Source: Aminomonas paucivorans DSM 12260 (GTDB lineage Bacteria; Synergistota; Synergistia; Synergistales; Synergistaceae). Taken from it: a stretch of 64,000 nucleotides of DNA. Position 1 is the stretch's first letter, and every line of letters starts with the position of its first letter. Positions 1-64,000 of the stretch are shown here, piece by piece. Under the pieces are notes generated by a model, which saw only the letters and a program-made list of their open reading frames with translations, ran no database searches and was not told the DNA's origin. Both the position numbers and the translations under genes were made by a program. Where the stretch lies: NCBI RefSeq assembly GCF_000165795.1, contig NZ_CM001022.1, positions 1,054,001 through 1,118,000 on the forward strand, given 5' to 3'.

Positions 1-730
1 GCACCCCCACGTGGGGGCCGTAGAACTTGTAGGCGGAGCAGAGGAGAAAGTCCACCCCCAGGGCCGTCACGTCCAGGGGGAAGTGGGGGGCGTAGTGCAC
101 CGCGTCCACGGAGAGCCAGGCCCCCACCTCGTAGGTCCACTTGCGGAGGGTCGGGATGTCGTTCACCGTGCCGATGAAGTTGGAGGAGTACCCCGCCGCC
201 ACCAGCCGGGTGTGCTCCCCGATCTTTTCCCGGGCGTCCTCCATGTCCAGGGCGCCGGTGGGGAGGAGGCGGATTTCCCGCACCGTCACCCCCAGTTCCC
301 GAAGCCCCAGCCAGGGCCCCCGGTTGGCCTCGTGGTCCAGCTGGGTGACCAGCACCTCGTCCCCCGGACGCAGGGCGCGTCCCACCGCCCGGGCCAGGGC
401 GAAGTTGAGGCTGGTCATGTTGTGGCCGAAGGAGATGCACCGGGACGAGGAAGCCCCCAGGAAGAGGGCCAGCCTCGCTCGGGCTTCTTCCTGCGCCTCG
501 TCGGACTCCAGGGTGGTGACGAAATACCCGTGGGTGTTGGCGTTGCAGGTCCGGTAATAGTGCATCATGGCGTCCAGCACCCTCTGGGGCACCTGGGTGC
601 CCCCCGGGCCATCGAAGTAGGCCAGGGGCAGGCCGTGGTGGGTGCGGCTCAGGGACGGAAAGTCCCGGCGGCAGGCGGCGAACCGCTCCGTCGGGGTGGG
701 GGCGCCTGATTGCGGGGTGCGGGTTTCCAT
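1..730 (-). CDS. Cysteine desulfurase-like class V aminotransferase (partial, runs off left edge)
   Basis: PLP-dependent fold-type I enzyme. The first 243 residues are visible; the C-terminus lies beyond base 1. The N-terminal FDGPGGTQVP motif, SFGHNMTSLNF, TQLDHEANRGPW, the cofactor aspartate in LSVDAVHYAPH and the Schiff-base lysine in CSAYKFYGPHVGV (about residue 238) match the cysteine-desulfurase-like aminotransferases typified by Vibrio VC1184. This subfamily is distinct from IscS and SufS, and its true substrate is poorly known. The ATG at 730 follows a strong AGGAGGAG. It lies 37 bp downstream of the amidohydrolase on the same strand and is probably co-transcribed. No iron-sulfur scaffold gene is next to it, so I do not assign a role in Fe-S assembly. 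Confidence 0.85.
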   Translation of the reverse strand, partial: METRTPQSGAPTPTERFAACRRDFPSLSRTHHGLPLAYFDGPGGTQVPQRVLDAMMHYYRTCNANTHGYFVTTLESDEAQEEARARLALFLGASSSRCISFGHNMTSLNFALARAVGRALRPGDEVLVTQLDHEANRGPWLGLRELGVTVREIRLLPTGALDMEDAREKIGEHTRLVAAGYSSNFIGTVNDIPTLRKWTYEVGAWLSVDAVHYAPHFPLDVTALGVDFLLCSAYKFYGPHVGV

Positions 731-767
731 GGCATCTCCTCCTCGTGATGGGTGGGGTGCGTCGGGA

Positions 768-1628
768 TCAGGGATTCCCCGATTCCAGGCGCCCATAGGT
801 CCGCAGGATCAGGTCGTTCCGCTCGTTGCGCAGCAGGGGGGTCTCCTCCCGGACCCGGGCCAGTCCCTCCAGGTCCAGGTCCACCACCCCCAGGTCCGGG
901 TCTCCCTCCCTCAGGGAGAGGAGCAGGTCTCCCCGAGGTCCGAAGGCGAAGGAGCCTCCGTCGCCGTGGAAGGCTCCCTCGGGGCCGGAACCGCAGCAGC
1001 AGAGGACGTAGCAGGTCTGGGCGAGAGCCTGAGCCCCCGCCAGGAGGCGCCAGCGGGCCAGGTTCGCCCCGATCTCCTCCCGGGAAGGGGCGCTGGGGGC
1101 GCTGGGGACCAGCAGGGCCTGGGCGCCCATCTGGGTGCAGAGGATCCCGTTGACGGGATGCCAGAGGTCCTCGCACACCAAGAGCCCTGCGGCCCCCCAA
1201 CGGGGACGCAGCACCGTGAGGTCCTCCCCGGGGGTGAAGGTCCGGTCCTCCCGGTAGTGGCCGTAGTTGCAGAGATTCACCTTTCGGTGTACCCCCAGGG
1301 TGCGACCCCGCTCCACGTACTCCGCGGCGATGAAGGTTCTCCCGCCCTCGAAGAGGGGGTAGCTCACCACCCCGTCCATGTCCAAGGTTTCCAGAGCCTT
1401 TCGGAGGCTCTCCAGGGAAGTGCGAAGGTCCCGGTCCAGGGCGGACCGGGCGGAAGCGTCGAGAGAGACGTCCCCGATGCGGTAGCCCGTGAGGCTCATT
1501 TCCGGAAAGACCGCGAGGCGGGCGCCCCGCCTTCGGGCCTCCTCCAATCCCTGGACGTGGCGGAGAAGGTTCCCCCCCAGATCCAGAAGGGTCGGGGAGA
1601 TCTGGACCAACGCAGCGGTGAGGGACAT
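768..1628 (-). CDS. Carbon-nitrogen hydrolase (nitrilase superfamily)
   Basis: A 286-residue amidohydrolase with the full nitrilase-fold triad: Glu43 in FPEMSLTG, Lys116 in HRKVNL and Cys152 in VCEDLWHP. Family members hydrolyse the C-N bond of amides or nitriles in the cytoplasm; the substrate cannot be read from the sequence. It resembles the glutaminase-like or omega-amidase branches more than true nitrilases. The ATG at 1628 sits 6 bp after GGAAGGAGG, so the longer frame upstream is not used. It probably forms a two-gene unit with the class V aminotransferase 37 bp downstream. A -10-like TACAAT lies just upstream. Confidence 0.85.
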   Translation of the reverse strand: MSLTAALVQISPTLLDLGGNLLRHVQGLEEARRRGARLAVFPEMSLTGYRIGDVSLDASARSALDRDLRTSLESLRKALETLDMDGVVSYPLFEGGRTFIAAEYVERGRTLGVHRKVNLCNYGHYREDRTFTPGEDLTVLRPRWGAAGLLVCEDLWHPVNGILCTQMGAQALLVPSAPSAPSREEIGANLARWRLLAGAQALAQTCYVLCCCGSGPEGAFHGDGGSFAFGPRGDLLLSLREGDPDLGVVDLDLEGLARVREETPLLRNERNDLILRTYGRLESGNP

Positions 1629-1652
1629 GGCGAGCCTCCTTCCTGGTCTTCC

Positions 1653-1658
1653 ATTGTA
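1653..1658 (-). promoter_or_regulatory. Possible -10 box for the amidohydrolase-aminotransferase unit
   Basis: On the minus strand TACAAT lies about 25 bp upstream of the amidohydrolase start, between the divergent genes at 1628 and 1834. No convincing -35 is seen, so the call rests on position and the -10 match alone. Confidence 0.3.
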
Positions 1659-1767
1659 CCGCAGGTTTGCGGGACGGAAGCCCGGACGTTCATGGACCGG
1701 GCGAACCTGCCTTCCCATCGTATCCGGGGAGGGGTGGGCGAAGGGGGGTGCTCCCGGAGGAGGAGTG

Positions 1768-1776
1768 TGCTAAAGT
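1768..1776 (+). promoter_or_regulatory. Possible extended -10 promoter for the thioesterase
   Basis: TGCTAAAGT matches an extended -10 (TGn followed by a TATAAT-like hexamer) 58 bp upstream of the thioesterase ATG at 1834. There is no clear -35. Confidence 0.3.
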
Positions 1777-1833
1777 GATCAAGGGGAGAATGAATCCGAA
1801 AGAAACGAGGCCGAACGGGAAGGAGGAACCATC

Positions 1834-2247
1834 ATGTTGGACCTGCAGAAGCGCTTCAAGCTGGGAACCATCAAGCGTCTGGTCCACCAGGTGGGGGTGG
1901 AGGACACGGTGGGGAACAAGTCCGTGGCCCTGGACGAGTTCCTTTCCACCTCCGCGTGCCTGGAGACCATGGTGCGGCTGGCGGTGGAGATGGTGGACCC
2001 CGGGTTGCCCGAGGGGGTCATCTCCGTGGGGGTTCGTTCGGAGATCCTCCAGCAGGCCCCCGCCCTTCTGGGCAACGAGGTGATCTTCCATCTCTCCCTG
2101 GACCGGGTGGAGGGAAACCGCCTGGGCTTCTCCCTCCGGGTGAGCGATCGTCACGGCACCATCGCCACGGGAAACCACGAGCGGGCGGTGGTGAGCGCGG
2201 CTCTCCTTGCGGAGAGGGCGGAGAAGCGGACGAAGGAGGTCCTCTGA
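1834..2247 (+). CDS. FlK-like hotdog-fold thioesterase
   Basis: A 137-residue single-domain protein resembling the fluoroacetyl-CoA thioesterase (FlK-like) branch of hotdog enzymes: VGVEDTVGNKSVALDEFLST near residue 20 and the C-terminal RVSDRHGTIATGNHERAVV strand-turn-strand. Such proteins cleave acyl-CoA thioesters and are often paired with amino-acid or fatty-acid degradation. I could not align the FlK Thr-Glu-His triad with certainty, so substrate and even activity are inferred. The ATG follows GGAAGGAGGAACCATC. A hairpin terminator follows the stop, separating it from the serine hydrolase. Confidence 0.75.
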   Translation: MLDLQKRFKLGTIKRLVHQVGVEDTVGNKSVALDEFLSTSACLETMVRLAVEMVDPGLPEGVISVGVRSEILQQAPALLGNEVIFHLSLDRVEGNRLGFSLRVSDRHGTIATGNHERAVVSAALLAERAEKRTKEVL

Positions 2248-2270
2248 GGGACCGAGGGGTGAGGGAATCC

Positions 2271-2300
2271 GGGCCGCCTGCGGGCGGCCCGTTTCCTTTC
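2271..2300 (+). terminator. Rho-independent terminator after the thioesterase
   Basis: Arms GGGCCGCC and GGGCGGCCC close a 3-nt loop, followed by the T-rich GTTTCCTTTC. It lies between the thioesterase stop (2247) and the next start (2317). Confidence 0.6.
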
Positions 2301-2316
2301 GGAAGGGGGGAGAGGC

Positions 2317-3825
2317 TTGAGACGCCTGGTTTGGGCCCTGGCGGGGTTGCTCTGGACAGTTGCGGCGGCGTGGGGAGCGCAAGACCCTGTCGCGTCGATG
2401 GACCGGGTCCTGGGTCGGCTGGAGGGGGAGATGGAGGCCCAGAGAAAGGCCTTCCGCATCCCCGGGATGGCGGTGGCGGTGGTGCAGGACGGAAAGATCC
2501 TGTTCGCCAAGGGGTACGGGGTGCGCCGCCGGGGAGGAGCGGAGCCCGTGACCCCCGAGACGGTCTTTCAGGTGGGTTCCACCACCAAGGCCTTCACCAG
2601 CGCCCTGGTGGCCCTGCTGGTGGAGAAGGGCGCCCTGGGTTGGGAGGATCGGGTGACGGACCACCTTCCGGCCTTTCGGATGTACGACCCCTGGGTGACC
2701 CGGGAGTTCCAGGTCCGAGATCTCATGGCCCAGCACAGCGGCCTGCCCGCCTACTCCGGGGATCTCCTGTCCCTGTTGGGCTTTGACCGGGCCGCCATGA
2801 TCCGAGCCCTGGAGTTCTATCGCCCCGTCACCAGCTTCCGCAGCACCTTCGCCTACGTGAACCACCTGTGGCTCGTGGCGGCGGCGCTCTACGAGGCCGT
2901 GGCGGGGGAAAGCTGGGAGGAGGGTATGAAGCGGCGTCTTCTGGAACCCCTGGGGATGGGGGACAGCACCCTGGACCGGAAGGGATTCCTGGAGACGGAG
3001 AACCGGGTGGGCCTCCACCGTCTGCGGAACGGGCGACTGGAGACGATCCCCGAGGACTGGCCCTTCCTGGACTGGGCGTACCTCTACGGCCCCGCAGGGG
3101 GTCTCAACGCCTCGGTGCGGGACATGGCGAAGTGGACGGTCTTTCAGCTCTCGGGCAAGGCGGGGGACCGTTCCCTCCTGAAGCCCGAGACCCTGGCGGC
3201 CCTCCACCGTCCCCAGACCGTGGCGGGGGACGGCAGCGTCTTCTATTGCCTGGGGTGGGTGAAAACCGAGGCGAAGCCCTATCCCCTGGTGTGGCACAAC
3301 GGGGGGACCTCGGGGTGTCACACCCTGGTGCAGCTGGTTCCGGAGGCGGGGTTGGGGCTGGTGGTGCTCACCAACCTGGAGGGCACGGACTTCCCCGAGG
3401 CCCTGGGGCGGCGGTTCGCGGACCTGTGGTTCGGCAATCCGGATCGCGACTGGTTCGGGGAGGCGCGCAAGGCCCTGGAGGAGAAGCCTCGGGAGGCTCC
3501 GGTTCCCTCCGCGCGGCCGGGCCGCCCCCTTTCGGCCTACCAGGGGACCTTCGAGAATCCCGTCTACGGCCGGATCGTGGTGACCCATCGGGACGGGAGC
3601 CTCCGGGGGATCTGGGGACCCCGGCGCACCCCCTTGGCCTTCCACCCCGCAGGAGGGGACACCTTCGCCCTGGAGATGGGGGGCACCGAACCCTTGGGGG
3701 CGGCCCAGTTCCTCTTCGGGGAGGAGGGGCTTTCCGCCCTGTACCTGGAAGCCCTGGACGACACGGGGATGGGACGCTTCGAGCGGGTGGTCCCCCCTTC
3801 CCGCCAGGGGACGCCGCAGAGATAG
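2317..3825 (+). CDS. Secreted beta-lactamase-family serine hydrolase
   Basis: A 502-residue class C beta-lactamase/DD-peptidase-like (Pfam Beta-lactamase) protein. A signal peptide covers about residues 1-21 (hydrophobic LVWALAGLLWTVAAAWG, then A). The SxxK nucleophile motif is Ser88-Thr-Thr-Lys91 (VGSTTKAF). A YVN tyrosine triad lies near residue 173 (FAYVNHLW) and HNGG replaces KTG near residue 330. A C-terminal beta-rich domain (about 395-500) follows. These enzymes are usually esterases or D-amino-peptide hydrolases rather than antibiotic-resistance lactamases, and the substrate is unknown here. The start is TTG, chosen because GGAAGGGGGGAG precedes it and it begins the signal peptide. 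Confidence 0.85.
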   Translation: MRRLVWALAGLLWTVAAAWGAQDPVASMDRVLGRLEGEMEAQRKAFRIPGMAVAVVQDGKILFAKGYGVRRRGGAEPVTPETVFQVGSTTKAFTSALVALLVEKGALGWEDRVTDHLPAFRMYDPWVTREFQVRDLMAQHSGLPAYSGDLLSLLGFDRAAMIRALEFYRPVTSFRSTFAYVNHLWLVAAALYEAVAGESWEEGMKRRLLEPLGMGDSTLDRKGFLETENRVGLHRLRNGRLETIPEDWPFLDWAYLYGPAGGLNASVRDMAKWTVFQLSGKAGDRSLLKPETLAALHRPQTVAGDGSVFYCLGWVKTEAKPYPLVWHNGGTSGCHTLVQLVPEAGLGLVVLTNLEGTDFPEALGRRFADLWFGNPDRDWFGEARKALEEKPREAPVPSARPGRPLSAYQGTFENPVYGRIVVTHRDGSLRGIWGPRRTPLAFHPAGGDTFALEMGGTEPLGAAQFLFGEEGLSALYLEALDDTGMGRFERVVPPSRQGTPQR

Positions 3826-3827
3826 AA

Positions 3828-3866
3828 AGAGGCCCCCGCCCTTCCGAAGGCGGGGGCCTCTTTCGT
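3828..3866. terminator. Bidirectional terminator between convergent genes
   Basis: A 12-bp perfect stem, GAGGCCCCCGCC with GGCGGGGGCCTC, is followed by TTTCGTCTT on the plus strand and by a T-containing tail on the minus strand. It separates the serine hydrolase (plus) from the ABC transporter operon (minus). Confidence 0.85.
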
Positions 3867-3886
3867 CTTGTGTGCCGATCCGGGAG

Positions 3887-5425
3887 CTAACGCCATCCCC
3901 CGCGCATGAGGTTCTCGTGGTGCCGCTGCTTCTCCCGGTCCTGCACGGAGAAGCGCCGTTCCGCCCAGCGGGAGAGGCGCACGAAGGGCAGCCCCAGGAG
4001 CAGGTAGATGGCCGCCACCATGATGCCCGTGCCGAAGTAGTCGTAATAGGTGGCGGCGATCTGCCCGTAGGCCTTGGTGAGGTCCACCATGGTGATGATG
4101 GACACCAGGGAGGAGTCCTTCAGCAGGGAGATGAAATCGTTGGTCACCGGGGGGATCACCACCCGGAAGGCCTGGGGGATCACCACGTGGCGCAGGGCCT
4201 GCCAGCGGGTCATGGAGAGGCCCAGGGCCGCCTCCATCTGTCCCCGGGGCACCGCAAGGAGTCCCGCCCGGTAGTTCTCCGCCTCGTAGGCCGCGTAGTT
4301 CAGCCCCAGCCCCAGCGCCCCCGCCAGGAAGGGGGAGAGCTTGATGCCCACGTTGGGCAGGCCGTAGAAGATGAAGAAGAGCTGGATGAGCACCGGGGTG
4401 CCCCGGATGGCCTCGATGTAGGCCACCGCCAGGGCGGATGCCCACTTGGGGCCGAAGACCCGGATCACCGCCAGGAGGAAGCCCAGGGCCATGGCCAGCA
4501 GCATGGCGGTGACGGAGACCTTCAGGGTCACCACCGCCGCCTCGCCGAAGATGGGCAGGAAGCCCGCGTAGCGCTCCAGGCGTTTCTGCAGGGTCAGGTG
4601 GGGCCGATGGGCCTCCGCCCAGTCGTCGTAGGCGGAGGTGGCCACCTTCCGGGGAGAGAAATCGTTCCACTCCTTGGCCATGAGGGGGTTCCAGAGGTTC
4701 CACTTGTCGTAGATCCGCCGCAGCTCTCCGGAGTCCCGAAGCTGTACCAGGGCGGCGTTGACCTCCCCCAGGAGGGCCTTGTCCTCCTTGCGCAGGGCCA
4801 TGGCGTAGCGGATCTCCCCCACCGGGGGCCCCACGAACTTCACCTCCGGGTTGAAGCCCGCGGAGTACAGGGCGATGGGGGCGTCGAAGAGGGTTCCGTC
4901 CAGCCGTCCGTTGGCCAGGTCCTCGTAGGCGTTGGCTTCCACGATGTAGGTGCGGATGTCCACCTTCCCCAGGTCCTTCAGCACGAAGTAGGAGTAGGAC
5001 TGCTTCAGGGTCCCCGCCACCTTGCCCCGCAGGTCCTCCAGCTTCTGGATGTCCTGGTTGTCCCGGCGCACGGCGATCTGGAGGAAGGTGTGGTAGTAGG
5101 GGATGGAGAAGGCCACCTCCTGCTCGTGCTCCGGGGTCACCTCCAGGCCGTTGATGGCCACGTCGTAGAGCTTGCGCTCCAGCCCCGGGATCAGGTTGTC
5201 CCAGCTGTTGTTCACGAACACGGGCCGACGGCCCAGGATCTTGGCCACCGCCTCCACGATGTCCACCTCGAAGCCGATGAGGCGCTTCACGTCCTTGGGG
5301 TCGTTGAACATGAAGGGCACCCCGCCCTCCGAGTCCCCCGCCCAGCGGAGGACCTTTTCCTCTCCCCCTGCGGGGAGGGCCAGGAGGAGCAGAAACAGGG
5401 CGCCCCAGAGCAGGCGACGGCCCAT
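3887..5425 (-). CDS. Fused amino acid ABC transporter: substrate-binding domain plus permease
   Basis: A 512-residue polypeptide joining two transporter parts usually made separately. After a signal or anchor segment (about residues 3-20), a polar-amino-acid solute-binding domain covers about 25-260 (FMFNDPKDVKRLIGFEVD, DVAINGLEVTPEHEQEVAFS). A HisM/GlnP-type permease with about five membrane segments follows (290-500), including the EAA loop ENYRAGLLAVPRGQMEAALG and TNDFISLLKDSSLVSII. Fusions of this kind are known in glutamine and other polar amino acid transporters and place the binding domain at the membrane. The ATG at 5425 overlaps the stop of the ATPase gene (TGATG). Specificity is not determined; the decarboxylase upstream makes a basic amino acid plausible but this is inference. 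Confidence 0.9.
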   Translation of the reverse strand: MGRRLLWGALFLLLLALPAGGEEKVLRWAGDSEGGVPFMFNDPKDVKRLIGFEVDIVEAVAKILGRRPVFVNNSWDNLIPGLERKLYDVAINGLEVTPEHEQEVAFSIPYYHTFLQIAVRRDNQDIQKLEDLRGKVAGTLKQSYSYFVLKDLGKVDIRTYIVEANAYEDLANGRLDGTLFDAPIALYSAGFNPEVKFVGPPVGEIRYAMALRKEDKALLGEVNAALVQLRDSGELRRIYDKWNLWNPLMAKEWNDFSPRKVATSAYDDWAEAHRPHLTLQKRLERYAGFLPIFGEAAVVTLKVSVTAMLLAMALGFLLAVIRVFGPKWASALAVAYIEAIRGTPVLIQLFFIFYGLPNVGIKLSPFLAGALGLGLNYAAYEAENYRAGLLAVPRGQMEAALGLSMTRWQALRHVVIPQAFRVVIPPVTNDFISLLKDSSLVSIITMVDLTKAYGQIAATYYDYFGTGIMVAAIYLLLGLPFVRLSRWAERRFSVQDREKQRHHENLMRGGWR

Positions 5426-6219
5426 CACGCCACCCCCGTTCCCACCAGGTGTCGCAGAAACTCCCGGGTGCGATCGTTCTTCGGGGAGGTGAACAGCACG
5501 TCCCCGTCGTCCAGCTCCACGATCTCCCCCCGGTCCATGAAGACGATGTAGTCCGAAGCGTCCCGGGCGAAGCGCATTTCGTGGGTCACGATGATCTGGG
5601 TCATCCCCTCCCCATCCAGGTCCCTCATGACCTGGAGGACTTCCCCCACCAGCTCCGGGTCCAGGGCGGAGGTGGGTTCGTCGTAGAGCATCACCCGGGG
5701 GTTCATGGCCAGGGCCCGGGCGATGGCGGCCCTCTGGGTCTGGCCGCCCGAGAGGGTGGAGGGGTAACGGCGGATGAAGTCTCCCAGCCCCACCTTCTTG
5801 AGGAGCCGTACCGCGTTGTCCTCCGCCTGCTCCGGGGGTTCCCCCTTCACCACCCGGGGGGCGAGCATCACGTTCTCCAGCACCGTCTTGTGGGGGAACA
5901 GGGTGAAGGACTGGAACACCATGCCCACCTCCTTGCGGATCTCGTGGGCCGTGTCCAGGGTCCGGCGGTCGTAGCCCTTCTCCTGGCCTGTCCGGGTCAG
6001 GGTGAGGCCGCACACCGTGAGGCTGCCGGAGTCCATGATCTCCAGGCAGTTGAGGCAGCGCAGGAAGGTGGATTTGCCGCATCCCGAGGGGCCGATGACG
6101 GAGACCAGGTCTCCCTCCCGGATGGTGAGGCTCACGTTGTTCAGGACCTCTCCGTCCTCGAAGCTCTTGCAGAGGTGGTCCACCACCACCAGGGGTTCCG
6201 CCGTCCGGTTCATGTCCAT
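5425..6219 (-). CDS. Polar amino acid ABC transporter ATP-binding protein
   Basis: A 264-residue ATPase of the GlnQ/HisP type. Walker A is GPSGCGKST (residues 43-51), the Q-loop is FQSFTLFPH, the signature is LSGGQ near residue 155, Walker B with the D-loop is VMLYDEPTSALD, and the switch histidine is in IIVTHEM. It energises the fused binding-protein/permease encoded immediately downstream, with which it overlaps by one base, so the two genes are translationally coupled. The ATG at 6219 is preceded by GGGGATGGAC. It lies about 130 bp after the decarboxylase stop. Confidence 0.93.
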   Translation of the reverse strand: MDMNRTAEPLVVVDHLCKSFEDGEVLNNVSLTIREGDLVSVIGPSGCGKSTFLRCLNCLEIMDSGSLTVCGLTLTRTGQEKGYDRRTLDTAHEIRKEVGMVFQSFTLFPHKTVLENVMLAPRVVKGEPPEQAEDNAVRLLKKVGLGDFIRRYPSTLSGGQTQRAAIARALAMNPRVMLYDEPTSALDPELVGEVLQVMRDLDGEGMTQIIVTHEMRFARDASDYIVFMDRGEIVELDDGDVLFTSPKNDRTREFLRHLVGTGVA

Positions 6220-6348
6220 CCCCCTCTACGGATCCGGGCCCTGCCGCGTCCCCAGGGGGCGGGCAGCACAAGGACGCCCCCCGCCCTGGGAAGGGGGGAG
6301 ACGTCCCGAGGACCTCCGCGCCGAAATGCGAGCGAGGCGTCCACGTCC

Positions 6349-7527
6349 CTAGTCTTCGAAGATGTGGGTGGTCAGCGGGGGAAACCCGTTGAAGTTGACG
6401 GAACAGTAGCTGGCGGTGTACGCCCCCGTGGAGAGGAAGTAGACCCGGTCCCCCTCCGCCAGGGTGACGGGCAGCTCGTACTTGAACTGCTCGTACAGCA
6501 CGTCCACGCTGTCGCAGGTGGGGCCCGCCAGGATGACCTTCTGGCTGGGGCCTTTCTTGTCCACGTAGACGGGGTACTTGATGGCCTCGTCCAGGGTCTC
6601 GATGAGGCCGCCGAACTTCCCCGTGTCCAGATAGACCCAGCTGTAGGGGTTCACCTGGGATTTCTTGGAGATGAGCACCACCTCCGTCACCAGGATCCCC
6701 GCATCTCCCACCATGCCGCGACCGGGCTCGATGAAGATCTCCGGGAGGTCCTTGCCGAAGTCCTCCTCCAGGAAGCGCCGGATCTCCGAGGCGTACAGGG
6801 CGATGGGGGGGGTGGGGTCGAAGTACTGCGCCGGGAGGCCGCCTCCCAGGTTGATCATCTTCAGCTCCACGTTGAACTCCCGGGCGGAGTCGAATAGGTA
6901 GCGGCAGGTAGAGATGAGGTAGCCCCACTGGCCGATGTCCCTCTGCTGGGAGCCCACGTGGAAGGAGACCCCGTAGGGCTGCACGGGCAGCCGGGTGGAC
7001 AGGCCGATGAGCCGATAGATGGAATCGGGATGGGTGCCGAACTTGCGGGAAAGGGGCCAGTCCGCGCCGCTGCAGTCCGAAAGGATGCGGTAGAAGACCT
7101 TGGATCCCGGAGCGTTTTCGGCGATCTTGCGCAGGTCCGATTCGGAGTCCGTGGCAAAGAGACGAATGCCCTTGTGGTAGGCGTAGGCGATGTCTCGGGC
7201 TTTCTTGATGGTGTTGCCGTAGCTGATCCGTTCCGGTTCCACGCCCAAGGCCAGCATCTGGTCCAACTCGTAGACCGATGCGACGTCGAAGGAACTGCCT
7301 CTTGCGGCGAGCAGCTTCAGGATGGACTCGTGGGGGTTCGCCTTCACCGCGTAAAAGGGTCGGGCGAAGCTCATCTCCCTGACGAGTTCATCGTAGCGTT
7401 CGGCGATTCGCCCCAGATCGATCAGCAGAAAGGGCGTCTGCTTCGTCGCCGCAAAGGCCTTGAGGGCCTCGAAACGCCTGGTGTCGTAATAGCGATCGAG
7501 GTCGAAGGCGTAGATCGGTGTTTTCAA
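6349..7527 (-). CDS. Fold-type III ornithine/lysine-type decarboxylase
   Basis: A 392-residue group IV PLP decarboxylase (alanine-racemase-fold barrel, then beta domain). The PLP lysine is Lys62 in FYAVKANPHESIL. The glycine-rich phosphate loop is INLGGGLPAQY and EPGRGMVGDAG follows. Cys338 in GPTCDSVDVL corresponds to the catalytic cysteine donated across the dimer. Size and motifs fit eukaryotic-type ornithine decarboxylase or the Selenomonas lysine/ornithine decarboxylase. Products would be putrescine or cadaverine, used in polyamine synthesis or wall modification. The start is TTG at 7527, 8 bp after GGAGGAG; the longer upstream frame has no ribosome site. It lies in tandem with the amino acid transporter downstream. 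Confidence 0.88.
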   Translation of the reverse strand: MKTPIYAFDLDRYYDTRRFEALKAFAATKQTPFLLIDLGRIAERYDELVREMSFARPFYAVKANPHESILKLLAARGSSFDVASVYELDQMLALGVEPERISYGNTIKKARDIAYAYHKGIRLFATDSESDLRKIAENAPGSKVFYRILSDCSGADWPLSRKFGTHPDSIYRLIGLSTRLPVQPYGVSFHVGSQQRDIGQWGYLISTCRYLFDSAREFNVELKMINLGGGLPAQYFDPTPPIALYASEIRRFLEEDFGKDLPEIFIEPGRGMVGDAGILVTEVVLISKKSQVNPYSWVYLDTGKFGGLIETLDEAIKYPVYVDKKGPSQKVILAGPTCDSVDVLYEQFKYELPVTLAEGDRVYFLSTGAYTASYCSVNFNGFPPLTTHIFED

Positions 7528-7703
7528 CTCGGTCTCTCCTCCCTTCCGGATGCGCCCGCCTGGGGCGGGTCCGCGAAGAAGTTTAAGCGTTTCCCCCGGG
7601 GGGGGCAATCCTTCCGGGATGACGTTTGCGTGACGAAAGAGGGAGGATGGGGTACGATGCCCGGAATATCGGGGCGCAAGGCCCCTGGAGGAGGGAATCA
7701 GCG

Positions 7704-7937
7704 GTGAGTCGGGCTTTCGTCAGGGAAGAGGACGAGGATCTGTCGAACCTCCGCTATGGTGCGGAATACAGAAGGAAGCGGGAGGACTGGCTGCGGATCC
7801 AGGAGAAGAAACGGGACTTTCTCCTGAAGGATCCCAAGGCGGCGACCCTCGACCCCGAGACGCGGCAACGATGGCTTCGGGACACGGAGGAGGACATCCG
7901 AAAGACCCGTGAGGAGCTGGGACTGGAGGAGTCGTGA
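7704..7937 (+). CDS. Small charged protein of unknown function (77 aa)
   Basis: Begins at GTG 7704, preceded by GGAGGAGGGAATCAGCG. The product is very hydrophilic, rich in Arg, Glu and Asp, and predicted largely helical (RKREDWLRIQEKKRDFLL, then EDIRKTREELGLEES). The N-terminus MSRAFVREED resembles the SRAFVKE leader found on some GreA/GreB-type RNA polymerase secondary-channel proteins, but the rest does not look like a Gre factor. No signal peptide or membrane segment is seen. It is a lone gene ended by a strong terminator. I do not assign a function. Confidence 0.65.
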   Translation: MSRAFVREEDEDLSNLRYGAEYRRKREDWLRIQEKKRDFLLKDPKAATLDPETRQRWLRDTEEDIRKTREELGLEES

Positions 7938-7953
7938 CTCAAGAGGCAGGAGC

Positions 7954-7995
7954 ACAGGAAGGGGGAGGGCCGTCGGCCCTCCCCCTTCCTGTGTC
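7954..7995. terminator. Strong bidirectional terminator
   Basis: An 18-bp perfect inverted repeat (7954-7971 and 7975-7992, core GGAAGGGGGAGGGCC) with a 3-nt loop lies between the convergent small-protein gene and the L,D-transpeptidase gene. The T tails are short on both sides. Confidence 0.75.
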
Positions 7996-8018
7996 TGACC
8001 GTTGTCCTGAAGGATCCG

Positions 8019-8615
8019 CTAGAGGGTGTCCCGCTCCACGCCCGGCTCCAGGTTCGGTGTTCCCGGAGGGGCGGTTTTCCCTCCCGGAGGAGCTTTTCCG
8101 TCCTTGCCCACGATCCAGATCTTCATGCCCGGTTTCACGTAGGCCACCAGGGTGTTGATGTCCCGGTTCTTCATGCGGATGCACCCGTGGGTGGCCCGGC
8201 GTCCCACGGACCGGGGGCTGTTGGTGCCGTGGATGGCGATCTGCCAGGGGTTGTAGAAGGAGATCAGCTTGCTCCCGTAGACCCCTTTCTGGGGTTCCCC
8301 AGGTTCGTCGAACCAGGCCGGGTCGTACACCAGCTGGGACGCATCCTGAAGGACCCTCCGCACCTTGAAGACCCCTTCCGGGGTGATGAGGTCGAGGCGG
8401 TCCTTCTTCACGTCTCCTACCCCCCTGCCGACTGCCACGGGGTAGGACTTCACCAGGGTGTCCTTCCCCTGGAAGAGGTAGAGGCGAAGCCGGGATTTGT
8501 CGACCTTGATCCAGTACTCCTCCGGACCGGGAACGAAGGGGGCGGCCTGGGCCGTTCCCAGAGGCAGGAGGACTCCCAGGACCAGGAGAAGCAGGGCAAA
8601 ACGGGACAGGGACAA
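8019..8615 (-). CDS. L,D-transpeptidase (YkuD family), secreted
   Basis: A 198-residue protein with an N-terminal signal peptide (FALLLLVLGVLLPLGTAQA) and a YkuD catalytic domain. The catalytic motif is IHGTNSPRSVGRRATHGCIRM, containing the invariant HxxxxxxxxxxxxxxSHGCxR-like His and Cys (here with Thr in place of Ser). Family members cross-link peptidoglycan stem peptides (3-3 links) or attach lipoproteins outside the membrane. The C-terminal 35 residues are Pro/Gly-rich and dispensable-looking. The start is TTG at 8615, 8 bp after GGAGGTG; the longer frame reaching 8663 would spoil the signal peptide. An extended -10 promoter lies 30 bp upstream. Confidence 0.87.
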   Translation of the reverse strand: MSLSRFALLLLVLGVLLPLGTAQAAPFVPGPEEYWIKVDKSRLRLYLFQGKDTLVKSYPVAVGRGVGDVKKDRLDLITPEGVFKVRRVLQDASQLVYDPAWFDEPGEPQKGVYGSKLISFYNPWQIAIHGTNSPRSVGRRATHGCIRMKNRDINTLVAYVKPGMKIWIVGKDGKAPPGGKTAPPGTPNLEPGVERDTL

Positions 8616-8645
8616 GGGATCGTCACCTCCGAGGATGATGGGCAC

Positions 8646-8654
8646 AGTATAGCA
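8646..8654 (-). promoter_or_regulatory. Extended -10 promoter for the L,D-transpeptidase gene
   Basis: The minus strand reads TGCTATACT, an extended -10 (TGn plus TATACT), 31 bp upstream of the TTG start. The -35 is poor, as expected for extended -10 promoters. Confidence 0.45.
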
Positions 8655-8755
8655 TGAGGACAAAACGCTAGAGGACGGCTATGGGGTTTTTAACCTTGGA
8701 TTGTCTGCCCTTACCCCGCTGACACAGGAAACTGCTCTTTCTTTTTTGCGCATCC

Positions 8756-8785
8756 TTGTCAAAACGGTGATCCCGTGGTTATAAA
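8756..8785 (+). promoter_or_regulatory. Promoter of spoVS
   Basis: TTGTCA (8756-8761) and TATAAA (8780-8785) are separated by 18 bp, giving a sigma-70-type promoter about 85 bp upstream of the spoVS ATG. The leader of about 75 nt shows no obvious structured element. Confidence 0.6.
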
Positions 8786-8869
8786 AGAATGGGCGGCCAT
8801 ACGGACTTCTTCCGGACCCATCGACGACCCGCTTGCCGCGATCTCGCCACACCTGAGGAGGGAAGCTCC

Positions 8870-9130
8870 ATGGAAATTCTCAAGGTCTCGGGCAATTCCC
8901 AGCCAAAATCCGTTGCGGGAGCCATCGCTGCGGTGCTCCGGGAGTCGGGCTCCGTGGAGGTGCAGGCCGTGGGGGCCGGGGCGGTGAACCAGGCGGTGAA
9001 GTCCATCGCCATCGCCCGGGGCTACGTGGCCCCCAACGGGATCGACCTGATCTGCATCCCCGCCTTCGCCCGCATCGAGATCGACCAGGAGGAGCGCACG
9101 GCCATCCGGTTTCTCCTGGAGCCTCGCTGA
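8870..9130 (+). CDS. spoVS: Stage V sporulation protein S (SpoVS)
   Basis: An 86-residue cytoplasmic protein matching SpoVS along its whole length: MEILKVSGNSQPKSVAGAIA at the start, AVGAGAVNQAVKSIAIARGY in the middle and IPAFARIEIDQEERTAIRFL at the end. SpoVS is an Alba-like small DNA/RNA-binding fold. In Bacillus it affects septation and late sporulation, but it is also present in non-spore-formers such as Thermus and Thermotoga. No other sporulation gene occurs in this window, so here it is probably a nucleic-acid-binding regulator rather than a spore factor. The ATG follows GAGGAGGGAAGCTCC. It is monocistronic, with its own promoter and terminator. Confidence 0.92.
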   Translation: MEILKVSGNSQPKSVAGAIAAVLRESGSVEVQAVGAGAVNQAVKSIAIARGYVAPNGIDLICIPAFARIEIDQEERTAIRFLLEPR

Positions 9131-9157
9131 CCCCTCTCCCTCCCCGTGCTTTCCCCC

Positions 9158-9193
9158 GACGGTCCGGACGTCCCGTCCGGGCCGTCTTTTCTT
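9158..9193 (+). terminator. Terminator of spoVS
   Basis: GACGGTCCGGACG pairs with CGTCCGGGCCGTC (one G-T type mismatch), followed by TTTTCTT. It separates spoVS from hisS. Confidence 0.8.
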
Positions 9194-9294
9194 GCGTCCT
9201 CAGGGTTCCATTAGGTAAGATGCGTGCCATGCGACGGACCCGATGGGTTCGCCGCTGGCGTGCCATTCCATTCTCTCCGGGAGGGAATCATCCT

Positions 9295-10554
9295 ATGGAA
9301 AGCATCAAGGCGCCCCGGGGGACCCGGGACATCCTCGGCGACGAGTCCTGGAAGTGGGCCTACGTCCTGAAGGTCTGCCGGGACGTGGCGGACTGCTTCG
9401 GCTATCGGGAGGTCCACCTGCCCGTGTTCGAACACACGGAGCTGTTCTGTCGGGGCATCGGGGACACCACCGACGTGGTGGAGAAGGAGATGTACACCTT
9501 CGAGGACCGAGGAGGACGCAGCATCACCCTTCGTCCGGAACTCACCGCCTCCATGGTGCGCAGCTACCTGGAGCACGACCTGCGCAACCAGTCTCAACCC
9601 GCCAAGCTCTGGAGCGCCGGCCCCATGTTCCGCTACGAGCGCCCCCAGAAGGGGCGGTATCGCCAGTTCTGGCAGGTGGACGTGGAGGCCCTGGGGGCCG
9701 CCGATCCCCTGGTGGACGTGGAGGTGATCGGATTCTCCCTGGAGCTGTACCGCCGCCTCGGACTGGCGAATCTGGAGGTGGTGGTCAACTCCGTGGGGTG
9801 TCCGGCCTGCAGGCCCGTATACCGCCAGGCCCTGCGGGGCTACCTGGAACCTCGACTGCCCCATCTGTGCGAGAGCTGCCGGAGCCGGTACGACCGCAAC
9901 CCCTTGCGCATCCTGGACTGCAAGAACCCGGAGTGCAAGGCCCAGACGGAGGACGCCCCGGAGATCGAGGGGTCCCTCTGCCCGGAATGTCGGGAGCACT
10001 TCGCCGCCCTGCTGGCGGGTCTGGATCGCCTGGGTGCGGCGGTGCAGCGGGACAAGCGTCTGGTCCGCGGCCTGGACTACTACACCAAGACGGCCTACGA
10101 GATCCTCTCCGGAGATCTGGGGGCCCAGAACGCGGTGTGTGGCGGGGGGCGCTACGACAACCTGGCGGAGGCCATCGGGGGTCCCCACGTCCCCGGGGTG
10201 GGCTTCGCTTCGGGGATCGAGCGCATCGTCCTCACCATGGAGAGCCAGGGCCGTTCCTTCGGGGAGGCCCCTAGGCTGGACGCCTTCGTGGTGGCGGCGG
10301 AGGACGAGGCTCGGGGGGAGGCGTCCCGGTTGGCCCACCAGCTCCGCGCTGCCGGTGCCGCGGTGGACATGGACTACGCCGCCCGGAGCTTCAAGGGCCA
10401 GATGAAGGCGGCGGGGCAGTCCGGGGCGCGGTATGCCTGCATCCTGGGAGGCAAGGAACTGGCTCGGGGTGTGGTGGCCTGCAAGGACCTGGGCACGGGG
10501 GAGCAGGAGGACCTGTCCCGGGAGGACCTGAAGTCCCGCTTCGGACGTTCCTGA
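9295..10554 (+). CDS. hisS: Histidyl-tRNA synthetase
   Basis: A 419-residue class II synthetase that charges tRNA-His. Motif 1 opens with KAPRGTRDIL; motif 2 includes TLRPELTASMVRSYL and MFRYERPQKGRYRQFWQ; the histidine-A signature is LVRGLDYYTKTAYE; and CGGGRYDNLAEAIGG plus FASGIERI represent motif 3. A Cys-rich insert near residues 165-215 (CPAC, CESC, C-x6-C) may bind zinc, as in several bacterial HisRS. The C-terminal 90 residues form the anticodon domain. The ATG at 9295 follows GGGAGGGAATCATCCT; the open frame begins earlier but without a ribosome site. aspS lies 126 bp downstream, the common bacterial hisS-aspS pairing. Confidence 0.95.
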   Translation: MESIKAPRGTRDILGDESWKWAYVLKVCRDVADCFGYREVHLPVFEHTELFCRGIGDTTDVVEKEMYTFEDRGGRSITLRPELTASMVRSYLEHDLRNQSQPAKLWSAGPMFRYERPQKGRYRQFWQVDVEALGAADPLVDVEVIGFSLELYRRLGLANLEVVVNSVGCPACRPVYRQALRGYLEPRLPHLCESCRSRYDRNPLRILDCKNPECKAQTEDAPEIEGSLCPECREHFAALLAGLDRLGAAVQRDKRLVRGLDYYTKTAYEILSGDLGAQNAVCGGGRYDNLAEAIGGPHVPGVGFASGIERIVLTMESQGRSFGEAPRLDAFVVAAEDEARGEASRLAHQLRAAGAAVDMDYAARSFKGQMKAAGQSGARYACILGGKELARGVVACKDLGTGEQEDLSREDLKSRFGRS

Positions 10555-10680
10555 ACCGGGAAGGGCGACCAACGGCTTTCCCTTCGGAGGAGCCCCCTGG
10601 GGCGCCCCGGCGGAAGGCGAAGGAATGAGGAGCCGGCCCCGAGCGGTGCGCCGCCGGGACCGGGACAGGGAGGACGAGGC

Positions 10681-12483
10681 ATGAGCGGGCAGGTGTACGA
10701 CAAGACGTGGAAACGCACCGACCGGTGCGGCGACCTGAGGCTGGGGGACCAGGGACGGAGCGTGGTGCTCAACGGGTGGCTTCGCCGGCGCCGGGACCTG
10801 GGGGGCATCATCTTCCTGGAGCTGTGGGACCACACGGGCACCACCCAGGTGGTGCTGAACCCGGAGCGGGCCCCGGAGGTGCACGAGCGGGCCAAGGACC
10901 TCCGCAGCGAGTACGTCCTGGCGGTGAAAGGACGGGTCTCGGTGCGTCCCGAGGGCACGGAGAACCCCGGCATGCCCACGGGGGAGGTGGAGGTGCTGGT
11001 GGAGGATTTCCTCCTCCTGTCCCCCTCCAAGCCCCTTCCCTTCGAGATCGGGGAGGCGGAGAAGGTGGACGAGAACCTCCGGCTTCGCTACCGCTTCCTG
11101 GACCTGCGGCGGGAGAGGATGCAGCAGAACCTGCGGGTGCGCCACGCCGTGGGGGCCTACACCCGGAACTACCTGGGGGAGCGGGGCTTCATGGAGGTGG
11201 AGACCCCCATGCTCACCAAATCCACCCCCGAGGGGGCCCGGGACTTTCTGGTGCCCAGCCGGGTGAACCCGGGGCGGTTCTTCGCCCTGCCCCAGTCGCC
11301 CCAGATCTTCAAGCAGATCCTCATGGTCTCCGGGTGCGACCGGTACTTCCAGATCGTGAAGTGCTTCCGGGACGAGGACCTTCGGGCGGACCGGCAGCCC
11401 GAGTTCTCCCAGGTGGACCTGGAGATGAGTTTCGTCACCGAGGAGGACCTCTACGAGCTTCTGGAGGGCTACATGGCGGGGCTCTTCCGGGAGGTTCTGG
11501 ACCTGGAGATCCCCACCCCCTTCCCCCGCATGACCTGGAAGGAGGCCATGGACCGCTACGGCAGCGACAAGCCGGACCTGCGGATCCCCACCGCCCTGGT
11601 GGACCTGGGGGATCTGCTGGGTGCCCCCGGCGGGCCCCTGGAGTCGACGGTGGCCGCAGGGGGCGCCGTGCGCGGCCTTCCCCTCCCCGGAGGGGCTTCC
11701 CTGTCCCGCAAGGAAGTGGCGGACCTGGAGGCCCGGGCGGTGGAGCTGGGGGCGGGGGGATTGGCCTGCATCCAGCGCAAGAACGGGGAACTCAAGGGGC
11801 CCTTCGTGAAGGCTCTGGACGAGGCGACCCGGGGCCGCCTGGCGGAACGGGGCGACCTGGCCGACGGGGACGCCCTGCTGGTGGTGGCGGACAAGGAGTG
11901 GAAGCGGGTCTGCGAGGTGCTGGGGCAGCTCCGCCTGGAGCTGGCCCGGGCCCGAAACCTGGTGGAGGAGGGCTGGCGGTTCCTCTGGGTGGTGGACTTC
12001 CCCCTGCTGGAGTGGGACGAGGAGCAGGGACGCTACACGGCGGTGCACCACCCCTTCACCGCCCCCAAGGACGAGGATCTGCCCCTCCTGGATACGGACC
12101 CGGGGGCGGTGCGTTCCCGGGCCTACGACCTGGTGCTCAACGGCAACGAGGTGGGAGGCGGCTCCATCCGGATCCACAACCCCCAGATGCAGGAGCGGGT
12201 CTTCCAGGCCCTGGCCTTCACCCCCGAGGCGGCCCGGGAGCGCTTCGGCTTCCTCCTGGAGGCCCTCTCCTACGGGACCCCGCCCCACGGCGGGCTGGCC
12301 CTGGGCTTCGACCGACTGGCCATGCTCCTCTGCGGCGCCAAGTCCATCCGGGAAGTGATGGCCTTCCCCAAGACCCAGCGGGCCCAGTGCCTTCTCTCCG
12401 GGGCCCCCGGGGTGGTGGACGAGGCCCAGCTGGCGGAGCTTCAGGTGGCCAGCACCGTTCAGGACGTCTCGCAGGACGACTAG
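10681..12483 (+). CDS. aspS: Aspartyl-tRNA synthetase
   Basis: A 600-residue bacterial-type class IIb synthetase: an N-terminal OB anticodon domain (NGWLRRRRDLGGIIFLELWD), the catalytic core with LRYRFLDLRRERMQQNLRVR, TPMLTKSTPEGARDFLVPSR and FRDEDLRADRQPEFSQVDLE, the bacterial GAD insertion (about 290-410) and C-terminal motif 3 GFDRLAMLLCGAKSIREVM. Leu in the RRDLG position is the residue associated with enzymes specific for tRNA-Asp; the nondiscriminating type tends to have His there, so a discriminating enzyme is suggested, though one residue is weak evidence. The ATG follows GGGAGGACGAGGC. It lies in tandem behind hisS. Confidence 0.95.
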   Translation: MSGQVYDKTWKRTDRCGDLRLGDQGRSVVLNGWLRRRRDLGGIIFLELWDHTGTTQVVLNPERAPEVHERAKDLRSEYVLAVKGRVSVRPEGTENPGMPTGEVEVLVEDFLLLSPSKPLPFEIGEAEKVDENLRLRYRFLDLRRERMQQNLRVRHAVGAYTRNYLGERGFMEVETPMLTKSTPEGARDFLVPSRVNPGRFFALPQSPQIFKQILMVSGCDRYFQIVKCFRDEDLRADRQPEFSQVDLEMSFVTEEDLYELLEGYMAGLFREVLDLEIPTPFPRMTWKEAMDRYGSDKPDLRIPTALVDLGDLLGAPGGPLESTVAAGGAVRGLPLPGGASLSRKEVADLEARAVELGAGGLACIQRKNGELKGPFVKALDEATRGRLAERGDLADGDALLVVADKEWKRVCEVLGQLRLELARARNLVEEGWRFLWVVDFPLLEWDEEQGRYTAVHHPFTAPKDEDLPLLDTDPGAVRSRAYDLVLNGNEVGGGSIRIHNPQMQERVFQALAFTPEAARERFGFLLEALSYGTPPHGGLALGFDRLAMLLCGAKSIREVMAFPKTQRAQCLLSGAPGVVDEAQLAELQVASTVQDVSQDD

Positions 12484-12558
12484 ATCGAAAGCCGGACCGG
12501 GGCCGGGGGAGAGTCCTTCTCCTCCGACCCCGACTGTTACCTGACGGGAGGGATCAGC

Positions 12559-13245
12559 ATGGTGCAGGTTCGTTTTCTGGGACACGCGGCGTTCTCCTTG
12601 GAGGCCCCGGGGTTTCGGGGGCTCATCGATCCGTTCCTCACCGGGAACCCCGTGGCGTCCGCCTCGGCGGATTCCTTTCGGGAGCTGGACTGGATCTTCC
12701 TGACCCACGGCCACGGGGACCACGTGGGGGATGGGGTGGCCCTGGCGAAGCGGACGGGGGCCACGGTGGTGTGCAACTTCGATCTGGCCCAGCTCCTGGA
12801 GCGGGAGGGGGTCTCGACCCGGGGGATGTACTTCGCCGGGCGCACGAAGATGCCCTTCGGCTGGGTGAAGATGGTCCCCGCCTGGCACGGATCGGGGTTC
12901 AGCCGGGGGAACGAGCGGGTCTACGGAGGGGTGGCCTGCGGCTTTCTCCTGGAGGTGGAGGGCGCCCGGATCTACCACGCCGGGGACACGGGGCTCACCG
13001 TGGAGATGCAGCTCCTGGGGGAGGAGAAGGTGGACCTGGCCCTCCTGCCCATCGGAGGGTACTACGTCATGGACGGGGAGGACGCCGCCCGGGCGGTGCG
13101 CCTGATCCGGCCCCGGATGGTGGTGCCCATGCACTACGACACCTTCCCGCCCATCCAGGCGGATCCGGAGGCCTTCCGCGCCCTGGTGGGGAACGACGCG
13201 GAGGTGCGGATCCTGAAGCCCGGGGAGGCCCTGGACCTGCCCTGA
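12559..13245 (+). CDS. UPF0173-type metal-dependent hydrolase
   Basis: A 228-residue metallo-beta-lactamase-fold protein. The metal motif is His50-Gly-His-Gly-Asp-His55 in FLTHGHGDHVGD, with further ligands in PAWHGS, YHAGDTGL and VPMHYDTF near the C-terminus. It matches the UPF0173/YtkL-like cytoplasmic hydrolases across its full length. The physiological substrate of this family is not known. The ATG is preceded by GGGAGGGATCAGC. Its gene sits between aspS and the secreted YiiX-domain gene on the same strand, with 75 and 68 bp gaps. Confidence 0.88.
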   Translation: MVQVRFLGHAAFSLEAPGFRGLIDPFLTGNPVASASADSFRELDWIFLTHGHGDHVGDGVALAKRTGATVVCNFDLAQLLEREGVSTRGMYFAGRTKMPFGWVKMVPAWHGSGFSRGNERVYGGVACGFLLEVEGARIYHAGDTGLTVEMQLLGEEKVDLALLPIGGYYVMDGEDAARAVRLIRPRMVVPMHYDTFPPIQADPEAFRALVGNDAEVRILKPGEALDLP

Positions 13246-13313
13246 TTTCCCGGATGGACCGCCGACGGGACGACGCCGGGGCTCCCCAAGGGAGGACGAA
13301 GGGGGGGTGTTCC

Positions 13314-14591
13314 ATGAGGGGGAGAAGGGTCCTGTGGTCGGCTCTGCTCGTCCTCCTGTTCGCCCTGCCCGCCGGGGCCCGGGACAACGGGGATCGGCTT
13401 TTGGCCCACCTGGTGTCCCTGACGGACCCGGAGTCCCTGGAACTGTGCCTGGACGATCCGCCCGACGAGAAGGGGAGGGTGCGCCACCTCTCCTGTGTCT
13501 TGACCGGAGGGACCTTCACGGGATTCCGGGTGGAGAAAGTGGCGCTGGAGGCCTTCTTCCTGGAACTGTCCCCCCCTTCCGCCTGGGGGAAGGGGGGGCG
13601 GCGCTTCCTCGACGTCCGGGGGGCCCTCTGCACCCGGATGGAAGTGGTCCTCCTGGAGAAGGATCTGAGAGAGGCCCTGACCCCGTACCCCTGCGAGAAC
13701 TACCGTCTTCTCCCGGACCTGCTTCCCGGGAAAGTCTCCCTGCGGGTCCGCTTCACACCCCATCCCTTGCCCTTTCCCAGCGTGGCGGAGGTGGTGGCGA
13801 GGCCGGCTCTCCGAGGGGGACGGGAGCTCTGGCTGGAGGAGTCCCGCATCACCCTGAACGGGCAGGACCGGACCGATGCCTTCCGGGAGGAGTTCCTGCG
13901 GGTGCAGCCCTTCGCGGACCTGGGGGATTTCGGGTTCCCCGCAGCCCTGACGGATCTGTGCGTGGACGGGGAGAAGCTGGCCCTCTCCACCCGAACCCTT
14001 CCCGGACGGGCGGAAGGGCGGGTCTACCGGTACGAACGATCTCCCTCCCCGGTGCCGCGGCGTCCCGAGATCGGGGCGGTTTTTCGGGAACGCCTTCGCG
14101 ACGGAGACCTGCTGTTCGTCAACGGCAAGGCGTGGCGGACCAAGCTGGTGCGCCTGGCGGAGAAGAGCCCCCCCGGGGCCTCTCACGTGGGAGTGGTGCG
14201 GGTTCTCGACGGGGTGCCCCGGGTGGTGCATGCCTCCCCCGAGTTGGGGCGGATGGCGATCCAGTCCTTGGAGGAGTTCTTCGCCTTCGAAGGGGTGGAC
14301 TTCGCCCGAGTTTGCCGACTGGCGGACAACCCCGGGGCGGCGGAGGAGGCCAGCCGGCGGATGGAGGCCTACGCCCGAAGGGGAGTCCCCTTTGACGACC
14401 GGTACGACGCGGCCGAGGGGGACCGACTCTACTGTACCGAGGCCATCTGGCGGGCCTTCGGGGCTGCGGGGGTGGACCTGGCGGGGGACCGGTGGATTTC
14501 CTTGCGCAACCCCATCATCCGGGGGCGGGTGCTGCTGCCCTACGCCCTGAGCCGAAGCCCCCTCCTGGTGGAGGTGTCCACCTTTCCCTAG
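13314..14591 (+). CDS. Secreted protein with unknown N-terminal domain and permuted NlpC/P60 (YiiX-like) domain
   Basis: A 425-residue protein with a signal peptide (residues 1-22, LWSALLVLLFALPAGA). Residues 25-235 are beta-rich with repeated amphipathic strands (VALEAFFLELSPP, VEVVLLEKDL-like) and a conserved-looking LNGQDRTDAF; they resemble LmeA/DUF2993 lipid-binding folds, but this is tentative. Residues 260-420 match the YiiX/DUF830 permuted papain fold: DGDLLFVN, SHVGVV with His291, VVHASPELG, and YCTEAIW with Cys374 as the likely nucleophile. Such domains are amidases or acyl-transferring enzymes at membranes or the cell wall. The ATG follows GGGAGGACGAAGGGGGGG. The long frame that reads into it from inside aspS is not coding upstream of this ATG. 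Confidence 0.75.
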   Translation: MRGRRVLWSALLVLLFALPAGARDNGDRLLAHLVSLTDPESLELCLDDPPDEKGRVRHLSCVLTGGTFTGFRVEKVALEAFFLELSPPSAWGKGGRRFLDVRGALCTRMEVVLLEKDLREALTPYPCENYRLLPDLLPGKVSLRVRFTPHPLPFPSVAEVVARPALRGGRELWLEESRITLNGQDRTDAFREEFLRVQPFADLGDFGFPAALTDLCVDGEKLALSTRTLPGRAEGRVYRYERSPSPVPRRPEIGAVFRERLRDGDLLFVNGKAWRTKLVRLAEKSPPGASHVGVVRVLDGVPRVVHASPELGRMAIQSLEEFFAFEGVDFARVCRLADNPGAAEEASRRMEAYARRGVPFDDRYDAAEGDRLYCTEAIWRAFGAAGVDLAGDRWISLRNPIIRGRVLLPYALSRSPLLVEVSTFP

Positions 14592-14624
14592 GGGAAGGGC
14601 CGAGCGCAAAGGGAAGACAAAAGC

Positions 14625-14664
14625 AGGGAGGCCCGGGCAGATGGTTCCCCGGGCCTCCCTCGTT
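14625..14664. terminator. Bidirectional terminator
   Basis: A 13-bp stem AGGGAGGCCCGGG with CCCGGGCCTCCCT and a 10-nt loop; CGTTTCGT follows on the plus strand and TGCTTTTGTC on the minus strand. It lies between the convergent YiiX-domain and RpiR genes. Confidence 0.8.
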
Positions 14665-14683
14665 TCGTCGGGTTCTTGGGGCC

Positions 14684-15550
14684 TCAGTAGCGGAGGCCGA
14701 ATACGGGGTGGAAGATCCGCTCGTCGTGGAGGAACCGGGCCTGTTCCTCCAGGGCGGTCTTGGATCGGTCCCCCAGCTGGACCGCCAGGACGGAGGTCAG
14801 CACGTGCATGAGGAACAGGGGGCCGATGATGCTGCTCCCGAAGGTGGGGGACGCGGCGGAGACGAAGAGGGAGAGGTCCGCGAACCGGCAGACCGGTGCG
14901 GCGGGACTGTCGGTGATGGAGATGACCCGGGTCCCCTGCCGGTGAGCCGCCTCCACGGACTCCGTGACCTCCACCACGTAGCTGGGGAGTTCGCACACCA
15001 GGAGCACGTCCTGTTCCCCCGCGGACCGCACCTGCTCCTGAAGGGTCAAGGTGCCCCTCTTGAGGAGGAAGGCGTTGAGCCCCATGACCCGGAGCCGTGC
15101 CTGGAAGGATTCCGCCACCAGGGAGGAGATGCCCCACCCCAGGCAGTAGAGGTTCCGGGCGTTTTCCACCAGGTCGCAGAAGGCTGTCAGGTTCTGGGGA
15201 GAGAGCTGGGTCCACGTATCGTCCAGGTTGGCGTGCTCCATCCTGTGGATGGTCTCCGGAAGGTCCTCCTGGGAATTCACCGCCTTGGCGAGCATGGCCG
15301 CAGGGTTCACCTGCTCCAGGATGGCCTTCTGGAGGCAGTCCTTCAGCTCCGAATAGCCCGAGAAGCCCAGCATCCGGGCCACGCGGACCAACTGGGCCTT
15401 GGAGACCCGCAGCTCGTCCGCCACCTCGCCGATGGACCGGAAGGCCGCCTCCCTCATGTTGGCAAGCAGGTATTCCGCCACTCGACGGGCCTTGTTCGGC
15501 ATGTCGCCGATCTTTCCCATCATCAGCGCCTGCAGCTGGGCACTGTCCAT
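14684..15550 (-). CDS. MurR/RpiR-family transcriptional regulator (HTH plus SIS domain)
   Basis: A 288-residue regulator. The N-terminal RpiR helix-turn-helix (about residues 10-80) contains FRSIGEVADELRVSKAQLVRVARMLGFSGYSELK. The SIS domain (about 115-250) contains LYCLGWGISSLVAESFQARL and DVLLVCELPSYVVEVTE. SIS domains bind phosphosugars, but relatives also control amino-acid and other catabolic genes. No sugar gene is adjacent, so the target is unknown and may be itself. The ATG at 15550 follows AAAGGGGTGACAGG. A TTGACA promoter lies 70 bp upstream. It is convergent with the preceding gene. Confidence 0.88.
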   Translation of the reverse strand: MDSAQLQALMMGKIGDMPNKARRVAEYLLANMREAAFRSIGEVADELRVSKAQLVRVARMLGFSGYSELKDCLQKAILEQVNPAAMLAKAVNSQEDLPETIHRMEHANLDDTWTQLSPQNLTAFCDLVENARNLYCLGWGISSLVAESFQARLRVMGLNAFLLKRGTLTLQEQVRSAGEQDVLLVCELPSYVVEVTESVEAAHRQGTRVISITDSPAAPVCRFADLSLFVSAASPTFGSSIIGPLFLMHVLTSVLAVQLGDRSKTALEEQARFLHDERIFHPVFGLRY

Positions 15551-15598
15551 CCTGTCACCCCTTTTCCGTCCATGAACAGAAGTTTTCGCTCGCATCGG

Positions 15599-15628
15599 AG
15601 TCTAACCCGGACGGTGGAGATGTGTCAA
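15599..15628 (-). promoter_or_regulatory. Promoter of the RpiR regulator gene
   Basis: On the minus strand a perfect TTGACA (15628-15623) is followed after 17-18 bp by TTAGACT, giving a -10 of TAGACT. It reads into the regulator ATG at 15550. The AT-rich stretch just upstream (15639-15660, AAAAGATAAAAAAGTTTAT on plus) may act as an UP-like element. Confidence 0.6.
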
Positions 15629-15668
15629 CTTGATTGAGAGAAAAGATAAAAAAGTTTATCCGATGGTT

Positions 15669-16817
15669 TCAGTCCAGGTCTTGAGCCCCCCAGAAGACCT
15701 CCGTCTTGTCCCTCATGACGGGGCAGTCCCGCAGTTCTTCGTCCGAGCCCTTCAGACAGGCGTTGCAGGAAATGCAGGCTGCGGGGCGCGCGTCGTCCTC
15801 CCTCCAGCGGTTTACCAGGTCCGGTTCGGCCAACAGGGGACGGCCCAGCCCGAAGGCGTCGCAGACCCCCTCCTGCAGCAGGGAGGCCATGACCTCCAGG
15901 CTCCGAAGCCCCCCCGTGAGGATCAGGGGTGCGTGGGGGCGCAGACGGCGCAGTTCCCGGGCGAAGGGGGCAAAGGGAGCCTCGGAGGACCCCGCGGCGA
16001 TCCCCACCCGGGTGGGCCGAAGAGGCGGAAGGGAGTAGTGGGAGCCGGAGGAGAGTTCCAGGGCGTCCGCCCCCGCGTCGAGGCAACAGAGGGCTGCGGC
16101 GATCCCCTCGGGCTCGTCGTACCCTCCCGGGACTTCCTCCCGGAAGCTCAGCTTCACCCAGAGCGGAAGGGTGGGGCCCAGGGCCTCGCGAACCCGGCGA
16201 ACCAGGGACTGCAGGAAGAGCCGCCGGTTCTCGGGGGAACCTCCGAAGCGGTCGGAGCGTCGGTTGTGCCGGGGGGACAGAAACTGCATGGGCAGGGTCC
16301 CGTGGGCGGCGTGGATCTGGACCCCGTCGGCGCCTCCCCGAAGGGCACGGAGGGCGGAGGCGGCGAAGGTGTCCAGGATGTCCTCCAGGTCCCGTTCCTC
16401 CAGGGCCTGGACGGGAAGGGGGGAGGTCGGGGCCGTCCCCTCCGAGGGGCCCCAGGTCCTTCCATCCCGCAGTTCCGGATGCCCCAGGAACCCCCCGTGG
16501 GCCAGCTGCACCACCAGGCGGGCTCCCTGGCGGTGGATCCGTCGAGAGAGGTCTTGAACGTCCCCCTCCCGGGCATCCTCCCCCAGGTTCCACTGTCCAG
16601 GAAAAAAGCGCCCCCGGGGTTCCACGAAGGCCGCCCCGGGGATCACCGTCCCTGCTCCTCCGGCGGCCAGGGCTTCCCACCGGGCGGCCAAAAGGGGAGG
16701 GAGGGTTCCTTTAGCGGAGGCCCCTCCCAGGTGGACCGCGGAGGCGACGAAGCGATTGGGCACCTCCAAGGTGCCCAGGACGGCGGGGCGGAACAGATCG
16801 TGGATCGGCAGGTTCAT
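15669..16817 (-). CDS. NADH:flavin oxidoreductase, Old Yellow Enzyme family
   Basis: A 382-residue FMN-binding TIM barrel. Signatures include VPNRFVASAVHLGGAS near the start, LVVQLAHGG, the active-site region GVQIHAAHGTLPMQFLSPRH, NRRSDRFGGSPENRRLF, and the phosphate-binding ILTGGLRS with FGLGRPLLAEPDLV. The C-terminal CISCNACL with a later Cys (RDCPV) resembles the [4Fe-4S] cysteine cluster of the dienoyl-CoA reductase/BaiC branch, but the FAD/NAD domain of those enzymes is absent. Activated alkenes (enoates) are the likely substrates; the physiological one is unknown. The ATG at 16817 follows AAAGGAGACTTC and lies 19 bp after the ImmA-like gene, so it is the last gene of the citG operon. 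Confidence 0.87.
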   Translation of the reverse strand: MNLPIHDLFRPAVLGTLEVPNRFVASAVHLGGASAKGTLPPLLAARWEALAAGGAGTVIPGAAFVEPRGRFFPGQWNLGEDAREGDVQDLSRRIHRQGARLVVQLAHGGFLGHPELRDGRTWGPSEGTAPTSPLPVQALEERDLEDILDTFAASALRALRGGADGVQIHAAHGTLPMQFLSPRHNRRSDRFGGSPENRRLFLQSLVRRVREALGPTLPLWVKLSFREEVPGGYDEPEGIAAALCCLDAGADALELSSGSHYSLPPLRPTRVGIAAGSSEAPFAPFARELRRLRPHAPLILTGGLRSLEVMASLLQEGVCDAFGLGRPLLAEPDLVNRWREDDARPAACISCNACLKGSDEELRDCPVMRDKTEVFWGAQDLD

Positions 16818-16836
16818 GAAGTCTCCTTTCAGCGGG

Positions 16837-17376
16837 TCAGTCCCATTGGGCGTAATCGCCCCCGGACCACTCGGGCCAGATGGCGGCCCAGGCGAAGCAG
16901 TCCGCCTCGTGTTCGAAGCGGCTCAGGGGCTGGAAGGTACGGCTCCAGAAACGCTCTCCCTTGCGGTGGTAGAGGAGGTGGAAGAGTTCGTGAAACAGGG
17001 TGAAGCGTCGCCACAGGGGGGGGAGGTGGCAGTTGATCAGGATGCGCCCCCGGTTTCCCCGGACCAGATGGAGTCCCCATAGGTCCATGGGGAGGTCTTC
17101 GTGCCGCAGGTCCAGCACCTTCCCGCACCGCTCCTCCGCAAGGGCGAGGATGGCGAAGGTGTCCAGGGCGCTCCAGGGCTGCGCCTCCCGGAGAGCCCAG
17201 TCCGGCAGGACCTCCGGGGGGGTGGGAAAGTCGAAGGGGGGGACCTCAGGGGTGGTTCGGGGCGTCGCCCTCCGCCTCCTCGTCCCATTCTTCCAGGGCC
17301 GCCTCGATGATCCGATGCACCCTCCGAAGCTCCTGCCCGCTGAGCTTGTGGCTGCGATACCAGACCTCCAACTCAC
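16837..17376 (-). CDS. ImmA/IrrE-like metallopeptidase, start uncertain, possibly made as a +1 frameshift fusion with the XRE gene
   Basis: The open frame carries an M78-type zinc peptidase: the HEXXH-like motif in FTLFHELFHLLYH followed by the third ligand region FEHEADCFAWAAIWP. ImmA/IrrE enzymes cleave paired XRE-family repressors. The upper limit given is the only GTG (17376) in frame, deep inside the XRE gene and 12 bp from a weak AGGAGG. No ATG, GTG or TTG lies between there and the domain. The XRE frame instead ends with CCC TGA (17251-17246). A +1 slip there would read on as GAG GTC (residues EVPPFDFPTPP) in this frame and give one protein of about 260 residues. Either frameshifting, an atypical start or a sequencing indel in the CCCC run is needed. 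Confidence 0.65.
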   Translation of the reverse strand: MSWRSGIAATSSAGRSFGGCIGSSRRPWKNGTRRRRATPRTTPEVPPFDFPTPPEVLPDWALREAQPWSALDTFAILALAEERCGKVLDLRHEDLPMDLWGLHLVRGNRGRILINCHLPPLWRRFTLFHELFHLLYHRKGERFWSRTFQPLSRFEHEADCFAWAAIWPEWSGGDYAQWD

Positions 17377-17620
17377 CCGAGGCCAGGACCTCCTCCAGCT
17401 GCATCCTCCCGGGACGCTCGGAGGAAAGGTCCTGCACCAGGTCCGCCACCTCCACTCCCAGGGCAGGGGCCAGGCGGTTCAGGAGCTTCATGGAGGGCAG
17501 CCTGCGGTTGCTCTCCAGGGCTTGGATGTAGATGCGGCTCACCTCGACCTTGTCCGCCAAATTCTGTTGGGTCAGGTCCAGGGCCCGCCGCAGGGATTTG
17601 ATGCGCCTTCCCAGACTCAT
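17246..17620 (-). CDS. XRE-family helix-turn-helix regulator
   Basis: A 124-residue protein. The Cro/C1-type HTH occupies about residues 3-60 (RIKSLRRALDLTQQNLADKVEVSRIYIQALESNRRLPSM, with the recognition helix around SRIYIQALE). An acidic helical tail follows, ending EEWDEEAEGDAPNHP. The ATG at 17620 overlaps the citG stop (ATGA), so translation is coupled. The ImmA-like peptidase frame overlaps its 3' end in the +1 frame. By analogy with known XRE-ImmA pairs it is probably a repressor inactivated by the peptidase. What signal it answers to, and whether it controls this operon, cannot be told here. Confidence 0.85.
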   Translation of the reverse strand: MSLGRRIKSLRRALDLTQQNLADKVEVSRIYIQALESNRRLPSMKLLNRLAPALGVEVADLVQDLSSERPGRMQLEEVLASGELEVWYRSHKLSGQELRRVHRIIEAALEEWDEEAEGDAPNHP

Positions 17621-18621
17621 GGGGAACAGCCCCCCTTCTCGGTGAGAATGTTGCCTTTGAAGATACAACGAAAAGGGTTTGCTGCCAAGGGGGAGAGGAG
17701 GGGATCCACGAAGAGGGTGCAGGCCAAAAGATCCGCCGCGCCCCCCGGGCTGACCCGATGGGCGCGCAGGAGGCGGTCCAGGGGGAGGAGGGCTTCGTGG
17801 TTGCCTCGAGGGGGGTCGAAGGCCTCCCGGGCTCGCGCCACCTCCTGGAGGTAGGGACCCACCCAGAAGGGATACCCTCCCCGGTGGATCACGTTGCTGT
17901 CCTCGCAGGAGGACATGAGGGCCAGAAGGGCCGCCAGGGCCGCATCGTTGCGGGAGGCCCCCGCGCTTCGGGCCTCCCGAAGGGCCGGAAGGCCCCGGTG
18001 GACGACGCCGGGAAAGCCCCGCTCCGCTTCCCCCCGGATGCCCGTGACCCCATGTTCCAGGAAGAGCCGTTCCCCGTGGGTGAGGGGCCGAGGGGGCAGG
18101 GTCTCCCGCAGAGGGTGCAGTTCCCGCTCCACGCAGCCCGCCACGGGGGACCCCGCCAGGGCCCCCAGGGTTTCCGGCGTCCCGAGCTGTCCCCGGCGGA
18201 GGGTGTGCCCCGCGGCGTAGAGCCACAGGGACAGGGCGAAGATCAGTCCTTTGTGGGTGTTCACCCCTCCCGTGGCGGCGAACATGTCCCGCTCCATGAG
18301 GCGCCCCCTCTCTCGCAGGAGAGGGAAGGCCGAGGAAGGGGGGTCCCCCTCCAGACCCGGGCGGGCCTGGGGTCCCCAGTGGGGGGCCAGGGCGGCGGCG
18401 CTCAGCAGGAAGGTGGTCCAGTCCATGTCCTTGTGGCACCCCGAGTCCCGAGGGTCCACGAGCCCCGGCTTCGGGGAGACCAGGATTTCCGCCGCGGTGG
18501 CTTCCGAGGCCAGGGCACCCAGGAGGGTCTCCAGGGTCACGCCGGTCTTGACGCTCCGCGGATCGGGGGTCATAGTCCGGTTTTGAGGAGCGGTCATCCC
18601 GCCATGGGGTGAAGCGTTCAT
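17617..18621 (-). CDS. citG: Triphosphoribosyl-dephospho-CoA synthase-like (CitG/MdcB family)
   Basis: A 334-residue protein of the CitG family, which makes the 2'-(5''-triphosphoribosyl)-3'-dephospho-CoA prosthetic group of citrate lyase and malonate decarboxylase. Visible signatures are SPKPGLVDPRDSGCHKDMDW, GGVNTHKGLIFALSLW and GVTGIRGEAERGFPGV, with ALLALMSSCEDSNVIHRGG further on. A Cys and His cluster in DSGCHKDMDW is typical. No citCDEF, mdc genes or CitX lie in the window, so its acceptor is unknown. The ATG at 18621 follows GGGAGGTTGTTTC. It is the first gene of an operon with XRE, ImmA and the flavin oxidoreductase. Confidence 0.87.
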   Translation of the reverse strand: MNASPHGGMTAPQNRTMTPDPRSVKTGVTLETLLGALASEATAAEILVSPKPGLVDPRDSGCHKDMDWTTFLLSAAALAPHWGPQARPGLEGDPPSSAFPLLRERGRLMERDMFAATGGVNTHKGLIFALSLWLYAAGHTLRRGQLGTPETLGALAGSPVAGCVERELHPLRETLPPRPLTHGERLFLEHGVTGIRGEAERGFPGVVHRGLPALREARSAGASRNDAALAALLALMSSCEDSNVIHRGGYPFWVGPYLQEVARAREAFDPPRGNHEALLPLDRLLRAHRVSPGGAADLLACTLFVDPLLSPLAANPFRCIFKGNILTEKGGCSP

Positions 18622-18729
18622 GAAACAACCTCCCGGTGATCCGAACAGCCCCCCGACCATAGCGGACCGGAGGGGGGGATGCAAGGGATCCGAGGAGGGA
18701 CAGACACGACCAGAGGAGGCAGAAAGGTC

Positions 18730-19215
18730 ATGGAAGAGCATCCGGCGGGTCCGGTGGGGCGGGTGGAGGCGCGGCTGAGGCAGTTGGGCTACGAGGGTCC
18801 CCTGCACCGAACGGAGGACACGATCTTTACGGTGGAGGACGCTTCCCGTTCCGTGGGAGCCCCGGCGGAACACATCCTCAAGAGCCTGCTGGTCCGGGTG
18901 GACCGGGGGCCCCTGGCCCTGGTCCTCCTGTCGGGACCGAACCGGGTGGACCTCAAGAAGGCCAAGGCTCTCCTGGGGGCGCGCACGGTGACCCTGGCGG
19001 ACCCGGAGACGGTGGTGGCCCTCACGGGCTTTCGTCCCGGAGGGGTGCCTCCCCTGGGTTACGAGGAGCAGCCCCCCACCCTCCTGGACCAGGACCTGTT
19101 CGCCTACCCCGTGGTCTGGGCGGCGGCGGGGGACGACCACACCTTCTTCCCCGTGGCCCCGGAGACCCTCCGGGAGTACACGGGAGGGGCGAGGGCGGAC
19201 GTCCGGAAGGCATAG
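18730..19215 (+). CDS. YbaK/ProX-type aminoacyl-tRNA deacylase
   Basis: A 161-residue single-domain protein of the YbaK/EbsC/ProX editing superfamily, which hydrolyses mischarged tRNAs such as Cys- or Ala-tRNA-Pro in trans. Conserved elements are HRTEDTIFTVEDASRSVGAP, the catalytic-region lysine in HILKSLLVRVD, and GFRPGGVPPLGYEEQPPTLLD in the C-terminal half. The ATG at 18730 follows AGAGGAGGCAGAAAGGTC; the frame opens earlier without a better site. It diverges from citG and ends at a terminator. The exact tRNA substrate is not determined. Confidence 0.87.
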   Translation: MEEHPAGPVGRVEARLRQLGYEGPLHRTEDTIFTVEDASRSVGAPAEHILKSLLVRVDRGPLALVLLSGPNRVDLKKAKALLGARTVTLADPETVVALTGFRPGGVPPLGYEEQPPTLLDQDLFAYPVVWAAAGDDHTFFPVAPETLREYTGGARADVRKA

Positions 19216-19223
19216 ACAGCAAG

Positions 19224-19253
19224 AGGGGGAGGCCTGAAGGCCTCCCCCTTTCT
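19224..19253. terminator. Bidirectional terminator
   Basis: GGGGGAGGCC and GGCCTCCCCC close a TGAA loop, followed by TTTCTC. It separates the YbaK gene (plus) from the PPC-domain gene (minus). Confidence 0.8.
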
Positions 19254-19287
19254 CATCGGTCCCCCGAGGGGGTGGGATCAGCGGGGC

Positions 19288-19710
19288 TCAGCGCTTCGCC
19301 GGAGCCAGGGCGGCGAACCAGCCGTCGAACTCCCGTCGGAACTGGATGGAGTGCACCGGCTTGAGGAACACCTCCATGTTGTGGTCCACCACCGCCCGGA
19401 GACAGTGTCCCCCCAGGACGGAGTGGTCCCGGCGGTTCACCACCATGTGGAGATGGGGGTAGAGGGTGTCGTCCTTGTAGCTCACGTCTCCGCTCAGGGC
19501 GGACAGCTCGAAGATCTCGTCGTGGACCTCCGTCAGGTATTCGGTGCCCGTGAACCACCCGAAGGTCACATTCCGCACCATTCCGAGTCCCCCCAGGACC
19601 ACCGCGGAATCGCAGTGGTATTCCTGACAGGCCTTGGCGATGGAGGCGTGGAGCTCCTCCCCCTCCGTCAGACGCAGGGCGAACAGTTCATCCGTCAGGC
19701 TGTACCGCAT
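19288..19710 (-). CDS. PPC/DUF296-domain protein
   Basis: A 140-residue protein made only of a PPC (plant and prokaryote conserved, DUF296) domain: RLTEGEELHASIAKACQEY, VVLGGLGMVRNVTFGWF, ELSALSGDVSYKDDTLYPHLHMVV and GGHCLRAVVDHNMEVFL. The HLH and GGH residues form the conserved putative metal or ligand site of the trimeric fold. Bacterial stand-alone members are of unknown function, sometimes considered DNA-binding by analogy with plant AHL proteins. The ATG at 19710 follows GGGAGGTGGCGCC. It is transcribed alone from a gap of about 80 bp after asparaginase. Confidence 0.85.
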   Translation of the reverse strand: MRYSLTDELFALRLTEGEELHASIAKACQEYHCDSAVVLGGLGMVRNVTFGWFTGTEYLTEVHDEIFELSALSGDVSYKDDTLYPHLHMVVNRRDHSVLGGHCLRAVVDHNMEVFLKPVHSIQFRREFDGWFAALAPAKR

Positions 19711-19788
19711 GGCGCCACCTCCCTGATCGTGATGGGTTCCACCCAAAGTGTACCACGTTAGGAAAGTAAACGGGCAATCGGTTCACAC

Positions 19789-20745
19789 CTATCCCTGCAG
19801 ATAGGATTGAAGCTCCCGGGGATCCATCCCCGCCCCCAGCCCCACGGCCAGGCGAAGCCGGGCCTGGAGGGGGCGCAGGTTCCCTCCGTCCAGGACCCCC
19901 ATCTCGAAGAGCCTCTTGGCGGAGGCTTCGAAGTCGTAGAGGGGGAGGACCCGTCCCATCTGGCAGCGGGAGGCCACCACCACGGATACGTGGCGGCGGA
20001 TCAGGGTCTTGAGGTGGGGGATCCAGGGCGGCGGGACGTTTCCCGTGCCGAAGCCTCCCAGTACCAGGCCGTTGAGCCCCTCCGTCCGGGCCAGGGAGGC
20101 CAGGATCAGTTCCCCACCCCCCAGGCTGGCCCAGAGGAGTTCCACGTCCTTGGCCGGGATCACCAGGTCGCTCAGGGCGGCGGGACGCCGGGGGGTCCGC
20201 CCGATGTAGAGGTCCTCCAGCACCACCTCTCCCACCGGCCCCGTGCCGGGAGCCATGAAGTCCTGTCCCCGGTGGCTGTAGACCTTGGCCACCTCCGAGG
20301 CGGCGAAGAGCTCTCCTCGCGAGCACACCAGCACCCCCAACCCCCAGGCGGGGCGGGACGCCGCAGCGATAAGGGACTGCTGGAGGTTCACGATCCCCTC
20401 GTTGCTGCTCCGTCTCGCCGGGGAGCTGGCGCCGGTGAACACCACCGGCTGGGGGTAGGGCCAGAGGAGGTCCGTCAGGTAGGCCATCTCCTCCATCACG
20501 TCGGTGCCGCTGGCCACCACGATGCCCCCGTAGCCGTCCCGGACCAGGGAGCGGAGCATCTCCAGCAGGTCCGTGGTGAGGCGGATGGTGTAGTGGCTGC
20601 TGGGCTGGCGGCTCCATTCCACCACGTCGCAAAGGGGAGCCAGCGCCTCCGGGAGGAGCGCCCGAATCGCCTCCTGCGGAGACGCCTCGAACTGTCCCAG
20701 GGTGCTGCCGGCGATGACCAGGGCGATCTTGCCCGTGGGTTCCAC
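19789..20745 (-). CDS. Type I-like L-asparaginase
   Basis: A 318-residue asparaginase/glutaminase-fold protein that would hydrolyse asparagine to aspartate and ammonia. The second catalytic block is well kept (GGIVVASGTDVMEEMAYLTDLL, the Thr-Asp pair), as are VVFTGASSPARRSSNEG and LVLGGFGTGNVPPPW. The first block, normally TGGTIA, reads VIAGSTLGQF: the nucleophile-equivalent Thr is kept but neighbouring residues differ. No signal peptide, so cytoplasmic. It begins at GTG 20745, one base after the LUD gene stop, and lacks its own strong ribosome site, implying translational coupling. The altered first motif leaves substrate preference open. Confidence 0.83.
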   Translation of the reverse strand: MEPTGKIALVIAGSTLGQFEASPQEAIRALLPEALAPLCDVVEWSRQPSSHYTIRLTTDLLEMLRSLVRDGYGGIVVASGTDVMEEMAYLTDLLWPYPQPVVFTGASSPARRSSNEGIVNLQQSLIAAASRPAWGLGVLVCSRGELFAASEVAKVYSHRGQDFMAPGTGPVGEVVLEDLYIGRTPRRPAALSDLVIPAKDVELLWASLGGGELILASLARTEGLNGLVLGGFGTGNVPPPWIPHLKTLIRRHVSVVVASRCQMGRVLPLYDFEASAKRLFEMGVLDGGNLRPLQARLRLAVGLGAGMDPRELQSYLQG

Positions 20746-20746
20746 G

Positions 20747-21397
20747 TCAGTATCCCAAGGGGGAGTCCACCAGCACCACGTGGGCCTCCCGGCCCAGGGG
20801 GGCCCGTTCCAGGATGGAGACCACCCGGCAGATGCGGTGGGGAGAGTTGCAGTCCACGCAGTGCCCCGTGGCGATGCAGGGCACGTCGATGCCCAACCTC
20901 GCCGCGTTGGGGGGGGAGGCGGCGTCCCGGGCCCGTCGCAGGGCGGACTCCAGGTTCGGGCAGATCTTGTCCACCGAGGCCACCACCACCAGTTTGCCGG
21001 GGGAGAAGGAGATCCCCGCCACCCGGTTTCCCGTGCCGTCGATGTTCACCAGCATCCCGTCCCGGGTCAGGGCGTTGGTGCCGGTGAGGAAGACCTCCGC
21101 GCTCAGTTCTTCCTGGAGCCTTGCCCTTCGCTCCTCCGGGGAAAGGTTCGGAGTCCAGTGGTGGGTCACCTTGCAGCCCCGTTCCTCCAGGAGCCGCGGG
21201 AGGTCCAGCTCCCGGATGGTGACGGTTCCGGGGATGCCCACGGTGGACCCCGGGGGGATCAGGTCCAGGACGACCCTGCGGGCCTCGTCGTGGCCGGGGG
21301 CCACCCAGGCGGTGTAGCCCTTGGCCTGGAGGTGTTTGCGGGTCGTCTCGGCCAACGTCAGGCGCGAGGCGGTGCGGGGTGCCTCGAAGGGGTTCAT
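20747..21397 (-). CDS. LUD-domain protein (LutC/DUF162 family)
   Basis: A 216-residue LUD-domain protein. Typical elements are STVGIPGTVTIRELDLPRLLEERG, AEVFLTGTNALTRDGMLVNIDGTGNRVAG, GKLVVVASVDKICPNLESAL and the Cys pair region ATGHCVDCNSPHRICRV. Relatives form part of the lactate utilisation LutABC complex, but many stand-alone LUD proteins occur beside amino-acid catabolic genes with unknown roles. No LutA/LutB is adjacent. The ATG at 21397 follows AAGGGGAAAGGAGACGAC. Asparaginase starts one base after its stop, so the two form a tight operon. Confidence 0.85.
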   Translation of the reverse strand: MNPFEAPRTASRLTLAETTRKHLQAKGYTAWVAPGHDEARRVVLDLIPPGSTVGIPGTVTIRELDLPRLLEERGCKVTHHWTPNLSPEERRARLQEELSAEVFLTGTNALTRDGMLVNIDGTGNRVAGISFSPGKLVVVASVDKICPNLESALRRARDAASPPNAARLGIDVPCIATGHCVDCNSPHRICRVVSILERAPLGREAHVVLVDSPLGY

Positions 21398-21442
21398 GTC
21401 GTCTCCTTTCCCCTTGGGAAGGGGGTTCTCGAACTCGCCCGC

Positions 21443-21448
21443 ATTATA
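21443..21448 (-). promoter_or_regulatory. Probable -10 box for the LUD-asparaginase operon
   Basis: A perfect TATAAT on the minus strand lies 46 bp upstream of the LUD start, at the very end of the DUF362 gene. No good -35 is visible, so its strength is uncertain. Confidence 0.4.
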
Positions 21449-22571
21449 CCTTCGCCGGGCCGTCCAGGACGACGGTCTCGTGCATTCGGGACCCCAGGCC
21501 CAGTCGCTCGGCGTGAGCCAGGCAGGGTCGCCAGTCCACCTCCGGGTGCACCAGGTGGAAAGGATCCATCCCCCGTCCCTCTCCGGGAAGGGATCCCACG
21601 GCGGAGTCCGCCAGACAGGGGGCCTGGGCGATGCGCTCCATGCAGGCCTGGTCCAGGGCCACGGGGTCCCGGGAGGCCATCATCCCCAGGTTCGGGGTCA
21701 CCGGGGCGTCGTTGAAGGGCCAGCAGTCGCAGTTGGGGGAGATGTCCAGGAGGAAGGCCGCATGCAGGTGCGGTTTGCCGGAGACCGCAGCTACGGCGTA
21801 CTCGGCGATGCGTTCTCCCAGGGCGGCGCCGCTGTGTTCCCACACCACCTGGGCGGCGCCGAAGGCGCAGGAGACGATGCACTGCCCGCACCCCACGCAC
21901 CGCTCCTCGTCGATCCGGGCGATCCGATCGGGCCCCAGGGTCACCGCCCCGTGAGCGCAGTGGGCCACGCAGGCCCCGCACCCCACGCAGTGCTTGTCCC
22001 GGATGACGGGTTTGGAGTCGGAGTGCATGAAGAGCTTCCCCTCCCGGGAGCCGCATCCCATGCCCAGGTTCTTCAGGGCTCCGCCGAAGCCCGTCTGTTC
22101 GTGTCCCTTCACGTGGCTCAGGGAGATCAGCACGTCCGCCTCCGCCACGGCGGAGGCGATCCGGGCGCTCCGGCAGTGGACCCCGCCGGGTACGGGAATT
22201 TCCCGGTAGTCCTGTCCCCGCAGACCGTCGGCGATCACCACCGGGCATCCCAGGGGGAGGAGGGAGAAGCCGTTCTCCGCCGCCGCGGCCAGGTGGTCCG
22301 CCGCCTGGGAACGCCGCCCCCGGTAGAGGGTGTTGGCGTCGGTAGCGAAGGGGAGGCCCCCCCTTTCCTTGACGAGGCGGGCCACGGCGGCCACATAATT
22401 GGGCCTCAGGAAGGCCAGGTTTCCCGGTTCCCCGAAATGGACCTTCAGGGCCACCAGGCTGCCCTTCAGAGGTAGGTCGTCGAGCCCCGCCGCCAGGACC
22501 AGGGCCTCCAGCTTCTGCAGGAGTCCCTGGTTGGGACGGGTACGCAGGTTCGTGAAGAAGACCCGGGACAT
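21444..22571 (-). CDS. DUF362-domain protein with two [4Fe-4S] ferredoxin motifs
   Basis: A 375-residue protein. The N-terminal DUF362 part contains SLVALKVHFGEPGNLAFLRP, TDANTLYRGRR and LISLSHVKGHEQTGFGGALKNLGMG. A 2x[4Fe-4S] ferredoxin insert holds CVGCGACVAHCAHG and CVGCGQCIVSCAFG near residues 195-245. The C-terminal half has NCDCWPFNDAPVTPNLGMMASRDPVALDQ. Members of this family are cytoplasmic iron-sulfur proteins whose electron partners are not defined. The ATG at 22571 follows AAAGGGGTGGTGTTCCC. It is divergent from the acylphosphatase gene and located upstream of the LUD-asparaginase pair, which has its own promoter. Confidence 0.87.
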   Translation of the reverse strand: MSRVFFTNLRTRPNQGLLQKLEALVLAAGLDDLPLKGSLVALKVHFGEPGNLAFLRPNYVAAVARLVKERGGLPFATDANTLYRGRRSQAADHLAAAAENGFSLLPLGCPVVIADGLRGQDYREIPVPGGVHCRSARIASAVAEADVLISLSHVKGHEQTGFGGALKNLGMGCGSREGKLFMHSDSKPVIRDKHCVGCGACVAHCAHGAVTLGPDRIARIDEERCVGCGQCIVSCAFGAAQVVWEHSGAALGERIAEYAVAAVSGKPHLHAAFLLDISPNCDCWPFNDAPVTPNLGMMASRDPVALDQACMERIAQAPCLADSAVGSLPGEGRGMDPFHLVHPEVDWRPCLAHAERLGLGSRMHETVVLDGPAKV

Positions 22572-22642
22572 GGGAACACCACCCCTTTGGAGGAAATGGA
22601 AAGATGCCCTATCCTAGCTCTTGGTACCCGAGGAGGACAGGC

Positions 22643-22954
22643 ATGGACAGGAAAAGACCGGAGCCGCAGCTCCTCTGCCGCCGGTTTCTGGTGGAGGGGC
22701 GAGTGCAGGGAGTGGGGTTTCGTCGGGCCGGGGCGGAGATGGCCCGGGGGCTGGGGCTGGACGGATGGATCCGCAACCGGGGGGATCGGGTGGAGGTCCT
22801 GGTCCAGGGAGCCCCGGAGGCGGTGGGTGCCTTCGCCCGCTGGTTGGCCCAGGGGCCTCCCTGGGCTCGGGTGGGTTGTGTGAAGACGTGGGAGGAGCAC
22901 CCCGTTCCCTCGGGGTTTTGCATCCTCCCCTCGGTGGAGGAGGAAGACGGATGA
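22643..22954 (+). CDS. Acylphosphatase
   Basis: A 103-residue small alpha/beta enzyme that hydrolyses acyl phosphates such as acetyl phosphate or carbamoyl phosphate. The diagnostic loop VEGRVQGVGFRRAGAEMAR supplies the phosphate-binding Arg, and GWIRNRGDRVEVLVQG supplies the catalytic Asn. The ATG at 22643 follows GAGGAGGACAGGC. Its stop overlaps the start of the AlaX-like gene (ATGA), so they are co-translated. A C-terminal acidic tail (SVEEEDG) is slightly longer than usual. Confidence 0.9.
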   Translation: MDRKRPEPQLLCRRFLVEGRVQGVGFRRAGAEMARGLGLDGWIRNRGDRVEVLVQGAPEAVGAFARWLAQGPPWARVGCVKTWEEHPVPSGFCILPSVEEEDG

Positions 22955-24129
22955 GCACCCAGAGGCTTGAAGGCGTGGAGGCGGGGAAGGGCAACCGGGT
23001 GAAACTGGTCCTGGGGGAAAACCCCTTCCACCCCGCAGGGGGCGGCCAGCCCGGGGACAGCGGCTGGGTGGAGGCTCCGGGGCTTCGGTGTCGGATCCTG
23101 GATTGCCGGATGGAGGAGGGAGCCCCCGTCCTCCTGGGGGAGGTCCTGGAGGGGACCCCCGTCCCGGGGGCGGAGGTGGAGGCCCGGGTGGACGAGGAGC
23201 GCCACCACCTCCTGGCCCGGATGCATTCCGGGGAGCACGCCCTTTCCCGGGCCCTGGAGAAGAACGTGCCGGGACTTCGGGTCTTCAAGGTGAACGTGGA
23301 CACGAAGGAGAGCCTCATCACCCTCCGCTGGGAGGGGGAGCTGACCTGGGAGGTCCTCTTCGCCGCTGAGGCGGAGGCGAACGGGGTGATCCGGGCGGAC
23401 CTGCCCGTGACCACCCGGGTGTTCTCCCGGGAGGAGGCCCGGGTGGACCCGGACCTGAAGGCCAACTGGGATCGTCTGGAGGGGGGAAAAGAGGCCCCGG
23501 AGTCCCTGCGGGTGGTGAGCCTGGGGGACTACGACAAGGTAGCCTGCTGCGGTTCCCACGTGGAGCGCACCGGGCAGATCGGCGGGGTCCTGATCACGGG
23601 TTTCAAGGGGACCGCCCCCCAGTGGGAGGTGCGTTACACGGTGCACCGGGACGAACTGTTGGAAGCCTGGAGCCGACCCCTGCGCCGCCTGGTCCGCCAG
23701 GTGGGAAGTCCTCCGGAGGAGCTGGAGAAGGTCTACGGAAGGCTTCAGGAGGAGCGCTCCGAAGCCCGGCGACTCCTGGACCGGCTGCGCCCCTTCCTGG
23801 CTCTGCCCTTCCGGGAGGAACCCCGGGGGGAGGCATCCTTCCTCCGGCTGGTGCTCCCGGGCCTGCCCCTGGACCTGATCACGGGACCCTGCAAGGAGAC
23901 GATCCAGGAGGATCCGAAGCGGCTGGTGCTGGCCCTGCTTCCCGACGAGGGGGAGCGGAGCCCCTTCCTGGTCTGTCGGGGGGCGGGGCTGACGGGGGAC
24001 CTGAAGGGCTGGCTCAAGGGGCACCCGGAGCTGGCGGCCCGGGGGGGCGGCTCCCCGGACTGGATCTCCGGGGTGACCCAGGAGCGGGACCCGGAGAAGT
24101 GGGCGAAAGCGTTGAAGGAGGTTCTCTGA
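22951..24129 (+). CDS. AlaX-type alanyl-tRNA editing protein with DHHA1-like C-terminus
   Basis: A 392-residue stand-alone relative of the AlaRS editing half. The editing domain contains [16 protein letters not shown], zinc-binding His92-x3-His96 in MHSGEHALS, and Cys199/His203 in [15 protein letters not shown] coiled-coil linker ([21 protein letters not shown]) and a DHHA1-like end ([12 protein letters not shown]) follow. Such long AlaX proteins deacylate Ser- or Gly-tRNA-Ala in trans. The aminoacylation domain is absent. The ATG overlaps the acylphosphatase stop, and DedA follows 4 bp downstream, so the three genes plus the GH26-like gene form one operon. Confidence 0.88.
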
Positions 24130-24133
24130 GGGC

Positions 24134-24760
24134 ATGTCTCTGCTGCAGGATCTGATCGGCTGGATCGTGGCCACCATCGGCCACATGGGGTATCCCGGCG
24201 TGGTGGCCCTGATGTTCCTGGAATCGTCGTTCTTTCCCTTTCCCAGCGAGGTGGTGGTGCCCCCGGCGGGATACCTGGCCAGCGTCGGGGAGATGAACCT
24301 GTGGGCGGTCATCGCCTCGGGCATCCTGGGCAGCCTCCTGGGGGCCCTGTTCAACTACTGGATCGCCGTGCATTGGGGGCGTCCCTTCTTCGAGCGATAC
24401 GGGAAGTACTTCCTGGTGAGTCCCTCGTCCCTGGACAAGGCGGACCGTTTCTTCGCCCGGCACGGCCACATCAGCACCTTCACGGGGCGTCTGCTTCCGG
24501 TGATCCGTCAGTACGTGTCCCTTCCCGCGGGGATCGCCCGGATGCCCCTGGGCTCCTTCTGCTTCTTCACCGCCCTGGGGTCGGGAATCTGGGTGGTGGT
24601 GCTGGCCCTGGTGGGGTACTGGATCGGCAACAACCAGGAACTGGTGCACCAGGCCCTTCACCGGATCACCTTCCTCCTGGTGGGAGGGTGCGTCCTCCTG
24701 GTGGGGGCCTACGTCTGGTGGCAGCGGCGCAGGCGCGGGACGGCGCCCGGGGGTGCCTAG
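24134..24760 (+). CDS. DedA-family membrane protein
   Basis: A 208-residue polytopic membrane protein (VTT/SNARE-assoc domain). Key motifs are [20 protein letters not shown], with the conserved acidic residue, and [22 protein letters not shown], with the conserved arginines. About five to six hydrophobic segments are seen. DedA proteins are implicated in membrane lipid scrambling, including recycling of undecaprenyl phosphate, and in membrane potential maintenance. The ATG lies 4 bp after the AlaX stop, behind GGAGGTTCTCTGAGGGC. A basic C-terminal tail ([10 protein letters not shown]) is cytoplasmic. The next gene starts inside its last codons. Confidence 0.9.
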
Positions 24761-25814
24761 GCTTCGGGCGGTCCTCCTGGCCCTGGGGGCGGCGGTCCTG
24801 CTTGTCGCTCCAGCCCGGGGGGAAGTGCTCCTGCCTCCGCAGGAGGGGCTCTACCTATCAGGACACCCGGACTGCGGCCTCCGGGACGAGACGGTCACCT
24901 CAAAGGGGGTCCGGGACTTCGTGGCCCTCACGGGGCGCCCCCTGGTGTGGAGCTACCTGAGCTGGCACTGGGATGGGAGGTTTCCCTTCCCCGCGGAGGC
25001 CTGTCGGGTCCTCCACCGGGAAGGGGTGGTGCCTCTGGTGGGGATCCTCCCCTGGTCCACGGGGGAGCAGAATCGTCCGGAGCCCCGGGTCACCCTGAAA
25101 GCCCTCCTGGCGGGGCGCTACGACCGACCCCTTCGGGCGGCGGCCCGGCAGGTACGGGGCCTGGGGTTTCCCGTGATGCTGTGCTTCGGCCCCGAGGCGG
25201 ACGGGGGCTGGTTCCCCTGGTCCGGCCGCTTCAACGGGGGAAGCCGCAGGGACGGCTACGGCAGCCCCGACCTGCCCGACGGACCGGAGCGCTTCCGGGA
25301 CGCCTTCCGGAGGGTGGTGCGTCTCTTCCGGGAGGAAGGGGCGGTGGACGTCACGTGGGTCTTCCACGCTGCGGAGCGTCCCGGGCCGGACCTGCCCTGG
25401 AACGGGACGCAGGGTTACTACCCCGGGGACGGGTTCGCCGACTGGATCGGCGTGAGCCTCTACGGGTGGCTGCGCTCCGGACCGGTGCGGGAGATGGGGG
25501 ACCTGCTGGCGGGGGCCCTGCCCCGGCTGGAGGCCCTGTCGTCCCGGCGCCCCCTGGCGGTGTTGGAGTGGGGGATCGCCGCGGGTCCGGGGGTGGACAA
25601 GGGAGGGTGGATCCGAAATGCCTTCGAGGCCTTCACCTCCGGGGAGCACCCTCGTCTTCGGGCGGTGGCCTGGTGGGACAAGGCCCGTCGCCCCGACGGA
25701 ACCCCCTCGGGGCTGGCCCTGGAGGAGAGTCCCGAAGGAGTTCGAGCCTACCGGGAGGGGGCGGCTTCCCGGGCCTTCGGCAGTCCGGCCCGGTTCGGCC
25801 CGAGGAGGGACTAA
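24753..25814 (+). CDS. Secreted GH26-like glycoside hydrolase
   Basis: A 353-residue protein with a signal peptide (residues 1-23, [16 protein letters not shown]). The body looks like a family 26 (mannanase/lichenase) TIM barrel: [15 protein letters not shown] and [12 protein letters not shown] at the front, the acid/base Glu148 in [25 protein letters not shown], and the nucleophile-type Glu272 in PLAVLEWGI. The usual HE-x-N before GxWFPW reads GPEADG, so the acid/base neighbourhood is divergent. The polysaccharide target is unknown and odd for an amino-acid fermenter; a role with the cell's own envelope polymers is possible. It starts at GTG 24753, overlapping dedA by 8 bp. Confidence 0.78.
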
Positions 25815-25818
25815 ACGA

Positions 25819-25857
25819 AGGGGCCCCGCGTCCTGCGGGGCCCCCGTTCTATTCTTC
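25819..25857. terminator. Terminator at the end of the GH26-like gene and typA
   Basis: GGGGCCCCGC and GCGGGGCCCC form a 10-bp stem with a 5-nt loop, followed by CCGTTCTATTCTT. It sits between convergent genes and may slightly overlap the end of typA (25849). Confidence 0.75.
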
Positions 25858-27744
25858 GTCCTCTTCCGCTTCCGTGGTCCCCGCCCCCGCCTTCATGGCG
25901 GCGCGCTTGCGCTCCGTGGGGTCCAGGATGATCTTGCGCACCCGCACGGAGGGGGGAGTCACCTCCACCAGCTCGTCCTCCCCGATCCACTCCAGGGCGC
26001 TGTCCACGTTCAGCTTCCGGGGGACGTCCAGGATGATCATGGCGTCCTTGGTGGCGGAGCGGTGGTTGGTGAGCTGCTTCCGTTTGGCGGGGTTGCAGGG
26101 CAGATCCTTGGGGCGGGAGCATTCTCCCACCACCATGCCGCAGTACACCGGGTCTCCGGGGGAGAGGAAGAGGGTCCCTCGGGTCTGGAGGTTCTCCAGG
26201 GAGTAGCTGGTGGCCAGTCCTCCGTCGAGGCTCACCAGCGAGCCCCGGCTGCGTCCCGTCATCTCCCCGAACCAGGGGGCGTAGCCCACGAACCGGCTGG
26301 TGAGTACCCCCAGCCCACGGGTGTCCGTGAGGAACTCGTTGCGGTAGCCGATGAGCCCCCGGGTGGGGATGCGGTACTCCAGGCGCAGCAGCCCCGTGCC
26401 GGAGTTGGCCATGGAGAGCAGCTCCCCCTTGCGCAGGGCCAGTTTCTGGATCACCACTCCCTGGTAGTCCTCGGGCACGTCGATGAGGAGTTCCTCCACC
26501 GGCTCCAGCAGCTTCCCCGCGTCGTCCCGGTGGGTGATGATCTCCGGCCGGGACACGCAGAACTCCATGCCCTCCCGGCGCATCTCCTCCACCAGGATGG
26601 CCAGGTGCAGCTCCCCGCGACCGGACACCTTCACCCCGTCGGGGCGGCCCAGGTCCTCCACCCGCAGGGCCACGTCGGTCTTGGTCTCCCGCTCCAGACG
26701 GGCCTTCAGCTGCCGCAGGGTCACCGCCTGTCCCTCCTTGCCCGCGAAGGGCCCGGTGTTCACCAGGAAGAACATGGACACCGTGGGCTCCTCGATGTCC
26801 AGGGGGGGGAGGGAGGGATTCTCCAGCTGAGGAGAGGAGAAGAGGTCCCCCAGGGAGATCTCGTCGGGGCCGGAGAACCACACGATGTCCCCCGCTCCCG
26901 CCTCCTCCGCCTCTTCCCGGTCCAGCCCCTGGGTGGTGAACAGGTGGACGCAGGAGGCGGGGCGGCTCCAGAGGGTCTCGTGTCCCGACCGTTCCGGGTC
27001 GGTCCAGCGGACCCGGGTCTGGGTCAGGGAATCTCCTTTGCGGAGGGTCCCCTGAAGGATCTTGCCGCAGCCGATCTGCCCCAGATAGTCGCTCCAGGCC
27101 AGGGTGCTCACCTGCATCAGGAAGGGGGCCTCGGAGTTGGCCTTCGGGGCGGGGACGTAGTCCACCAGGGTGCGGAAGAGGGCCTCCAGGTCTTGGTCCG
27201 CCCCGGCGTCCAGGTCTTCCACCAGCCAGCCCTCCAGGCCGGAGCCGTAGAGCACCGGGAAGTCGCACTGCTCGTCCGTGGCTCCCAGCTCCACGAAGAG
27301 GTCGAAGGTCTTGTCCAGGGCCTGGGCGGGGTTCGCGTGGGACCGGTCCACCTTGTTCACCACCACGATGGGGCGCAGCCCCAGGCGCAGGGCCCGCATG
27401 AGGACGTAGCGGGTCTGGGGCATGGGGCCCTCCGCCGCGTCCACCAGGAGGATCACCGAATCCACCAGGGAGAGGACCCGTTCCACCTCTCCCGAGAAGT
27501 CCGCGTGTCCCGGGGTATCCACGATGTTGATGCGGTATCCCTGCCAGTTCACCGTGCAGTGCTTGGCCTTGATGGTGATGCCCCGCTCCCTCTCCAGGTC
27601 GCGGCTGTCCATCACCCGTTCGGCGACCCGGGCGTTCTCTCGGAAGGTGTGGGCGGCGCGGAAGATGGAATCGATGAGGGTGGTCTTGCCGTGGTCGATG
27701 TGGGCCACGATGGCCACGTTGCGGATCATTTCCGGTGCGGTCAT
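25849..27744 (-). CDS. typA: Translational GTPase TypA/BipA
   Basis: A 631-residue ribosome-associated GTPase. G1 is [10 protein letters not shown], switch I is [12 protein letters not shown]3 is DTPGHADF, G4 is VNKVDRSHA and G5 is [11 protein letters not shown]-like domains III and V and the BipA-specific C-terminal domain ([33 protein letters not shown]) follow. BipA acts in large-subunit assembly and stress or low-temperature growth. The ATG at 27744 follows AGAAGGACGAAAACC; the frame opens further upstream without support. The acidic tail AEEDEE is lineage-specific. It is divergently arranged with hutU. Confidence 0.95.
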
Positions 27745-27898
27745 GGTTTTCGTCCTTCTTCTTTCGTCGGATGGGGCCCGCCTGGGGCGGGCAAGTGGGA
27801 AGTGTACCACAAGCAGGGGCTCAAGGCGATGGATTTGAGGGAAAATTCCCTGCGGATTCCCCGTGGGAGAGCGTCGATAAATATTTTTTTCATAGACG

Positions 27899-27912
27899 TA
27901 TCGTTGACGATA
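27899..27912. promoter_or_regulatory. Palindromic operator-like site overlapping the hutU -35
   Basis: TATCGTTGACGATA is a perfect 6-bp inverted repeat with a 2-bp centre (TATCGT-TG-ACGATA). Its right half overlaps the TTGACG -35 of the hutU promoter, the classic place for a repressor. The binding protein is not identified, and the site does not match the GntR-type HutC consensus. Confidence 0.5.
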
Positions 27913-27932
27913 TATCCTGCGCGGGGTAGAAT
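27904..27932 (+). promoter_or_regulatory. Promoter of hutU
   Basis: TTGACG (27904-27909) and TAGAAT (27927-27932) are separated by exactly 17 bp. An AT-rich run (GATAAATATTTTTTTCATAG) just upstream resembles an UP element. The predicted transcription start, near 27939, leaves about 60 nt of leader. Confidence 0.7.
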
Positions 27933-27998
27933 CGCCCTGGGGAGACTTGGCCCCCAGGATGTGGAGAACCCGATTCTTCTCAAGAGGAGGAGATGTCC

Positions 27999-30029
27999 AT
28001 GAGCCTTTCCAACGAGCAGATCGCCCAGGCCATGATCGTTCGTCTCGACGACGGATTGCCGGAGATGCCCGCCTTCGAGCCGGGCATCCGTCGCGCCCCG
28101 GATCGCGGCTTCACCCTCACGGAGGCCCAGACCGTGGTGGCCCTGAAGAACGCCCTTCGGTACGTGCCGGAGAAGTTCCATGCCCAGCTGGCGCCGGAGT
28201 TCCTGGAGGAGCTGCGTACCCGGGGCCGCATCTACGGCTACCGGTTCCGCCCCGCGGGACGCCTCCGGGGCAAACCCCTCGACCAGTACCAGGGGAACTG
28301 CGTGGAGGGCAGGGCCTTTCAGGTGATGATCGACAACAACCTGGACTTCGACGTGGCCCTGTATCCCTACGAGCTGGTTACCTACGGGGAGACGGGACAG
28401 GTGTGCCAGAACTGGATGCAATACCGGCTCATCATGAAGTACCTCCAGGTGATGACCCAGGACCAGACCCTGGTGATCCAGTCCGGGCACCCCCTGGGCC
28501 TCTTCAAGTCCCGCCCCGATGCCCCTCGGGTGATCCTCTCCAACGGCCTCATGGTGGGGCTCTACGACAACCCCCAGGACTGGCACCTGGCCACGCAGCT
28601 GGGGGTGGCCAACTACGGCCAGATGACCGCGGGCGGCTGGATGTACATCGGCCCCCAGGGCATCGTCCACGGTACCTTCAACACCCTGCTCAACGCCGGG
28701 CGGCTTCGGCTGGGGCTTGCGGGAGACCAGGACCTCAAGGGGCACCTGTTCGTCTCCTCCGGCCTCGGGGGGATGAGCGGCGCCCAGCCCAAGGCAGCGG
28801 AGATCGCCGGGGCGGTGGGGGTCGTGGCGGAGGTGGACTACAGCCGCATCCAGACCCGACTGGACCAGGGGTGGGTGAGCAAGGCCTCCTCCGACCTGGC
28901 GGAGGTCTTCCGCTGGGCCCGGGACGCCATGGACAAGAAGCAGCCCCTCTCCATCGCCTACCACGGCAACATCGTGGACCTGCTCCAGCACTGCGTGGAC
29001 CACCGGGTGGAGGTGGAGCTTCTCTCCGACCAGACCTCCTGCCACGCCGCCTATGACGGGGGCTACTGCCCCCAGGGCCTTTCCTTCGAGGAGCGCACGG
29101 CGCTGCTCAAGGAGGATCGGACCCGGTTCTGCCAGCAGGTGGACCGCACCCTGAAGAAGCATTACGAACTCATCAAGACCCTCACGGAGCGGGGGACCTA
29201 CTTCTTCGACTACGGCAACTCCTTCCTCAAGGCGGTGTACGACGCGGGGGTGCTGGAGGTCTCCAAGAACGGAGTGGACGACAAGGACGGCTTCGTCTTC
29301 CCCTCCTACGTGGAGGACATCATGGGGCCCATGCTCTTCGACTACGGTTACGGCCCCTTCCGGTGGGTCTGCCTCTCCGGCCTCCCCGAGGATCTGAAGA
29401 AGACCGACCAGGCCGCCATGGACTGCATTGACCCCAACCGCCGGGGCCAGGACCGGGACAACTGGGTCTGGATCCGGGACGCGGAGAAGAACCGCCTCGT
29501 GGTGGGCACCCAGGCCCGCATCCTCTATCAGGACGCGGAGGGGCGGGTGCGCATCGCCCTGAAGTTCAACGAGATGGTCCGCAAGGGTGAGGTGGGGCCC
29601 ATCATGCTGGGACGGGACCACCACGACGTGTCCGGCACGGACAGTCCCTTCCGGGAAACCGCCAACATCAAGGACGGCAGCAACATGATGGCGGAGATGG
29701 CCACCCACTGCTATGCGGGCAACGCAGCCCGGGGGATGAGCCTCGTGGCGCTGCACAACGGCGGCGGCGTGGGCATCAGCAAGGCCATCAACGGGGGCTT
29801 CGGCCTCGTGTTGGACGGTTCCGCCCGGGTGGACGAGATCATCCGGTCCGCTCTGTCCTGGGACGTCATGGGGGGGGTGGCGAGGCGCGCCTGGGCCCGG
29901 AACCCCCACGCCATGGAGGTGTCCCTGGAGCACAACCGAAACTCCGACGGGCGGGACCACATCACCCTGCCCTACCTGCCCAAGGAGGGTTTCGTGGAAG
30001 ACTTGGTGAACCGGGCCTTCCGGGGCTGA
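27999..30029 (+). CDS. hutU: Urocanate hydratase
   Basis: A 676-residue enzyme that hydrates urocanate to imidazolonepropionate with tightly bound NAD+, the second step of histidine degradation. Diagnostic stretches include GNCVEGRAFQVMIDNNLDFD, NYGQMTAGGWMYIGPQGIVHGT, SGLGGMSGAQPKAA (NAD binding), LLSDQTSCHAAYDGGYCPQG and GRDHHDVSGTDSPFRET. It belongs to the long form (about 670 residues) rather than the 555-residue proteobacterial form. Two ATGs exist: 27999 lies 8 bp from AGGAGG while 27993 lies only 2 bp from it, so 27999 is preferred. No hutH, hutI or hutG lies in the window, so it is transcribed alone from a strong promoter with a palindromic operator. Confidence 0.95.
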   Translation: MSLSNEQIAQAMIVRLDDGLPEMPAFEPGIRRAPDRGFTLTEAQTVVALKNALRYVPEKFHAQLAPEFLEELRTRGRIYGYRFRPAGRLRGKPLDQYQGNCVEGRAFQVMIDNNLDFDVALYPYELVTYGETGQVCQNWMQYRLIMKYLQVMTQDQTLVIQSGHPLGLFKSRPDAPRVILSNGLMVGLYDNPQDWHLATQLGVANYGQMTAGGWMYIGPQGIVHGTFNTLLNAGRLRLGLAGDQDLKGHLFVSSGLGGMSGAQPKAAEIAGAVGVVAEVDYSRIQTRLDQGWVSKASSDLAEVFRWARDAMDKKQPLSIAYHGNIVDLLQHCVDHRVEVELLSDQTSCHAAYDGGYCPQGLSFEERTALLKEDRTRFCQQVDRTLKKHYELIKTLTERGTYFFDYGNSFLKAVYDAGVLEVSKNGVDDKDGFVFPSYVEDIMGPMLFDYGYGPFRWVCLSGLPEDLKKTDQAAMDCIDPNRRGQDRDNWVWIRDAEKNRLVVGTQARILYQDAEGRVRIALKFNEMVRKGEVGPIMLGRDHHDVSGTDSPFRETANIKDGSNMMAEMATHCYAGNAARGMSLVALHNGGGVGISKAINGGFGLVLDGSARVDEIIRSALSWDVMGGVARRAWARNPHAMEVSLEHNRNSDGRDHITLPYLPKEGFVEDLVNRAFRG

Positions 30030-30068
30030 TCCTCCGGGTTCCCTCTTTGCATCCTCACCCTGTCCTCA

Positions 30069-30112
30069 CCGTGGTAGGGGCGGCCTTCGGGCTGCCCCTA
30101 CCACGGTTTTTC
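30069..30112 (+). terminator. Terminator of hutU
   Basis: A 13-bp perfect stem CCGTGGTAGGGGC with GCCCCTACCACGG followed by TTTTT: a strong intrinsic terminator. Confidence 0.88.
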
Positions 30113-30238
30113 GGGTCGTGCAATTCCGGGACTTGCGGCCCATTTCCTCTGGGCCTGGGGACGACATGAGCCCCCGGGACCCTGCTACGATAACAGCATG
30201 GGAAAGCCGTGTTCTGTCCAGGGAAGGAGGGAACGAGG

Positions 30239-30529
30239 ATGAACATCCAGACGGTGGTTCGGATGGAGGGCTATGCCGTCCCGGGCGGATCGAGCTATCT
30301 CTACGGGACGACTCCTCAGAGAGCCGCCGCTCCGGCGCTGCCGGTCGAGCGGATCGAGATTCCCGGGCCGAGGGAGATGGACGTGGTCTATCAGTACCGG
30401 GTGCTGGAGGGGTGGCAGGGGGAGATCCCCCTCTCCCTCACCTACCTGGTGGCCACCCGGTCCTACTCCCAGAGCGTGGTGGTCTACCAGAGCCAGGACT
30501 GGAACAAGTCGCGTTTCTGGCTGGCATGA
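30239..30529 (+). CDS. Unknown 96-residue protein
   Basis: An ATG at 30239 stands behind GGAAGGAGGGAACGAGG, a very good ribosome site. The product has no signal peptide or membrane segment. It contains a short Ala/Pro linker (RAAAPALPVERIEIPGPRE) followed by an apparently beta-rich half with aromatic and valine alternation (MDVVYQYRVLEGW, LSLTYLVATRSYSQSVVVYQ) ending in FWLA. I do not recognise the family. It stands alone between two terminators. Coding is supported by the ribosome site and by third-position GC like its neighbours. Confidence 0.55.
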   Translation: MNIQTVVRMEGYAVPGGSSYLYGTTPQRAAAPALPVERIEIPGPREMDVVYQYRVLEGWQGEIPLSLTYLVATRSYSQSVVVYQSQDWNKSRFWLA

Positions 30530-30538
30530 GGACATACG

Positions 30539-30600
30539 GAGGGCCTCGGTCGCCGTCGCGTCCGAGGCCCTCAGCGCCTTGTCTTCGTCGTTTTTTCTTC
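30539..30600 (+). terminator. Hairpin and T-run after the 96-residue gene
   Basis: GAGGGCCTCGG pairs with CCGAGGCCCTC (12-nt loop); a T6 run lies about 19 nt further on (TCGTCGTTTTTTCTTC). The distance makes it an imperfect terminator. Confidence 0.5.
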
Positions 30601-30611
30601 CCCCGTTTGCC

Positions 30612-30734
30612 TCACACCTCCACCCTCCAGGAATTCTTGAAGAACCGCTGCGCCACGGAAACCGCTTCGGAGTAGCATCCCCAGCTCTGCAGCCGAGCGA
30701 TGAGCCACCGGGCAAAACGCTCCCTTTTCCGCAT
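30612..30734 (-). CDS. Small basic protein (40 aa)
   Basis: Absent as a separate frame because of its size. The ATG at 30734 is preceded by GGAGGTGGGAACG at ideal spacing. The product begins MRKRERFARWLIARL and ends FFKNSWRVEV. It is strongly basic, with an amphipathic helix rich in Arg, Trp and Phe. A TACAAT box lies about 50 bp upstream on the same strand (plus 30780-30785). No family is recognised. It could be a peptide that binds membrane, nucleic acid or ribosome, but nothing in the sequence decides between these. Confidence 0.5.
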   Translation of the reverse strand: MRKRERFARWLIARLQSWGCYSEAVSVAQRFFKNSWRVEV

Positions 30735-30812
30735 CGTTCCCACCTCCAGGGCCTCGCGTCCGAAAACTGCCCACTTTTCAATTGTAGAGCGACAGGGCGA
30801 GGAGAGATGATC

Positions 30813-30842
30813 CGGGATGCCTTTCCTACATGGGCATCCCGC
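30813..30842. repeat. Inverted repeat in the gene-poor stretch 30.53-30.95 kb
   Basis: GGGATGCC and GGCATCCC are separated by about 11 nt, giving a hairpin downstream of tRNA-Ser on the minus strand. No T-run follows, so it may be a processing or pausing structure rather than a terminator. Apart from this hairpin, the small 40-residue gene and the flanking terminator, I see nothing in this stretch of about 420 bp. Confidence 0.4.
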
Positions 30843-30950
30843 CTCATGGAGCAGAGACGTTTGGCCTCGCGGAAGTCCCTTGGGGCCGCGAAGCCTTGGG
30901 ATCACGGTGTTCCGTTCCTTGGGGGGATGGGGTAGGATGGAGGAAAGGGT

Positions 30951-31038
30951 TGGCGGAGGGCGCAGGATTCGAACCCGCGGTGGGGTGACCCACAACTGAT
31001 TTCAAGTCAGCCGCCTTCGACCGCTCGGCCAGCCCTCC
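30951..31038 (-). tRNA. tRNA-Ser (anticodon UGA)
   Basis: The minus strand folds as a class II tRNA of 88 nt including an encoded CCA. The acceptor stem pairs GGAGGGC with GCCCTCC; the anticodon arm CTGACTTGAAATCAG presents TGA; the long variable arm GTTGTGGGTCACCCCACC is typical of serine tRNAs; and the T arm contains GGTTCGAATCC. Discriminator G precedes CCA. It reads UCA-type serine codons. Confidence 0.93.
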
Positions 31039-31088
31039 GCATGAAACGGGCCTCATTCTAGCACGCTCCCGAAAGGGGAGGAATGGCG

Positions 31089-31490
31089 ATGAAAGAAAGA
31101 AAGCGGATCCTCGGACGTCTGGGTCGGATTCTCGGGGGACTGTTTCTTTTCCTGGCGCTGGGAGGCGAGGCCTCTGCTTCCACTCCCTGCCCGTCCCCGA
31201 CGGATTCCGGATTGGCGGTGACCCGGTTTTCCTGGTCCTTCGACGCCCGGACCCTGACCGGCCGGGCGGAGGTGGTGCTCACCAACCTGGGCAGAAGGGC
31301 CGTCAAGACCCCCGGGGCGATGGTGCTGGCCTACGACTCCGCGGGCAAGGAGCTGAACCAGGTCTGGGGACGCATCAAGGCCTCGTCCCTCAAGCCCGGG
31401 GCTTCGGAGGCCCTGGTGCTGGTGATGCGCCTCTCCCGACTTCCCGACGGGGTCAAGGCCACCACCCTGGAGGAACTGGGAGGCACCTGA
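31089..31490 (+). CDS. Secreted FxLYD-like protein of unknown function
   Basis: A 133-residue protein with a basic N-terminus and a signal peptide (LGRILGGLFLFLALGGEASA). The mature part is one immunoglobulin-like beta domain: VTRFSWSFDARTLTGRAEVVLTN, then VKTPGAMVLAYDSAGKELNQ and SSLKPGASEALVLVMRL, the pattern of FxLYD/DUF3426 domains often found on lipoproteins and membrane-tethered proteins. No lipobox cysteine is present at the cleavage site. The ATG at 31089 is chosen over 31083 because it gives proper spacing from GGGGAGG. The role is unknown. Confidence 0.7.
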   Translation: MKERKRILGRLGRILGGLFLFLALGGEASASTPCPSPTDSGLAVTRFSWSFDARTLTGRAEVVLTNLGRRAVKTPGAMVLAYDSAGKELNQVWGRIKASSLKPGASEALVLVMRLSRLPDGVKATTLEELGGT

Positions 31491-31569
31491 AACTGAAGCT
31501 CCCGGGTGCGTGGTGCCCGGGATGGATTGCGGAAAACGCGGGAAAGCCCCGTACGGAAAGGAGCTCTGT

Positions 31570-31986
31570 ATGACCTTCGAGGACATCGTGAGGAAATGGG
31601 TGTGCGTCCCCTCCCGGGTGGCGTTGGTGGGGGCTTCCCCTCGGGAGGATCGCCCCGTGTCGGGGATTCAGGCGTATCTGCAGGCCCGAGGCTTTACGGT
31701 CTACCCGGTGAATCCCGCCTACCGGGGCGCCTCCCTGGGAGGGGTGCCCTGCCTGGGGGGGCTGGAGGACCTGCCCGGTCCTGTGGACCTGGTGGTCCTC
31801 TTTCTCTCTCCGGAGAAGCAGGCCGAGGCGCTGCATCAAGTGCGTCGCCTGTCCCCGACCCCGGTGGTCTGGTTTCAGCCCGGGGCGGAAAACCCCCTGG
31901 GGGCGGAGAATCTGCGGCGGGAGGGGGTCGAGGTGGTGGAGGACTGCATCCTGGCGACCCACAAGCGCCTTTGCGGGAAGGCCTGA
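31570..31986 (+). CDS. CoA-binding protein (YccU-like)
   Basis: A 138-residue Rossmann-fold CoA-binding domain: VALVGASPREDRPVSGIQAYLQARGF (nucleotide loop), VYPVNPAYRGASLGGVPCLGGLEDLPG, VVWFQPGAENPLGAENLRREGVEVVEDCI. It matches stand-alone YccU-type proteins, which bind CoA or acyl-CoA; no catalytic function is established. The ATG at 31570 follows GAAAGGAGCTCTGT. The YbgC-like thioesterase begins 4 bp after its stop, so a shared acyl-CoA-related role is plausible but inferred. Confidence 0.88.
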   Translation: MTFEDIVRKWVCVPSRVALVGASPREDRPVSGIQAYLQARGFTVYPVNPAYRGASLGGVPCLGGLEDLPGPVDLVVLFLSPEKQAEALHQVRRLSPTPVVWFQPGAENPLGAENLRREGVEVVEDCILATHKRLCGKA

Positions 31987-31990
31987 GCCC

Positions 31991-32398
31991 ATGGCCCCCT
32001 TCGAGCACCCGCTGACCCTGCGGGTCCGATACAGCGAGACGGACCAGATGGGCATCGCCTACCACGCCAACTACCTGGTCTGGTTCGAGGTGGCCCGGAC
32101 GGACTACTGCCGGGCCCTGGGGATGCCCTACGTGGACTGGGAGAAGCAGGGGATCTTCCTTCCCGTGGTGGAGGCGCACTGCCGCTACAAGAAGCCTGCC
32201 CGGTACGACGACGCTCTGAACGTCCTCTGCTGGGTTTCGGAGCTGAAACCCCACAGCCTGGTGTTTTCCTACCGGGTGCTGCGGGAGGACCTCCTCCTGG
32301 CGGAGGGATGGACGAAGCACGGCATCTGCGACGCTCAGGGAAGGCTCGTCCGGGGGGACAACCCCTTCTATCGATGGATGGAGGAGCGGAACCCCTAG
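31991..32398 (+). CDS. YbgC/4HBT-family acyl-CoA thioesterase
   Basis: A 135-residue hotdog thioesterase. The catalytic region RVRYSETDQMGIAYHANYLVWFEVAR carries the conserved Asp (ETDQMG) and the HxNY motif of the 4-hydroxybenzoyl-CoA/YbgC group. VVEAHCRYKKPARYDD is the second conserved segment. It hydrolyses acyl-CoA esters in the cytoplasm. In many bacteria ybgC lies with tol-pal, but here it follows a CoA-binding protein. The start at 31991 is 4 bp after the previous stop. The next gene's only in-frame ATG lies inside its last codons. Confidence 0.9.
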   Translation: MAPFEHPLTLRVRYSETDQMGIAYHANYLVWFEVARTDYCRALGMPYVDWEKQGIFLPVVEAHCRYKKPARYDDALNVLCWVSELKPHSLVFSYRVLREDLLLAEGWTKHGICDAQGRLVRGDNPFYRWMEERNP

Positions 32399-32886
32399 GC
32401 GTTTCCCGCCCCCTCGGAGGGCGGGGCGGGTACACCCTCCTGGAGGTTCTGGTGGTCTTCTCCCTTTTATCCGCTCTCTCCGGACTGATCTGGATCGTGG
32501 CGGGTCCCCCGCGATTTGCGGGGGCGGGAAGGGAGCGAGCCCGGGAGGCGGCGCTGCGTGGGGCGCAGTGGCTCCAGGGACGCCTGCTTCAGGCCCGGGA
32601 GGAGGGGCGGAACTTCCGGTTCCGCGTTTCCCTGGCGGACCGGCTTCCGTATCTGGAGATCCGCTGGGAGGACACGGGGCTCTGGGAACGGTACGATTCC
32701 GGGGAGAACGCTTGGTTTCGCGGGGAAGGACCGGCCCGTTGGGCCTTCTACAGCACCAAGTGGCACACCCTGTCCCCCGGGATGGTTCTTTACGTCTTTT
32801 CGGACCGAGAGTCCAGCCCTGCCGCCGTCGCTTTCATCGTGATCTCCCCGGCCTGCCGGGTCTCGGTGGTCCGGCAAGGGCCCTGA
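32374..32886 (+). CDS. Type IV prepilin-like / pseudopilin protein
   Basis: A 170-residue protein. A class III leader ends in GGRGG, followed by YTLLEVLVVFSLLSALSGLIW: the prepilin peptidase site (G before Y) with Glu at +5 of the mature chain and a single hydrophobic helix, as in GspH/PilE-type pilins. The mature C-terminal domain has only short beta segments. The ATG at 32374 is the only in-frame candidate and overlaps the thioesterase gene by 25 bp with no good ribosome site, so the start is uncertain. No pilus assembly genes occur nearby; prepilin peptidase and an assembly ATPase must be elsewhere if it is functional. Confidence 0.7.
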   Translation: MDGGAEPLGVSRPLGGRGGYTLLEVLVVFSLLSALSGLIWIVAGPPRFAGAGRERAREAALRGAQWLQGRLLQAREEGRNFRFRVSLADRLPYLEIRWEDTGLWERYDSGENAWFRGEGPARWAFYSTKWHTLSPGMVLYVFSDRESSPAAVAFIVISPACRVSVVRQGP

Positions 32887-32908
32887 CGAACCGAAGGGAG
32901 AGGCTCCC

Positions 32909-35086
32909 ATGACGGAACCCCGAAAGCACACCTATCGCGTCACCGGCATGACCTGCGCCACCTGCTCCCGCATGGCCCAACGGGCCTTGGCCCGGGTCCC
33001 GGGAGTGCAGTACGCTTCGGTGAACCTGGCCACGGAGACGGCCTTCGTCCTGACGGACCCCTCCGTGGGGGAGGAGACGCTTCGGGAGGCCGTGATGGGA
33101 GCCGGATACGATCTCCTTTCCCAGGTCCCGGAAGATCTGGAGGCCCGCCGCTACGCCCAGGCGGTGCGCAACCTGGTCTTCGTCCTGGCCCTGACGATCC
33201 CCCTCTCTCTGGCCATGCTGGCCCACATGGGAGGCCGTCACGTGCCCTTCTACCCCTTCCTGGAGCTGGTCCTGGGAGGGCTGGTGGTGTTCTGGGGCGG
33301 GCTGGCCACCCTGCGGGGGGCCTGGATCGCCCTGATTCACCGGCACGCCAACATGGACACCCTGGTGACCCTGGGGGCCCTTTCGTCCTGGAGCACCGCC
33401 TTGCTGCGCCTGGCGGGGGTTGCCATCCCCTCCTTCGGGGCCATCGGAGCCATGATCCTGGCGCTCCACGTCCTGGGCCGCTTCATCGAATCCCACCTGC
33501 GGGATCGGGCCACCCGGGAGGTGAAGGCCCTTATGCGTCTCCAGGCTGCGGAGGCCCGGGTGATCCGTCAGGAGGAGGCGTTTCTGATTCCCCTGGAGGC
33601 GGTTTTGGGGGGAGACCGGGTGCAGGTGCTCCCGGGAGAGCGGATTCCCGTGGACGGGCGGGTCGTGGAAGGGCTCTCATCGGTGGATGAATCCCTGGTG
33701 ACCGGGGAGTCCGTGCCCGTGCTCCGCCGGGAGGGGGACGAAGTGACCGGGGGCTCCCTGAACCTCTCGGGGGTGCTGCTTCTGGAGACGGTGAGGGTGG
33801 GGGAGGACGCCTTCCTGGCCCAGATGCTCCGCATGGTCCGGGAGGCCCAGGGAAGCAAGGTCCCCCTCCAGGCCCTGGCGGACCGGACCACCCTGGTCTT
33901 CGTGCCCCTGGTGGCCTTTCTGGCTGCCGCCGCCGCCCTGGGGTGGCTGCTGGTCCCGGACGCCATGGAGGTCCTGAGGCGCCTGGTCCCCTTGGCGGGG
34001 AGAACGGACGGTGACGCTGGCGTCACGGCCCTCTACGCCGCCATCGCCACCCTGGTGATCGCCTGCCCCTGCGCCTTGGGCCTGGCCACCCCCATGGCCC
34101 TGGCCGTGGGGGCCGGAGAGGCCTCCCGGCGGGGGATGCTGCTGCGCAACGCCGAGGCCTTCCAGACCCTTCGGGCCGTCCGGGTGGCCCTTCTGGACAA
34201 GACGGGCACCCTCACCCAGGGGGAACCCCGGGTGGCGGTTTCCCGTCTGGAACCGGAGGCCTCCGCGGCGGCCCTGGCCCTGGAGGAGCGGTCGAATCAC
34301 CCCCTGGCCCGGGCGGTGACGACGTTTCTTCGGAACGCAGAGGGGGTTTCTCCCGTCGTGGGGCTTGAGGAGGTCGAAGAAACCCCTGGGGAGGGCATCG
34401 GGGGCGTCCTGAAAGGGCGGTCCTGGTTTGTGGGACGCCCCTTGGATTCCGGAAAGTACCGGGACCTGCTGGATCAGGGCTGTACTCTGGTGGAGGTGCG
34501 CCGGGACGGGGAGGTCCAGGGAGTCCTGGGGGTGACGGACCCCCTGCGGACGGGGAGCGTGGAGGCGGTGCGGCGTCTGGAGGAGCTGGGGATCCGGGTG
34601 GTCATGGCCACGGGGGATCACCCCGCCGTGGCGGAGCGGGTGGCCCGGGAGACGGGCATCCGGGAGGTCCACGCGGGGGTGCATCCCGGAGACAAGCTGG
34701 ACCTGGTGCGTCGTTTCCAGGCGGGGGGCGAGCGGGTCCTCATGGTGGGAGACGGGCTCAACGACGCGGGGGCCCTCAAGGGAGCGGACGTGGGGGTGGC
34801 CATGGGAAGCGGTCTGGACCTGGCCCTGGACAGCGCGGACCTCATCCTGGTCCGGGGGGAGCTGGCGGGCCTGGCCGACGCGGTGCTCCTTTCCCGAAAG
34901 CTGGTGCGGGTGGTGGCCCAGAATCTTGTGGGGGCCTTCTTCTATAACCTGGTGGCCCTGCCCCTGGCGATGCTGGGGCTGCTGCACCCCGCCCTGGCGG
35001 AGGTGGCCATGGGGGCCAGCTCCATCACGGTGATCCTCAACTCCCTGAGGATTCGAGGGAGAGAGAAAGGGGAGATGGAATCATGA
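32909..35086 (+). CDS. copA: Copper-type P1B ATPase (CopA-like)
   Basis: A 725-residue heavy-metal exporter. The N-terminal heavy-metal-associated domain has CATC (Cys16, Cys19 in GMTCATCSRM). The membrane metal site is CPC in VIACPCALGLATPM, which marks copper/silver pumps. The actuator TGES is in DESLVTGESVPV, the phosphorylated Asp is in LLDKTGTLTQGE, the HP motif is in ERSNHPLARA, and the hinge is GDGLNDAGALKGADVGVAMG. It pumps Cu(I) out of the cytoplasm. The ATG follows GAAGGGAGAGGCTCCC. The copper chaperone gene overlaps its stop by ATGA, so both are made together. Confidence 0.93.
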   Translation: MTEPRKHTYRVTGMTCATCSRMAQRALARVPGVQYASVNLATETAFVLTDPSVGEETLREAVMGAGYDLLSQVPEDLEARRYAQAVRNLVFVLALTIPLSLAMLAHMGGRHVPFYPFLELVLGGLVVFWGGLATLRGAWIALIHRHANMDTLVTLGALSSWSTALLRLAGVAIPSFGAIGAMILALHVLGRFIESHLRDRATREVKALMRLQAAEARVIRQEEAFLIPLEAVLGGDRVQVLPGERIPVDGRVVEGLSSVDESLVTGESVPVLRREGDEVTGGSLNLSGVLLLETVRVGEDAFLAQMLRMVREAQGSKVPLQALADRTTLVFVPLVAFLAAAAALGWLLVPDAMEVLRRLVPLAGRTDGDAGVTALYAAIATLVIACPCALGLATPMALAVGAGEASRRGMLLRNAEAFQTLRAVRVALLDKTGTLTQGEPRVAVSRLEPEASAAALALEERSNHPLARAVTTFLRNAEGVSPVVGLEEVEETPGEGIGGVLKGRSWFVGRPLDSGKYRDLLDQGCTLVEVRRDGEVQGVLGVTDPLRTGSVEAVRRLEELGIRVVMATGDHPAVAERVARETGIREVHAGVHPGDKLDLVRRFQAGGERVLMVGDGLNDAGALKGADVGVAMGSGLDLALDSADLILVRGELAGLADAVLLSRKLVRVVAQNLVGAFFYNLVALPLAMLGLLHPALAEVAMGASSITVILNSLRIRGREKGEMES

Positions 35087-35283
35087 AGAGAGTGTTCCAC
35101 GTGCCGGACATGTCCTGCCAGCACTGCGTGAACCGGATTTCCGCCGCCCTGCGGGGTATGGGGATCGAGGCCTTCGAGGTGGATCTGCTGACCCGTCGGG
35201 TGACCCTGGAGACCGGCGATCCCCGGAAGGTCCTGGAGGTGCTGGACGAGACGGGGTATCCCTCGGAAGAGATTCCCGCTTGA
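35083..35283 (+). CDS. copZ: CopZ-like copper chaperone (heavy-metal-associated domain)
   Basis: A 66-residue free-standing heavy-metal-associated domain, with the metal loop MSCQHC (Cys12, Cys15 in VPDMSCQHCVNRI) and the ferredoxin-like beta-alpha-beta-beta-alpha-beta pattern (RVTLETGDPRKVLEVLDETGYP). It delivers Cu(I) to the ATPase encoded immediately upstream. Its ATG overlaps the ATPase stop codon. No copper-responsive CsoR or CueR regulator is visible in the vicinity. Confidence 0.88.
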   Translation: MKRVFHVPDMSCQHCVNRISAALRGMGIEAFEVDLLTRRVTLETGDPRKVLEVLDETGYPSEEIPA

Positions 35284-35298
35284 CGGTTCTCGGGAAGG

Positions 35299-35328
35299 CT
35301 ATAAACTAAAATAGTTATAGAATATAGT
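35299..35328. promoter_or_regulatory. AT-rich promoter/operator region upstream of korA
   Basis: An isolated AT-rich island in a GC-rich window contains an imperfect dyad CTATAAACTA-AA-ATAGTTATAG (35299-35320) and a second TAGTTT copy at 35325. TTGACG at 35280 plus TAAACT at 35302 (16 bp spacing) is a possible promoter. The dyad would lie on the -10, as expected for a repressor or redox regulator site. Confidence 0.4.
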
Positions 35329-35360
35329 TTCCGGGCGCACGCCGCCAAGGAGGGGATGCC

Positions 35361-37100
35361 GTGTACCGCTTTCCGCTTCCCGGCCAGGAGGATCTTTCCC
35401 TGGTTCTATGTGGCGCCGCAGGTCAGGGGGTCCAGACGGTGGAGTCCCTGTTGGTCCGCCTCACCAAGCAGGAAGGGTTCCACGTGTACGCCAGCAAGGA
35501 GGCCATGTCCCGAGTCCGGGGAGGCAGCAACTCCACGGAGATCCGCCTTGCCCCCCGTCCCGTTCGGGGCCTGTTGGATCGGATGGACCTCCTGGTCTGT
35601 TTCAACAAGGGTGTGCGCTCCAACGTGCGGGATCGGATCGGGCCCCACACCCTGATCCTGGGGGACCTCGAGGAGCTGGGGGAGGAGTTCTCCTTCGCGG
35701 GGGACCGGTTCGTCCATGCCCCCCTTCTTGCCACGGCTCGAGAGCTGGGGGGGCCGGTGTATGCGGGGATCGTGGCGGTGGGGCTGGTGGCGAGGCTTCT
35801 GGGGATCCAGCAGGAACGGGCCCTCACCTTTGTGGAGGCCCGATTCCGGGACAAGGGGGCCTCGGTCTCCCAGGCCAACGGGGCAGCCCTGCGCAGGGGG
35901 TACGACCTGGGGGCCCGGGTGGCGGAAGAACAGGGCGTTTCCATCTCCCTTCGCCGGGGAACCGGGCTGGAGGGGCGGATTCTCCTGAGCGGCAACGACG
36001 CGGTTTCCCTGGGAGCCCTGGCGGGGGGGTGCGACTTCGTCACCGCCTACCCCATGTCCCCGGGCACGGGGGTGCTGCAGTTCATGGCCCAGAACGCCGC
36101 GGAGTTCGGCGTGGCGGTGGAGCAGGTGGAGGACGAGCTGGCGGCGGTGAACATGGCCCTGGGGGCCTGGTACGCTGGGGCCAGAGCCCTCGCCACCACC
36201 TCCGGGGGCGGGTTCGCCCTCATGACCGAGGGGATCAGCCTGGCGGGGATCGCGGAGCTGCCCCTGGTGGTCCACCTGGCCCAGCGTCCCGGTCCCGCCA
36301 CGGGAATGGCGACGCGGACGGAGCAGGGGGACCTGGACCTGGCCCTTTACGCGGGACACGGGGAGTTCCCTCGACTGATCCTGGCCCCGGGGACCTTGGA
36401 AGAGGCTTTCCAGTGCGCCCGAAGGGCCTTCGATCAGGCGGACAAGCACCAGATCCCCGTGTTCCTCCTGACGGACCAGTACTTCCTGGACACCCTGTAC
36501 GACCTGCCTCCCTTCGAGGGCTTGGACCGGGAGCCCACGAGGTACGTGGTGCCCACGGAGGCGGACTACCGGCGCTATCGCCTCCTGGACGCGCCCCTGT
36601 CCCCCCGGGGCATCCCCGGATGGGGGGAAGGTCTGGTGGGCGTGGACAGCCACGAGCACGACGAGGCGGGGCACATCAAGGAAGACTTCGCCCTGCGGGT
36701 GCGGATGAACGACAAGCGTCTGGCCAAGCTGGCGGGGGTGGAGGAGGACTCCTTGGACCCGGTGTGGACCGGTCCGGAGAACGCCAGCACCCTGGTGGTG
36801 GGCTGGGGCTCCACGGGCCCCATCCTGGACGAGGCCCTGGACCTGCTGGGTCGGCGGGACGTGGCGCACCTGCACTTCCCCCAGGTCTACCCCGTGCCTC
36901 CCCGGGCCCTTCCCCTGCTGCGGCGGGCGAAGCGCGTCGTGGCGGTGGAGGGGAATGCCACGGGACAGTTCGCCCGGCTCCTGGAGCGCCATGAGGGGGT
37001 TTCGGTGCAACGCCGGGTGTTGCACTACTCGGGCCTCCAGATGGGCGTGGAGACCGCGGCGGCGCGTCTGGAAGCGGTCCTGGAAGGACGGGAGGGATGA
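35361..37100 (+). CDS. korA: 2-oxoacid:ferredoxin oxidoreductase, fused gamma-alpha subunit
   Basis: A 579-residue subunit. Residues 1-190 are the gamma domain (LCGAAGQGVQTVESLLVRL, SRVRGGSNSTEIRL). Residues 200-570 are the pyrimidine-binding alpha domain (GNDAVSLGALAGGCDFVTAYPMSPGTG, VEQVEDELAAVNMALGAWYAGARALATTSGGGF). This architecture is that of two-subunit 2-oxoacid oxidoreductases, which make acyl-CoA plus CO2 and reduce ferredoxin. It is central to fermenting amino acids after transamination. It starts at GTG 35361 behind AAGGAGGGGATGCC. The beta subunit gene overlaps its end. The exact 2-oxoacid (2-oxoglutarate or branched/aromatic) is not determined. Confidence 0.93.
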   Translation: MYRFPLPGQEDLSLVLCGAAGQGVQTVESLLVRLTKQEGFHVYASKEAMSRVRGGSNSTEIRLAPRPVRGLLDRMDLLVCFNKGVRSNVRDRIGPHTLILGDLEELGEEFSFAGDRFVHAPLLATARELGGPVYAGIVAVGLVARLLGIQQERALTFVEARFRDKGASVSQANGAALRRGYDLGARVAEEQGVSISLRRGTGLEGRILLSGNDAVSLGALAGGCDFVTAYPMSPGTGVLQFMAQNAAEFGVAVEQVEDELAAVNMALGAWYAGARALATTSGGGFALMTEGISLAGIAELPLVVHLAQRPGPATGMATRTEQGDLDLALYAGHGEFPRLILAPGTLEEAFQCARRAFDQADKHQIPVFLLTDQYFLDTLYDLPPFEGLDREPTRYVVPTEADYRRYRLLDAPLSPRGIPGWGEGLVGVDSHEHDEAGHIKEDFALRVRMNDKRLAKLAGVEEDSLDPVWTGPENASTLVVGWGSTGPILDEALDLLGRRDVAHLHFPQVYPVPPRALPLLRRAKRVVAVEGNATGQFARLLERHEGVSVQRRVLHYSGLQMGVETAAARLEAVLEGREG

Positions 37101-37957
37101 CCATGGATCCGCGGATCTACGACGTCCCCGGCGACAACTCCTGGTGCCCCGGCTGCGGGAACTTCCCCATCCTGGAGGCCCTCAAGAGAGCCCTGGCGGA
37201 GCTGGAGACGGACCCGAAGGACCTGGTGCTGGTCTCGGGGATCGGGCAGGCCGCCAAGACGCCCCACTACTTCCGAAGCCATTTCTTCAACGGTCTGCAC
37301 GGGCGGGCCCTGCCCGTGGCTACGGCCATCCAGGCCGCCAACCCGGGACTGCGGGTCCTGTGCATCGGCGGGGACGGGGACATGTACGGCGAAGGGGGCA
37401 ACCACTTCCTCCACGCCGTGCGGCGGAACCCCCGATTGACCCACCTGGTACACAACAACATGGTCTACGGCCTTACCAAGGGACAGGCCTCCCCCACCAG
37501 CCCCGTGGGGTTCGTCACCCCCATCCAGGTGGAGGGGGTGCAGGCGGAACCCTTCAATCCCCTGGCGGTGGCCCTGTCGCTGGGGGCCTCCTTCGTGGCC
37601 CGGGTCTTCTGCGGCGACGGGGAGATGATGAACCGCGTCCTGGTGGAGGCGATCCGCCACGAGGGCTACGCCCTGGTGGATCTCCTTCAGCCCTGCGTCT
37701 CCTTCAACCGGATCCACACCTACCGGTGGTTCCGGGAGCACACCGTTCCCCTTCCGGAGGACCACGACCCTTCGGACCGCAAACAGGCCCTGCTGAGGGC
37801 CCTGGAGACCGATCCCTGCCCCGTGGGGATCTTCTACCGGGAGACCCGGCGGGTGTTCCACCGCGCCCTGGCCCCCTATGAAGAGAACGAGGAACCCCTG
37901 CATGCCCGGCGTCGGGACCCGGGAAAGCTGCGGGCCTTCTTGGAGCGTTATCGTTAG
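37097..37957 (+). CDS. korB: 2-oxoacid:ferredoxin oxidoreductase, beta (thiamine-binding) subunit
   Basis: A 286-residue subunit. CPGCGN near residue 17 and the later Cys in LLQPCVSFN ligate a [4Fe-4S] cluster. The thiamine diphosphate/Mg motif is GGDGDMYGEGGNHFLHAVRRN through NNMVYGLTKGQ. It completes the enzyme encoded by the preceding gene, whose stop it overlaps (ATGA). No separate delta ferredoxin subunit is present, so electrons pass to a soluble ferredoxin. Genes such as DUF362 and OYE in this window are possible users of reducing power but are not linked by operon. Confidence 0.94.
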   Translation: MTMDPRIYDVPGDNSWCPGCGNFPILEALKRALAELETDPKDLVLVSGIGQAAKTPHYFRSHFFNGLHGRALPVATAIQAANPGLRVLCIGGDGDMYGEGGNHFLHAVRRNPRLTHLVHNNMVYGLTKGQASPTSPVGFVTPIQVEGVQAEPFNPLAVALSLGASFVARVFCGDGEMMNRVLVEAIRHEGYALVDLLQPCVSFNRIHTYRWFREHTVPLPEDHDPSDRKQALLRALETDPCPVGIFYRETRRVFHRALAPYEENEEPLHARRRDPGKLRAFLERYR

Positions 37958-38020
37958 ATCTGCCCCCGGTTTCGAGGAAGCCGGACCATCGCACAGCCTA
38001 AATTGAAGGAGGAGAACGCC

Positions 38021-38482
38021 ATGACCCAACCCATCGCCCTGGGGACCCTGCTCCCCGACGTGACCCTGAAGGATCAGGACGGAAACGACGTGACCCTGTC
38101 CGCCCTGCGGGGGAAGAAGGTGCTGCTGTCCTTCCACCCTCTAGCTTGGACCCCGATCTGCCGAGACCAGATGCAAGGACTGGAAAATGCCTACGACGCC
38201 ATTGAGGCTTCGGGGGTGGTCCCCTTGGGACTGAGCGTGGACTCCGTGCCCTGCAAGAAGGCCTGGGCGGACTCCATGGGGCTGAAACGGCTTCGCGTTC
38301 TGGCGGATTTCTGGCCCCACGGAGGGTTTGCTCAGTCCCTGGGGCTCTTCCGGGAACGACAGGGTTTCTCCGAGCGGGCCAACCTGCTGGTGGATCAGGA
38401 GGGCAAGGCCGCCTGGCTCAAGGTGTACGAGATCAAGACCCTTCCCGACCTGGACGAGGTGTTGTCCGTCCTGAGAAGATAG
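38021..38482 (+). CDS. AhpC/TSA-type peroxiredoxin
   Basis: A 153-residue thioredoxin-fold peroxidase. The peroxidatic Cys47 lies in FHPLAWTPICRDQMQGLE, with the Thr three residues before it as usual. A second cysteine, Cys78 in SVDSVPCKKAWADSMGL, could be the resolving residue of an atypical 2-Cys or BCP-like enzyme. It reduces hydroperoxides in the cytoplasm. The ATG follows AAGGAGGAGAACGCC. It lies 63 bp after korB and 37 bp before a superoxide-reductase-like secreted protein, giving a small oxygen-defence pair suited to protecting oxygen-sensitive enzymes. Confidence 0.9.
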   Translation: MTQPIALGTLLPDVTLKDQDGNDVTLSALRGKKVLLSFHPLAWTPICRDQMQGLENAYDAIEASGVVPLGLSVDSVPCKKAWADSMGLKRLRVLADFWPHGGFAQSLGLFRERQGFSERANLLVDQEGKAAWLKVYEIKTLPDLDEVLSVLRR

Positions 38483-38519
38483 GGAAGGTCCCCTTCGGGG
38501 GAGGAAGGAGGTGGGGTAC

Positions 38520-38873
38520 ATGAGGCTAGGAAAGGTTTGGGTTCTGGCGTGGGTTCTCGGAGGCGTGTTTCTGGGGGGAAGCGCTTGGGCGCATCCTCCC
38601 AAGTCCGTGACCCTCTCGCTGGATGCCCCTTCGGGGCGGTTGACCGTCCAGGTGGCCCACGGGGTGAACGATCCGGCGAAGCACCACGTCCAGAGAATCT
38701 CCGTCTTCGTGGGGGGCAAGCTGGCGGCCCAGAAGGAGTACCCGTCCCAGACCGACGTCAACGGGATGACGGATACCTTCTCCGTCGGGTCGGTGCCCAA
38801 GGGGACGGTGATCCGGGCAGAGGCGACCTGCAACATCATGGGATCCGCCACGGGAGAGCTGATCGCCCCCTGA
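38520..38873 (+). CDS. Secreted superoxide-reductase-like protein with incomplete metal site
   Basis: A 117-residue protein with a signal peptide (VWVLAWVLGGVFLGGSAWA). The mature chain reads like the class II desulfoferrodoxin/neelaredoxin fold: LTVQVAHGVNDPAKHHVQRISVF (His47, His55, His56), VGGKLAAQKEYP and VIRAEATCNIMG near the end. In true superoxide reductases the last motif is CNxH. Here His is replaced by Met107 after Cys104, and the first His of the His4-Cys site is also missing. It is therefore either a non-catalytic relative or uses a different metal set. Such periplasmic SOR-fold proteins also occur near thiosulfate (SoxY/Z-like) systems. Its ATG follows GAGGAAGGAGGTGGGGTAC. Confidence 0.7.
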   Translation: MRLGKVWVLAWVLGGVFLGGSAWAHPPKSVTLSLDAPSGRLTVQVAHGVNDPAKHHVQRISVFVGGKLAAQKEYPSQTDVNGMTDTFSVGSVPKGTVIRAEATCNIMGSATGELIAP

Positions 38874-38908
38874 ACGGGCGGGGCGATGGAACAGGAACGG
38901 AAATGACT

Positions 38909-38950
38909 GAGGAGGGGATGGGCGTGTTGAGCCCATCCCCTCCTCGCTTG
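38909..38950. terminator. Bidirectional terminator
   Basis: A 15-bp perfect stem GAGGAGGGGATGGGC with GCCCATCCCCTCCTC and a 7-nt loop, followed by GCTTGTCT. It separates the SOR-like gene (plus) from the folP operon (minus). Confidence 0.82.
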
Positions 38951-38980
38951 TCTCGCCGCACCTCTCGCTGGAGGACTCCT

Positions 38981-39736
38981 TCAGGGGCGCCACTCCACGG
39001 AGAGGAGCTTCTTCCAGGTGAAGCTCCTGAGGGCGTCCAGGGAAGGGGTCTTGCCTTGGGCGATGCCCAGATAGTCCTCCATCTGCCGTTGGTAGGCCAG
39101 TCTCTTGAGGGGTTCGTACTCCCCCCTGCGGAGGGTGTCCTGGTGTTCCGCCAGCTGCCTGTAGACCTCCCGGACTGGCACGAAGGCGGGCCCCTGGGGG
39201 GTGAGGCGGATGGAGTACACGAAGGTCAGGGCGGATTTCCCCTCGTACACGGGCAGCTTCCCGTAGGAGGGGACCTGGGGGGAGACGTACACCGCCGTGC
39301 CTCGGGGCACCCGCAGGGTGGTGGTCATGGTGTCCCATTGGGTGGGGCCCACGGGGGCCGCCACCACCCAGAGCTTGGGGAGGGCGGTGAGGTGCCCGAA
39401 CCAGATCTGCACGCCCTGTTCCTTCTCCGAGGCGGGCAGAAAGGTGAGCTTCCAGAGCAGGTCGTCCTTCCTGTCCTGGTCCTCCCGGGATTGGGCCTGG
39501 CTCATCGCCGCCAGGCGCAGCCCCTCCACCTCCCGGAGGGGATAGGTCCCCGTGGGGGTACGCAGGAAGGCCTGGGCGACTTCGTCTCCCTCTTCCCGAA
39601 GTACCAGGAAGAAGGGGTAGGCTCCCTTGGGGCGAAGGACTCGAAGCTCCGCCGCCGCAGGGTACGCGGACCACAGGGTCAGGGCCAGGGCAGCCACCAG
39701 GGCGAGACCCACCGGGATCAGACCGGGACGACGCAT
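38981..39736 (-). CDS. Secreted protein of unknown function (251 aa)
   Basis: It has a signal peptide (GLIPVGLALVAALALTLWSAYPAAA) followed by about 225 residues with alternating beta segments: AYPFFLVLREEGDEVAQAFLRT, LWKLTFLPASEKEQGVQIWFG, LWVVAAPVGPTQWDTM and ALTFVYSIRLTPQGPAFVPV. A C-terminal helical region (REVYRQLAEHQDTLRRGEYEPLKRL) ends in SFTWKKLL. I recognise no family. The ATG at 39736 stands behind GGAGGAGGAGTGGGG. It lies 17 bp after folK and probably ends the folP-folK transcript. Confidence 0.65.
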   Translation of the reverse strand: MRRPGLIPVGLALVAALALTLWSAYPAAAELRVLRPKGAYPFFLVLREEGDEVAQAFLRTPTGTYPLREVEGLRLAAMSQAQSREDQDRKDDLLWKLTFLPASEKEQGVQIWFGHLTALPKLWVVAAPVGPTQWDTMTTTLRVPRGTAVYVSPQVPSYGKLPVYEGKSALTFVYSIRLTPQGPAFVPVREVYRQLAEHQDTLRRGEYEPLKRLAYQRQMEDYLGIAQGKTPSLDALRSFTWKKLLSVEWRP

Positions 39737-39753
39737 CCCCACTCCTCCTCCCC

Positions 39754-40245
39754 TCAGCTCAAGGACACGATCCGGACGATCCTCTCCGACGAGACGTCCC
39801 GGGCCAGCTCCGCCACCGTTTTGCGCAGTGCCGGATGTACCCAGTCCGCCGCCACCTGGAGCAGGGGCACCAGGACGAAGGGGCGCTGGGGGATGCCCGG
39901 GTGGGGGAGGGTCAGCGCGGGGGTCTGGAGGACCCGGTCGTCCCAAAAGAGCAGGTCCAGGTCGATCTCCCGGGGGCCGTTGCGGTGCCGAGAGATCCGC
40001 CCCATCCGCCCCTCCAGGTCCTTGAGAAACCTTAAGGCCGCCTCCGGGTCTTCCTCCGGCACCGAGGCCACCAGGCAGGCGTTCAGGAAGGGAGGTTGAT
40101 CCTCGTCCCCGAAGGGGGGGGTCTCGAAGACGTCGCTGGCCCGTTCCACGGTCCAGCCCGCCGCGGTCAGCTCCCGCACCGCCCGGCGCAGGTTTCCCAG
40201 ACGGTCCCCCAGGTTGGTCCCCAGGGCCAAGGCGACCCGACTCAT
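39754..40245 (-). CDS. folK: HPPK, 6-hydroxymethyl-7,8-dihydropterin pyrophosphokinase
   Basis: A 163-residue folate enzyme transferring pyrophosphate from ATP to 6-hydroxymethyl-dihydropterin. Signatures are ALGTNLGDRLGNLRRAV at the start, FETPPFGDEDQPPFLNACLV and the metal-binding NGPREIDLDLLFWDD, followed by LPHPGIPQRPFVLVPL. The ATG at 40245 overlaps the folP stop (ATGA) and follows GGGGGGTGGCAAG. No folB lies alongside, so the preceding aldolase step is encoded elsewhere. Confidence 0.93.
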   Translation of the reverse strand: MSRVALALGTNLGDRLGNLRRAVRELTAAGWTVERASDVFETPPFGDEDQPPFLNACLVASVPEEDPEAALRFLKDLEGRMGRISRHRNGPREIDLDLLFWDDRVLQTPALTLPHPGIPQRPFVLVPLLQVAADWVHPALRKTVAELARDVSSERIVRIVSLS

Positions 40246-41456
40246 CTTGCCACCCCCCTCACCGCGTCCACCATCCGGGCCGCCCGGACGTTTTCCGCCA
40301 CGTCGTGGACCCGCACCAGGGACACCCCCTGCCAGGCGCAGAGGGAGGTGACCGCCAGCGTGGCCTCCAGCCGGTTCGCCGGGTCCGGCAGTCCCAGGAC
40401 CGTCCCCAGGGTGCTCTTGCGGGAGGCCCCGACCAACAGGGGGCGTCCCAGGGGACAAAAGGCCTCCAGGTGTCGCAGAAGCTCCAAGTTATGCTCCGCC
40501 GTCTTCCCGAAGCCGAATCCCGGGTCCAGGACCACCCGCTCCGGTTCCAGACCCGCCTGGGCTGCCCGGGCCATCTGCTCCCCGAAGAAAGCCGCCACCT
40601 CTCCCAGAAGGTTCTCGTAGTGCGGAGCCTGCTGCATGGTCCGGGGGACGCCCTGGATGTGCATGAGCACCAGGGAGGCCCCTCCTCGGGCCACCGTCGA
40701 GGCCAGGTCCGGGTCGAAGGTGAGGCCGGAGATGTCGTTGATCAGGTCCGCCCCCTCTTCCAGGCAGGCCCGGGCCACGGCGGCCTTGGTGGTGTCCACG
40801 GAGAGGACCGCCTCGGGAAAGCGGGACCGCAGGGCCCTCACCGCAGGGGCCACCCTTCGGATCTCCTCCTCCGGGTCCACCGCAGCGGCCCCGGGACGGG
40901 TGGATTCCCCCCCCAGGTCCAGCACGTCCGCCCCCTGGGCCAGCATGGCCTCCCCCCGGACGAGGCAGGAGTCCGGGGAGTCCAGGCGGCTTTCCTGGTG
41001 GAAGGAGTCGGGGGTGAGGTTGAGGATGCCCATGATCCGGGTCCGGTCGCCCAGGGGGAGGGCACGCCCCCCGGGGAGGGGAAGGGACCATCGACGCTGG
41101 CTCAGTCCCGTCAGGGCTTCCGTCAGTTTCCGGCGCAGGGCGTCCAGCCCCCAGTAGGGCATGGCGGCCAGCTTGTCCTCCAGGCTGCGGAGCTGGGAAA
41201 GGGTTCCGAAGAGGAGCACCGAGGACTCCCCCACCCCCCGGTCGATGGCATGGGCGTGTACCGCCGCGTCCCCACCCCGGGCCAGGAGTTCCTGCTTCAG
41301 GGCGTTGGCCGCTCGGGTGTCCACGTGGAGGCACTGCAGGCAAAGGGTCTCTCGTTTTCTATGGAAGAAGCTGTGGCACCGCGGGTCCGCTCCCAGCGCC
41401 TCCAGGGCGCCGGAAAGTTCCCTATCGTCCACGAAGCGAATCTGTACCAAGGGCAT
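40242..41456 (-). CDS. folP: Dihydropteroate synthase with N-terminal extension
   Basis: A 404-residue protein. The DHPS TIM barrel occupies about residues 135-400: RTRIMGILNLTPDSFH, VLDLGGESTRPGA, AVLSVDTTKAAVARA, LINDISGLTFD, LVLMHIQGVPRTMQ, VLDPGFGFGKT and VGASRKSTLG. The first 130 residues are an extra domain (VQIRFVDDRELSGALEALGAD, GGDAAVHAHAIDRG, VLLFGTLSQLRSLEDKL) of the type found on some Firmicute, Thermotoga and Synergistete DHPS. Its function is unknown. The enzyme joins p-aminobenzoate to the pterin. The ATG at 41456 follows CAGGAGAACCCGCC. A clear promoter lies 45 bp upstream. Confidence 0.92.
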   Translation of the reverse strand: MPLVQIRFVDDRELSGALEALGADPRCHSFFHRKRETLCLQCLHVDTRAANALKQELLARGGDAAVHAHAIDRGVGESSVLLFGTLSQLRSLEDKLAAMPYWGLDALRRKLTEALTGLSQRRWSLPLPGGRALPLGDRTRIMGILNLTPDSFHQESRLDSPDSCLVRGEAMLAQGADVLDLGGESTRPGAAAVDPEEEIRRVAPAVRALRSRFPEAVLSVDTTKAAVARACLEEGADLINDISGLTFDPDLASTVARGGASLVLMHIQGVPRTMQQAPHYENLLGEVAAFFGEQMARAAQAGLEPERVVLDPGFGFGKTAEHNLELLRHLEAFCPLGRPLLVGASRKSTLGTVLGLPDPANRLEATLAVTSLCAWQGVSLVRVHDVAENVRAARMVDAVRGVAR

Positions 41457-41499
41457 GGCGGGTTCTCCTGTTCCTTCTGGATTTGTCGCAAACGCCGCC

Positions 41500-41529
41500 A
41501 TCATAGGTCCTGCTTCGGAGAAGGGTCAA
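41500..41529 (-). promoter_or_regulatory. Promoter of folP-folK
   Basis: On the minus strand TTGACC (41529-41524) and TATGAT (41505-41500) are separated by 18 bp, each matching 5 of 6 consensus bases. They lie 44 bp upstream of the folP ATG. Confidence 0.7.
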
Positions 41530-41556
41530 GAAAGGGGCCGCCCGCCGGGCGGCCCC
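41526..41556 (-). terminator. Terminator of the D-aminoacylase gene
   Basis: On the minus strand the self-complementary GGGGCCGCCCGGCGGGCGGC hairpin is followed by TTTCTTG. It sits directly before the folP promoter. Confidence 0.7.
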
Positions 41557-41561
41557 GAGGG

Positions 41562-42896
41562 TCAGCGCAGGAGAAAGGAGCCCCGGGGTACGGGGTCGAT
41601 GGTCCCGTGGTCCACCGCCACCTGGCCCCGGAGGACCACGTAGGCAATGCCCTCCGGGGGGAGAAGCTGGTCCTGGAAGGTGGCCCGGTCCACAAGACGC
41701 TCCGGGTCGAAGACCACCAGGTCCGCCGGGGCCCCCTCTTCCAGCCTTCCCGCGTCGAGCCAGCCCATCTCCGCGGGGAGGGAGGTGGCATGGCGGATCG
41801 CCTCGGGCCAGGAGAGTCCCTCTTCCCGCAGAAGCCGAAGGCCCCGCGGGAAGGTCCCCGCCGCACGGGGGTGTCCCTGCCCCTGGTGGAGCACCGCGTC
41901 GGAGGCCAGGGCGCACCGGGGATGGCGCAGGCATTCCCGGACCTCCGAACCGTTCAGCACGTGGGCGATCACCAGAGCCTCCGGGTCGTCCCGCCGCAGC
42001 TCCGCGAAGGTCTCCGGGGTGAGCCTCCGTCCCCGGTACCTGCCGCTTCCCGCCTCCAGAGCCTCCACCCCCTTGCCCCAACGCTCCTCGAATCCCGGGT
42101 CGAACACCGCGGAGCCCACGTGGGTGCAGAAGGCGTCGTAGGGGTAGCAGTCCAGGGTCACGTCCGCTCCCTTCTCCCAGGCCGCCTCCACCAGCTCCAG
42201 GGCCTGGCGGGTGAAGCCGAAGGCGGTCATGCTGCCGAAGTGGGAGAGGTCGAAGCGCAGCCCCGTCTCCAGGGCCAGATCCAGCACCTCCTGCACCGCC
42301 TCCAGGCAGCGGGGGCCGTCGTAGCGGATGTGCACGGGGATCCAGCGGTGGGGGAAGGGGCGCAGCTCCTCCGCCAGGGCTCGGATCTCCTCGGAGGAGG
42401 TGTGGGGGGCGTACTCCAGGCCGAAGGAGAGGCCGAAGGAGCCCTGGCGCAGCTCCTCTCGGAGCAGGGCCTTCATGGCGTCGATCTGTCCCGGCGAGGC
42501 GGGGAGGTACACGTCCGTCAGGCCCACCTCCTCCCGCAGGGCCCGGTGTCCCGTCAGGTACCCCAGGTGGAGCCAGGGGGAGGTGCGATGGGGGCGGATC
42601 CGTTTCAGCAGGGGGCCGGAGCCGCAGTTTCCCGCCAGGGCGGTGGTGACCCCCTGGAGGAGCAGCGCTCGCTCCACCGTGTGGGGGTCCTCCCTTTCCT
42701 CGTCGTGCATGTGCAGATCCACAAAGCCCGGTGCCACCAGGAGGCCGGAGGCGTCCAGGACCCGGGTCGCCTCCGGCTTTTCCCCTTTCGGAAAGACGAT
42801 GCGCCCTCCCCGGACGCCCAAGGAACCCAAACGGCAGGTCCCTCCTCGAGGGTCTACCAGGGTTCCCCCGAGGAGCAACAGATCAAGTCGTTCCAA
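41562..42896 (-). CDS. D-aminoacylase / N-acyl-D-amino-acid deacylase family amidohydrolase
   Basis: A 444-residue amidohydrolase-superfamily enzyme. The small beta-domain frames the barrel (LDLLLLGGTLVDPRGGTCRLGSLGVRGGRI) and the metal HxH is in APGFVDLHMHDEERE. ALAGNCGSG corresponds to the Cys ligand typical of D-aminoacylases, and RFDLSHFGSM and ALVIAHVLNGSEV supply later His ligands; SDAVLHQGQGHPRAAGTFPR carries the catalytic Asp. It should release free D-amino acids from N-acyl derivatives. The start is TTG at 42896, 9 bp after AAAGGAGG; nothing upstream supports a longer form. It follows the YfcC transporter on the same strand with a hairpin between them. Confidence 0.88.
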   Translation of the reverse strand: MERLDLLLLGGTLVDPRGGTCRLGSLGVRGGRIVFPKGEKPEATRVLDASGLLVAPGFVDLHMHDEEREDPHTVERALLLQGVTTALAGNCGSGPLLKRIRPHRTSPWLHLGYLTGHRALREEVGLTDVYLPASPGQIDAMKALLREELRQGSFGLSFGLEYAPHTSSEEIRALAEELRPFPHRWIPVHIRYDGPRCLEAVQEVLDLALETGLRFDLSHFGSMTAFGFTRQALELVEAAWEKGADVTLDCYPYDAFCTHVGSAVFDPGFEERWGKGVEALEAGSGRYRGRRLTPETFAELRRDDPEALVIAHVLNGSEVRECLRHPRCALASDAVLHQGQGHPRAAGTFPRGLRLLREEGLSWPEAIRHATSLPAEMGWLDAGRLEEGAPADLVVFDPERLVDRATFQDQLLPPEGIAYVVLRGQVAVDHGTIDPVPRGSFLLR

Positions 42897-42914
42897 AGCA
42901 GACGCCTCCTTTCG

Positions 42915-42945
42915 GGAAAAGCGGGACGGGGAATCCCCGCCCCGC
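42915..42945 (-). terminator. Terminator or attenuator after the YfcC transporter gene
   Basis: The minus strand has GCGGGGCGGGGATTCCCCGT then CCCGC, a stem with one mismatch, followed by TTTT. It lies between yfcC (minus) and the D-aminoacylase start and would lower but need not abolish read-through. Confidence 0.6.
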
Positions 42946-42987
42946 CGTGGAACCGTCGTCCCGGTTTGTCGCCTTCCGTAAAGAGAC

Positions 42988-44397
42988 CTATTGGTACCCC
43001 ATGGAGACCGCAAGGCCGATGAAAATCATCTGAAGAAGGTACAGGGCCAGGAACAGGGGGGTGAAGAACTTCCACCACTTCTCCAGGGGGACCTTGGCGA
43101 TGGAGCAGATGACCGGGCACAGGGTGGTGGGGAAGAAGATGTTGGAGAACCCGTCCCCGTACTGGAAAGCCAGCACCGCAGTCTGGCGGGTGAAGCCGAG
43201 TAGGTCCGCCAGGGGGGCCATGATGGGCATGGTGGTGGCCGCCATGCCGGATCCCGAGGGGATGAAGAAGCTGACGATGGTCTGTACGAAGAGCATCCCC
43301 TGGGCGGAGAACCAGGCGGGGAAGCTGGCCAGGGGTAGAGACAGGCCGTAGATCACCGTATCGATGATGTTGCCCTCCCGCATGACGATGAGGATGCCTC
43401 GGGAGAGGCCGATGACCATAGCGCCGAAGACGATGTCCCGGAAGCCCTCCACGTAGGATTCGGCGATCTTGTCGGGGCCCCAGCCCGCCACGGCGGCGCA
43501 GAGGATGCCCATGATGACGAAGAGCCCCGCCAGTTCGTCGAAGTACCAGCCCCTCTTGATGACCCCCCAGACCAGCAGGGCCACGAAGAGGACCACCAGG
43601 AGCATGATGGAAATGTCCCGGGGGTGGAACTTGGAGTTCATCAGTTCTTCGTTGTCCAGTTTCAGGGCCCCCATATCCACCCCGTAGACGTAACTCTTTG
43701 TGGGGTCCTTCTTGACCTTTCGCGCGTAGAGGAGGACCCAGATCACCGAGAAGGTCATGAAGACGAACCAGGAGGCGATGCGGAATCCCATGCCCGAAAA
43801 TAGCGGAATCTCCGCGAATTTCTGGGCCAGCCCCACCGTGAAGGGGTTGAGGAAGGCGGCGGAGAAGCCGATGCCCACCCCCACCACCACCATGCACATC
43901 CCCACGATGGCGTCGTATCCCATGGCGATGGCCAAGCCCACGAAGAGGGGTATGAACCCGAAGGTCTCCTCGAACATGCCGAAGATGGCCCCGGCCAGTC
44001 CGAAGACGTACATGAACACCGGGATGATGACGATCTCCTTGCCTTTCATGACCCGGAGCAGCCAGCCGATGAAGGCGTGGAGCCCCCCTGTCTTCAGGAC
44101 CGTGTAGAAGGAGGCGTAGGAGAGGAAGACGAAGAAGGAGATGGCTGCTGCATCCACCATGCCCTTCTGGACGGCGATGAAGGTATTGAAGAAGCTCACG
44201 GGAGAAGGATCCACGTGGTGGTAGGTGCCCGCCACCACGGCCATCTTTCCGGTGGCGGGGTTTTCCACTCGCTGGAACTCTCCTGCCGGAAGGAAATGGG
44301 TGGCCACGGCGCAGAGGACGATGAGAAGGAACAGGATGGTGAAGGTGTGGGGGACTTTCATGTACCATTTCTTGCATTCGCAGGGTTCCGAGGACAT
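42988..44397 (-). CDS. YfcC-family carboxylate/amino acid transporter
   Basis: A 469-residue integral membrane protein with about 12 hydrophobic segments. YfcC/UIT3-family stretches include FLPAGEFQRVENPATGKMAVV, the hairpin FGMFEETFGFIPLFVGLAIAMGYD, VGVGIGFSAAFLNPFTVGLAQ and its repeat FFIPSGSGMAATTMPIMAPLADLLG with QYGDGFSNIFFPTT. Members are secondary carriers for C4-dicarboxylates, short-chain acids or basic amino acids. Next to a D-aminoacylase it may import N-acyl amino acids, an inference. The short Cys-rich N-terminus (EPCECKKW) is cytoplasmic. The ATG follows AAAGGGGTGTTCGTCC. Confidence 0.87.
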   Translation of the reverse strand: MSSEPCECKKWYMKVPHTFTILFLLIVLCAVATHFLPAGEFQRVENPATGKMAVVAGTYHHVDPSPVSFFNTFIAVQKGMVDAAAISFFVFLSYASFYTVLKTGGLHAFIGWLLRVMKGKEIVIIPVFMYVFGLAGAIFGMFEETFGFIPLFVGLAIAMGYDAIVGMCMVVVGVGIGFSAAFLNPFTVGLAQKFAEIPLFSGMGFRIASWFVFMTFSVIWVLLYARKVKKDPTKSYVYGVDMGALKLDNEELMNSKFHPRDISIMLLVVLFVALLVWGVIKRGWYFDELAGLFVIMGILCAAVAGWGPDKIAESYVEGFRDIVFGAMVIGLSRGILIVMREGNIIDTVIYGLSLPLASFPAWFSAQGMLFVQTIVSFFIPSGSGMAATTMPIMAPLADLLGFTRQTAVLAFQYGDGFSNIFFPTTLCPVICSIAKVPLEKWWKFFTPLFLALYLLQMIFIGLAVSMGYQ

Positions 44398-44478
44398 GGA
44401 CGAACACCCCTTTCGTGAGAGGAAAACGGGAAGGAGCGACCCGGTCTGTGGCCCCGAAGGCTACCCTCCTTTCTTCGG

Positions 44479-44515
44479 CCCCCTCGCCCCCCGAAGGGGG
44501 GCGAGGGGGTTTCCG
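44479..44515. terminator. Strong hairpin between the YfcC and phosphatase genes
   Basis: CCCCCTCGCCCCCC pairs perfectly with GGGGGGCGAGGGGG over 14 bp (loop GAA); TTTCC follows on the plus strand only. It lies in the leader of yfcC and downstream of the phosphatase gene, where it would end that transcript. The T tail on the relevant strand is weak. Confidence 0.55.
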
Positions 44516-44565
44516 ACAAGGGATCACAGGGAGGGTCCAAACTGCTTCGCGCTTTGGTGGGGCTA

Positions 44566-44575
44566 AGGTATACCT
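44566..44575. promoter_or_regulatory. Palindrome AGGTATACCT in the yfcC upstream region
   Basis: A perfect 10-bp palindrome 170 bp upstream of the yfcC start, in an AT-richer patch of a 285-bp gene-free stretch. It could be an operator half-site or a -10 (TATACC on minus), but no partner site or -35 is clear. Confidence 0.25.
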
Positions 44576-44682
44576 GATGAATCTCTTTGGGAAGGGGGGA
44601 GGGAAGGCCTTGTCCTTCCCGAGAAGGGGTTTGGAGAGTTGCGCAACAAAAACAGGCCGATAGACCTAATCCCTCAGCGCCT

Positions 44683-45354
44683 TCAGATCCATTCGCTCTG
44701 GAACGACTCCAGGTGGTGGGTGTCGTTGAGACCCGTCAGGCAGTAGCCCTGCCGGGGTGTGTGGCGCAGGCGGCTGATGGAAGCGGTTTCCACGTGGGTC
44801 CTCCAGAAGCTGGGTTCCGCCATGCCCAGACACGCCGCCAGAAGAGGCTTGAGCACCGTGCGGTGGGTGACCACGGCGAAGGTCGACCCCGGGTAGGTCC
44901 GGACCAGGTGCTCCAGATTGGAGAGGGCCCGGCGCGCCACGTCCCCCAGGGTCTCCCCTTGGGGCAGGCGAAGTCGCTCGGGGTGGTGCAGCCACAGGGA
45001 CCACTCCACGGGGCATTCCTGGGCGATCTCCTCCTTCAGTCGACCCTCCCAGGGGCCCAGGGCTACGTTGGTGAACCCCTCCCGCACCTCCACGGGTAGG
45101 TCTCGCCCCTCCGCCAGGCAGTCCGCTGTCTGTCTCGCTCGAAGGAGGGGGCTGGTGAAGATCCGGTCCAGGGGGACGGACTTCAGGGCACCCGCCAGGG
45201 CACGGGCCTGGGCGAGTCCCGTCTCGTTGAGGGGGAAGTCCACCCGCCCGCGGAAGCGCCCTTCCCTGTTGCCCGCGCACTCCCCGTGTCGCACCAGCAG
45301 GATCCGGGTGGGGGGCGACTCCGCTCGTTCCGTTCGTTCCATCTCGATCAACAT
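44683..45354 (-). CDS. Histidine phosphatase family protein (phosphoglycerate-mutase-like)
   Basis: A 223-residue enzyme with the phosphohistidine motif LVRHGECAGN near residue 21, the conserved Arg in TSPLLRARQTADCL, the Glu region GPWEGRLKEEI and the second His in AVVTHRTVLKPLLA. This is the cobC/GpmB-like branch, acting on phosphate monoesters; the substrate is unknown (3-phosphoglycerate, alpha-ribazole phosphate and others are possible). The ATG at 45354 follows AAGGAGGACTGG. It is divergent from the hrcA operon and carries a TAGAAT box about 40 bp upstream on its own strand. Confidence 0.87.
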   Translation of the reverse strand: MLIEMERTERAESPPTRILLVRHGECAGNREGRFRGRVDFPLNETGLAQARALAGALKSVPLDRIFTSPLLRARQTADCLAEGRDLPVEVREGFTNVALGPWEGRLKEEIAQECPVEWSLWLHHPERLRLPQGETLGDVARRALSNLEHLVRTYPGSTFAVVTHRTVLKPLLAACLGMAEPSFWRTHVETASISRLRHTPRQGYCLTGLNDTHHLESFQSEWI

Positions 45355-45429
45355 CCAGTCCTCCTTGCGCAGTGGGCAATCGTTTGGCTCATTCTACTAC
45401 CCTCGGTTTTGGGGGATCTTTGACCTGTG

Positions 45430-45459
45430 TTGACAATGGAGGGGGGAGGCTGGTACCCT
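45430..45459 (+). promoter_or_regulatory. Heat-shock operon promoter (hrcA-grpE-dnaK-dnaJ)
   Basis: A perfect TTGACA (45430-45435) and TACCCT (45454-45459) are separated by 18 bp, immediately upstream of the CIRCE element. This is the vegetative-promoter-plus-CIRCE layout of HrcA-controlled operons. Confidence 0.65.
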
Positions 45460-45478
45460 TACCTCGTCCCATGAGGTG

Positions 45479-45505
45479 TTAGCACTCGACCGCAAAGAGT
45501 GCTAG
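45479..45505 (+). promoter_or_regulatory. CIRCE operator (HrcA binding site)
   Basis: TTAGCACTC, nine bases, GAGTGCTAG: the CIRCE inverted repeat, with one mismatch from the canonical TTAGCACTC-N9-GAGTGCTAA. It is placed just after the predicted transcription start and 23 bp before the hrcA ATG, so HrcA represses its own operon. Confidence 0.95.
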
Positions 45506-45527
45506 CGACCCGGAGGGGGTGGCGGGG

Positions 45528-46541
45528 ATGCTGACGGAACGGCAGCTGGAAGTGGTCCTCTCGGTGGTGTACGAGTACATCCGAAGCGGCGAGAGCGTCG
45601 GTTCCCGGACGGTCTCCAAGCGCTACCTGACCGGCCACAGCGCCGCCACCATCCGCAACGAGATGTCCGACCTGGAGGACCTGGGTTTTCTCTCCCAGCC
45701 CCACGCCTCCGCGGGGCGGATCCCCACCACCCGGGCCTACCGCCTCTACGTGGACTCGGTGCTTCAGCGTAGACGCATCGCCGGGGCGGGGGGCTTCGAG
45801 TGGCCCGCATCCCTGCGGGACCACCGGAACGACCTGGAGGGTTCCTTGAGCGTCGCCTCGGACCTGTTGAGCCGCCTGACCCAATATGTGGGAGTGGCGG
45901 CCCTGGCGCCCCTTCGGGAGATGAGCCTCCAGCGGGTGGATTTCCTGCGCCTGGACACCGCCCATGCCCTGGTCATCGTAGTGCTCCAGGGGGGACTGAT
46001 CCACCATCGCACCGTGACCCTTCCCTGCGATCTGTCCCAGGACGCCCTGGACGAGCTTTCTCGGCGCATCAACCTGGCCACCTCCGGTCGCACCTGGGAG
46101 GAGGTCCGCACGGTGCTCCAGCAGTACCTCCTCCACGAACTGGAGGAGTTCTCCCGCTCCTGTCGGGTGGCCCTGGGGGCGTTGGAGGAGATCCTCGCCG
46201 CCGCGTCTCCCCGGGTCTTCACGGGAACAGTGAGCCAGATGCTCAACCTGCCGGACTTTCAGGATCTGGGGCGACTCCAGGCTCTGGTGTCCCTCCTGGA
46301 ACAGGAATCGGGCCTGGCGGATATGGTGGCCCGCTGCTCCCTGGAGCAGGGGGTCAAGGTGGTCATCGGCGAGGAGAGCGACGTGCCGGAGATGAAGGAA
46401 TGCTCCCTGGTGCTGGCTTCCAGCGTGCACCGGGACAACCGCGCCATCTTGGGGATCATCGGTCCCCGAAGGATGGACTACGAACGGGTCATCTCGGTCC
46501 TCGAAGAGGCCCTGACGGCCCTTTCGTTTCAGGAGGAGTGA
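45528..46541 (+). CDS. hrcA: Heat-inducible transcription repressor HrcA
   Basis: A 337-residue repressor of chaperone genes. The winged-helix N-terminus contains SVVYEYIRSGESVGSRTVSKRY, GHSAATIRNEMSDLEDLGFL and SQPHASAGRIPTTRAYRLYVD. The GAF-like dimerisation domain (about 150-330) ends with the typical IIGPRRMDYERVISVLE. It binds the CIRCE element directly upstream and depends on GroEL in known systems. The ATG at 45528 lies at good distance from GGAGGGGG; the GTG at 45519 is too close to it. grpE starts one base after its stop. Confidence 0.95.
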   Translation: MLTERQLEVVLSVVYEYIRSGESVGSRTVSKRYLTGHSAATIRNEMSDLEDLGFLSQPHASAGRIPTTRAYRLYVDSVLQRRRIAGAGGFEWPASLRDHRNDLEGSLSVASDLLSRLTQYVGVAALAPLREMSLQRVDFLRLDTAHALVIVVLQGGLIHHRTVTLPCDLSQDALDELSRRINLATSGRTWEEVRTVLQQYLLHELEEFSRSCRVALGALEEILAAASPRVFTGTVSQMLNLPDFQDLGRLQALVSLLEQESGLADMVARCSLEQGVKVVIGEESDVPEMKECSLVLASSVHRDNRAILGIIGPRRMDYERVISVLEEALTALSFQEE

Positions 46542-46542
46542 C

Positions 46543-47118
46543 ATGAAGGGACAGAACCCGGAAACCTCGGGGCAGCATCCGGCCCCGGAGCAGGAGCCCG
46601 TCAAGGGGCACAGCAGGGGGCACGGCAAGGCGGAGCTGGAAGGACGCCTCAGGGAACTGGAGGAGGCCCATGACAAGCTGAAGCAGGACTACGAGGACCT
46701 TCTGCAGGAGGCGTCCCGGAACAAGGCGGATTTCGTCAACTACCGCAACCGGGTGGAACGGGACCGATCCCGGGACCGCAAGCTGGCGGCGGAGGGGGCG
46801 GTGGAGCTGCTCCTGCCGGTGCTGGACAACCTGGGTCGGACCCTGCAGGCCCTGGAGGGGGCGGACGCCTCCCTCCTCAAGGGCATCTCCATGGTGGAAA
46901 GGCAGTTCGTGGGAGCCCTGGAATCCCTGGGCCTGGCGCGCATCGACGCTGCAGGGGCCTTCGACCCGAACCTCCACGAGGCAGTGGGGGTGGAGCCCAC
47001 CTCCGACCCGGACCGGGACGGGACCATCGTCCAGGAGCTTCAGGGGGGGTACCTCCTGGGGGGGAAGGTGATCCGCCCCGCCCGGGTCCGGGTGGCCCGG
47101 CACGAGGGGGGAGCCTGA
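46543..47118 (+). CDS. grpE: Nucleotide exchange factor GrpE
   Basis: A 191-residue co-chaperone that accelerates ADP release from DnaK. It has an N-terminal unstructured acidic/His-rich part, a long coiled coil (LEGRLRELEEAHDKLKQDYEDLLQEA, then FVNYRNRVERD) and the C-terminal beta wing (FDPNLHEAVGVEPTSD, GTIVQELQGGYLLGGKVIRPARVRVA). It begins one base after hrcA and 136 bp before dnaK. The intergenic stretch before dnaK is GC-rich and able to form hairpins but has no T-run. Confidence 0.95.
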   Translation: MKGQNPETSGQHPAPEQEPVKGHSRGHGKAELEGRLRELEEAHDKLKQDYEDLLQEASRNKADFVNYRNRVERDRSRDRKLAAEGAVELLLPVLDNLGRTLQALEGADASLLKGISMVERQFVGALESLGLARIDAAGAFDPNLHEAVGVEPTSDPDRDGTIVQELQGGYLLGGKVIRPARVRVARHEGGA

Positions 47119-47253
47119 CCTCGGGAAACCGTGAAGGAGCCACGGGTCGGCCCGGGAGGCGCAGCCGCCTGAGGGGGGCCGGCCGGATCTGTGAAAAACG
47201 GAACCACATCGAAGAAACTCATCTCTTTCGCGAGAGGAAAGAAGGGATTGTCC

Positions 47254-49095
47254 ATGGCAAAGGTCATCGGCATCGACTTGGGAACCACCAACAGCTGCGT
47301 CGCCGTCAAGGAAGGGGACAACATCACCGTCATCCCCAACGCGGAGGGCAACCGCACCACCCCCTCCGTGGTGGCCTTCACCAAGGAAGGGGAGCGGCTG
47401 GTGGGGCAGCTGGCCAAACGTCAGGCCATCGTGAACGCGGACCGCACCATCATCTCCATCAAGCGCAAGATGGGGTCGGACCACAAGACCCTCATCGACG
47501 GCAAGAACTACAGCCCTCAGGAGATCTCCTCCATGATCCTGCAGAAGATGAAGCGGGATGCGGAGGAGTACCTGGGGGAGACGGTCACCCAGGCGGTGGT
47601 CACCTGTCCCGCCTACTTTACCGACGCCCAGCGCCAGGCCACCAAAGACGCGGGCACCATCGCGGGGTTGGAGGTGCTTCGGGTCATCAATGAGCCCACC
47701 GCCGCCTGCCTGGCCTACGGGGTGAACAAGGAGGGGGACCACAAGATCCTGGTGTTCGACCTCGGCGGGGGAACCTTCGACGTGTCCATCCTGGACGTGG
47801 GCGAGGGGGTCTTCGAGGTGCTGGCCACCTCCGGAGACAACCTGCTGGGTGGGGACGACTGGGACCTCCGGGTGGTGGACTGGATGGCGGAGGAGTTCCG
47901 CAAGGCCGAGGGCATCGACCTGAAGAAGGACCGCATGGCCTTCCAGCGCCTCCGGGAGGCGGCAGAGAAGGCCAAGGTGGAGCTGTCCTCCATGACGGAG
48001 ACCACCATCTCCCTGCCCTTCATCACCGCGGACCAGAACGGCCCCAAGCACCTGGAGCTGACCCTCACCCGGGCGAAGTTCGAGGACATGACCCAGGACC
48101 TGCTGGAGCGCACCGTGGGTCCCACCAAGCGGGCTCTGGCGGACGCGGGCCTGGAGGCTTCCCAGGTGGACAAGATCCTCCTGGTGGGAGGCTCCACCCG
48201 CATGCCCTCGGTACAGCGGAAGGTGAAGGAGCTGCTGGGCAAGGAGCCTACCAAGGGCATCAACCCGGACGAGTGCGTCGCCGTGGGGGCGGCCATCCAG
48301 GGGGCGGTGCTCTCCGGGGAGAAGAGCGGCATCGTGCTGGTGGACGTGACGCCCCTTTCCCTGGGTCTGGAGACCCTGGGAGGCGTGTTCACCAAGATCA
48401 TCGAGCGCAACACCGCCATCCCCTGCTCCAAGAGTCAGGTCTTCACCACCGCAGCGGACAGCCAGCCCCAGGTGGAGGTCCGGGTGCTCCAGGGGGAGCG
48501 GCCCATGGCCAACGACAACGTGGAGCTGGGCAAGTTCTTCCTGGACGGCATCCCCGCCGCCCCTCGGGGGATCCCCCAGATCGAGGTGACCTTCGAGGTG
48601 GACGCCAACGGCATCGTCAACGTCACCGCCAAGGACAAGGGCACCGGCAAGGCCCAGCACATCACCATCCAGTCCTCCCGGCTCTCGGAGGCGGAGATCG
48701 ACAAGCTCCGCAAGGACGCGGAGAGCCATGAGGACGAGGACAACAAGAAAAAGGAGCTGGCGGAGGCCCGCAACGAGGGGGAGAGCTTCGCCTACAACGC
48801 CGAGAAGACCCTGAAGGACCTGGGGGACAAGCTCACCCCAGAGGAGCGGACCCCCGTGGAGGAGAAGATCGCCGCCCTGCGGGAGACCCTGGCGAAGGAA
48901 GACGCAGAAGCCATCCGAAAGGCCCTGGAGGAGCTGACCCAGGCTCTGCACGGCATCTCCGAGAAGATCTACGCCCACGCCCAGGAAAAGGCCCAGGCGG
49001 AGCAGGGCGAGACCCCGCCCCCCGGAGGGGGTGCCTCGGACGAGGCCGCCGGTCCCACGGTGGACGCGGAGTTCCACGACGCGGGGCAGGCCTAG
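47254..49095 (+). CDS. dnaK: Chaperone DnaK (Hsp70)
   Basis: A 613-residue Hsp70. The ATPase domain has [62 protein letters not shown] and [15 protein letters not shown]. The interdomain linker and substrate domain include [18 protein letters not shown]-like [20 protein letters not shown], and a full helical lid with a Gly/Pro-rich tail ends in [10 protein letters not shown]. It folds proteins with DnaJ and GrpE. The ATG at 47254 follows GAAAGAAGGGATTGTCC. It is the canonical housekeeping Hsp70, in contrast to the compact paralogue at 53.3 kb. Confidence 0.97.
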
Positions 49096-49108
49096 GGAGT
49101 GAGGATTC

Positions 49109-50266
49109 GTGGCGACTCCCGGTAAGAAGGACTACTACGACATCCTGGGGGTGACCCGGGAGGCCACGCCGGAGGACATCAAGAAGGCCTACCGCAAGAT
49201 GGCCCGCAAGTACCACCCCGACGCCAACCCGGGGAACGGGGATGCGGAGAAGAAGTTCAAAGAGATCAACGAGGCCTACGAGGTCCTGAACGATCCCTCC
49301 AAACGGGCCCAGTACGACCAGTTCGGCTATGTGGGGGACGCTCCTCCGGGGGGCAACCCCTTCGAAGGGTTCGGAGGCGCCGGGGGAGACCCCTTCGGAG
49401 ACCTCTTCGGGGACCTCTTCGGGGATCTCTTCGGCGGTGGCGGCGGGGGGCGGACCCGGGCCCAGCAGGCCAACGCCCCCCGTCGGGGGGCAGACGTGGA
49501 GACCACCCTCACGGTCACCCTGGAGGAGGCCTACCGGGGGGCGTCGCGGGAGCTGCGCATCCCCCGTTGGGAGGCCTGCGCCCGCTGCGGGGGCACCGGA
49601 GCGGAACCGGGGACCAAGGTGGAGACGTGTCCCGCCTGTGGCGGCCGGGGGCAGGTGGAACAGGCGGTGCGGACCCCCTTCGGCCAGTTCGTCCAGGTGA
49701 CGCCCTGCGTCCGATGCAAGGGGCAGGGGAAGGTGATCTCCAGCCCCTGCAAGGAGTGCAAGGGCCAGGGGCGGGTCCGGGTGCCCCACAAGGTGGAGGT
49801 GCGCATCCCCCCGGGCATCGACACGGGAACCCGGCTGCGCATGACCGGAGAGGGGGAGGCGGGGTTCCAGGGCGGGCCTCCCGGGGACCTCTTCCTGCTG
49901 GTGGAGGTGACCCCGGACCCGCGCTTCGAGCGCCAAGGGGCAGACCTGCACGTTCGGGTGAACCTGGCGTTTCCCCAGGTGGCCCTGGGGTGCGAGGTCC
50001 AGGTTCCCACCTTCGACGGCCCCCAGACCCTGGAGGTGCCCTCGGGCACCCAGCCCGGGTCGGTGCTCCGGGTTCGGGGCAAGGGAATGCCCCGCCTTCG
50101 GGGCGGCGGGCGGGGGGACCTGCTGGTCCACGTCCGGGTGGAGGTGCCCAAGAACCTGACGGAGCGCCAGCGGGGGCTCCTGGAGGCCCTGGCCCAGGAG
50201 ATGAAGGTCTCGGTGCGCCAGGAGGAGGGCATCCTGGAGAAGCTGAAAGGGTGGTTCGGCGGGTAG
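49109..50266 (+). CDS. dnaJ: Chaperone DnaJ (Hsp40)
   Basis: A 385-residue type A J protein. The J domain has the HPD motif in YHPDANPGN near residue 36. A Gly/Phe-rich linker ([20 protein letters not shown], with FGDL repeats) follows. Four CxxCxGxG zinc repeats ([32 protein letters not shown]) lie about 155-215, and the C-terminal substrate domains contain [19 protein letters not shown]. It delivers substrates to DnaK. It starts at GTG 49109 behind GGGAGTGAGGATTC, 13 bp after dnaK. A terminator follows. Confidence 0.96.
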
Positions 50267-50293
50267 GTGGCCGGAGCCGCCGCGTGTAGAATC

Positions 50294-50330
50294 GGGGGGA
50301 AGCGCAAGAGCGCTTCCCCCCTTCATTTTG
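50294..50330 (+). terminator. Terminator after dnaJ
   Basis: GGGGGGAAGCG pairs with CGCTTCCCCCC over 11 bp, followed by TTCATTTT. It separates the CIRCE-controlled genes from prmA and those downstream. Confidence 0.82.
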
Positions 50331-50358
50331 GGTGGGAAGCTCAAGGGAGGCCTGCGGG

Positions 50359-51216
50359 ATGGACAGCTTCTGGTGGTACATCACCCTTCGTGGGGGCAAC
50401 GGGCAGGAGGAGATCCTGTCCACGGCGGTGGATCTGGCGGGGAGCATCGGTTCGGAGGTGCAGGAGTTCCCCGAGGGGGTTCGGGTCCGGGCGTACTTTC
50501 GCTCCAACGAAGACCTGGGGACCTGGCAGATGCGCCTTCGTCAGGCCCTGGAGCCCTGGCCGGAGGTGAAGGTGGAGGACACGGGGCGCATCGAGAACCA
50601 GCCCTGGTACCGGGAGTGCGAGGAGGCCTTCCCCCCCCTGGAGGTGGGAAGCCGCTTCGTGGTCCTGGCCCCCTGGCATCGGGGCAAGGAGTCCCCGGGG
50701 CGCATCCCCCTGGTGGTGAAGCCCGGAAGCGCCTTCGGCACGGGGTACCACGAGAGCACCCAGATCGTCCTGGAGCTGATGGAGACCCGGGTGAAGTCCG
50801 GAGACTCGGTGGTGGACGTGGGCACGGGCTCGGGGATCCTCTCTCTGGGGGCCCTCAAGTTGGGGGCGGCCTCGGTGGTGGCTCGGGACCTGGACGGAGC
50901 GGTGCTGGCGGAGGTGGAGGAGAACCTGGACCTCAACGATCTCCGGGGGGCGGTGCGTCTGGAGGAGGGAGACCTGCTCCGGGGCTTTGCGGGGCCCGTG
51001 GATCTGCTCACCGCCAACATCGTCCTGGAACCCCTCCTGCAGCTGTTGCCCGATGTGCGCCGGGTCCTGAAGCCCGGGGGGTGGGCCCTCTTCTCCGGGC
51101 TGCTGGGGACGGAGAAGCAGACCTTCCTCGCCGCACTGGAGGAGGCGGGGCTTCATCCCGCAGAGGACCGTGCCCGGGGGGAGTGGTGGGGTGTTGCAGC
51201 CCAGAATCCGGCTTGA
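50359..51216 (+). CDS. prmA: Ribosomal protein L11 methyltransferase
   Basis: A 285-residue SAM-dependent methyltransferase that trimethylates ribosomal protein L11. It has an N-terminal L11-recognition domain (about 1-110), then KPGSAFGTGYHESTQIVLELME, the SAM motif I DVGTGSGILSLGALKLGA and the catalytic-pocket LLTANIVLEPLLQLLPDV. The ATG at 50359 follows AAGGGAGGCCTGCGGG. rsmE overlaps its 3' end by 26 bp. The dnaJ-prmA-rsmE-mtaB order is the same as in Bacillus (yqeTUV). Confidence 0.93.
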   Translation: MDSFWWYITLRGGNGQEEILSTAVDLAGSIGSEVQEFPEGVRVRAYFRSNEDLGTWQMRLRQALEPWPEVKVEDTGRIENQPWYRECEEAFPPLEVGSRFVVLAPWHRGKESPGRIPLVVKPGSAFGTGYHESTQIVLELMETRVKSGDSVVDVGTGSGILSLGALKLGAASVVARDLDGAVLAEVEENLDLNDLRGAVRLEEGDLLRGFAGPVDLLTANIVLEPLLQLLPDVRRVLKPGGWALFSGLLGTEKQTFLAALEEAGLHPAEDRARGEWWGVAAQNPA

Positions 51217-51922
51217 GGCCTGCACCCTCCTCGGGGAGGGGCGCTACCTCCTGGACGAGGCCCAGGCCCACCACCTGACCCGGGTGCTCCGCCGGTACGA
51301 AGGAGCCCTGCTGGAAGGCCTGTCCGGGGAGGGGCGGGTCCTCCTGCGCCTGCGCCTGGGAGCGGGACGGGTGGAGGCGGAGGAGGTGGAGCGGGTGCCG
51401 GAGTCCCCGGATCTCCTTCGGGTGGTGTTGGTCGTGGCCCTCCTGAAGGCGGACCAGTTCGAACCTCTGCTGCGCATGGCCGCGGAGTTCGGGGTGGCGG
51501 AGATCCGCCTGCTGGCCTGCGAGCGCTCCGTCCCTCGCCTGGAATCCTGCCGGGAGGAGGGAAAGCTCTCCCGCTGGCGGCGGATCCTGGACGAGTCCAC
51601 CCGCCAGTCCGGCTCCCTCCGTCCCCCGACGCTCCATCCCCCCGTACTGGTCCGGGAGCTGGAGGAGGCGACGCTGCCTCCCTCCCGCTTCGGGGCCTTT
51701 CTGGCCCCCGGAACGGTCCCCCTGGGACGGTGTCTTCCCGTGGAGGCCGCCGCCGTGGCCGTGGGTCCCGAGGGGGACTGGTCGGACCAGGAAGTGGAGA
51801 CCCTGAGGGCGAAGGGATTCGTCCCGGTGGGTCTGGGGCCCCGGATCCTTCGGGCCTCCACTGCCGCCGCGGCGGCCTGCGGGGCCCTGCGCCTCTCCTG
51901 GGAGGCCCGAAAGACCCCATGA
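51191..51922 (+). CDS. rsmE: 16S rRNA (uracil-1498-N3)-methyltransferase
   Basis: A 243-residue SPOUT-class enzyme. A PUA-like N-terminal domain (DEAQAHHLTRVLRRYEGALLEG) precedes the knotted C-terminal domain, with VALLKADQFEPLLRMAAEFGV, the glycine loop AVGPEGDWSDQEVETLRAKG and GLGPRILRASTAAAAACGA. In most RsmE the last motif is ILRxETA; here it is ILRASTA. Two starts, GTG 51191 and TTG 51194, share one ribosome site (GGGGGGAG), and GTG is chosen. It lies inside the prmA end and overlaps mtaB (ATGA). Confidence 0.91.
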   Translation: MLQPRIRLEACTLLGEGRYLLDEAQAHHLTRVLRRYEGALLEGLSGEGRVLLRLRLGAGRVEAEEVERVPESPDLLRVVLVVALLKADQFEPLLRMAAEFGVAEIRLLACERSVPRLESCREEGKLSRWRRILDESTRQSGSLRPPTLHPPVLVRELEEATLPPSRFGAFLAPGTVPLGRCLPVEAAAVAVGPEGDWSDQEVETLRAKGFVPVGLGPRILRASTAAAAACGALRLSWEARKTP

Positions 51923-53283
51923 CTTCCTCCCTTTCCCTGGCGGGCTACCGGGTGGGGTTCGTGGTGCTGGGATGTCGCACCAATCAGTACGAAGGGGACG
52001 CCCTGGCCTCGGAGCTGGCGGAGCGGGGGGCGATCCTGGTGGACCCTTCGTCGGAGGACCTGGACGGGGTGGTGCTGCTCACCTGCACCGTCACCGCCGT
52101 GGCGGACCGGAAGGTGCGGCAGGAGCTGCGCCGCCTGCGTCGTCGCCATCCCCGGGCGATCCTGGTGGCGGCGGGCTGCTGGGCCCAAGAGGCGGACCCC
52201 CGGGAAGCCCGACGTCTGGGGGCGGACCACCTGGTGGGCAACCGTCTGAAGGCGGCGATCCCGGACCTCCTGAGCCGCCTCCGGGCCGGGGAGGAGGTCC
52301 CCTTCCTGAACCGCCGGGACGTGGGGGTTTGTGAGGATTGGGACGATCTGCGTCTCTCCCGGACCTGTCGTCACACCCGGGCCTTCGTGAAGGTCCAGGA
52401 CGGGTGCTCCCACGGGTGCCGATACTGCATCGTCCCCCGGGTTCGGGGACGTTCCGTCTCCCGCCCCCCCGAGGACGTGCTGGAGGAGGTGCGGGGGCTG
52501 GTGGGCTCGGGGTGCCGGGAGGTGGTCCTCACGGGGGTCCACCTGGGGCTCTACGGAAGGGATCGGGGCACGGATCTGGGGGAGCTGGTGAAGCGGCTTG
52601 CCCGGGTGGAGGGGCTTGTGCGCCTCCGCTTCGGTTCTCTGGAGCCCTTCGGTCTGGGAGAATCCCTCCTGGATGTTCTGGGGGAGACGGAGATCTTCTG
52701 CCCTCACCTGCACCTGCCCCTACAGAGCGGGGACGACGGGGTCCTGGACCGCATGGGCCGGGGCTACACCGCCGCGGCCTTTGCTCGACTGGTGGAAGCG
52801 GCCCGCAGACGCCTGGGGGAAGACCTGCACGTCAGCACGGATCTCCTGGTGGGCTTCCCCGGGGAGGAGGAGGTGCCCTTCCGGAACACCCTGGACCTGG
52901 TGGAGACCCTGGAGCTGGGGAGGCTTCACGTCTTCCCCTATTCCCCCCGGGCCGGAACCCCCGCCGCCGCCTGGCCCCGCCCCGACCCCGCTGCCCTTCG
53001 GGAGCGGGTGCAGCGGGCCCTGGGGCTGGGACGGACCCTGCTGGACCGGTTCGCCTCCCGGTTCCTGGGACGGGAGGTGGAGGTCCTGGTGGAGCGGGCG
53101 TCGGAGGGGGAGGGGGATGGTCTCTGCCCCGCCTTCGTCCGGGTTCGGGGGCGGATGAGTGTTTCCGCCGGGTCCCTGGGGTGCCTGGTCCCCCGGTCCG
53201 TGCGGGACGGGGTCCTTCGGGACCGGTCTCCGGAGGAGGGGGACGAACCCCGTCCTGGACCGGAAGAGGACGTGCTACCATGA
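51919..53283 (+). CDS. mtaB: tRNA t6A37 methylthiotransferase (MtaB)
   Basis: A 454-residue radical-SAM methylthiotransferase that adds a 2-methylthio group to t6A37 in tRNA. The N-terminal UPF0004 domain provides cysteines in VVLGCRTNQYEGD, LLTCTVTAVADRKVRQ and VAAGCWAQ. The radical-SAM cluster is CSHGCRYCIVPRVRGRSVSR (CxxxCxxC). GVHLGLYGRDRG and HLHLPLQSGDDGVLDRMGRGY, then a C-terminal TRAM domain (about 370-435) complete the family pattern. It overlaps rsmE by ATGA. It is the last gene before the inserted Hsp70/J pair. Confidence 0.93.
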   Translation: MTSSLSLAGYRVGFVVLGCRTNQYEGDALASELAERGAILVDPSSEDLDGVVLLTCTVTAVADRKVRQELRRLRRRHPRAILVAAGCWAQEADPREARRLGADHLVGNRLKAAIPDLLSRLRAGEEVPFLNRRDVGVCEDWDDLRLSRTCRHTRAFVKVQDGCSHGCRYCIVPRVRGRSVSRPPEDVLEEVRGLVGSGCREVVLTGVHLGLYGRDRGTDLGELVKRLARVEGLVRLRFGSLEPFGLGESLLDVLGETEIFCPHLHLPLQSGDDGVLDRMGRGYTAAAFARLVEAARRRLGEDLHVSTDLLVGFPGEEEVPFRNTLDLVETLELGRLHVFPYSPRAGTPAAAWPRPDPAALRERVQRALGLGRTLLDRFASRFLGREVEVLVERASEGEGDGLCPAFVRVRGRMSVSAGSLGCLVPRSVRDGVLRDRSPEEGDEPRPGPEEDVLP

Positions 53284-53313
53284 GGTCCGAAACGGCATGA
53301 GGAGGGTAGCGAC

Positions 53314-54879
53314 CTGAAGGAACCTGTCATCGGCATCGATCTGGGAACTCGGTACGCCTTGGCCGCCCACTGTCCCCCCGGCGGCTCTCCTCGGGTGTTG
53401 CCCAACCGGTGGGGGCGCTGGAGGACTCCCTCCTACGTCGCCCTGGTGGGGCGCGACCTGGTGGCGGGAGAGGAGGCGGCCCGCGTCGCCCTGACCTCTC
53501 CGGGCCGGGCCTGGTGGGACGTGAAGCGCAAGCTGGGCACCGACTGGGTGGCCCGAAGCGGCGGCCACGCCTACGGGGCGGAAGACCTCCTGGTCCCCCT
53601 CCTCTCCCTGGTGCGGGAGGACGCGGAGGCCTCCCTGGGCAGCTTCGTCCGCTCCGGCGTGTTGGCGGTGCCCGCCCACTTCGGCTTCCCGGAACGGGGC
53701 GCCCTGGCCCGGGCTGCCCGAAAGGCGGGGTTCGAGGAGATCCGCATCGTCAACGAGCCCACCGCCGCCACCCTGTCCGTGGGTCCCCAGGGGCGTTTCC
53801 TGGTACTGGACTTCGGGGGGGGCACCCTGGACCTCTCGGTGGTGGAGGGGGAAAACGGGGTCTTCCAGGTCCTGGACAGTCTGGGGCGCAGCGACCTGGG
53901 GGGGTACGATCTGGACCGTCGGTTGGCCCAGTGGCTCTGGAGGCGCCTGGGAGGGGGGGCTCCCAGCTTCGAGGACCCCCGGTGGTTCCACCTGCTTCGG
54001 GAGGCGGAACAGGTGAAGATTGCCCTCTCCGACGCCCGAACCTTCCTCTGGGTTCCCCCCAAGGGATGGGGTTCCGACGAGCCCGTGACGGTGCAGCGGG
54101 AGGACCTGGAACGCCTCATTTCCCCGGTGCTGGACGAAATCCTTCGGCTGGTGGAGCGCCTCTTCCGGCGGCACCGTCCCCATCGACTTCTCCTCGTGGG
54201 GGGGAGCAGCCGCATCCCCCTCCTGCGACAGCGCCTGGCGGAACGGGTGGCGGAGCCGGAACACCTGCGGGCCTGTCCCGACGAGGCGGTGGCCCTGGGG
54301 GCCGCCCTCTTCGCCCGACAGGGACGGGAACGGCTCCTCCTGGACGTGTTGAGCCAGCCCTTGGGGTTGGCCCAGGCGGACGGTTCGGTGAGCCTTCTCC
54401 TGGCGCGGGGAACCCCTCTTCCCGCAGAGGCGCGGCAGGAGCTTTGGGCCCGAGAAGCGGGCCCCCTGGTCCTCACGGTGGTCCAGGGAGAGGGTCCCTT
54501 GCGGGACGCGGGGCGGATCCTTCAGCGCATCGACCTGCCCTTCGCCTGCCAGGGAGAGAGGGTGGAGATCCTCTTCAAGGTGGACGGCAGCGGCCTGCTC
54601 ACCGTGGAGGTCTTCCAGCGCAGCGGCACCAGCCGCCGGGTGGTGGCCCTGGAGGGGCGGGGGGATGTGGGTTCCGTGGACCTGGAGGCGGAACTGCGTC
54701 TTCGGCAGGATCGCATCGTCCGGCTGAGCCTGGCCCTGGATCCGGCCCACCAGGAGCGCCTTTCCTCTCTGTGGGGGCAGTTCCGCCTCTTTCGCGGGGA
54801 GGAGGAGGGGCTGAGCCAGGAGGCCCTGGACGTGCTGGATCGGTTGATCCTGGACCTGGAGCGGGTGGTGGGATCGTGA
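53314..54879 (+). CDS. Compact, divergent Hsp70 paralogue (CTG start)
   Basis: A 521-residue Hsp70-like ATPase. The start is CTG at 53314, 8 bp after AGGAGG: the in-frame stop at 53281 excludes anything longer, no ATG, GTG or TTG intervenes, and starting later (TTG 53359) would remove the phosphate-1 motif [13 protein letters not shown]. Other Hsp70 motifs are IVNEPTAATLSV, LVLDFGGGTLDLSVVEG, LLLVGGSSRIPLLRQ and DEAVALGAALFA. A shortened substrate domain (LSQPLGLAQADGSVSLL through LFKVDGSGLLTVEVF) and only about 70 lid residues follow. It resembles HscC-type Hsp70s. The J protein gene overlaps its stop (GTGA). Its clients are unknown. Confidence 0.85.
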   Translation: MKEPVIGIDLGTRYALAAHCPPGGSPRVLPNRWGRWRTPSYVALVGRDLVAGEEAARVALTSPGRAWWDVKRKLGTDWVARSGGHAYGAEDLLVPLLSLVREDAEASLGSFVRSGVLAVPAHFGFPERGALARAARKAGFEEIRIVNEPTAATLSVGPQGRFLVLDFGGGTLDLSVVEGENGVFQVLDSLGRSDLGGYDLDRRLAQWLWRRLGGGAPSFEDPRWFHLLREAEQVKIALSDARTFLWVPPKGWGSDEPVTVQREDLERLISPVLDEILRLVERLFRRHRPHRLLLVGGSSRIPLLRQRLAERVAEPEHLRACPDEAVALGAALFARQGRERLLLDVLSQPLGLAQADGSVSLLLARGTPLPAEARQELWAREAGPLVLTVVQGEGPLRDAGRILQRIDLPFACQGERVEILFKVDGSGLLTVEVFQRSGTSRRVVALEGRGDVGSVDLEAELRLRQDRIVRLSLALDPAHQERLSSLWGQFRLFRGEEEGLSQEALDVLDRLILDLERVVGS

Positions 54880-55925
54880 GCCTGGAGATGGATTTCCGCA
54901 CCCTGGGGCTGCCCCCCGGTTCCGACTGGGAGGACGTCAAATCCGCCTTCCGCCGTCTGGCCCGGACCTACCACCCCGACGTGGCGGGGCCGGAGCACTC
55001 CCGAAGGTTCGCGGAGATCACCCGAGCCTACATGTCCCTGAAGGAATCCATCCAAGCCCCCTCTGTAGGGGTGCCCTCCCGACCCGTCGAGAGGCCTCGG
55101 ACGTCCCGAGGGCGCCGGGGGACCTCCGGAACCCCCTGGTGGGATCCCGGAAGGTTCGTGGGGAGATTGCAGCGCCTCTGGCGCTCCGGAAGAGCCTCCT
55201 TTGCCCGAAGGCGGCCCGCGGAGGACACCCAGAGGTCTCCCGCCCGGGATCGGTTCGTGGAGGAGGCCCTGGACCGGGCGGAGATGCACTTCCGCCAGAT
55301 CCTGGGGCGCCGCGTCGCCGCTCGGGAGGAGGCCCTTCGGGCCTCTCTGAAGCGGCGCCTGGAGAGCCGCCACCCCGGTGTGGTCCTCCTGGCCCTGGAT
55401 GAGCTGGCCCGCAGCCCCGACCCGGGTTATGCCCGCAAGGCCCTGGTGGAGCACCTGAACAGAGAGAGGCCCGATCCGGAGTCCCTCCGCCGGGTGCTTT
55501 CCCTTTTCCCCGGAGCGGACCCCGAGGGGGGGCTTGCCCGGGCCCTGTCCCGTTGGGGCGGGGCCTACGCCCCCTCGGAGGCCCTCTCGGTGATCCGGTG
55601 GCTCCGGGGGCGGGTCACGGGGGCCTCCACGGGGGGAGAACGGAGGGAGTGGCTTCGCCCCTTCCTCACTAACCCCAGCCCGGAGGTGGCGGCTTTGGCC
55701 CTCCAGAACTGGCCCGCCGGAACGGGGCTCCCCGACGTCTCCGACCTGATCCGCCTCTTCCGCCAGGAGGATGCGGCCCTTTGGGTGGCCCTGCTTCGCC
55801 TGATCCGGCGGGAGGGGGTGTCCCCCTGGATGCTCCCCCACCTGGAGCGGCTGAGCCGGACCCATCCCGCCGCCCCCGTTCGGGTGTGGGCTGCGGCTAT
55901 TGTGCGAGACCGGGCAGTCGGATAA
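54876..55925 (+). CDS. J-domain protein with helical-repeat C-terminus, partner of the compact Hsp70
   Basis: A 349-residue protein. The N-terminal J domain (about residues 5-70) has HPD at 33-35 in ARTYHPDVAGPEHSRRFAEI. A basic, Arg/Pro-rich linker (RPVERPRTSRGRRG) follows. Residues 140-345 are helix pairs resembling HEAT/ARM repeats: HPGVVLLALDELARSPDPGYARKAL, NPSPEVAALALQNWPAG, EDAALWVALLRLIRREGVS, APVRVWAAAIVRD. There are no zinc or Gly/Phe regions, so this is a type C J protein with its own client-binding module. GTG 54876 overlaps the Hsp70 stop (GTGA); ATG 54888 is the alternative start. Confidence 0.83.
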   Translation: MSLEMDFRTLGLPPGSDWEDVKSAFRRLARTYHPDVAGPEHSRRFAEITRAYMSLKESIQAPSVGVPSRPVERPRTSRGRRGTSGTPWWDPGRFVGRLQRLWRSGRASFARRRPAEDTQRSPARDRFVEEALDRAEMHFRQILGRRVAAREEALRASLKRRLESRHPGVVLLALDELARSPDPGYARKALVEHLNRERPDPESLRRVLSLFPGADPEGGLARALSRWGGAYAPSEALSVIRWLRGRVTGASTGGERREWLRPFLTNPSPEVAALALQNWPAGTGLPDVSDLIRLFRQEDAALWVALLRLIRREGVSPWMLPHLERLSRTHPAAPVRVWAAAIVRDRAVG

Positions 55926-55928
55926 AAT
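55900..55928 (+). promoter_or_regulatory. Promoter of the HIT-rpsU-yqeY unit
   Basis: TTGTGC (55900-55905) and TAAAAT (55923-55928) with 17 bp spacing at the end of the J-protein gene, 32 bp upstream of the HIT start. Confidence 0.5.
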
Positions 55929-55959
55929 ACGAGGACGTCCGACTTCAGGGGGGGTCTTC

Positions 55960-56301
55960 GTGAGCGGTACGTGCTTGTTTTGCCGCATCCTCGCGGGGGA
56001 ACTCCCGGCGGAGCGGGTTTACGAGGACGACGACGTCCTCGCGTTCCACGATCTCCGACCCCAGGCGCCGGTGCACGTGCTGGTGATCCCTAAGCAGCAT
56101 GTGTCCGGGGCCGCTGAGGCTCCCTCCCCGGAACTCTGGGGAGGCCTCATGGCGGGAGCCGTTCGGGTTGCCGCTCGATTGGGGTTGGACCAGGACGGCT
56201 ACCGGCTGGTGATCAACAGCGGAGAAGGAGCCGGGCAGACGATCCCCCACCTGCACGTTCACGTGCTTGCGGGCCGACGGTTCCATTGGCCGCCGGGATA
56301 G
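55960..56301 (+). CDS. HIT-family protein (Hint-like nucleotide hydrolase)
   Basis: A 113-residue histidine-triad protein: zinc-type CLFC near the N-terminus (SGTCLFCRILAGELPAERVYED), AFHDLRPQAPVHVLVIPKQH, and the catalytic HLHVHVL near the end. Hint enzymes hydrolyse nucleoside phosphoramidates and adenylates. It starts at GTG 55960 behind CAGGGGGGGTCTTC. It is followed 30 bp later by rpsU. The short C-terminus ends directly after the triad (GRRFHWPPG). Confidence 0.9.
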   Translation: MSGTCLFCRILAGELPAERVYEDDDVLAFHDLRPQAPVHVLVIPKQHVSGAAEAPSPELWGGLMAGAVRVAARLGLDQDGYRLVINSGEGAGQTIPHLHVHVLAGRRFHWPPG

Positions 56302-56331
56302 CGCAGGTGGCAGAGAAAGGGGGGAACAGGG

Positions 56332-56517
56332 ATGACCACCGTCGTTCGTCGAGAGAACGAATCCATTGAGGACGCGCTGAAGCGTTTCAAGCGCGAACTC
56401 CGCAAGGTGGGTGTGCTTCGGGAGGCTCGGAAGCACGAGCATTACGAGAAGCCGAGCGAAATCAAGAAGAAGAAGAAGGCCGCCACGGCCAGGAACAGGA
56501 ACAAGAGGCCGGTGTGA
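56332..56517 (+). CDS. rpsU: 30S ribosomal protein S21
   Basis: A 61-residue ribosomal protein: [40 protein letters not shown] and a basic tail. It is needed for initiation on natural mRNAs. The ATG follows AAAGGGGGGAACAGGG. Its stop overlaps the start of the yqeY gene (TGATG), the standard rpsU-yqeY pairing. Confidence 0.96.
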
Positions 56518-56975
56518 TGAGCGACCCCCTGGTGGAGCGTGTCCAGTCCGAACTCGTCGCGGCCATGAAGCGCCGCGACGAGCTTTCCTTGTCTGTCCTG
56601 CGCATGTTGAAGTCCGCCATCCAGCTGGCTCAGGTGGAAAAGGGCCGCGATGCGGTCCTGACGGACGAGGAAGTGGTGACCCTGGTGCAGCGGCTGGTCA
56701 AACAGCGCCAAGAGGCGGCGGAGCAGTACCGGGCGGGCGGTGCCGCGGACCGGGCGGATCGGGAGCTGGAGGAAGCCCGCTTCCTCCAGGGTTACCTCCC
56801 GGAGCAGCTTTCCGACGAGGAACTGGAGTCTCTGACCCGTCGGGTTGCCCAGGATACCGGGGCCGCGTCCCCCAAGGACCTGGGAAAGGTCATGGGACGG
56901 GTCATGCCCCTGGTGAAGGGACGGGCGGAGGGCAACCGGGTGCGGGCTGCAGCCCTGAAGGTCCTCGGTTCCTGA
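56517..56975 (+). CDS. yqeY: GatB/YqeY-domain protein
   Basis: A 152-residue protein of the YqeY family, related to the tail domain of the GatB amidotransferase subunit: VQSELVAAMKRRDELSLSVLRMLKSAIQ, EVVTLVQRLVKQRQEAAEQYRAGG, EARFLQGYLPEQLSDEEL and DLGKVMGRVMPLVKGRAEG. It binds tRNA or the ribosome in a way not yet fully defined. The ATG at 56517 is preferred over the adjacent GTG at 56514. It overlaps the rpsU stop. A strong terminator follows. Confidence 0.92.
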   Translation: MSDPLVERVQSELVAAMKRRDELSLSVLRMLKSAIQLAQVEKGRDAVLTDEEVVTLVQRLVKQRQEAAEQYRAGGAADRADRELEEARFLQGYLPEQLSDEELESLTRRVAQDTGAASPKDLGKVMGRVMPLVKGRAEGNRVRAAALKVLGS

Positions 56976-57002
56976 CCCCCCGACCCCGACGACCTGGAGT
57001 GT

Positions 57003-57034
57003 CCCCGGGAGCTTCTCCGTTCCCGGGGTCTTTT
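57003..57034 (+). terminator. Terminator after yqeY
   Basis: CCCCGGGA pairs with TCCCGGGG (10-nt loop), followed by TCTTTT. Confidence 0.75.
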
Positions 57035-57166
57035 GCTGTCCCCGTGGTCCTTCTCTTCTTTGGAAACGTTATTGTTTGTGCGAACCCACGGGACCAGAGA
57101 CCTCCGAAAAATCGGGCTCCCGGGATCATCTTTTCTCCCCCCTTTTTCCCCTCTTCCTGCCATTAA

Positions 57167-57214
57167 CCCCTAAATCTGGTGTATGATTCCCTCTGTGATC
57201 CCTATATGTAGGAG
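57167..57214 (+). promoter_or_regulatory. Two NrdR-box-like sites upstream of nrdR
   Basis: CCCCTAAATCTGGTGT (57167-57182) and TCCCTATATGTAGGAG (57199-57214) each fit the core of the NrdR box (ACACwATATaTwGtGT-like) at 10-11 of 16 positions. Their starts are exactly 32 bp apart, three helical turns, as seen for paired NrdR boxes. A TATGAT box lies at 57182-57187 between them. Box 2 overlaps the nrdR ribosome site region. Confidence 0.6.
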
Positions 57215-57221
57215 GTCTGCG

Positions 57222-57701
57222 ATGCTCTGTCCTCGCTGCGAGCTCTTGGAGACCCGGGTCCTGGAGACTCGAACCGCCGACGGAGGTCGGGTGGTCCGGC
57301 GCCGGAGGGAGTGCCCGGGGTGCGGTTACCGGTTCACCACCTACGAGAGACCGGAGGAACGGCAGCTTCTCTGGGTGGTGAAGAAGGACGGACGCCGGGA
57401 GAGCTTCGACCGCACCAAGCTCCTCAAGGGGCTGGTGCGGGCCTGCGAGAAGCTCCCCGTGCCCCTGGACCGCCTGGAGGACGCCGCCGCCCGCATCGAG
57501 GGCAAACTGCGGGAGTCCGAACAGGGAGAGGTTTCGAGCCTGCAGGTGGGGGATCTGGCCATGGAGGAACTTCGCAAGCTGCACAAGGTGGCCTACGTGC
57601 GCTTCGCGTCGGTGTACCGGGAGTTTACCGATCTGTCCAATTTCGCTACGGAGATCGCCCGGCTGATCGAGGAAAGGGAGGAGAGGCATGGACACGAATA
57701 A
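57222..57701 (+). CDS. nrdR: Transcriptional repressor NrdR
   Basis: A 159-residue repressor of ribonucleotide reductase genes. The zinc ribbon is MLCPRCELLETRVLETR and CPGCGYRFTTYERPE; the ATP-cone (WVVKKDGRRESFDRTKLLKGLVRAC, LRKLHKVAYVRFASVYREF) senses ATP/dATP. The usual first motif CPxCxxxDSRVxDSR is slightly changed (LETRVLETR). The ATG at 57222 follows GTAGGAGGTCTGCG. It overlaps nrdD by 14 bp, so the repressor is co-expressed with its target. Confidence 0.94.
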   Translation: MLCPRCELLETRVLETRTADGGRVVRRRRECPGCGYRFTTYERPEERQLLWVVKKDGRRESFDRTKLLKGLVRACEKLPVPLDRLEDAAARIEGKLRESEQGEVSSLQVGDLAMEELRKLHKVAYVRFASVYREFTDLSNFATEIARLIEEREERHGHE

Positions 57702-59823
57702 TCCGGATCTTCTGCTGGAAGATCGCCCCCGCTCAGGAAGACAGCAGCACCTGTTCGGTCCCCAGGGGGAATCCACGGACCTGGCCCTCATGGTGGACGC
57801 CCTGGCCCAGGAGGAGCGCTCTCCCTGGGACGCGGAACGGATCCGCAACGCCCTCGTCCTGGAGGCGGGGGTGGACCCCGCCACGGCGGGGGAAATCGCC
57901 GCGGAGGTGGAGGACGACCTGATCCGCTACGGACGGGAGCACGTCACCACCCGCCTGATCCGGGAGCTGGTGAACGTCAAGCTCTTCCAGCGGGGACTGG
58001 ACGCCAAGCTGGCGGACCACAGCCAGATCGGATTGCCCCTCCACGATCTGGAGTCCATGCTCCTCCAGCCCAACCACGAGAACAGCAACACCACCCACAA
58101 CCCCGAGTCCATCAACCTCTCCATCGCGGAGCGGGTCCTCAAGGAGTACGCCCTCACCAAGGTTTTCTCCCCCGACGTGGCGGCGGCGCACCTGCGGGGG
58201 GATCTGCACCTCCACGACCTGGGGATGGTGAACCGTCCCTACTGCTCCGGCCAGAGCATGGCCTACGTGGCCCGCTACGGCCTCAACATGCCCTCCATCA
58301 CCAGCGTTTCCGCCCCGGCGCAGCACGCCGACGTGCTGCTGGCCCACATCCTCAAGATGACCTCGGTGCTCCAGAACAACTTCGCCGGGGCCATCGGCTG
58401 GGACGCGGTGAACACCTTCTTCGCCCCCTTCCTGGAAGGAGCTTCGGACGCCCAGTGCCGCCAGCTGGCCCAGCAGCTCATCTTCGAGTTCAACCAGCTG
58501 GCGGGGGGGCGGGGAGGACAGGTGGCCTTCACGGACATCAACCTCTACTATGAAGTGCCCAACCACTTCCGGGACGTGCCTGCCATCGGCCCGGGGGGCA
58601 AGTTCACGGGCAAGACCTACGGGGACTATGCGGAGGAGTCCAAGCGGTTCCTCCGGGCCCTCTTCAAAGTGTATCTGGAAGGGGACAGCCGGGGGCATCC
58701 CTTCTTCTTCCCCAAGCCCCTCCTGCACATCACGGACTACTTCTTCCAGGAGCCTGGATGGGAGGAGTTCCTGGAGCTGGCCTGCCTGGTGGCGGCGGAG
58801 AAGGGGAACACCTACTTCGTCTTCGATCGGGGAGGGGTGGCGAAGCTTTCGGAGTGCTGCCGTCTCTCCTTCGAGCTGACCCCGGAGGACCTGGAAGAGG
58901 CCAAGCATCCCTGGAAGATGCGCTACTGCGCCCTCCAGAACGTGACCCTCAACCTGCCCCGCATCGCCTATCGCTGCGGCGGGGACCAGGAACTGCTCTT
59001 CGACCTGCTGGACCAGGACATGGAGCTGGCCGCCAAGGCGCACCTGCAGAAGCGGCGCTTCATCGAGGAGATCCTCTCTCTGGGCAAAAAAGGTCCCCTG
59101 GCGGCGTTGTGCGTGGATCACGACGGAGAGGGGTACCTGCGCCTTCGCAAGGCCAGCCACCTCATCGGCATCCTGGGGCTCAACGAGATGGTCCAGGTGG
59201 CCACGGGCAAGGAACTTCACGAGAGCGAGGAGGCCATGAAGCTGGGGCTGGCGGTGGTGCAGTACATGGATCTCAAGTGCCAGCAGCTGGCGGAGCGCCA
59301 CGGCCTCAAGATGGTGCTGGAGCAGACCCCCGCGGAGAGCACCGCCTACCGGTTCGCCAAGCTGGACGTGAAGGCCTTCCCCGACCAGGCTCCCCGGGTG
59401 GTGAAGGGGGAACCCAAGAACGGGGAGATCTACTACACCAACAGCACCCACTTCAACTACCGGGAGGGCCTGGACCCGGTGCAGCGGGTGGTGGAGGAGG
59501 GCAAGTACCACCCCATGATCAAGGCGGGAGCCCTCACCCACGTGTGGATGGGGGAGCATCGCCCCAACCCCCTTTCCCTGGCCTCCTTCGTCCAGAAGGT
59601 TTTCCGGCACTCCGAGAACGCCCAGGTGGCCTTCAGCCCGGAGTTCACGGTGTGCAACGTCTGCGGTCGCGTGACCCGGGGGTTGCAGGATTCCTGCGGG
59701 GCCTGCGGCTCTCCCGACGTGGACGGCATCACCCGGATCACGGGCTACTTCACCCGGACCTCCTCCTGGAACGGGGGCAAGAGGGGGGAACTGCGGGATC
59801 GGGCCCGGGTGAAGGTCTCCTGA
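57688..59823 (+). CDS. nrdD: Anaerobic (class III) ribonucleoside-triphosphate reductase
   Basis: A 711-residue glycyl-radical enzyme making dNTPs under strictly anaerobic conditions. A shortened ATP-cone-like N-terminus (about 35-110) is followed by the barrel: ENSNTTHNPESINLSIAERV, GDLHLHDLGMVNRPYCSGQS, TSVLQNNFAGAIGWDAVNTF. The zinc site is CNVCGRV and CGACGSP near 660-680. The radical glycine lies in RITGYFTRTSSWNGGKRGEL near the C-terminus, of the Thermotoga/archaeal type rather than the E. coli RVCGY type. The ATG at 57688 overlaps nrdR. nrdG follows 10 bp later. Confidence 0.95.
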   Translation: MDTNNPDLLLEDRPRSGRQQHLFGPQGESTDLALMVDALAQEERSPWDAERIRNALVLEAGVDPATAGEIAAEVEDDLIRYGREHVTTRLIRELVNVKLFQRGLDAKLADHSQIGLPLHDLESMLLQPNHENSNTTHNPESINLSIAERVLKEYALTKVFSPDVAAAHLRGDLHLHDLGMVNRPYCSGQSMAYVARYGLNMPSITSVSAPAQHADVLLAHILKMTSVLQNNFAGAIGWDAVNTFFAPFLEGASDAQCRQLAQQLIFEFNQLAGGRGGQVAFTDINLYYEVPNHFRDVPAIGPGGKFTGKTYGDYAEESKRFLRALFKVYLEGDSRGHPFFFPKPLLHITDYFFQEPGWEEFLELACLVAAEKGNTYFVFDRGGVAKLSECCRLSFELTPEDLEEAKHPWKMRYCALQNVTLNLPRIAYRCGGDQELLFDLLDQDMELAAKAHLQKRRFIEEILSLGKKGPLAALCVDHDGEGYLRLRKASHLIGILGLNEMVQVATGKELHESEEAMKLGLAVVQYMDLKCQQLAERHGLKMVLEQTPAESTAYRFAKLDVKAFPDQAPRVVKGEPKNGEIYYTNSTHFNYREGLDPVQRVVEEGKYHPMIKAGALTHVWMGEHRPNPLSLASFVQKVFRHSENAQVAFSPEFTVCNVCGRVTRGLQDSCGACGSPDVDGITRITGYFTRTSSWNGGKRGELRDRARVKVS

Positions 59824-59833
59824 GGGACGCTTC

Positions 59834-60517
59834 GTGGGCACGGTGACTTCTTTCGAGGTGGGCGGGTACCTGCCCACCTCTTTTTTGGACTGGGATGGTC
59901 GCGTGGCGGCGGCGGTGTTCACCCGGGGATGCAACCTGCGGTGCCCCTTCTGCCACAACCCCGAGCTGGTTCTGGGGCGCTCCGAGTCCCTGGACCCGGA
60001 GGAGATCCTGGGCGACCTCCGGCGTCGGCGGGACTTTCTGGACGGAGTGGCGGTGAGCGGAGGCGAACCCTGTCTCCAGTCTGGCCTGGCTTCCTTCCTC
60101 CGCCGGGTCGTCGACCTGGGCCTGGGGGTGAAGCTGGACACCAACGGAACCCTGCCCCAGGTCCTGGAACCTTTGCTGGAGGAGGGGCTGGTGGACCAGG
60201 TGGCCCTGGACGTCAAGGCCCCCTGGGGGCTTTACGACCGTCTCAGCGGGGTGGAGGGGGCGGCGGAAAAGGTGAAGGCCTCCCTGGCCCTGCTGCACCG
60301 CAGCGGCGTGGACTACGAGCTGCGGACCACCTGGGTTCCGGCGCTTCTTTCCGAGGCGGACCTGCTGGAGCTTCGAGACCAACTGGAGGGAGAACCCCGC
60401 TGGGTGGTTCAGGCCTTTCGCCCCGGGCGTTGCCTCGATCCCGCCCTGGACGAGACTGCCCCGGCCTCCCTGGATCGAATGGTGGTCCTTCTTCCGGGAG
60501 TGACCCTTCGGGGTTGA
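59834..60517 (+). CDS. nrdG: Anaerobic ribonucleotide reductase activating protein (radical SAM)
   Basis: A 227-residue glycyl-radical activase. The [4Fe-4S]/SAM motif is FTRGCNLRCPFCHNPELV (CxxxCxxC), then VAVSGGEPCLQSGL, LGVKLDTNGTLPQVL and VALDVKAPWGLYDRL. It generates the Gly radical on NrdD. Size and motifs suit the longer NrdG2/YjjW-free type found with Thermotoga-like NrdD. It starts at GTG 59834 behind TGAGGGACGCTTC, 10 bp after nrdD. A terminator follows the stop. Confidence 0.93.
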   Translation: MGTVTSFEVGGYLPTSFLDWDGRVAAAVFTRGCNLRCPFCHNPELVLGRSESLDPEEILGDLRRRRDFLDGVAVSGGEPCLQSGLASFLRRVVDLGLGVKLDTNGTLPQVLEPLLEEGLVDQVALDVKAPWGLYDRLSGVEGAAEKVKASLALLHRSGVDYELRTTWVPALLSEADLLELRDQLEGEPRWVVQAFRPGRCLDPALDETAPASLDRMVVLLPGVTLRG

Positions 60518-60534
60518 GGGACACAAAGAAACCG

Positions 60535-60566
60535 ACGGCGGCCCGCAAGGGCCGCCGTGCTCTTTG
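60535..60566 (+). terminator. Terminator of nrdRDG
   Basis: ACGGCGGCCC pairs with GGGCCGCCGT over 10 bp (GCAA loop), followed by GCTCTTT. Confidence 0.78.
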
Positions 60567-60636
60567 CGGACCAAGGGATTTTGCGCAAAAGGGGGGTTTT
60601 TTCTTAAGACAGTCTTTCCCTTGTCCCTTCCTTGGG

Positions 60637-60642
60637 TATAAT
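60637..60642 (+). promoter_or_regulatory. -10 box of the liv operon
   Basis: A perfect TATAAT in TTGGGTATAATAACC, 48 bp upstream of the livJ ATG, in the only AT-richer patch of this gap. The -35 region (CTTTCC) is weak, which suggests an activator or a tolerant promoter. Confidence 0.5.
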
Positions 60643-60690
60643 AACCCGTAAGCCGCAAGGCCCGATCGATTTCGGAGGAGGGGTGTGTGG

Positions 60691-61827
60691 ATGCGTTTCT
60701 TCAGGAGTTTCGGATTGGCGTGCGTCATGGTGATGGTCGTCGCGGGGATGGCCCTGGCGGCGGACACGGTGCGGATCGGCGTCTTCCTTCCGCTGACGGG
60801 GCAGAACGCCTTCGGCGGCCAGCTGGAGCTGGACGGCGTGAAGATGGCCCACCAGGAGATGTCCAAAATCCTGGGCAAGAAGGTGGACCTCATCGTGGTG
60901 GACAACAAGTCCGACAAGGTGGAGGCGGCCAACGCGGTGAAGCGCCTCATCGAAAAGGAGAAGGTCGTGGCCATCATCGGCACCTACGGCTCCTCCCTCG
61001 CCATGGCGGGCGGGGAGATTTCCGAGAAGGCCAAGATCCCCGCGGTGGGAACCTCCTGCACCAACCCCCTGGTGACCCAGGGCAAGAAGTACTACTTCCG
61101 CGCCTGCTTCATCGATCCCTTCCAGGGAGCCGGTGCCGCCACCTTCGCCCTGAAGGACCTGAAGGCCAAGAACGGCGCCCTCCTCATCGACGTGTCCCAG
61201 GACTACAGCGTGGGTCTCGCCACCTTCTTCGAGAAGGCCTTCGTCAAGGGCGGCGGCAAGATCGTGGCCAAGCTGAGCTACAACTCCGGGGATCAGGACT
61301 TCACCGCCCAGCTCACGGAGATCATCAGCAAGAAGCCCGACGTTCTCTTCATCCCCTCCTACTTCGCCGAAGGGGCCATCATCATGAAGCAGGCCAAGGA
61401 GCTGGGGGGCAAGTTCAAGATCATGGGCGGCGACGCCATGGACAACCCGGACATCGTGAAGATCGGCGGCGCGGCGGTGGAGGGCTTCTCCTACACCACC
61501 TTCCCCTACGATCCCACCATGAAGGACATGAACCCGGTGGCCAAGAAGTTCACCGCCAACTGGAAAAAGGTCTTCCCCAAGAAGGACCCCAACGTCAACT
61601 CCGCCCTGGGCTACGACAGCTACATGCTGATCATGGACGCCATCAAGCGGGCGGGCAAGGCGGAGCCCGAGGCCATCACCAAGGCCCTGGCCTCCACCAA
61701 GGGCTTCCTGGGAGTCACCGGTGCCACCACCATCAACGCCACCCACGACGCGGAGAAGCCCGTGGGGATCATGCAGATCCAAAACGGCAAGCGGGTTTTC
61801 CTGACCACCGTGGAGCCGAAGCTCTAG
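60691..61827 (+). CDS. livJ: Branched-chain amino acid ABC transporter substrate-binding protein
   Basis: A 378-residue periplasmic binding protein, type I (LivJ-like). The signal peptide is MRFFRSFGLACVMVMVVAGMALA. The mature domain includes VRIGVFLPLTGQNAFGGQLELDGVKMAH, IIGTYGSSLAMAGGEIS (ligand serines/threonines), PAVGTSCTNPLVTQGKKYYFR, DVLFIPSYFAEGAIIMKQAK and NSALGYDSYMLIMDAIKRAG. It captures Leu/Ile/Val or related amino acids. The ATG at 60691 is 8-9 bp from GGAGGAGG; the GTG at 60685 is too close. A hairpin separates it from livH. Confidence 0.93.
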   Translation: MRFFRSFGLACVMVMVVAGMALAADTVRIGVFLPLTGQNAFGGQLELDGVKMAHQEMSKILGKKVDLIVVDNKSDKVEAANAVKRLIEKEKVVAIIGTYGSSLAMAGGEISEKAKIPAVGTSCTNPLVTQGKKYYFRACFIDPFQGAGAATFALKDLKAKNGALLIDVSQDYSVGLATFFEKAFVKGGGKIVAKLSYNSGDQDFTAQLTEIISKKPDVLFIPSYFAEGAIIMKQAKELGGKFKIMGGDAMDNPDIVKIGGAAVEGFSYTTFPYDPTMKDMNPVAKKFTANWKKVFPKKDPNVNSALGYDSYMLIMDAIKRAGKAEPEAITKALASTKGFLGVTGATTINATHDAEKPVGIMQIQNGKRVFLTTVEPKL

Positions 61828-61886
61828 CGCCAGATCGATCTTCCGCCGTCTGCAACGGGACGGCCGCGGGCGGCGCAGCACCCCGA

Positions 61887-61916
61887 GGGGGGGAGGCGAT
61901 GTCCTCCCCCCCCTTT
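61887..61916 (+). terminator. Hairpin between livJ and livH (attenuator-like)
   Basis: GGGGGGGAGG pairs with CCTCCCCCCC (6-nt loop), followed by TTTCCC. As in many transporter operons it could stabilise or end most transcripts after the binding-protein gene, giving more LivJ than permease. Confidence 0.55.
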
Positions 61917-61938
61917 CCCTGAACGAGGGGGGTTCCTC

Positions 61939-62832
61939 TTGAGCCTGGATATGTTCATCCAGCACTTCTTCAACGCCCTCACCCTGGGCAGTCTCTACGG
62001 CCTCATCGCCATCGGCTACACCATGGTCTACGGCATCCTGCGGCTCATCAACTTCGCCCATGGGGACATCTTCATGCTGGGGGCCTACGGGGTCTTCTGG
62101 GCCCTGACCCTGTACAGCCTTCCCTGGTCCGTGGCGGTGGTGCTCTCTGTGGTCCTCACGGCGGGACTGGGCATCCTGGTGGACCGGATCGCCTACCGGC
62201 CCCTGCGAAGCGCTCCCCGGATCTCCGCCCTCATCAGCGCCATCGGCGTCTCCTTCTTCATCGAAAACCTGTGCATCGTGGTCTTCTCCGGCATCCCCCG
62301 GCCCGTGGAGCGGCCGGAGTGGCTGGTGAACGTCCTGGAGTTCGGAAACATCCGCATCCTTCCCCTGGCCCTGGTGGTGCCCGCCATCTCCCTGGTCCTG
62401 GTGGCGGGGCTCTTCTGGGTGGTGTACCGCACCAAGCCGGGGCTGGCCATGCGGGCCATCTCCAAGGACATCGAGACCACCCGCCTCATGGGGGTGAGCG
62501 TGGACCACATCATCGCCCTCACCTTCGGCCTGGGGTCCGCCCTGGCGGCGGCGGCGGGGATCATGTGGGCCCTCCGGTACCCCCAGATCCACCCCCTCAT
62601 GGGCATCTTCCCGGGCTTCAAGGCCTTCATCGCCGCGGTCCTGGGGGGTATCGGTTCCATCCAGGGGGCCATGATCGGCGGGTTGCTCCTGGGCTTCATC
62701 GAAATCATGGTGGTGGCGTTCTTCCCCGCCCTGTCGGGCTACCGGGACGCCTTCGCCTTCGTCCTGCTGATCGTCATCCTGCTCCTGAAGCCCACGGGGC
62801 TCATGGGAGAAAAACTGGAGGAGAAGGTCTGA
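61939..62832 (+). CDS. livH: Branched-chain amino acid ABC transporter permease LivH
   Basis: A 297-residue inner-membrane permease with about eight hydrophobic segments: GSLYGLIAIGYTMVYGILRLINFAHGDIFMLGAY near the start, AISALISAIGVSFFIEN-like RISALISAIGVSFFIEN, MRAISKDIETTRLMGVSVDHI (the EAA-like cytoplasmic loop) and GFKAFIAAVLGGIGSIQGAM. It starts at TTG 61939 behind GAGGGGGGTTCCTC. Its stop overlaps the livM start (TGATG). Confidence 0.93.
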   Translation: MSLDMFIQHFFNALTLGSLYGLIAIGYTMVYGILRLINFAHGDIFMLGAYGVFWALTLYSLPWSVAVVLSVVLTAGLGILVDRIAYRPLRSAPRISALISAIGVSFFIENLCIVVFSGIPRPVERPEWLVNVLEFGNIRILPLALVVPAISLVLVAGLFWVVYRTKPGLAMRAISKDIETTRLMGVSVDHIIALTFGLGSALAAAAGIMWALRYPQIHPLMGIFPGFKAFIAAVLGGIGSIQGAMIGGLLLGFIEIMVVAFFPALSGYRDAFAFVLLIVILLLKPTGLMGEKLEEKV

Positions 62833-63893
62833 TGGGCAAGCATAGGGATCTCACCCTCAACCTCCTGCTGCTTTCCGCGCTGGGAGCCTTCCTCTGGTGG
62901 GCCGAAGGAAACCTGGACGGGTACAAGATCCAGGTGCTGAACCTCATCGCCATCAACGCCATCCTGGCGGTGAGCCTGAACCTCATCTACGGCTTCACGG
63001 GGATGTTCTCCCTGGGACACGCGGGGTTCATGGCCGTGGGGGCCTACACCTGCGCCCTCCTGATCCTGCCCCCCATCCAGAAGGAAATGATCTACATCCT
63101 GGAACCCCTCATCTGGCCCTTCTCGGCCCTCCACGCTCCCTTCTTCGTGGCGGTGCTGGCGGGGGGGATCATGGCGGGGGTGTTCAGCCTCTTCATCGCC
63201 ATGCCGGTGCTCCGACTGGGGGGGGACTATCTGGGCATCGCCTCCCTGGGCTTCGCGGAGATCATCCGGGTGGTGTTCACCAACGCCACTCCCATCACCA
63301 ACGGGGCCCTGGGGATCAAGGGCATCCCGGACTACGCCAACCTCTGGTGGAACTGGGGGTGGTGCGTCCTCACCCTGTACGTCATCGTGCGGCTCCTGAA
63401 GAGCAACTTCGGCAACTGCCTCAAGGCCATCCGGGACGACGAGGTGGCTGCCCGGGCCATGGGCATCGACACCTTCCGCTACCGGGTGATCTCCTTCGTG
63501 GTGGGGGCCTTCTTCGCCGGGGTGGGGGGAGCCCTCATGGGCAGCCTCATCACCACCATCGACCCCAAGATGTTCACCTTCCTCCTCACCTTCAACGTCC
63601 TCATGATCGTGGTGGCGGGAGGGCTGGGCTCCATCACCGGCAGCGTGCTGGGCAGCGTGGTCATCACGGTGCTCCTGGAGTGGCTGCGCTTCGTGGAGAA
63701 CCCCATCGACCTGGGTTCCCTCCACATCCCCGGCATCCCCGGGATGCGCATGGTGATCTTCTCCCTGGCCCTCCTGCTCATCATCCTCTTCCGGCGGGAG
63801 GGCATCATGGGCCAGAGGGAATGGACCTGGAGCGGCCTGGGGCGGCTTCTGTCCCGGGGCCGGGGTTCCGCGGACGGAGGGGATGCCCGATGA
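62832..63893 (+). CDS. livM: Branched-chain amino acid ABC transporter permease LivM
   Basis: A 353-residue permease pairing with LivH. Signatures are VSLNLIYGFTGMFSLGHAGFMAVGAY, LRLGGDYLGIASLGFAEIIRVV, LKAIRDDEVAARAMGIDTFRYRV (EAA-like loop) and VAGGLGSITGSVLGSV. About nine hydrophobic segments are present, with a basic C-terminal tail (RRLLSRGRGSADGG). The ATG at 62832 overlaps livH and its stop overlaps livG (ATGA), showing coupled translation of the complex. Confidence 0.94.
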   Translation: MGKHRDLTLNLLLLSALGAFLWWAEGNLDGYKIQVLNLIAINAILAVSLNLIYGFTGMFSLGHAGFMAVGAYTCALLILPPIQKEMIYILEPLIWPFSALHAPFFVAVLAGGIMAGVFSLFIAMPVLRLGGDYLGIASLGFAEIIRVVFTNATPITNGALGIKGIPDYANLWWNWGWCVLTLYVIVRLLKSNFGNCLKAIRDDEVAARAMGIDTFRYRVISFVVGAFFAGVGGALMGSLITTIDPKMFTFLLTFNVLMIVVAGGLGSITGSVLGSVVITVLLEWLRFVENPIDLGSLHIPGIPGMRMVIFSLALLLIILFRREGIMGQREWTWSGLGRLLSRGRGSADGGDAR

Positions 63894-64000
63894 GCGATCG
63901 TCCGGTGGTGCTGGAGACGAAGAACGTGGTGATGCGTTTCGGAGGCCTCGCGGCGGTGAACGGATTCGACATCGCCGTGGAGCAGGGGCGCATCGTGAGC
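63890..64000 (+). CDS. livG: Branched-chain amino acid ABC transporter ATP-binding protein LivG (partial)
   Basis: Only the first 37 residues fall in the window, reading MSDRPVVLETKNVVMRFGG then LAAVNGFDIAVEQGRIVS, the typical start of a LivG ATPase just before Walker A. It overlaps the livM stop by ATGA. The rest of the gene, and probably livF, lie beyond base 64000. Confidence 0.85.
   Translation, partial: MSDRPVVLETKNVVMRFGGLAAVNGFDIAVEQGRIVS

Follow-up and report, generated by a model that had tools for sequence, protein, structure and literature searches.

A compact, divergent Hsp70 and a helical-repeat J-domain protein encoded by overlapping genes form a candidate dedicated chaperone pair in Synergistota

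Introduction

Bacterial Hsp70s other than DnaK can have J proteins of their own. HscC from Escherichia coli is a short, divergent Hsp70 of 556 aa that does not have the GrpE signature of DnaK, and the genes for the class-C J proteins DjlB and DjlC lie near its own. HscA and HscB, in turn, are a dedicated Hsp70/J pair for Fe-S assembly, encoded by adjacent genes, in which the GrpE loop of the Hsp70 is deleted. A recent review limits prokaryotic Hsp70s to three types (PMC8215388). Besides, Synergistetes are among the phyla with multiple dnaK genes (17.4% of 23 genomes), and duplicated bacterial DnaKs, such as MxDnaK2, can take specialised roles (PMC11019930). We found nothing in the literature searched on the partners of Hsp70s from Synergistota, or on HEAT-type J proteins in bacteria.

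Here we analyse a stretch of 64,000 nucleotides, hereafter the window, from the complete 2.63 Mb genome of the Synergistota Aminomonas paucivorans DSM 12260, whose first-pass annotation proposed a second Hsp70 with its own J protein. We designate these two proteins HspB and JH (Table 1).

Table 1. Features of the hspB-JH locus and its surroundings; coordinates are those of the window
Feature	Coordinates	Strand	Remarks
CIRCE operator	45479..45505	+	One mismatch; precedes hrcA; no other CIRCE in the window
hrcA-grpE-dnaK-dnaJ	45519..50266	+	Classical CIRCE-type heat-shock unit
Terminator-like GC hairpin	50294..50321	+	After dnaJ; hairpin in the same gap of 11 relatives folded
prmA-rsmE-mtaB	50332..53283	+	Probably co-transcribed with hspB-JH, upstream in the same unit
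Shine-Dalgarno sequence AGGAGGG	53300..53306	+	Before the hspB start
hspB, Hsp70 paralogue	53314..54879	+	521 aa; CTG start
HspB domains			NBD, 1-338; linker LLLDVL, 341-346; SBD-beta, about 345-436; three-helix mini-lid, 457-520
JH, class-C J-domain protein	54876..55925	+	349 aa; GTG start, overlapping by GTGA with the end of hspB
J domain of JH	54876..55055	+	aa 1-60; HPD at 33-35
Isolated amphipathic helix of the JH linker	55146..55208	+	aa 91-111; includes GRFVGRLQRLWRSGRASF
ARM/HEAT-like superhelix of JH	55239..55919	+	aa 122-348
HIT-family (hinT-like) gene	55960..56301	+	Follows the pair in several relatives too
rpsU (S21)	56332..56517	+	Then yqeY (56514-56975) and nrdR (57183-57701)

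Results

HspB is a compact Hsp70 outside the known families

The 521-aa HspB can only be read with a CTG start, because the stretch from the in-frame stop (53281) to the GIDLGT motif contains no ATG, GTG or TTG; the automatic ORF call, which begins at 53359, leaves out the phosphate-1 motif. The CTG is a credible start codon, and the 521-aa reading is probably right, because AGGAGGG lies 7 nt upstream and orthologues show TTG at the same codon (compare TTGAAGGAGCCC, from locus L046, with CTGAAGGAACCT, from the window). With a start of this kind gene callers begin inside the NBD, and database copies may thus miss the phosphate-1 motif. Given this start, the second Hsp70 of 521 residues proposed initially is borne out, together with its three ATP motifs (GIDLGT, DFGGGTLDLS and GGSSRIP), and its overlap with the J-protein gene by GTGA is exact, with GTG at 54876 and TGA at 54877-54879.

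HspB scores 206.9 bits against Pfam HSP70 (cut-off 20.6), and its AlphaFold model (pLDDT 84.5) comprises a DnaK-like NBD, which matches DnaK structures with a VIA Z of about 40, followed by the linker, SBD-beta and three short helices. The NBD fold, the phosphate-1, phosphate-2 and adenosine motifs, the linker and SBD-beta all place HspB within the Hsp70 superfamily. Its initial description as nearly lidless was roughly right, although the model still gives the three helices at 457-520, and a compact, short-lidded protein is thus supported. The features of DnaK are missing: HspB lacks a full helical lid, and the alignment shows that the GrpE-signature loop (GPKH region of DnaK), and likewise the D326 loop, are absent from all HspB proteins, in nearly all of which the T12 position is R. 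Scores against NCBIfam equivalogs are far below the cut-offs for DnaK (194.5 vs 822.55 bits, and 189 vs 648) and HscA (204.5 vs 708.55 bits), and the L1,2 insertion of HscC is not found in the HspB alignment. A tree built from 49 Hsp70s groups the HspB proteins in one clade (100/100 support; stem length, 1.41 changes per site), separate from DnaK, HscA, HscC and a third Hsp70 from Synergistota; HscC and HscA are long branches in this tree, and the placement of each of them is unsure. On the tree and the scores we reject that HspB is a plain duplicate of DnaK or an orthologue of HscC or HscA, and no isc genes were seen in the mapped neighbourhood of the locus.

The third Hsp70, of 567-574 aa and with a canonical GIDLGTTNS motif, was found in five relatives of the same family (L127-L131, in G031, G027, G010, G035 and G015), and also forms its own clade. 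Additionally, in families f10 and f7 the NBD of a DnaK (L132, L133 and L134) has a long insert, as Gram-negative DnaKs do and in contrast to the short DnaK encoded in the hrcA unit; its gene adjoins that of a J protein that has no zinc region and looks CbpA-like.

JH joins a J domain to a predicted array of helical repeats

JH scores 40.5 bits against Pfam DnaJ (cut-off 27.8), a profile that matches 31 of 31 orthologues, and the HPD motif is invariant among 26 JH sequences. Neither a zinc finger nor a Gly/Phe region was seen, and Pfam found no further DnaJ domain in JH. By sequence and Pfam JH is therefore a class-C J-domain protein; the first-pass annotation had noted the lack of both regions, and HPD is at the position given there.

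In the AlphaFold model (pLDDT 87.9), the J domain is followed by a disordered linker with a single helix and by a superhelix, whose repeats have pLDDT values mostly >90. The superhelix aligns with ARM proteins, such as beta-catenin (VIA Z 13.3, rmsd 5.6, 196 residues aligned), a likeness for which a common arrangement of helical repeats may suffice. The HEAT-like repeats initially proposed find some support in the model, and in Pfam HEAT and HEAT_2 matches in, respectively, 6/31 and 4/31 orthologues, but Pfam does not recognize them in the JH of the window. The linker helix of this protein is amphipathic beyond shuffled sequences (p 0.007); similar helices occur in many JH from families f1 and f6 (e.g. 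SIFKSFWKKLFG) and are missing from those of families f5 and f9, so that this feature is lineage-specific. It may serve as an anchor to the membrane or to another protein. The charge of the linker is not conserved, being +11 in the window protein and ranging from -10 to +16.

hspB and JH are usually kept or lost together

The genome contains only two Hsp70s (DnaK and HspB; two further PF00012 matches, L004 and L005, were read as MreB-like), only two J-domain proteins (DnaJ and JH) and a single GrpE. We detected HspB in 73 and JH in 116 of 188 Synergistota genomes, with 68 genomes containing both, 5 only HspB, 48 only JH and 67 neither; the HspB count leaves out G064, a match at threshold that looks like DnaK, and the JH count leaves out the J-domain-only matches of G062-G064 and G187. 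Fisher's p for co-occurrence is tiny, but these genomes are not independent. Wherever both intact genes were mapped on a contig, hspB and JH are direct neighbours downstream of mtaB; some families have one extra gene that separates mtaB from hspB.

The exceptions are of two kinds. Two of the five HspB-only cases are at contig ends (G086 and G145), and a third is a fragmented, 66%-complete genome that was not mapped (G156), whereas the absence of JH from G139 and G146 is explained neither by a contig end nor by an incomplete assembly. In G146, hspB is relocated, with an mfd-like gene on one side and a transporter gene on the other (L141, 4405-5994). Conversely, the 48 JH-only cases comprise two contig ends and 46 genomes from three related genera of one family. 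Their stand-alone JH genes are elsewhere in the genome, or near nrdR in G151; HPD is intact in those proteins that we read, and their differing neighbours gave no hint of a client. In G053 both genes are cleanly gone, leaving mtaB, the extra gene, hinT and rpsU. In all, retention and loss usually affect both genes together, and JH is the part able to stand alone. The idea that both proteins always co-occur therefore holds as strong co-occurrence and adjacency, but not as a strict rule, given the JH-only genera and the two genomes with HspB alone.

Scanning 84,980 genomes, one per species, with two short HspB peptide patterns, which could miss divergent relatives, we retrieved 38 loci, of which 33 are orthologues, all from Synergistota; the remaining five loci encode Hsp70s that are either ordinary or very distant, and we discarded them as orthologues. 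A full-length JH profile (E 1e-20) found no match in 348 genomes from the phylum of Cytobacillus, nor in 199 genomes from that of a Phycisphaeraceae genome, in searches that scored few candidates, used partly overlapping genome draws and had no positive control in those groups. The pair is old and, as far as our scans reached, occurs only in the phylum Synergistota.

HspB and JH appear adapted to each other

We evaluated rate coupling in 20 genomes as the partial correlation of pairwise distances after removing DnaK, MtaB, PrmA and HrcA. HspB and JH are coupled with a partial r of 0.72 (permutation p 0.002), compared with 0.04 for HspB and DnaJ. Across five subsets, the HspB-JH coupling ranks first or second among 28 pairs of neighbouring genes, and a high rank was also obtained for the positive control, DnaK-DnaJ. 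The coupling of HspB with MtaB is about 0 in three sets, the widest among them, and 0.26-0.34 in the other two, and part of the HspB-JH signal could be due to shared lineage effects. HspB is also coupled with GrpE in two subsets (0.53-0.67), and not in the others, which calls for caution because it speaks against a GrpE-independent HspB.

Several residues aligned with the contacts of DnaK and DnaJ (PMC8215388) changed on both sides. The K48 position is K in 14/14 DnaJ from Synergistota and never K/R in 54 rows of HspB-associated JH (rows overlap between two alignments), while position D477, with which it pairs in DnaK, is occupied by D/E/N in 17/17 DnaK and by K/R in 25/43 HspB. Likewise, the E217 position is Q/H in all 43 HspB and the Q378 position is never Q. 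D211 is absent from HspB but also from the DnaK of Synergistota, so its loss says nothing. The basic residues of helix II and HPD in JH, as well as P419 and the linker D393 in HspB, are kept. Judged from these aligned residues, the changes match the expectation for two separated Hsp70/J pairs, and HspB and JH look adapted to each other rather than to DnaK.

JH can apparently do without HspB and, because it persists in three genera that have none, DnaK is then probably its partner. From here it could be argued that JH is primarily an adaptor of DnaK everywhere, with HspB as a dispensable accessory or regulator (for instance, a holdase or a J-domain competitor). The wider distribution of JH, its HPD kept without HspB in the genera read and the K at the K48 position of one JH-only protein (L057) fit this explanation, which we nevertheless consider unlikely: the JH-only genomes, being from related genera, reflect few events, and when HspB is present JH has lost the DnaK-type K48 and its rate tracks that of HspB, not that of DnaK.

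The pair most likely lies outside the CIRCE-controlled unit

The gene order is hrcA-grpE-dnaK-dnaJ-prmA-rsmE-mtaB-hspB-JH-hinT-rpsU-yqeY-nrdR, which confirms the order proposed initially, with the pair following mtaB. CIRCE is only found near hrcA in all 22 related loci scanned, and a stable hairpin separates dnaJ from prmA in the window and in 11/11 relatives folded, with a T-rich tail in most of them. The pair thus most likely falls outside the CIRCE-controlled unit, as had been claimed, and the positions of CIRCE and of the hairpin indicate that hspB-JH most likely belongs to the prmA-rsmE-mtaB unit rather than to the heat-shock unit.

The constant neighbours of the pair are prmA, mtaB and rpsU, as well as rsmE in most cases, and the JH of the window has a basic linker (+11), which could suggest a ribosome- or translation-linked pair, with the logic of RAC/Ssb. 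This translation-gene neighbourhood is, however, an ancient gene arrangement, similar to that of Bacillus, which also occurs where the pair is absent, and linker charge is not conserved, making such a role improbable.

In families f9 and f2, the extra gene that separates mtaB from hspB (ca. 370 aa; L054, 9136-10251; L079, 9362-10477; L055, 9640-10737) looks like a branched-polyamine synthase, and is kept in G053, which lost the pair. After nrdR, positions 57688-60517 of the window contain genes resembling an anaerobic ribonucleotide reductase and a radical-SAM activase. PADLOC gave no match to an anti-phage system.

Catalytic residues are conserved except in one decaying lineage

HspB is conserved across at least six families, and 41 of 43 proteins keep D8, T11, K70, E171, D194 and D201. 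The two exceptions make up family f2 (two genomes), where HspB shows K70M, E171K and D194H and a broken linker that lost D393, and where JH is truncated after the first repeat, ending at the same residue. Selection on hspB appears relaxed in f2 (pN/pS 0.25), while hspB is under purifying selection in four other species pairs (0.035-0.10), as is JH (0.12-0.14). The pair can therefore decay, and this lineage is losing catalysis. Degraded ATPase motifs in relatives, which the first-pass annotation had set as the sign of a decaying duplicate, were found in f2 alone. In one f2 genome (L056), the DNA downstream of the truncated JH has frames that look like a small toxin-antitoxin pair, which may have caused the truncation; the DNA at that place is different in the second f2 genome.

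That HspB is in general a decaying or pseudo-Hsp70 duplicate with no ATPase-driven function, to which the state of f2, the R at T12 in nearly all proteins and the CTG start, which may mean low expression in the window organism, could be added as arguments, is an improbable explanation, given the catalytic residues, the selection on hspB in the other four species pairs and the conservation across families.

Discussion

We consider it probable that HspB and JH act together as a dedicated Hsp70/class-C J machine, separate from DnaK-DnaJ-GrpE. The computed basis for this proposal comprises the genes and their domains, the catalytic and HPD residues, co-occurrence, adjacency, rate coupling, interface changes, the HspB clade and the hairpin after dnaJ. 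The dedicated machine outside the CIRCE unit that was initially suggested therefore finds support in the co-occurrence, the adjacency and the ATPase residues, intact in all families but one, although the pair is not strictly obligate. HspB and JH would then pair physically, with JH stimulating the ATPase of HspB; HspB would act independently of GrpE, and its clients would be restricted and perhaps membrane-proximal.

In such a machine, JH would be the targeting part, its ARM/HEAT superhelix holding a restricted set of clients and presenting them to HspB, while the amphipathic helix of the linker, in the many lineages that have it, might help targeting, possibly at the membrane. The J domain would dock through HPD on the LLLDVL linker of HspB and trigger ATP hydrolysis by its intact Hsp70 ATPase. 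HspB would grip the client through its diverged SBD-beta and, because this can only be covered by a three-helix mini-lid, binding is probably loose and cycling fast. Nucleotide exchange may not need GrpE, since HspB lacks the GrpE loop.

A broader proposal, which we put forward tentatively as possible rather than probable, is that HspB-JH represents a fourth class of bacterial Hsp70 machine, after those of DnaK, HscA and HscC: phylum-specific and GrpE-independent, with an interface made orthogonal to that of DnaK/DnaJ by matched charge losses, and with HEAT-J delivery of clients, perhaps at the membrane. HspB-JH would then add a distinct type to the three of the review (PMC8215388). How two Hsp70/J systems are kept separate in one cell is an open question of chaperone biology, and this organism offers a minimal setting, with two Hsp70s, two J proteins and named residues predicted to separate their interfaces. 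Nature also provides variants: JH-only genomes, genomes from which the pair was lost, and a family in which HspB is catalytically broken and JH is truncated. Because of these three circumstances, partner specificity is directly testable.

Among the Hsp70s compared, the DnaK from the same genome shares with HspB the NBD fold, the catalytic residues and the linker, but they are only about 31% identical and HspB differs by T12->R, E217->Q, D477->K and Q378->F, by the lack of the D326 and GrpE loops, and by a lid of three short helices. Duplicated DnaKs such as MxDnaK2 are likewise Hsp70 paralogues with specialised roles, but the published survey (PMC11019930) counts DnaK-type copies, and HspB is far below the DnaK equivalog cut-offs and outside the DnaK branch. 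HscC-DjlB/DjlC shares with HspB-JH a short divergent Hsp70, nearby class-C J genes and the missing GrpE signature; however, HscC is 27.6% identical to HspB, falls outside its clade and is the only one of the two with the L1,2 insertion, and hscC is convergent with djlC, unlike the overlapping hspB and JH. DjlB and DjlC also have a hydrophobic segment at the C terminus, with a maximum KD19 of 2.0-2.4, whereas the values for JH are 0.8-1.6; their sequence match to JH is at chance level. HscA-HscB is similarly a dedicated pair from adjacent genes with a deleted GrpE loop, but the HspB score of 204 bits falls far short of the HscA cut-off (708), and JH matches HscB only over part of the J domain. 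By analogy with these systems, our best reading is that HspB-JH works like HscC-DjlB/C or HscA-HscB, being a member of neither family.
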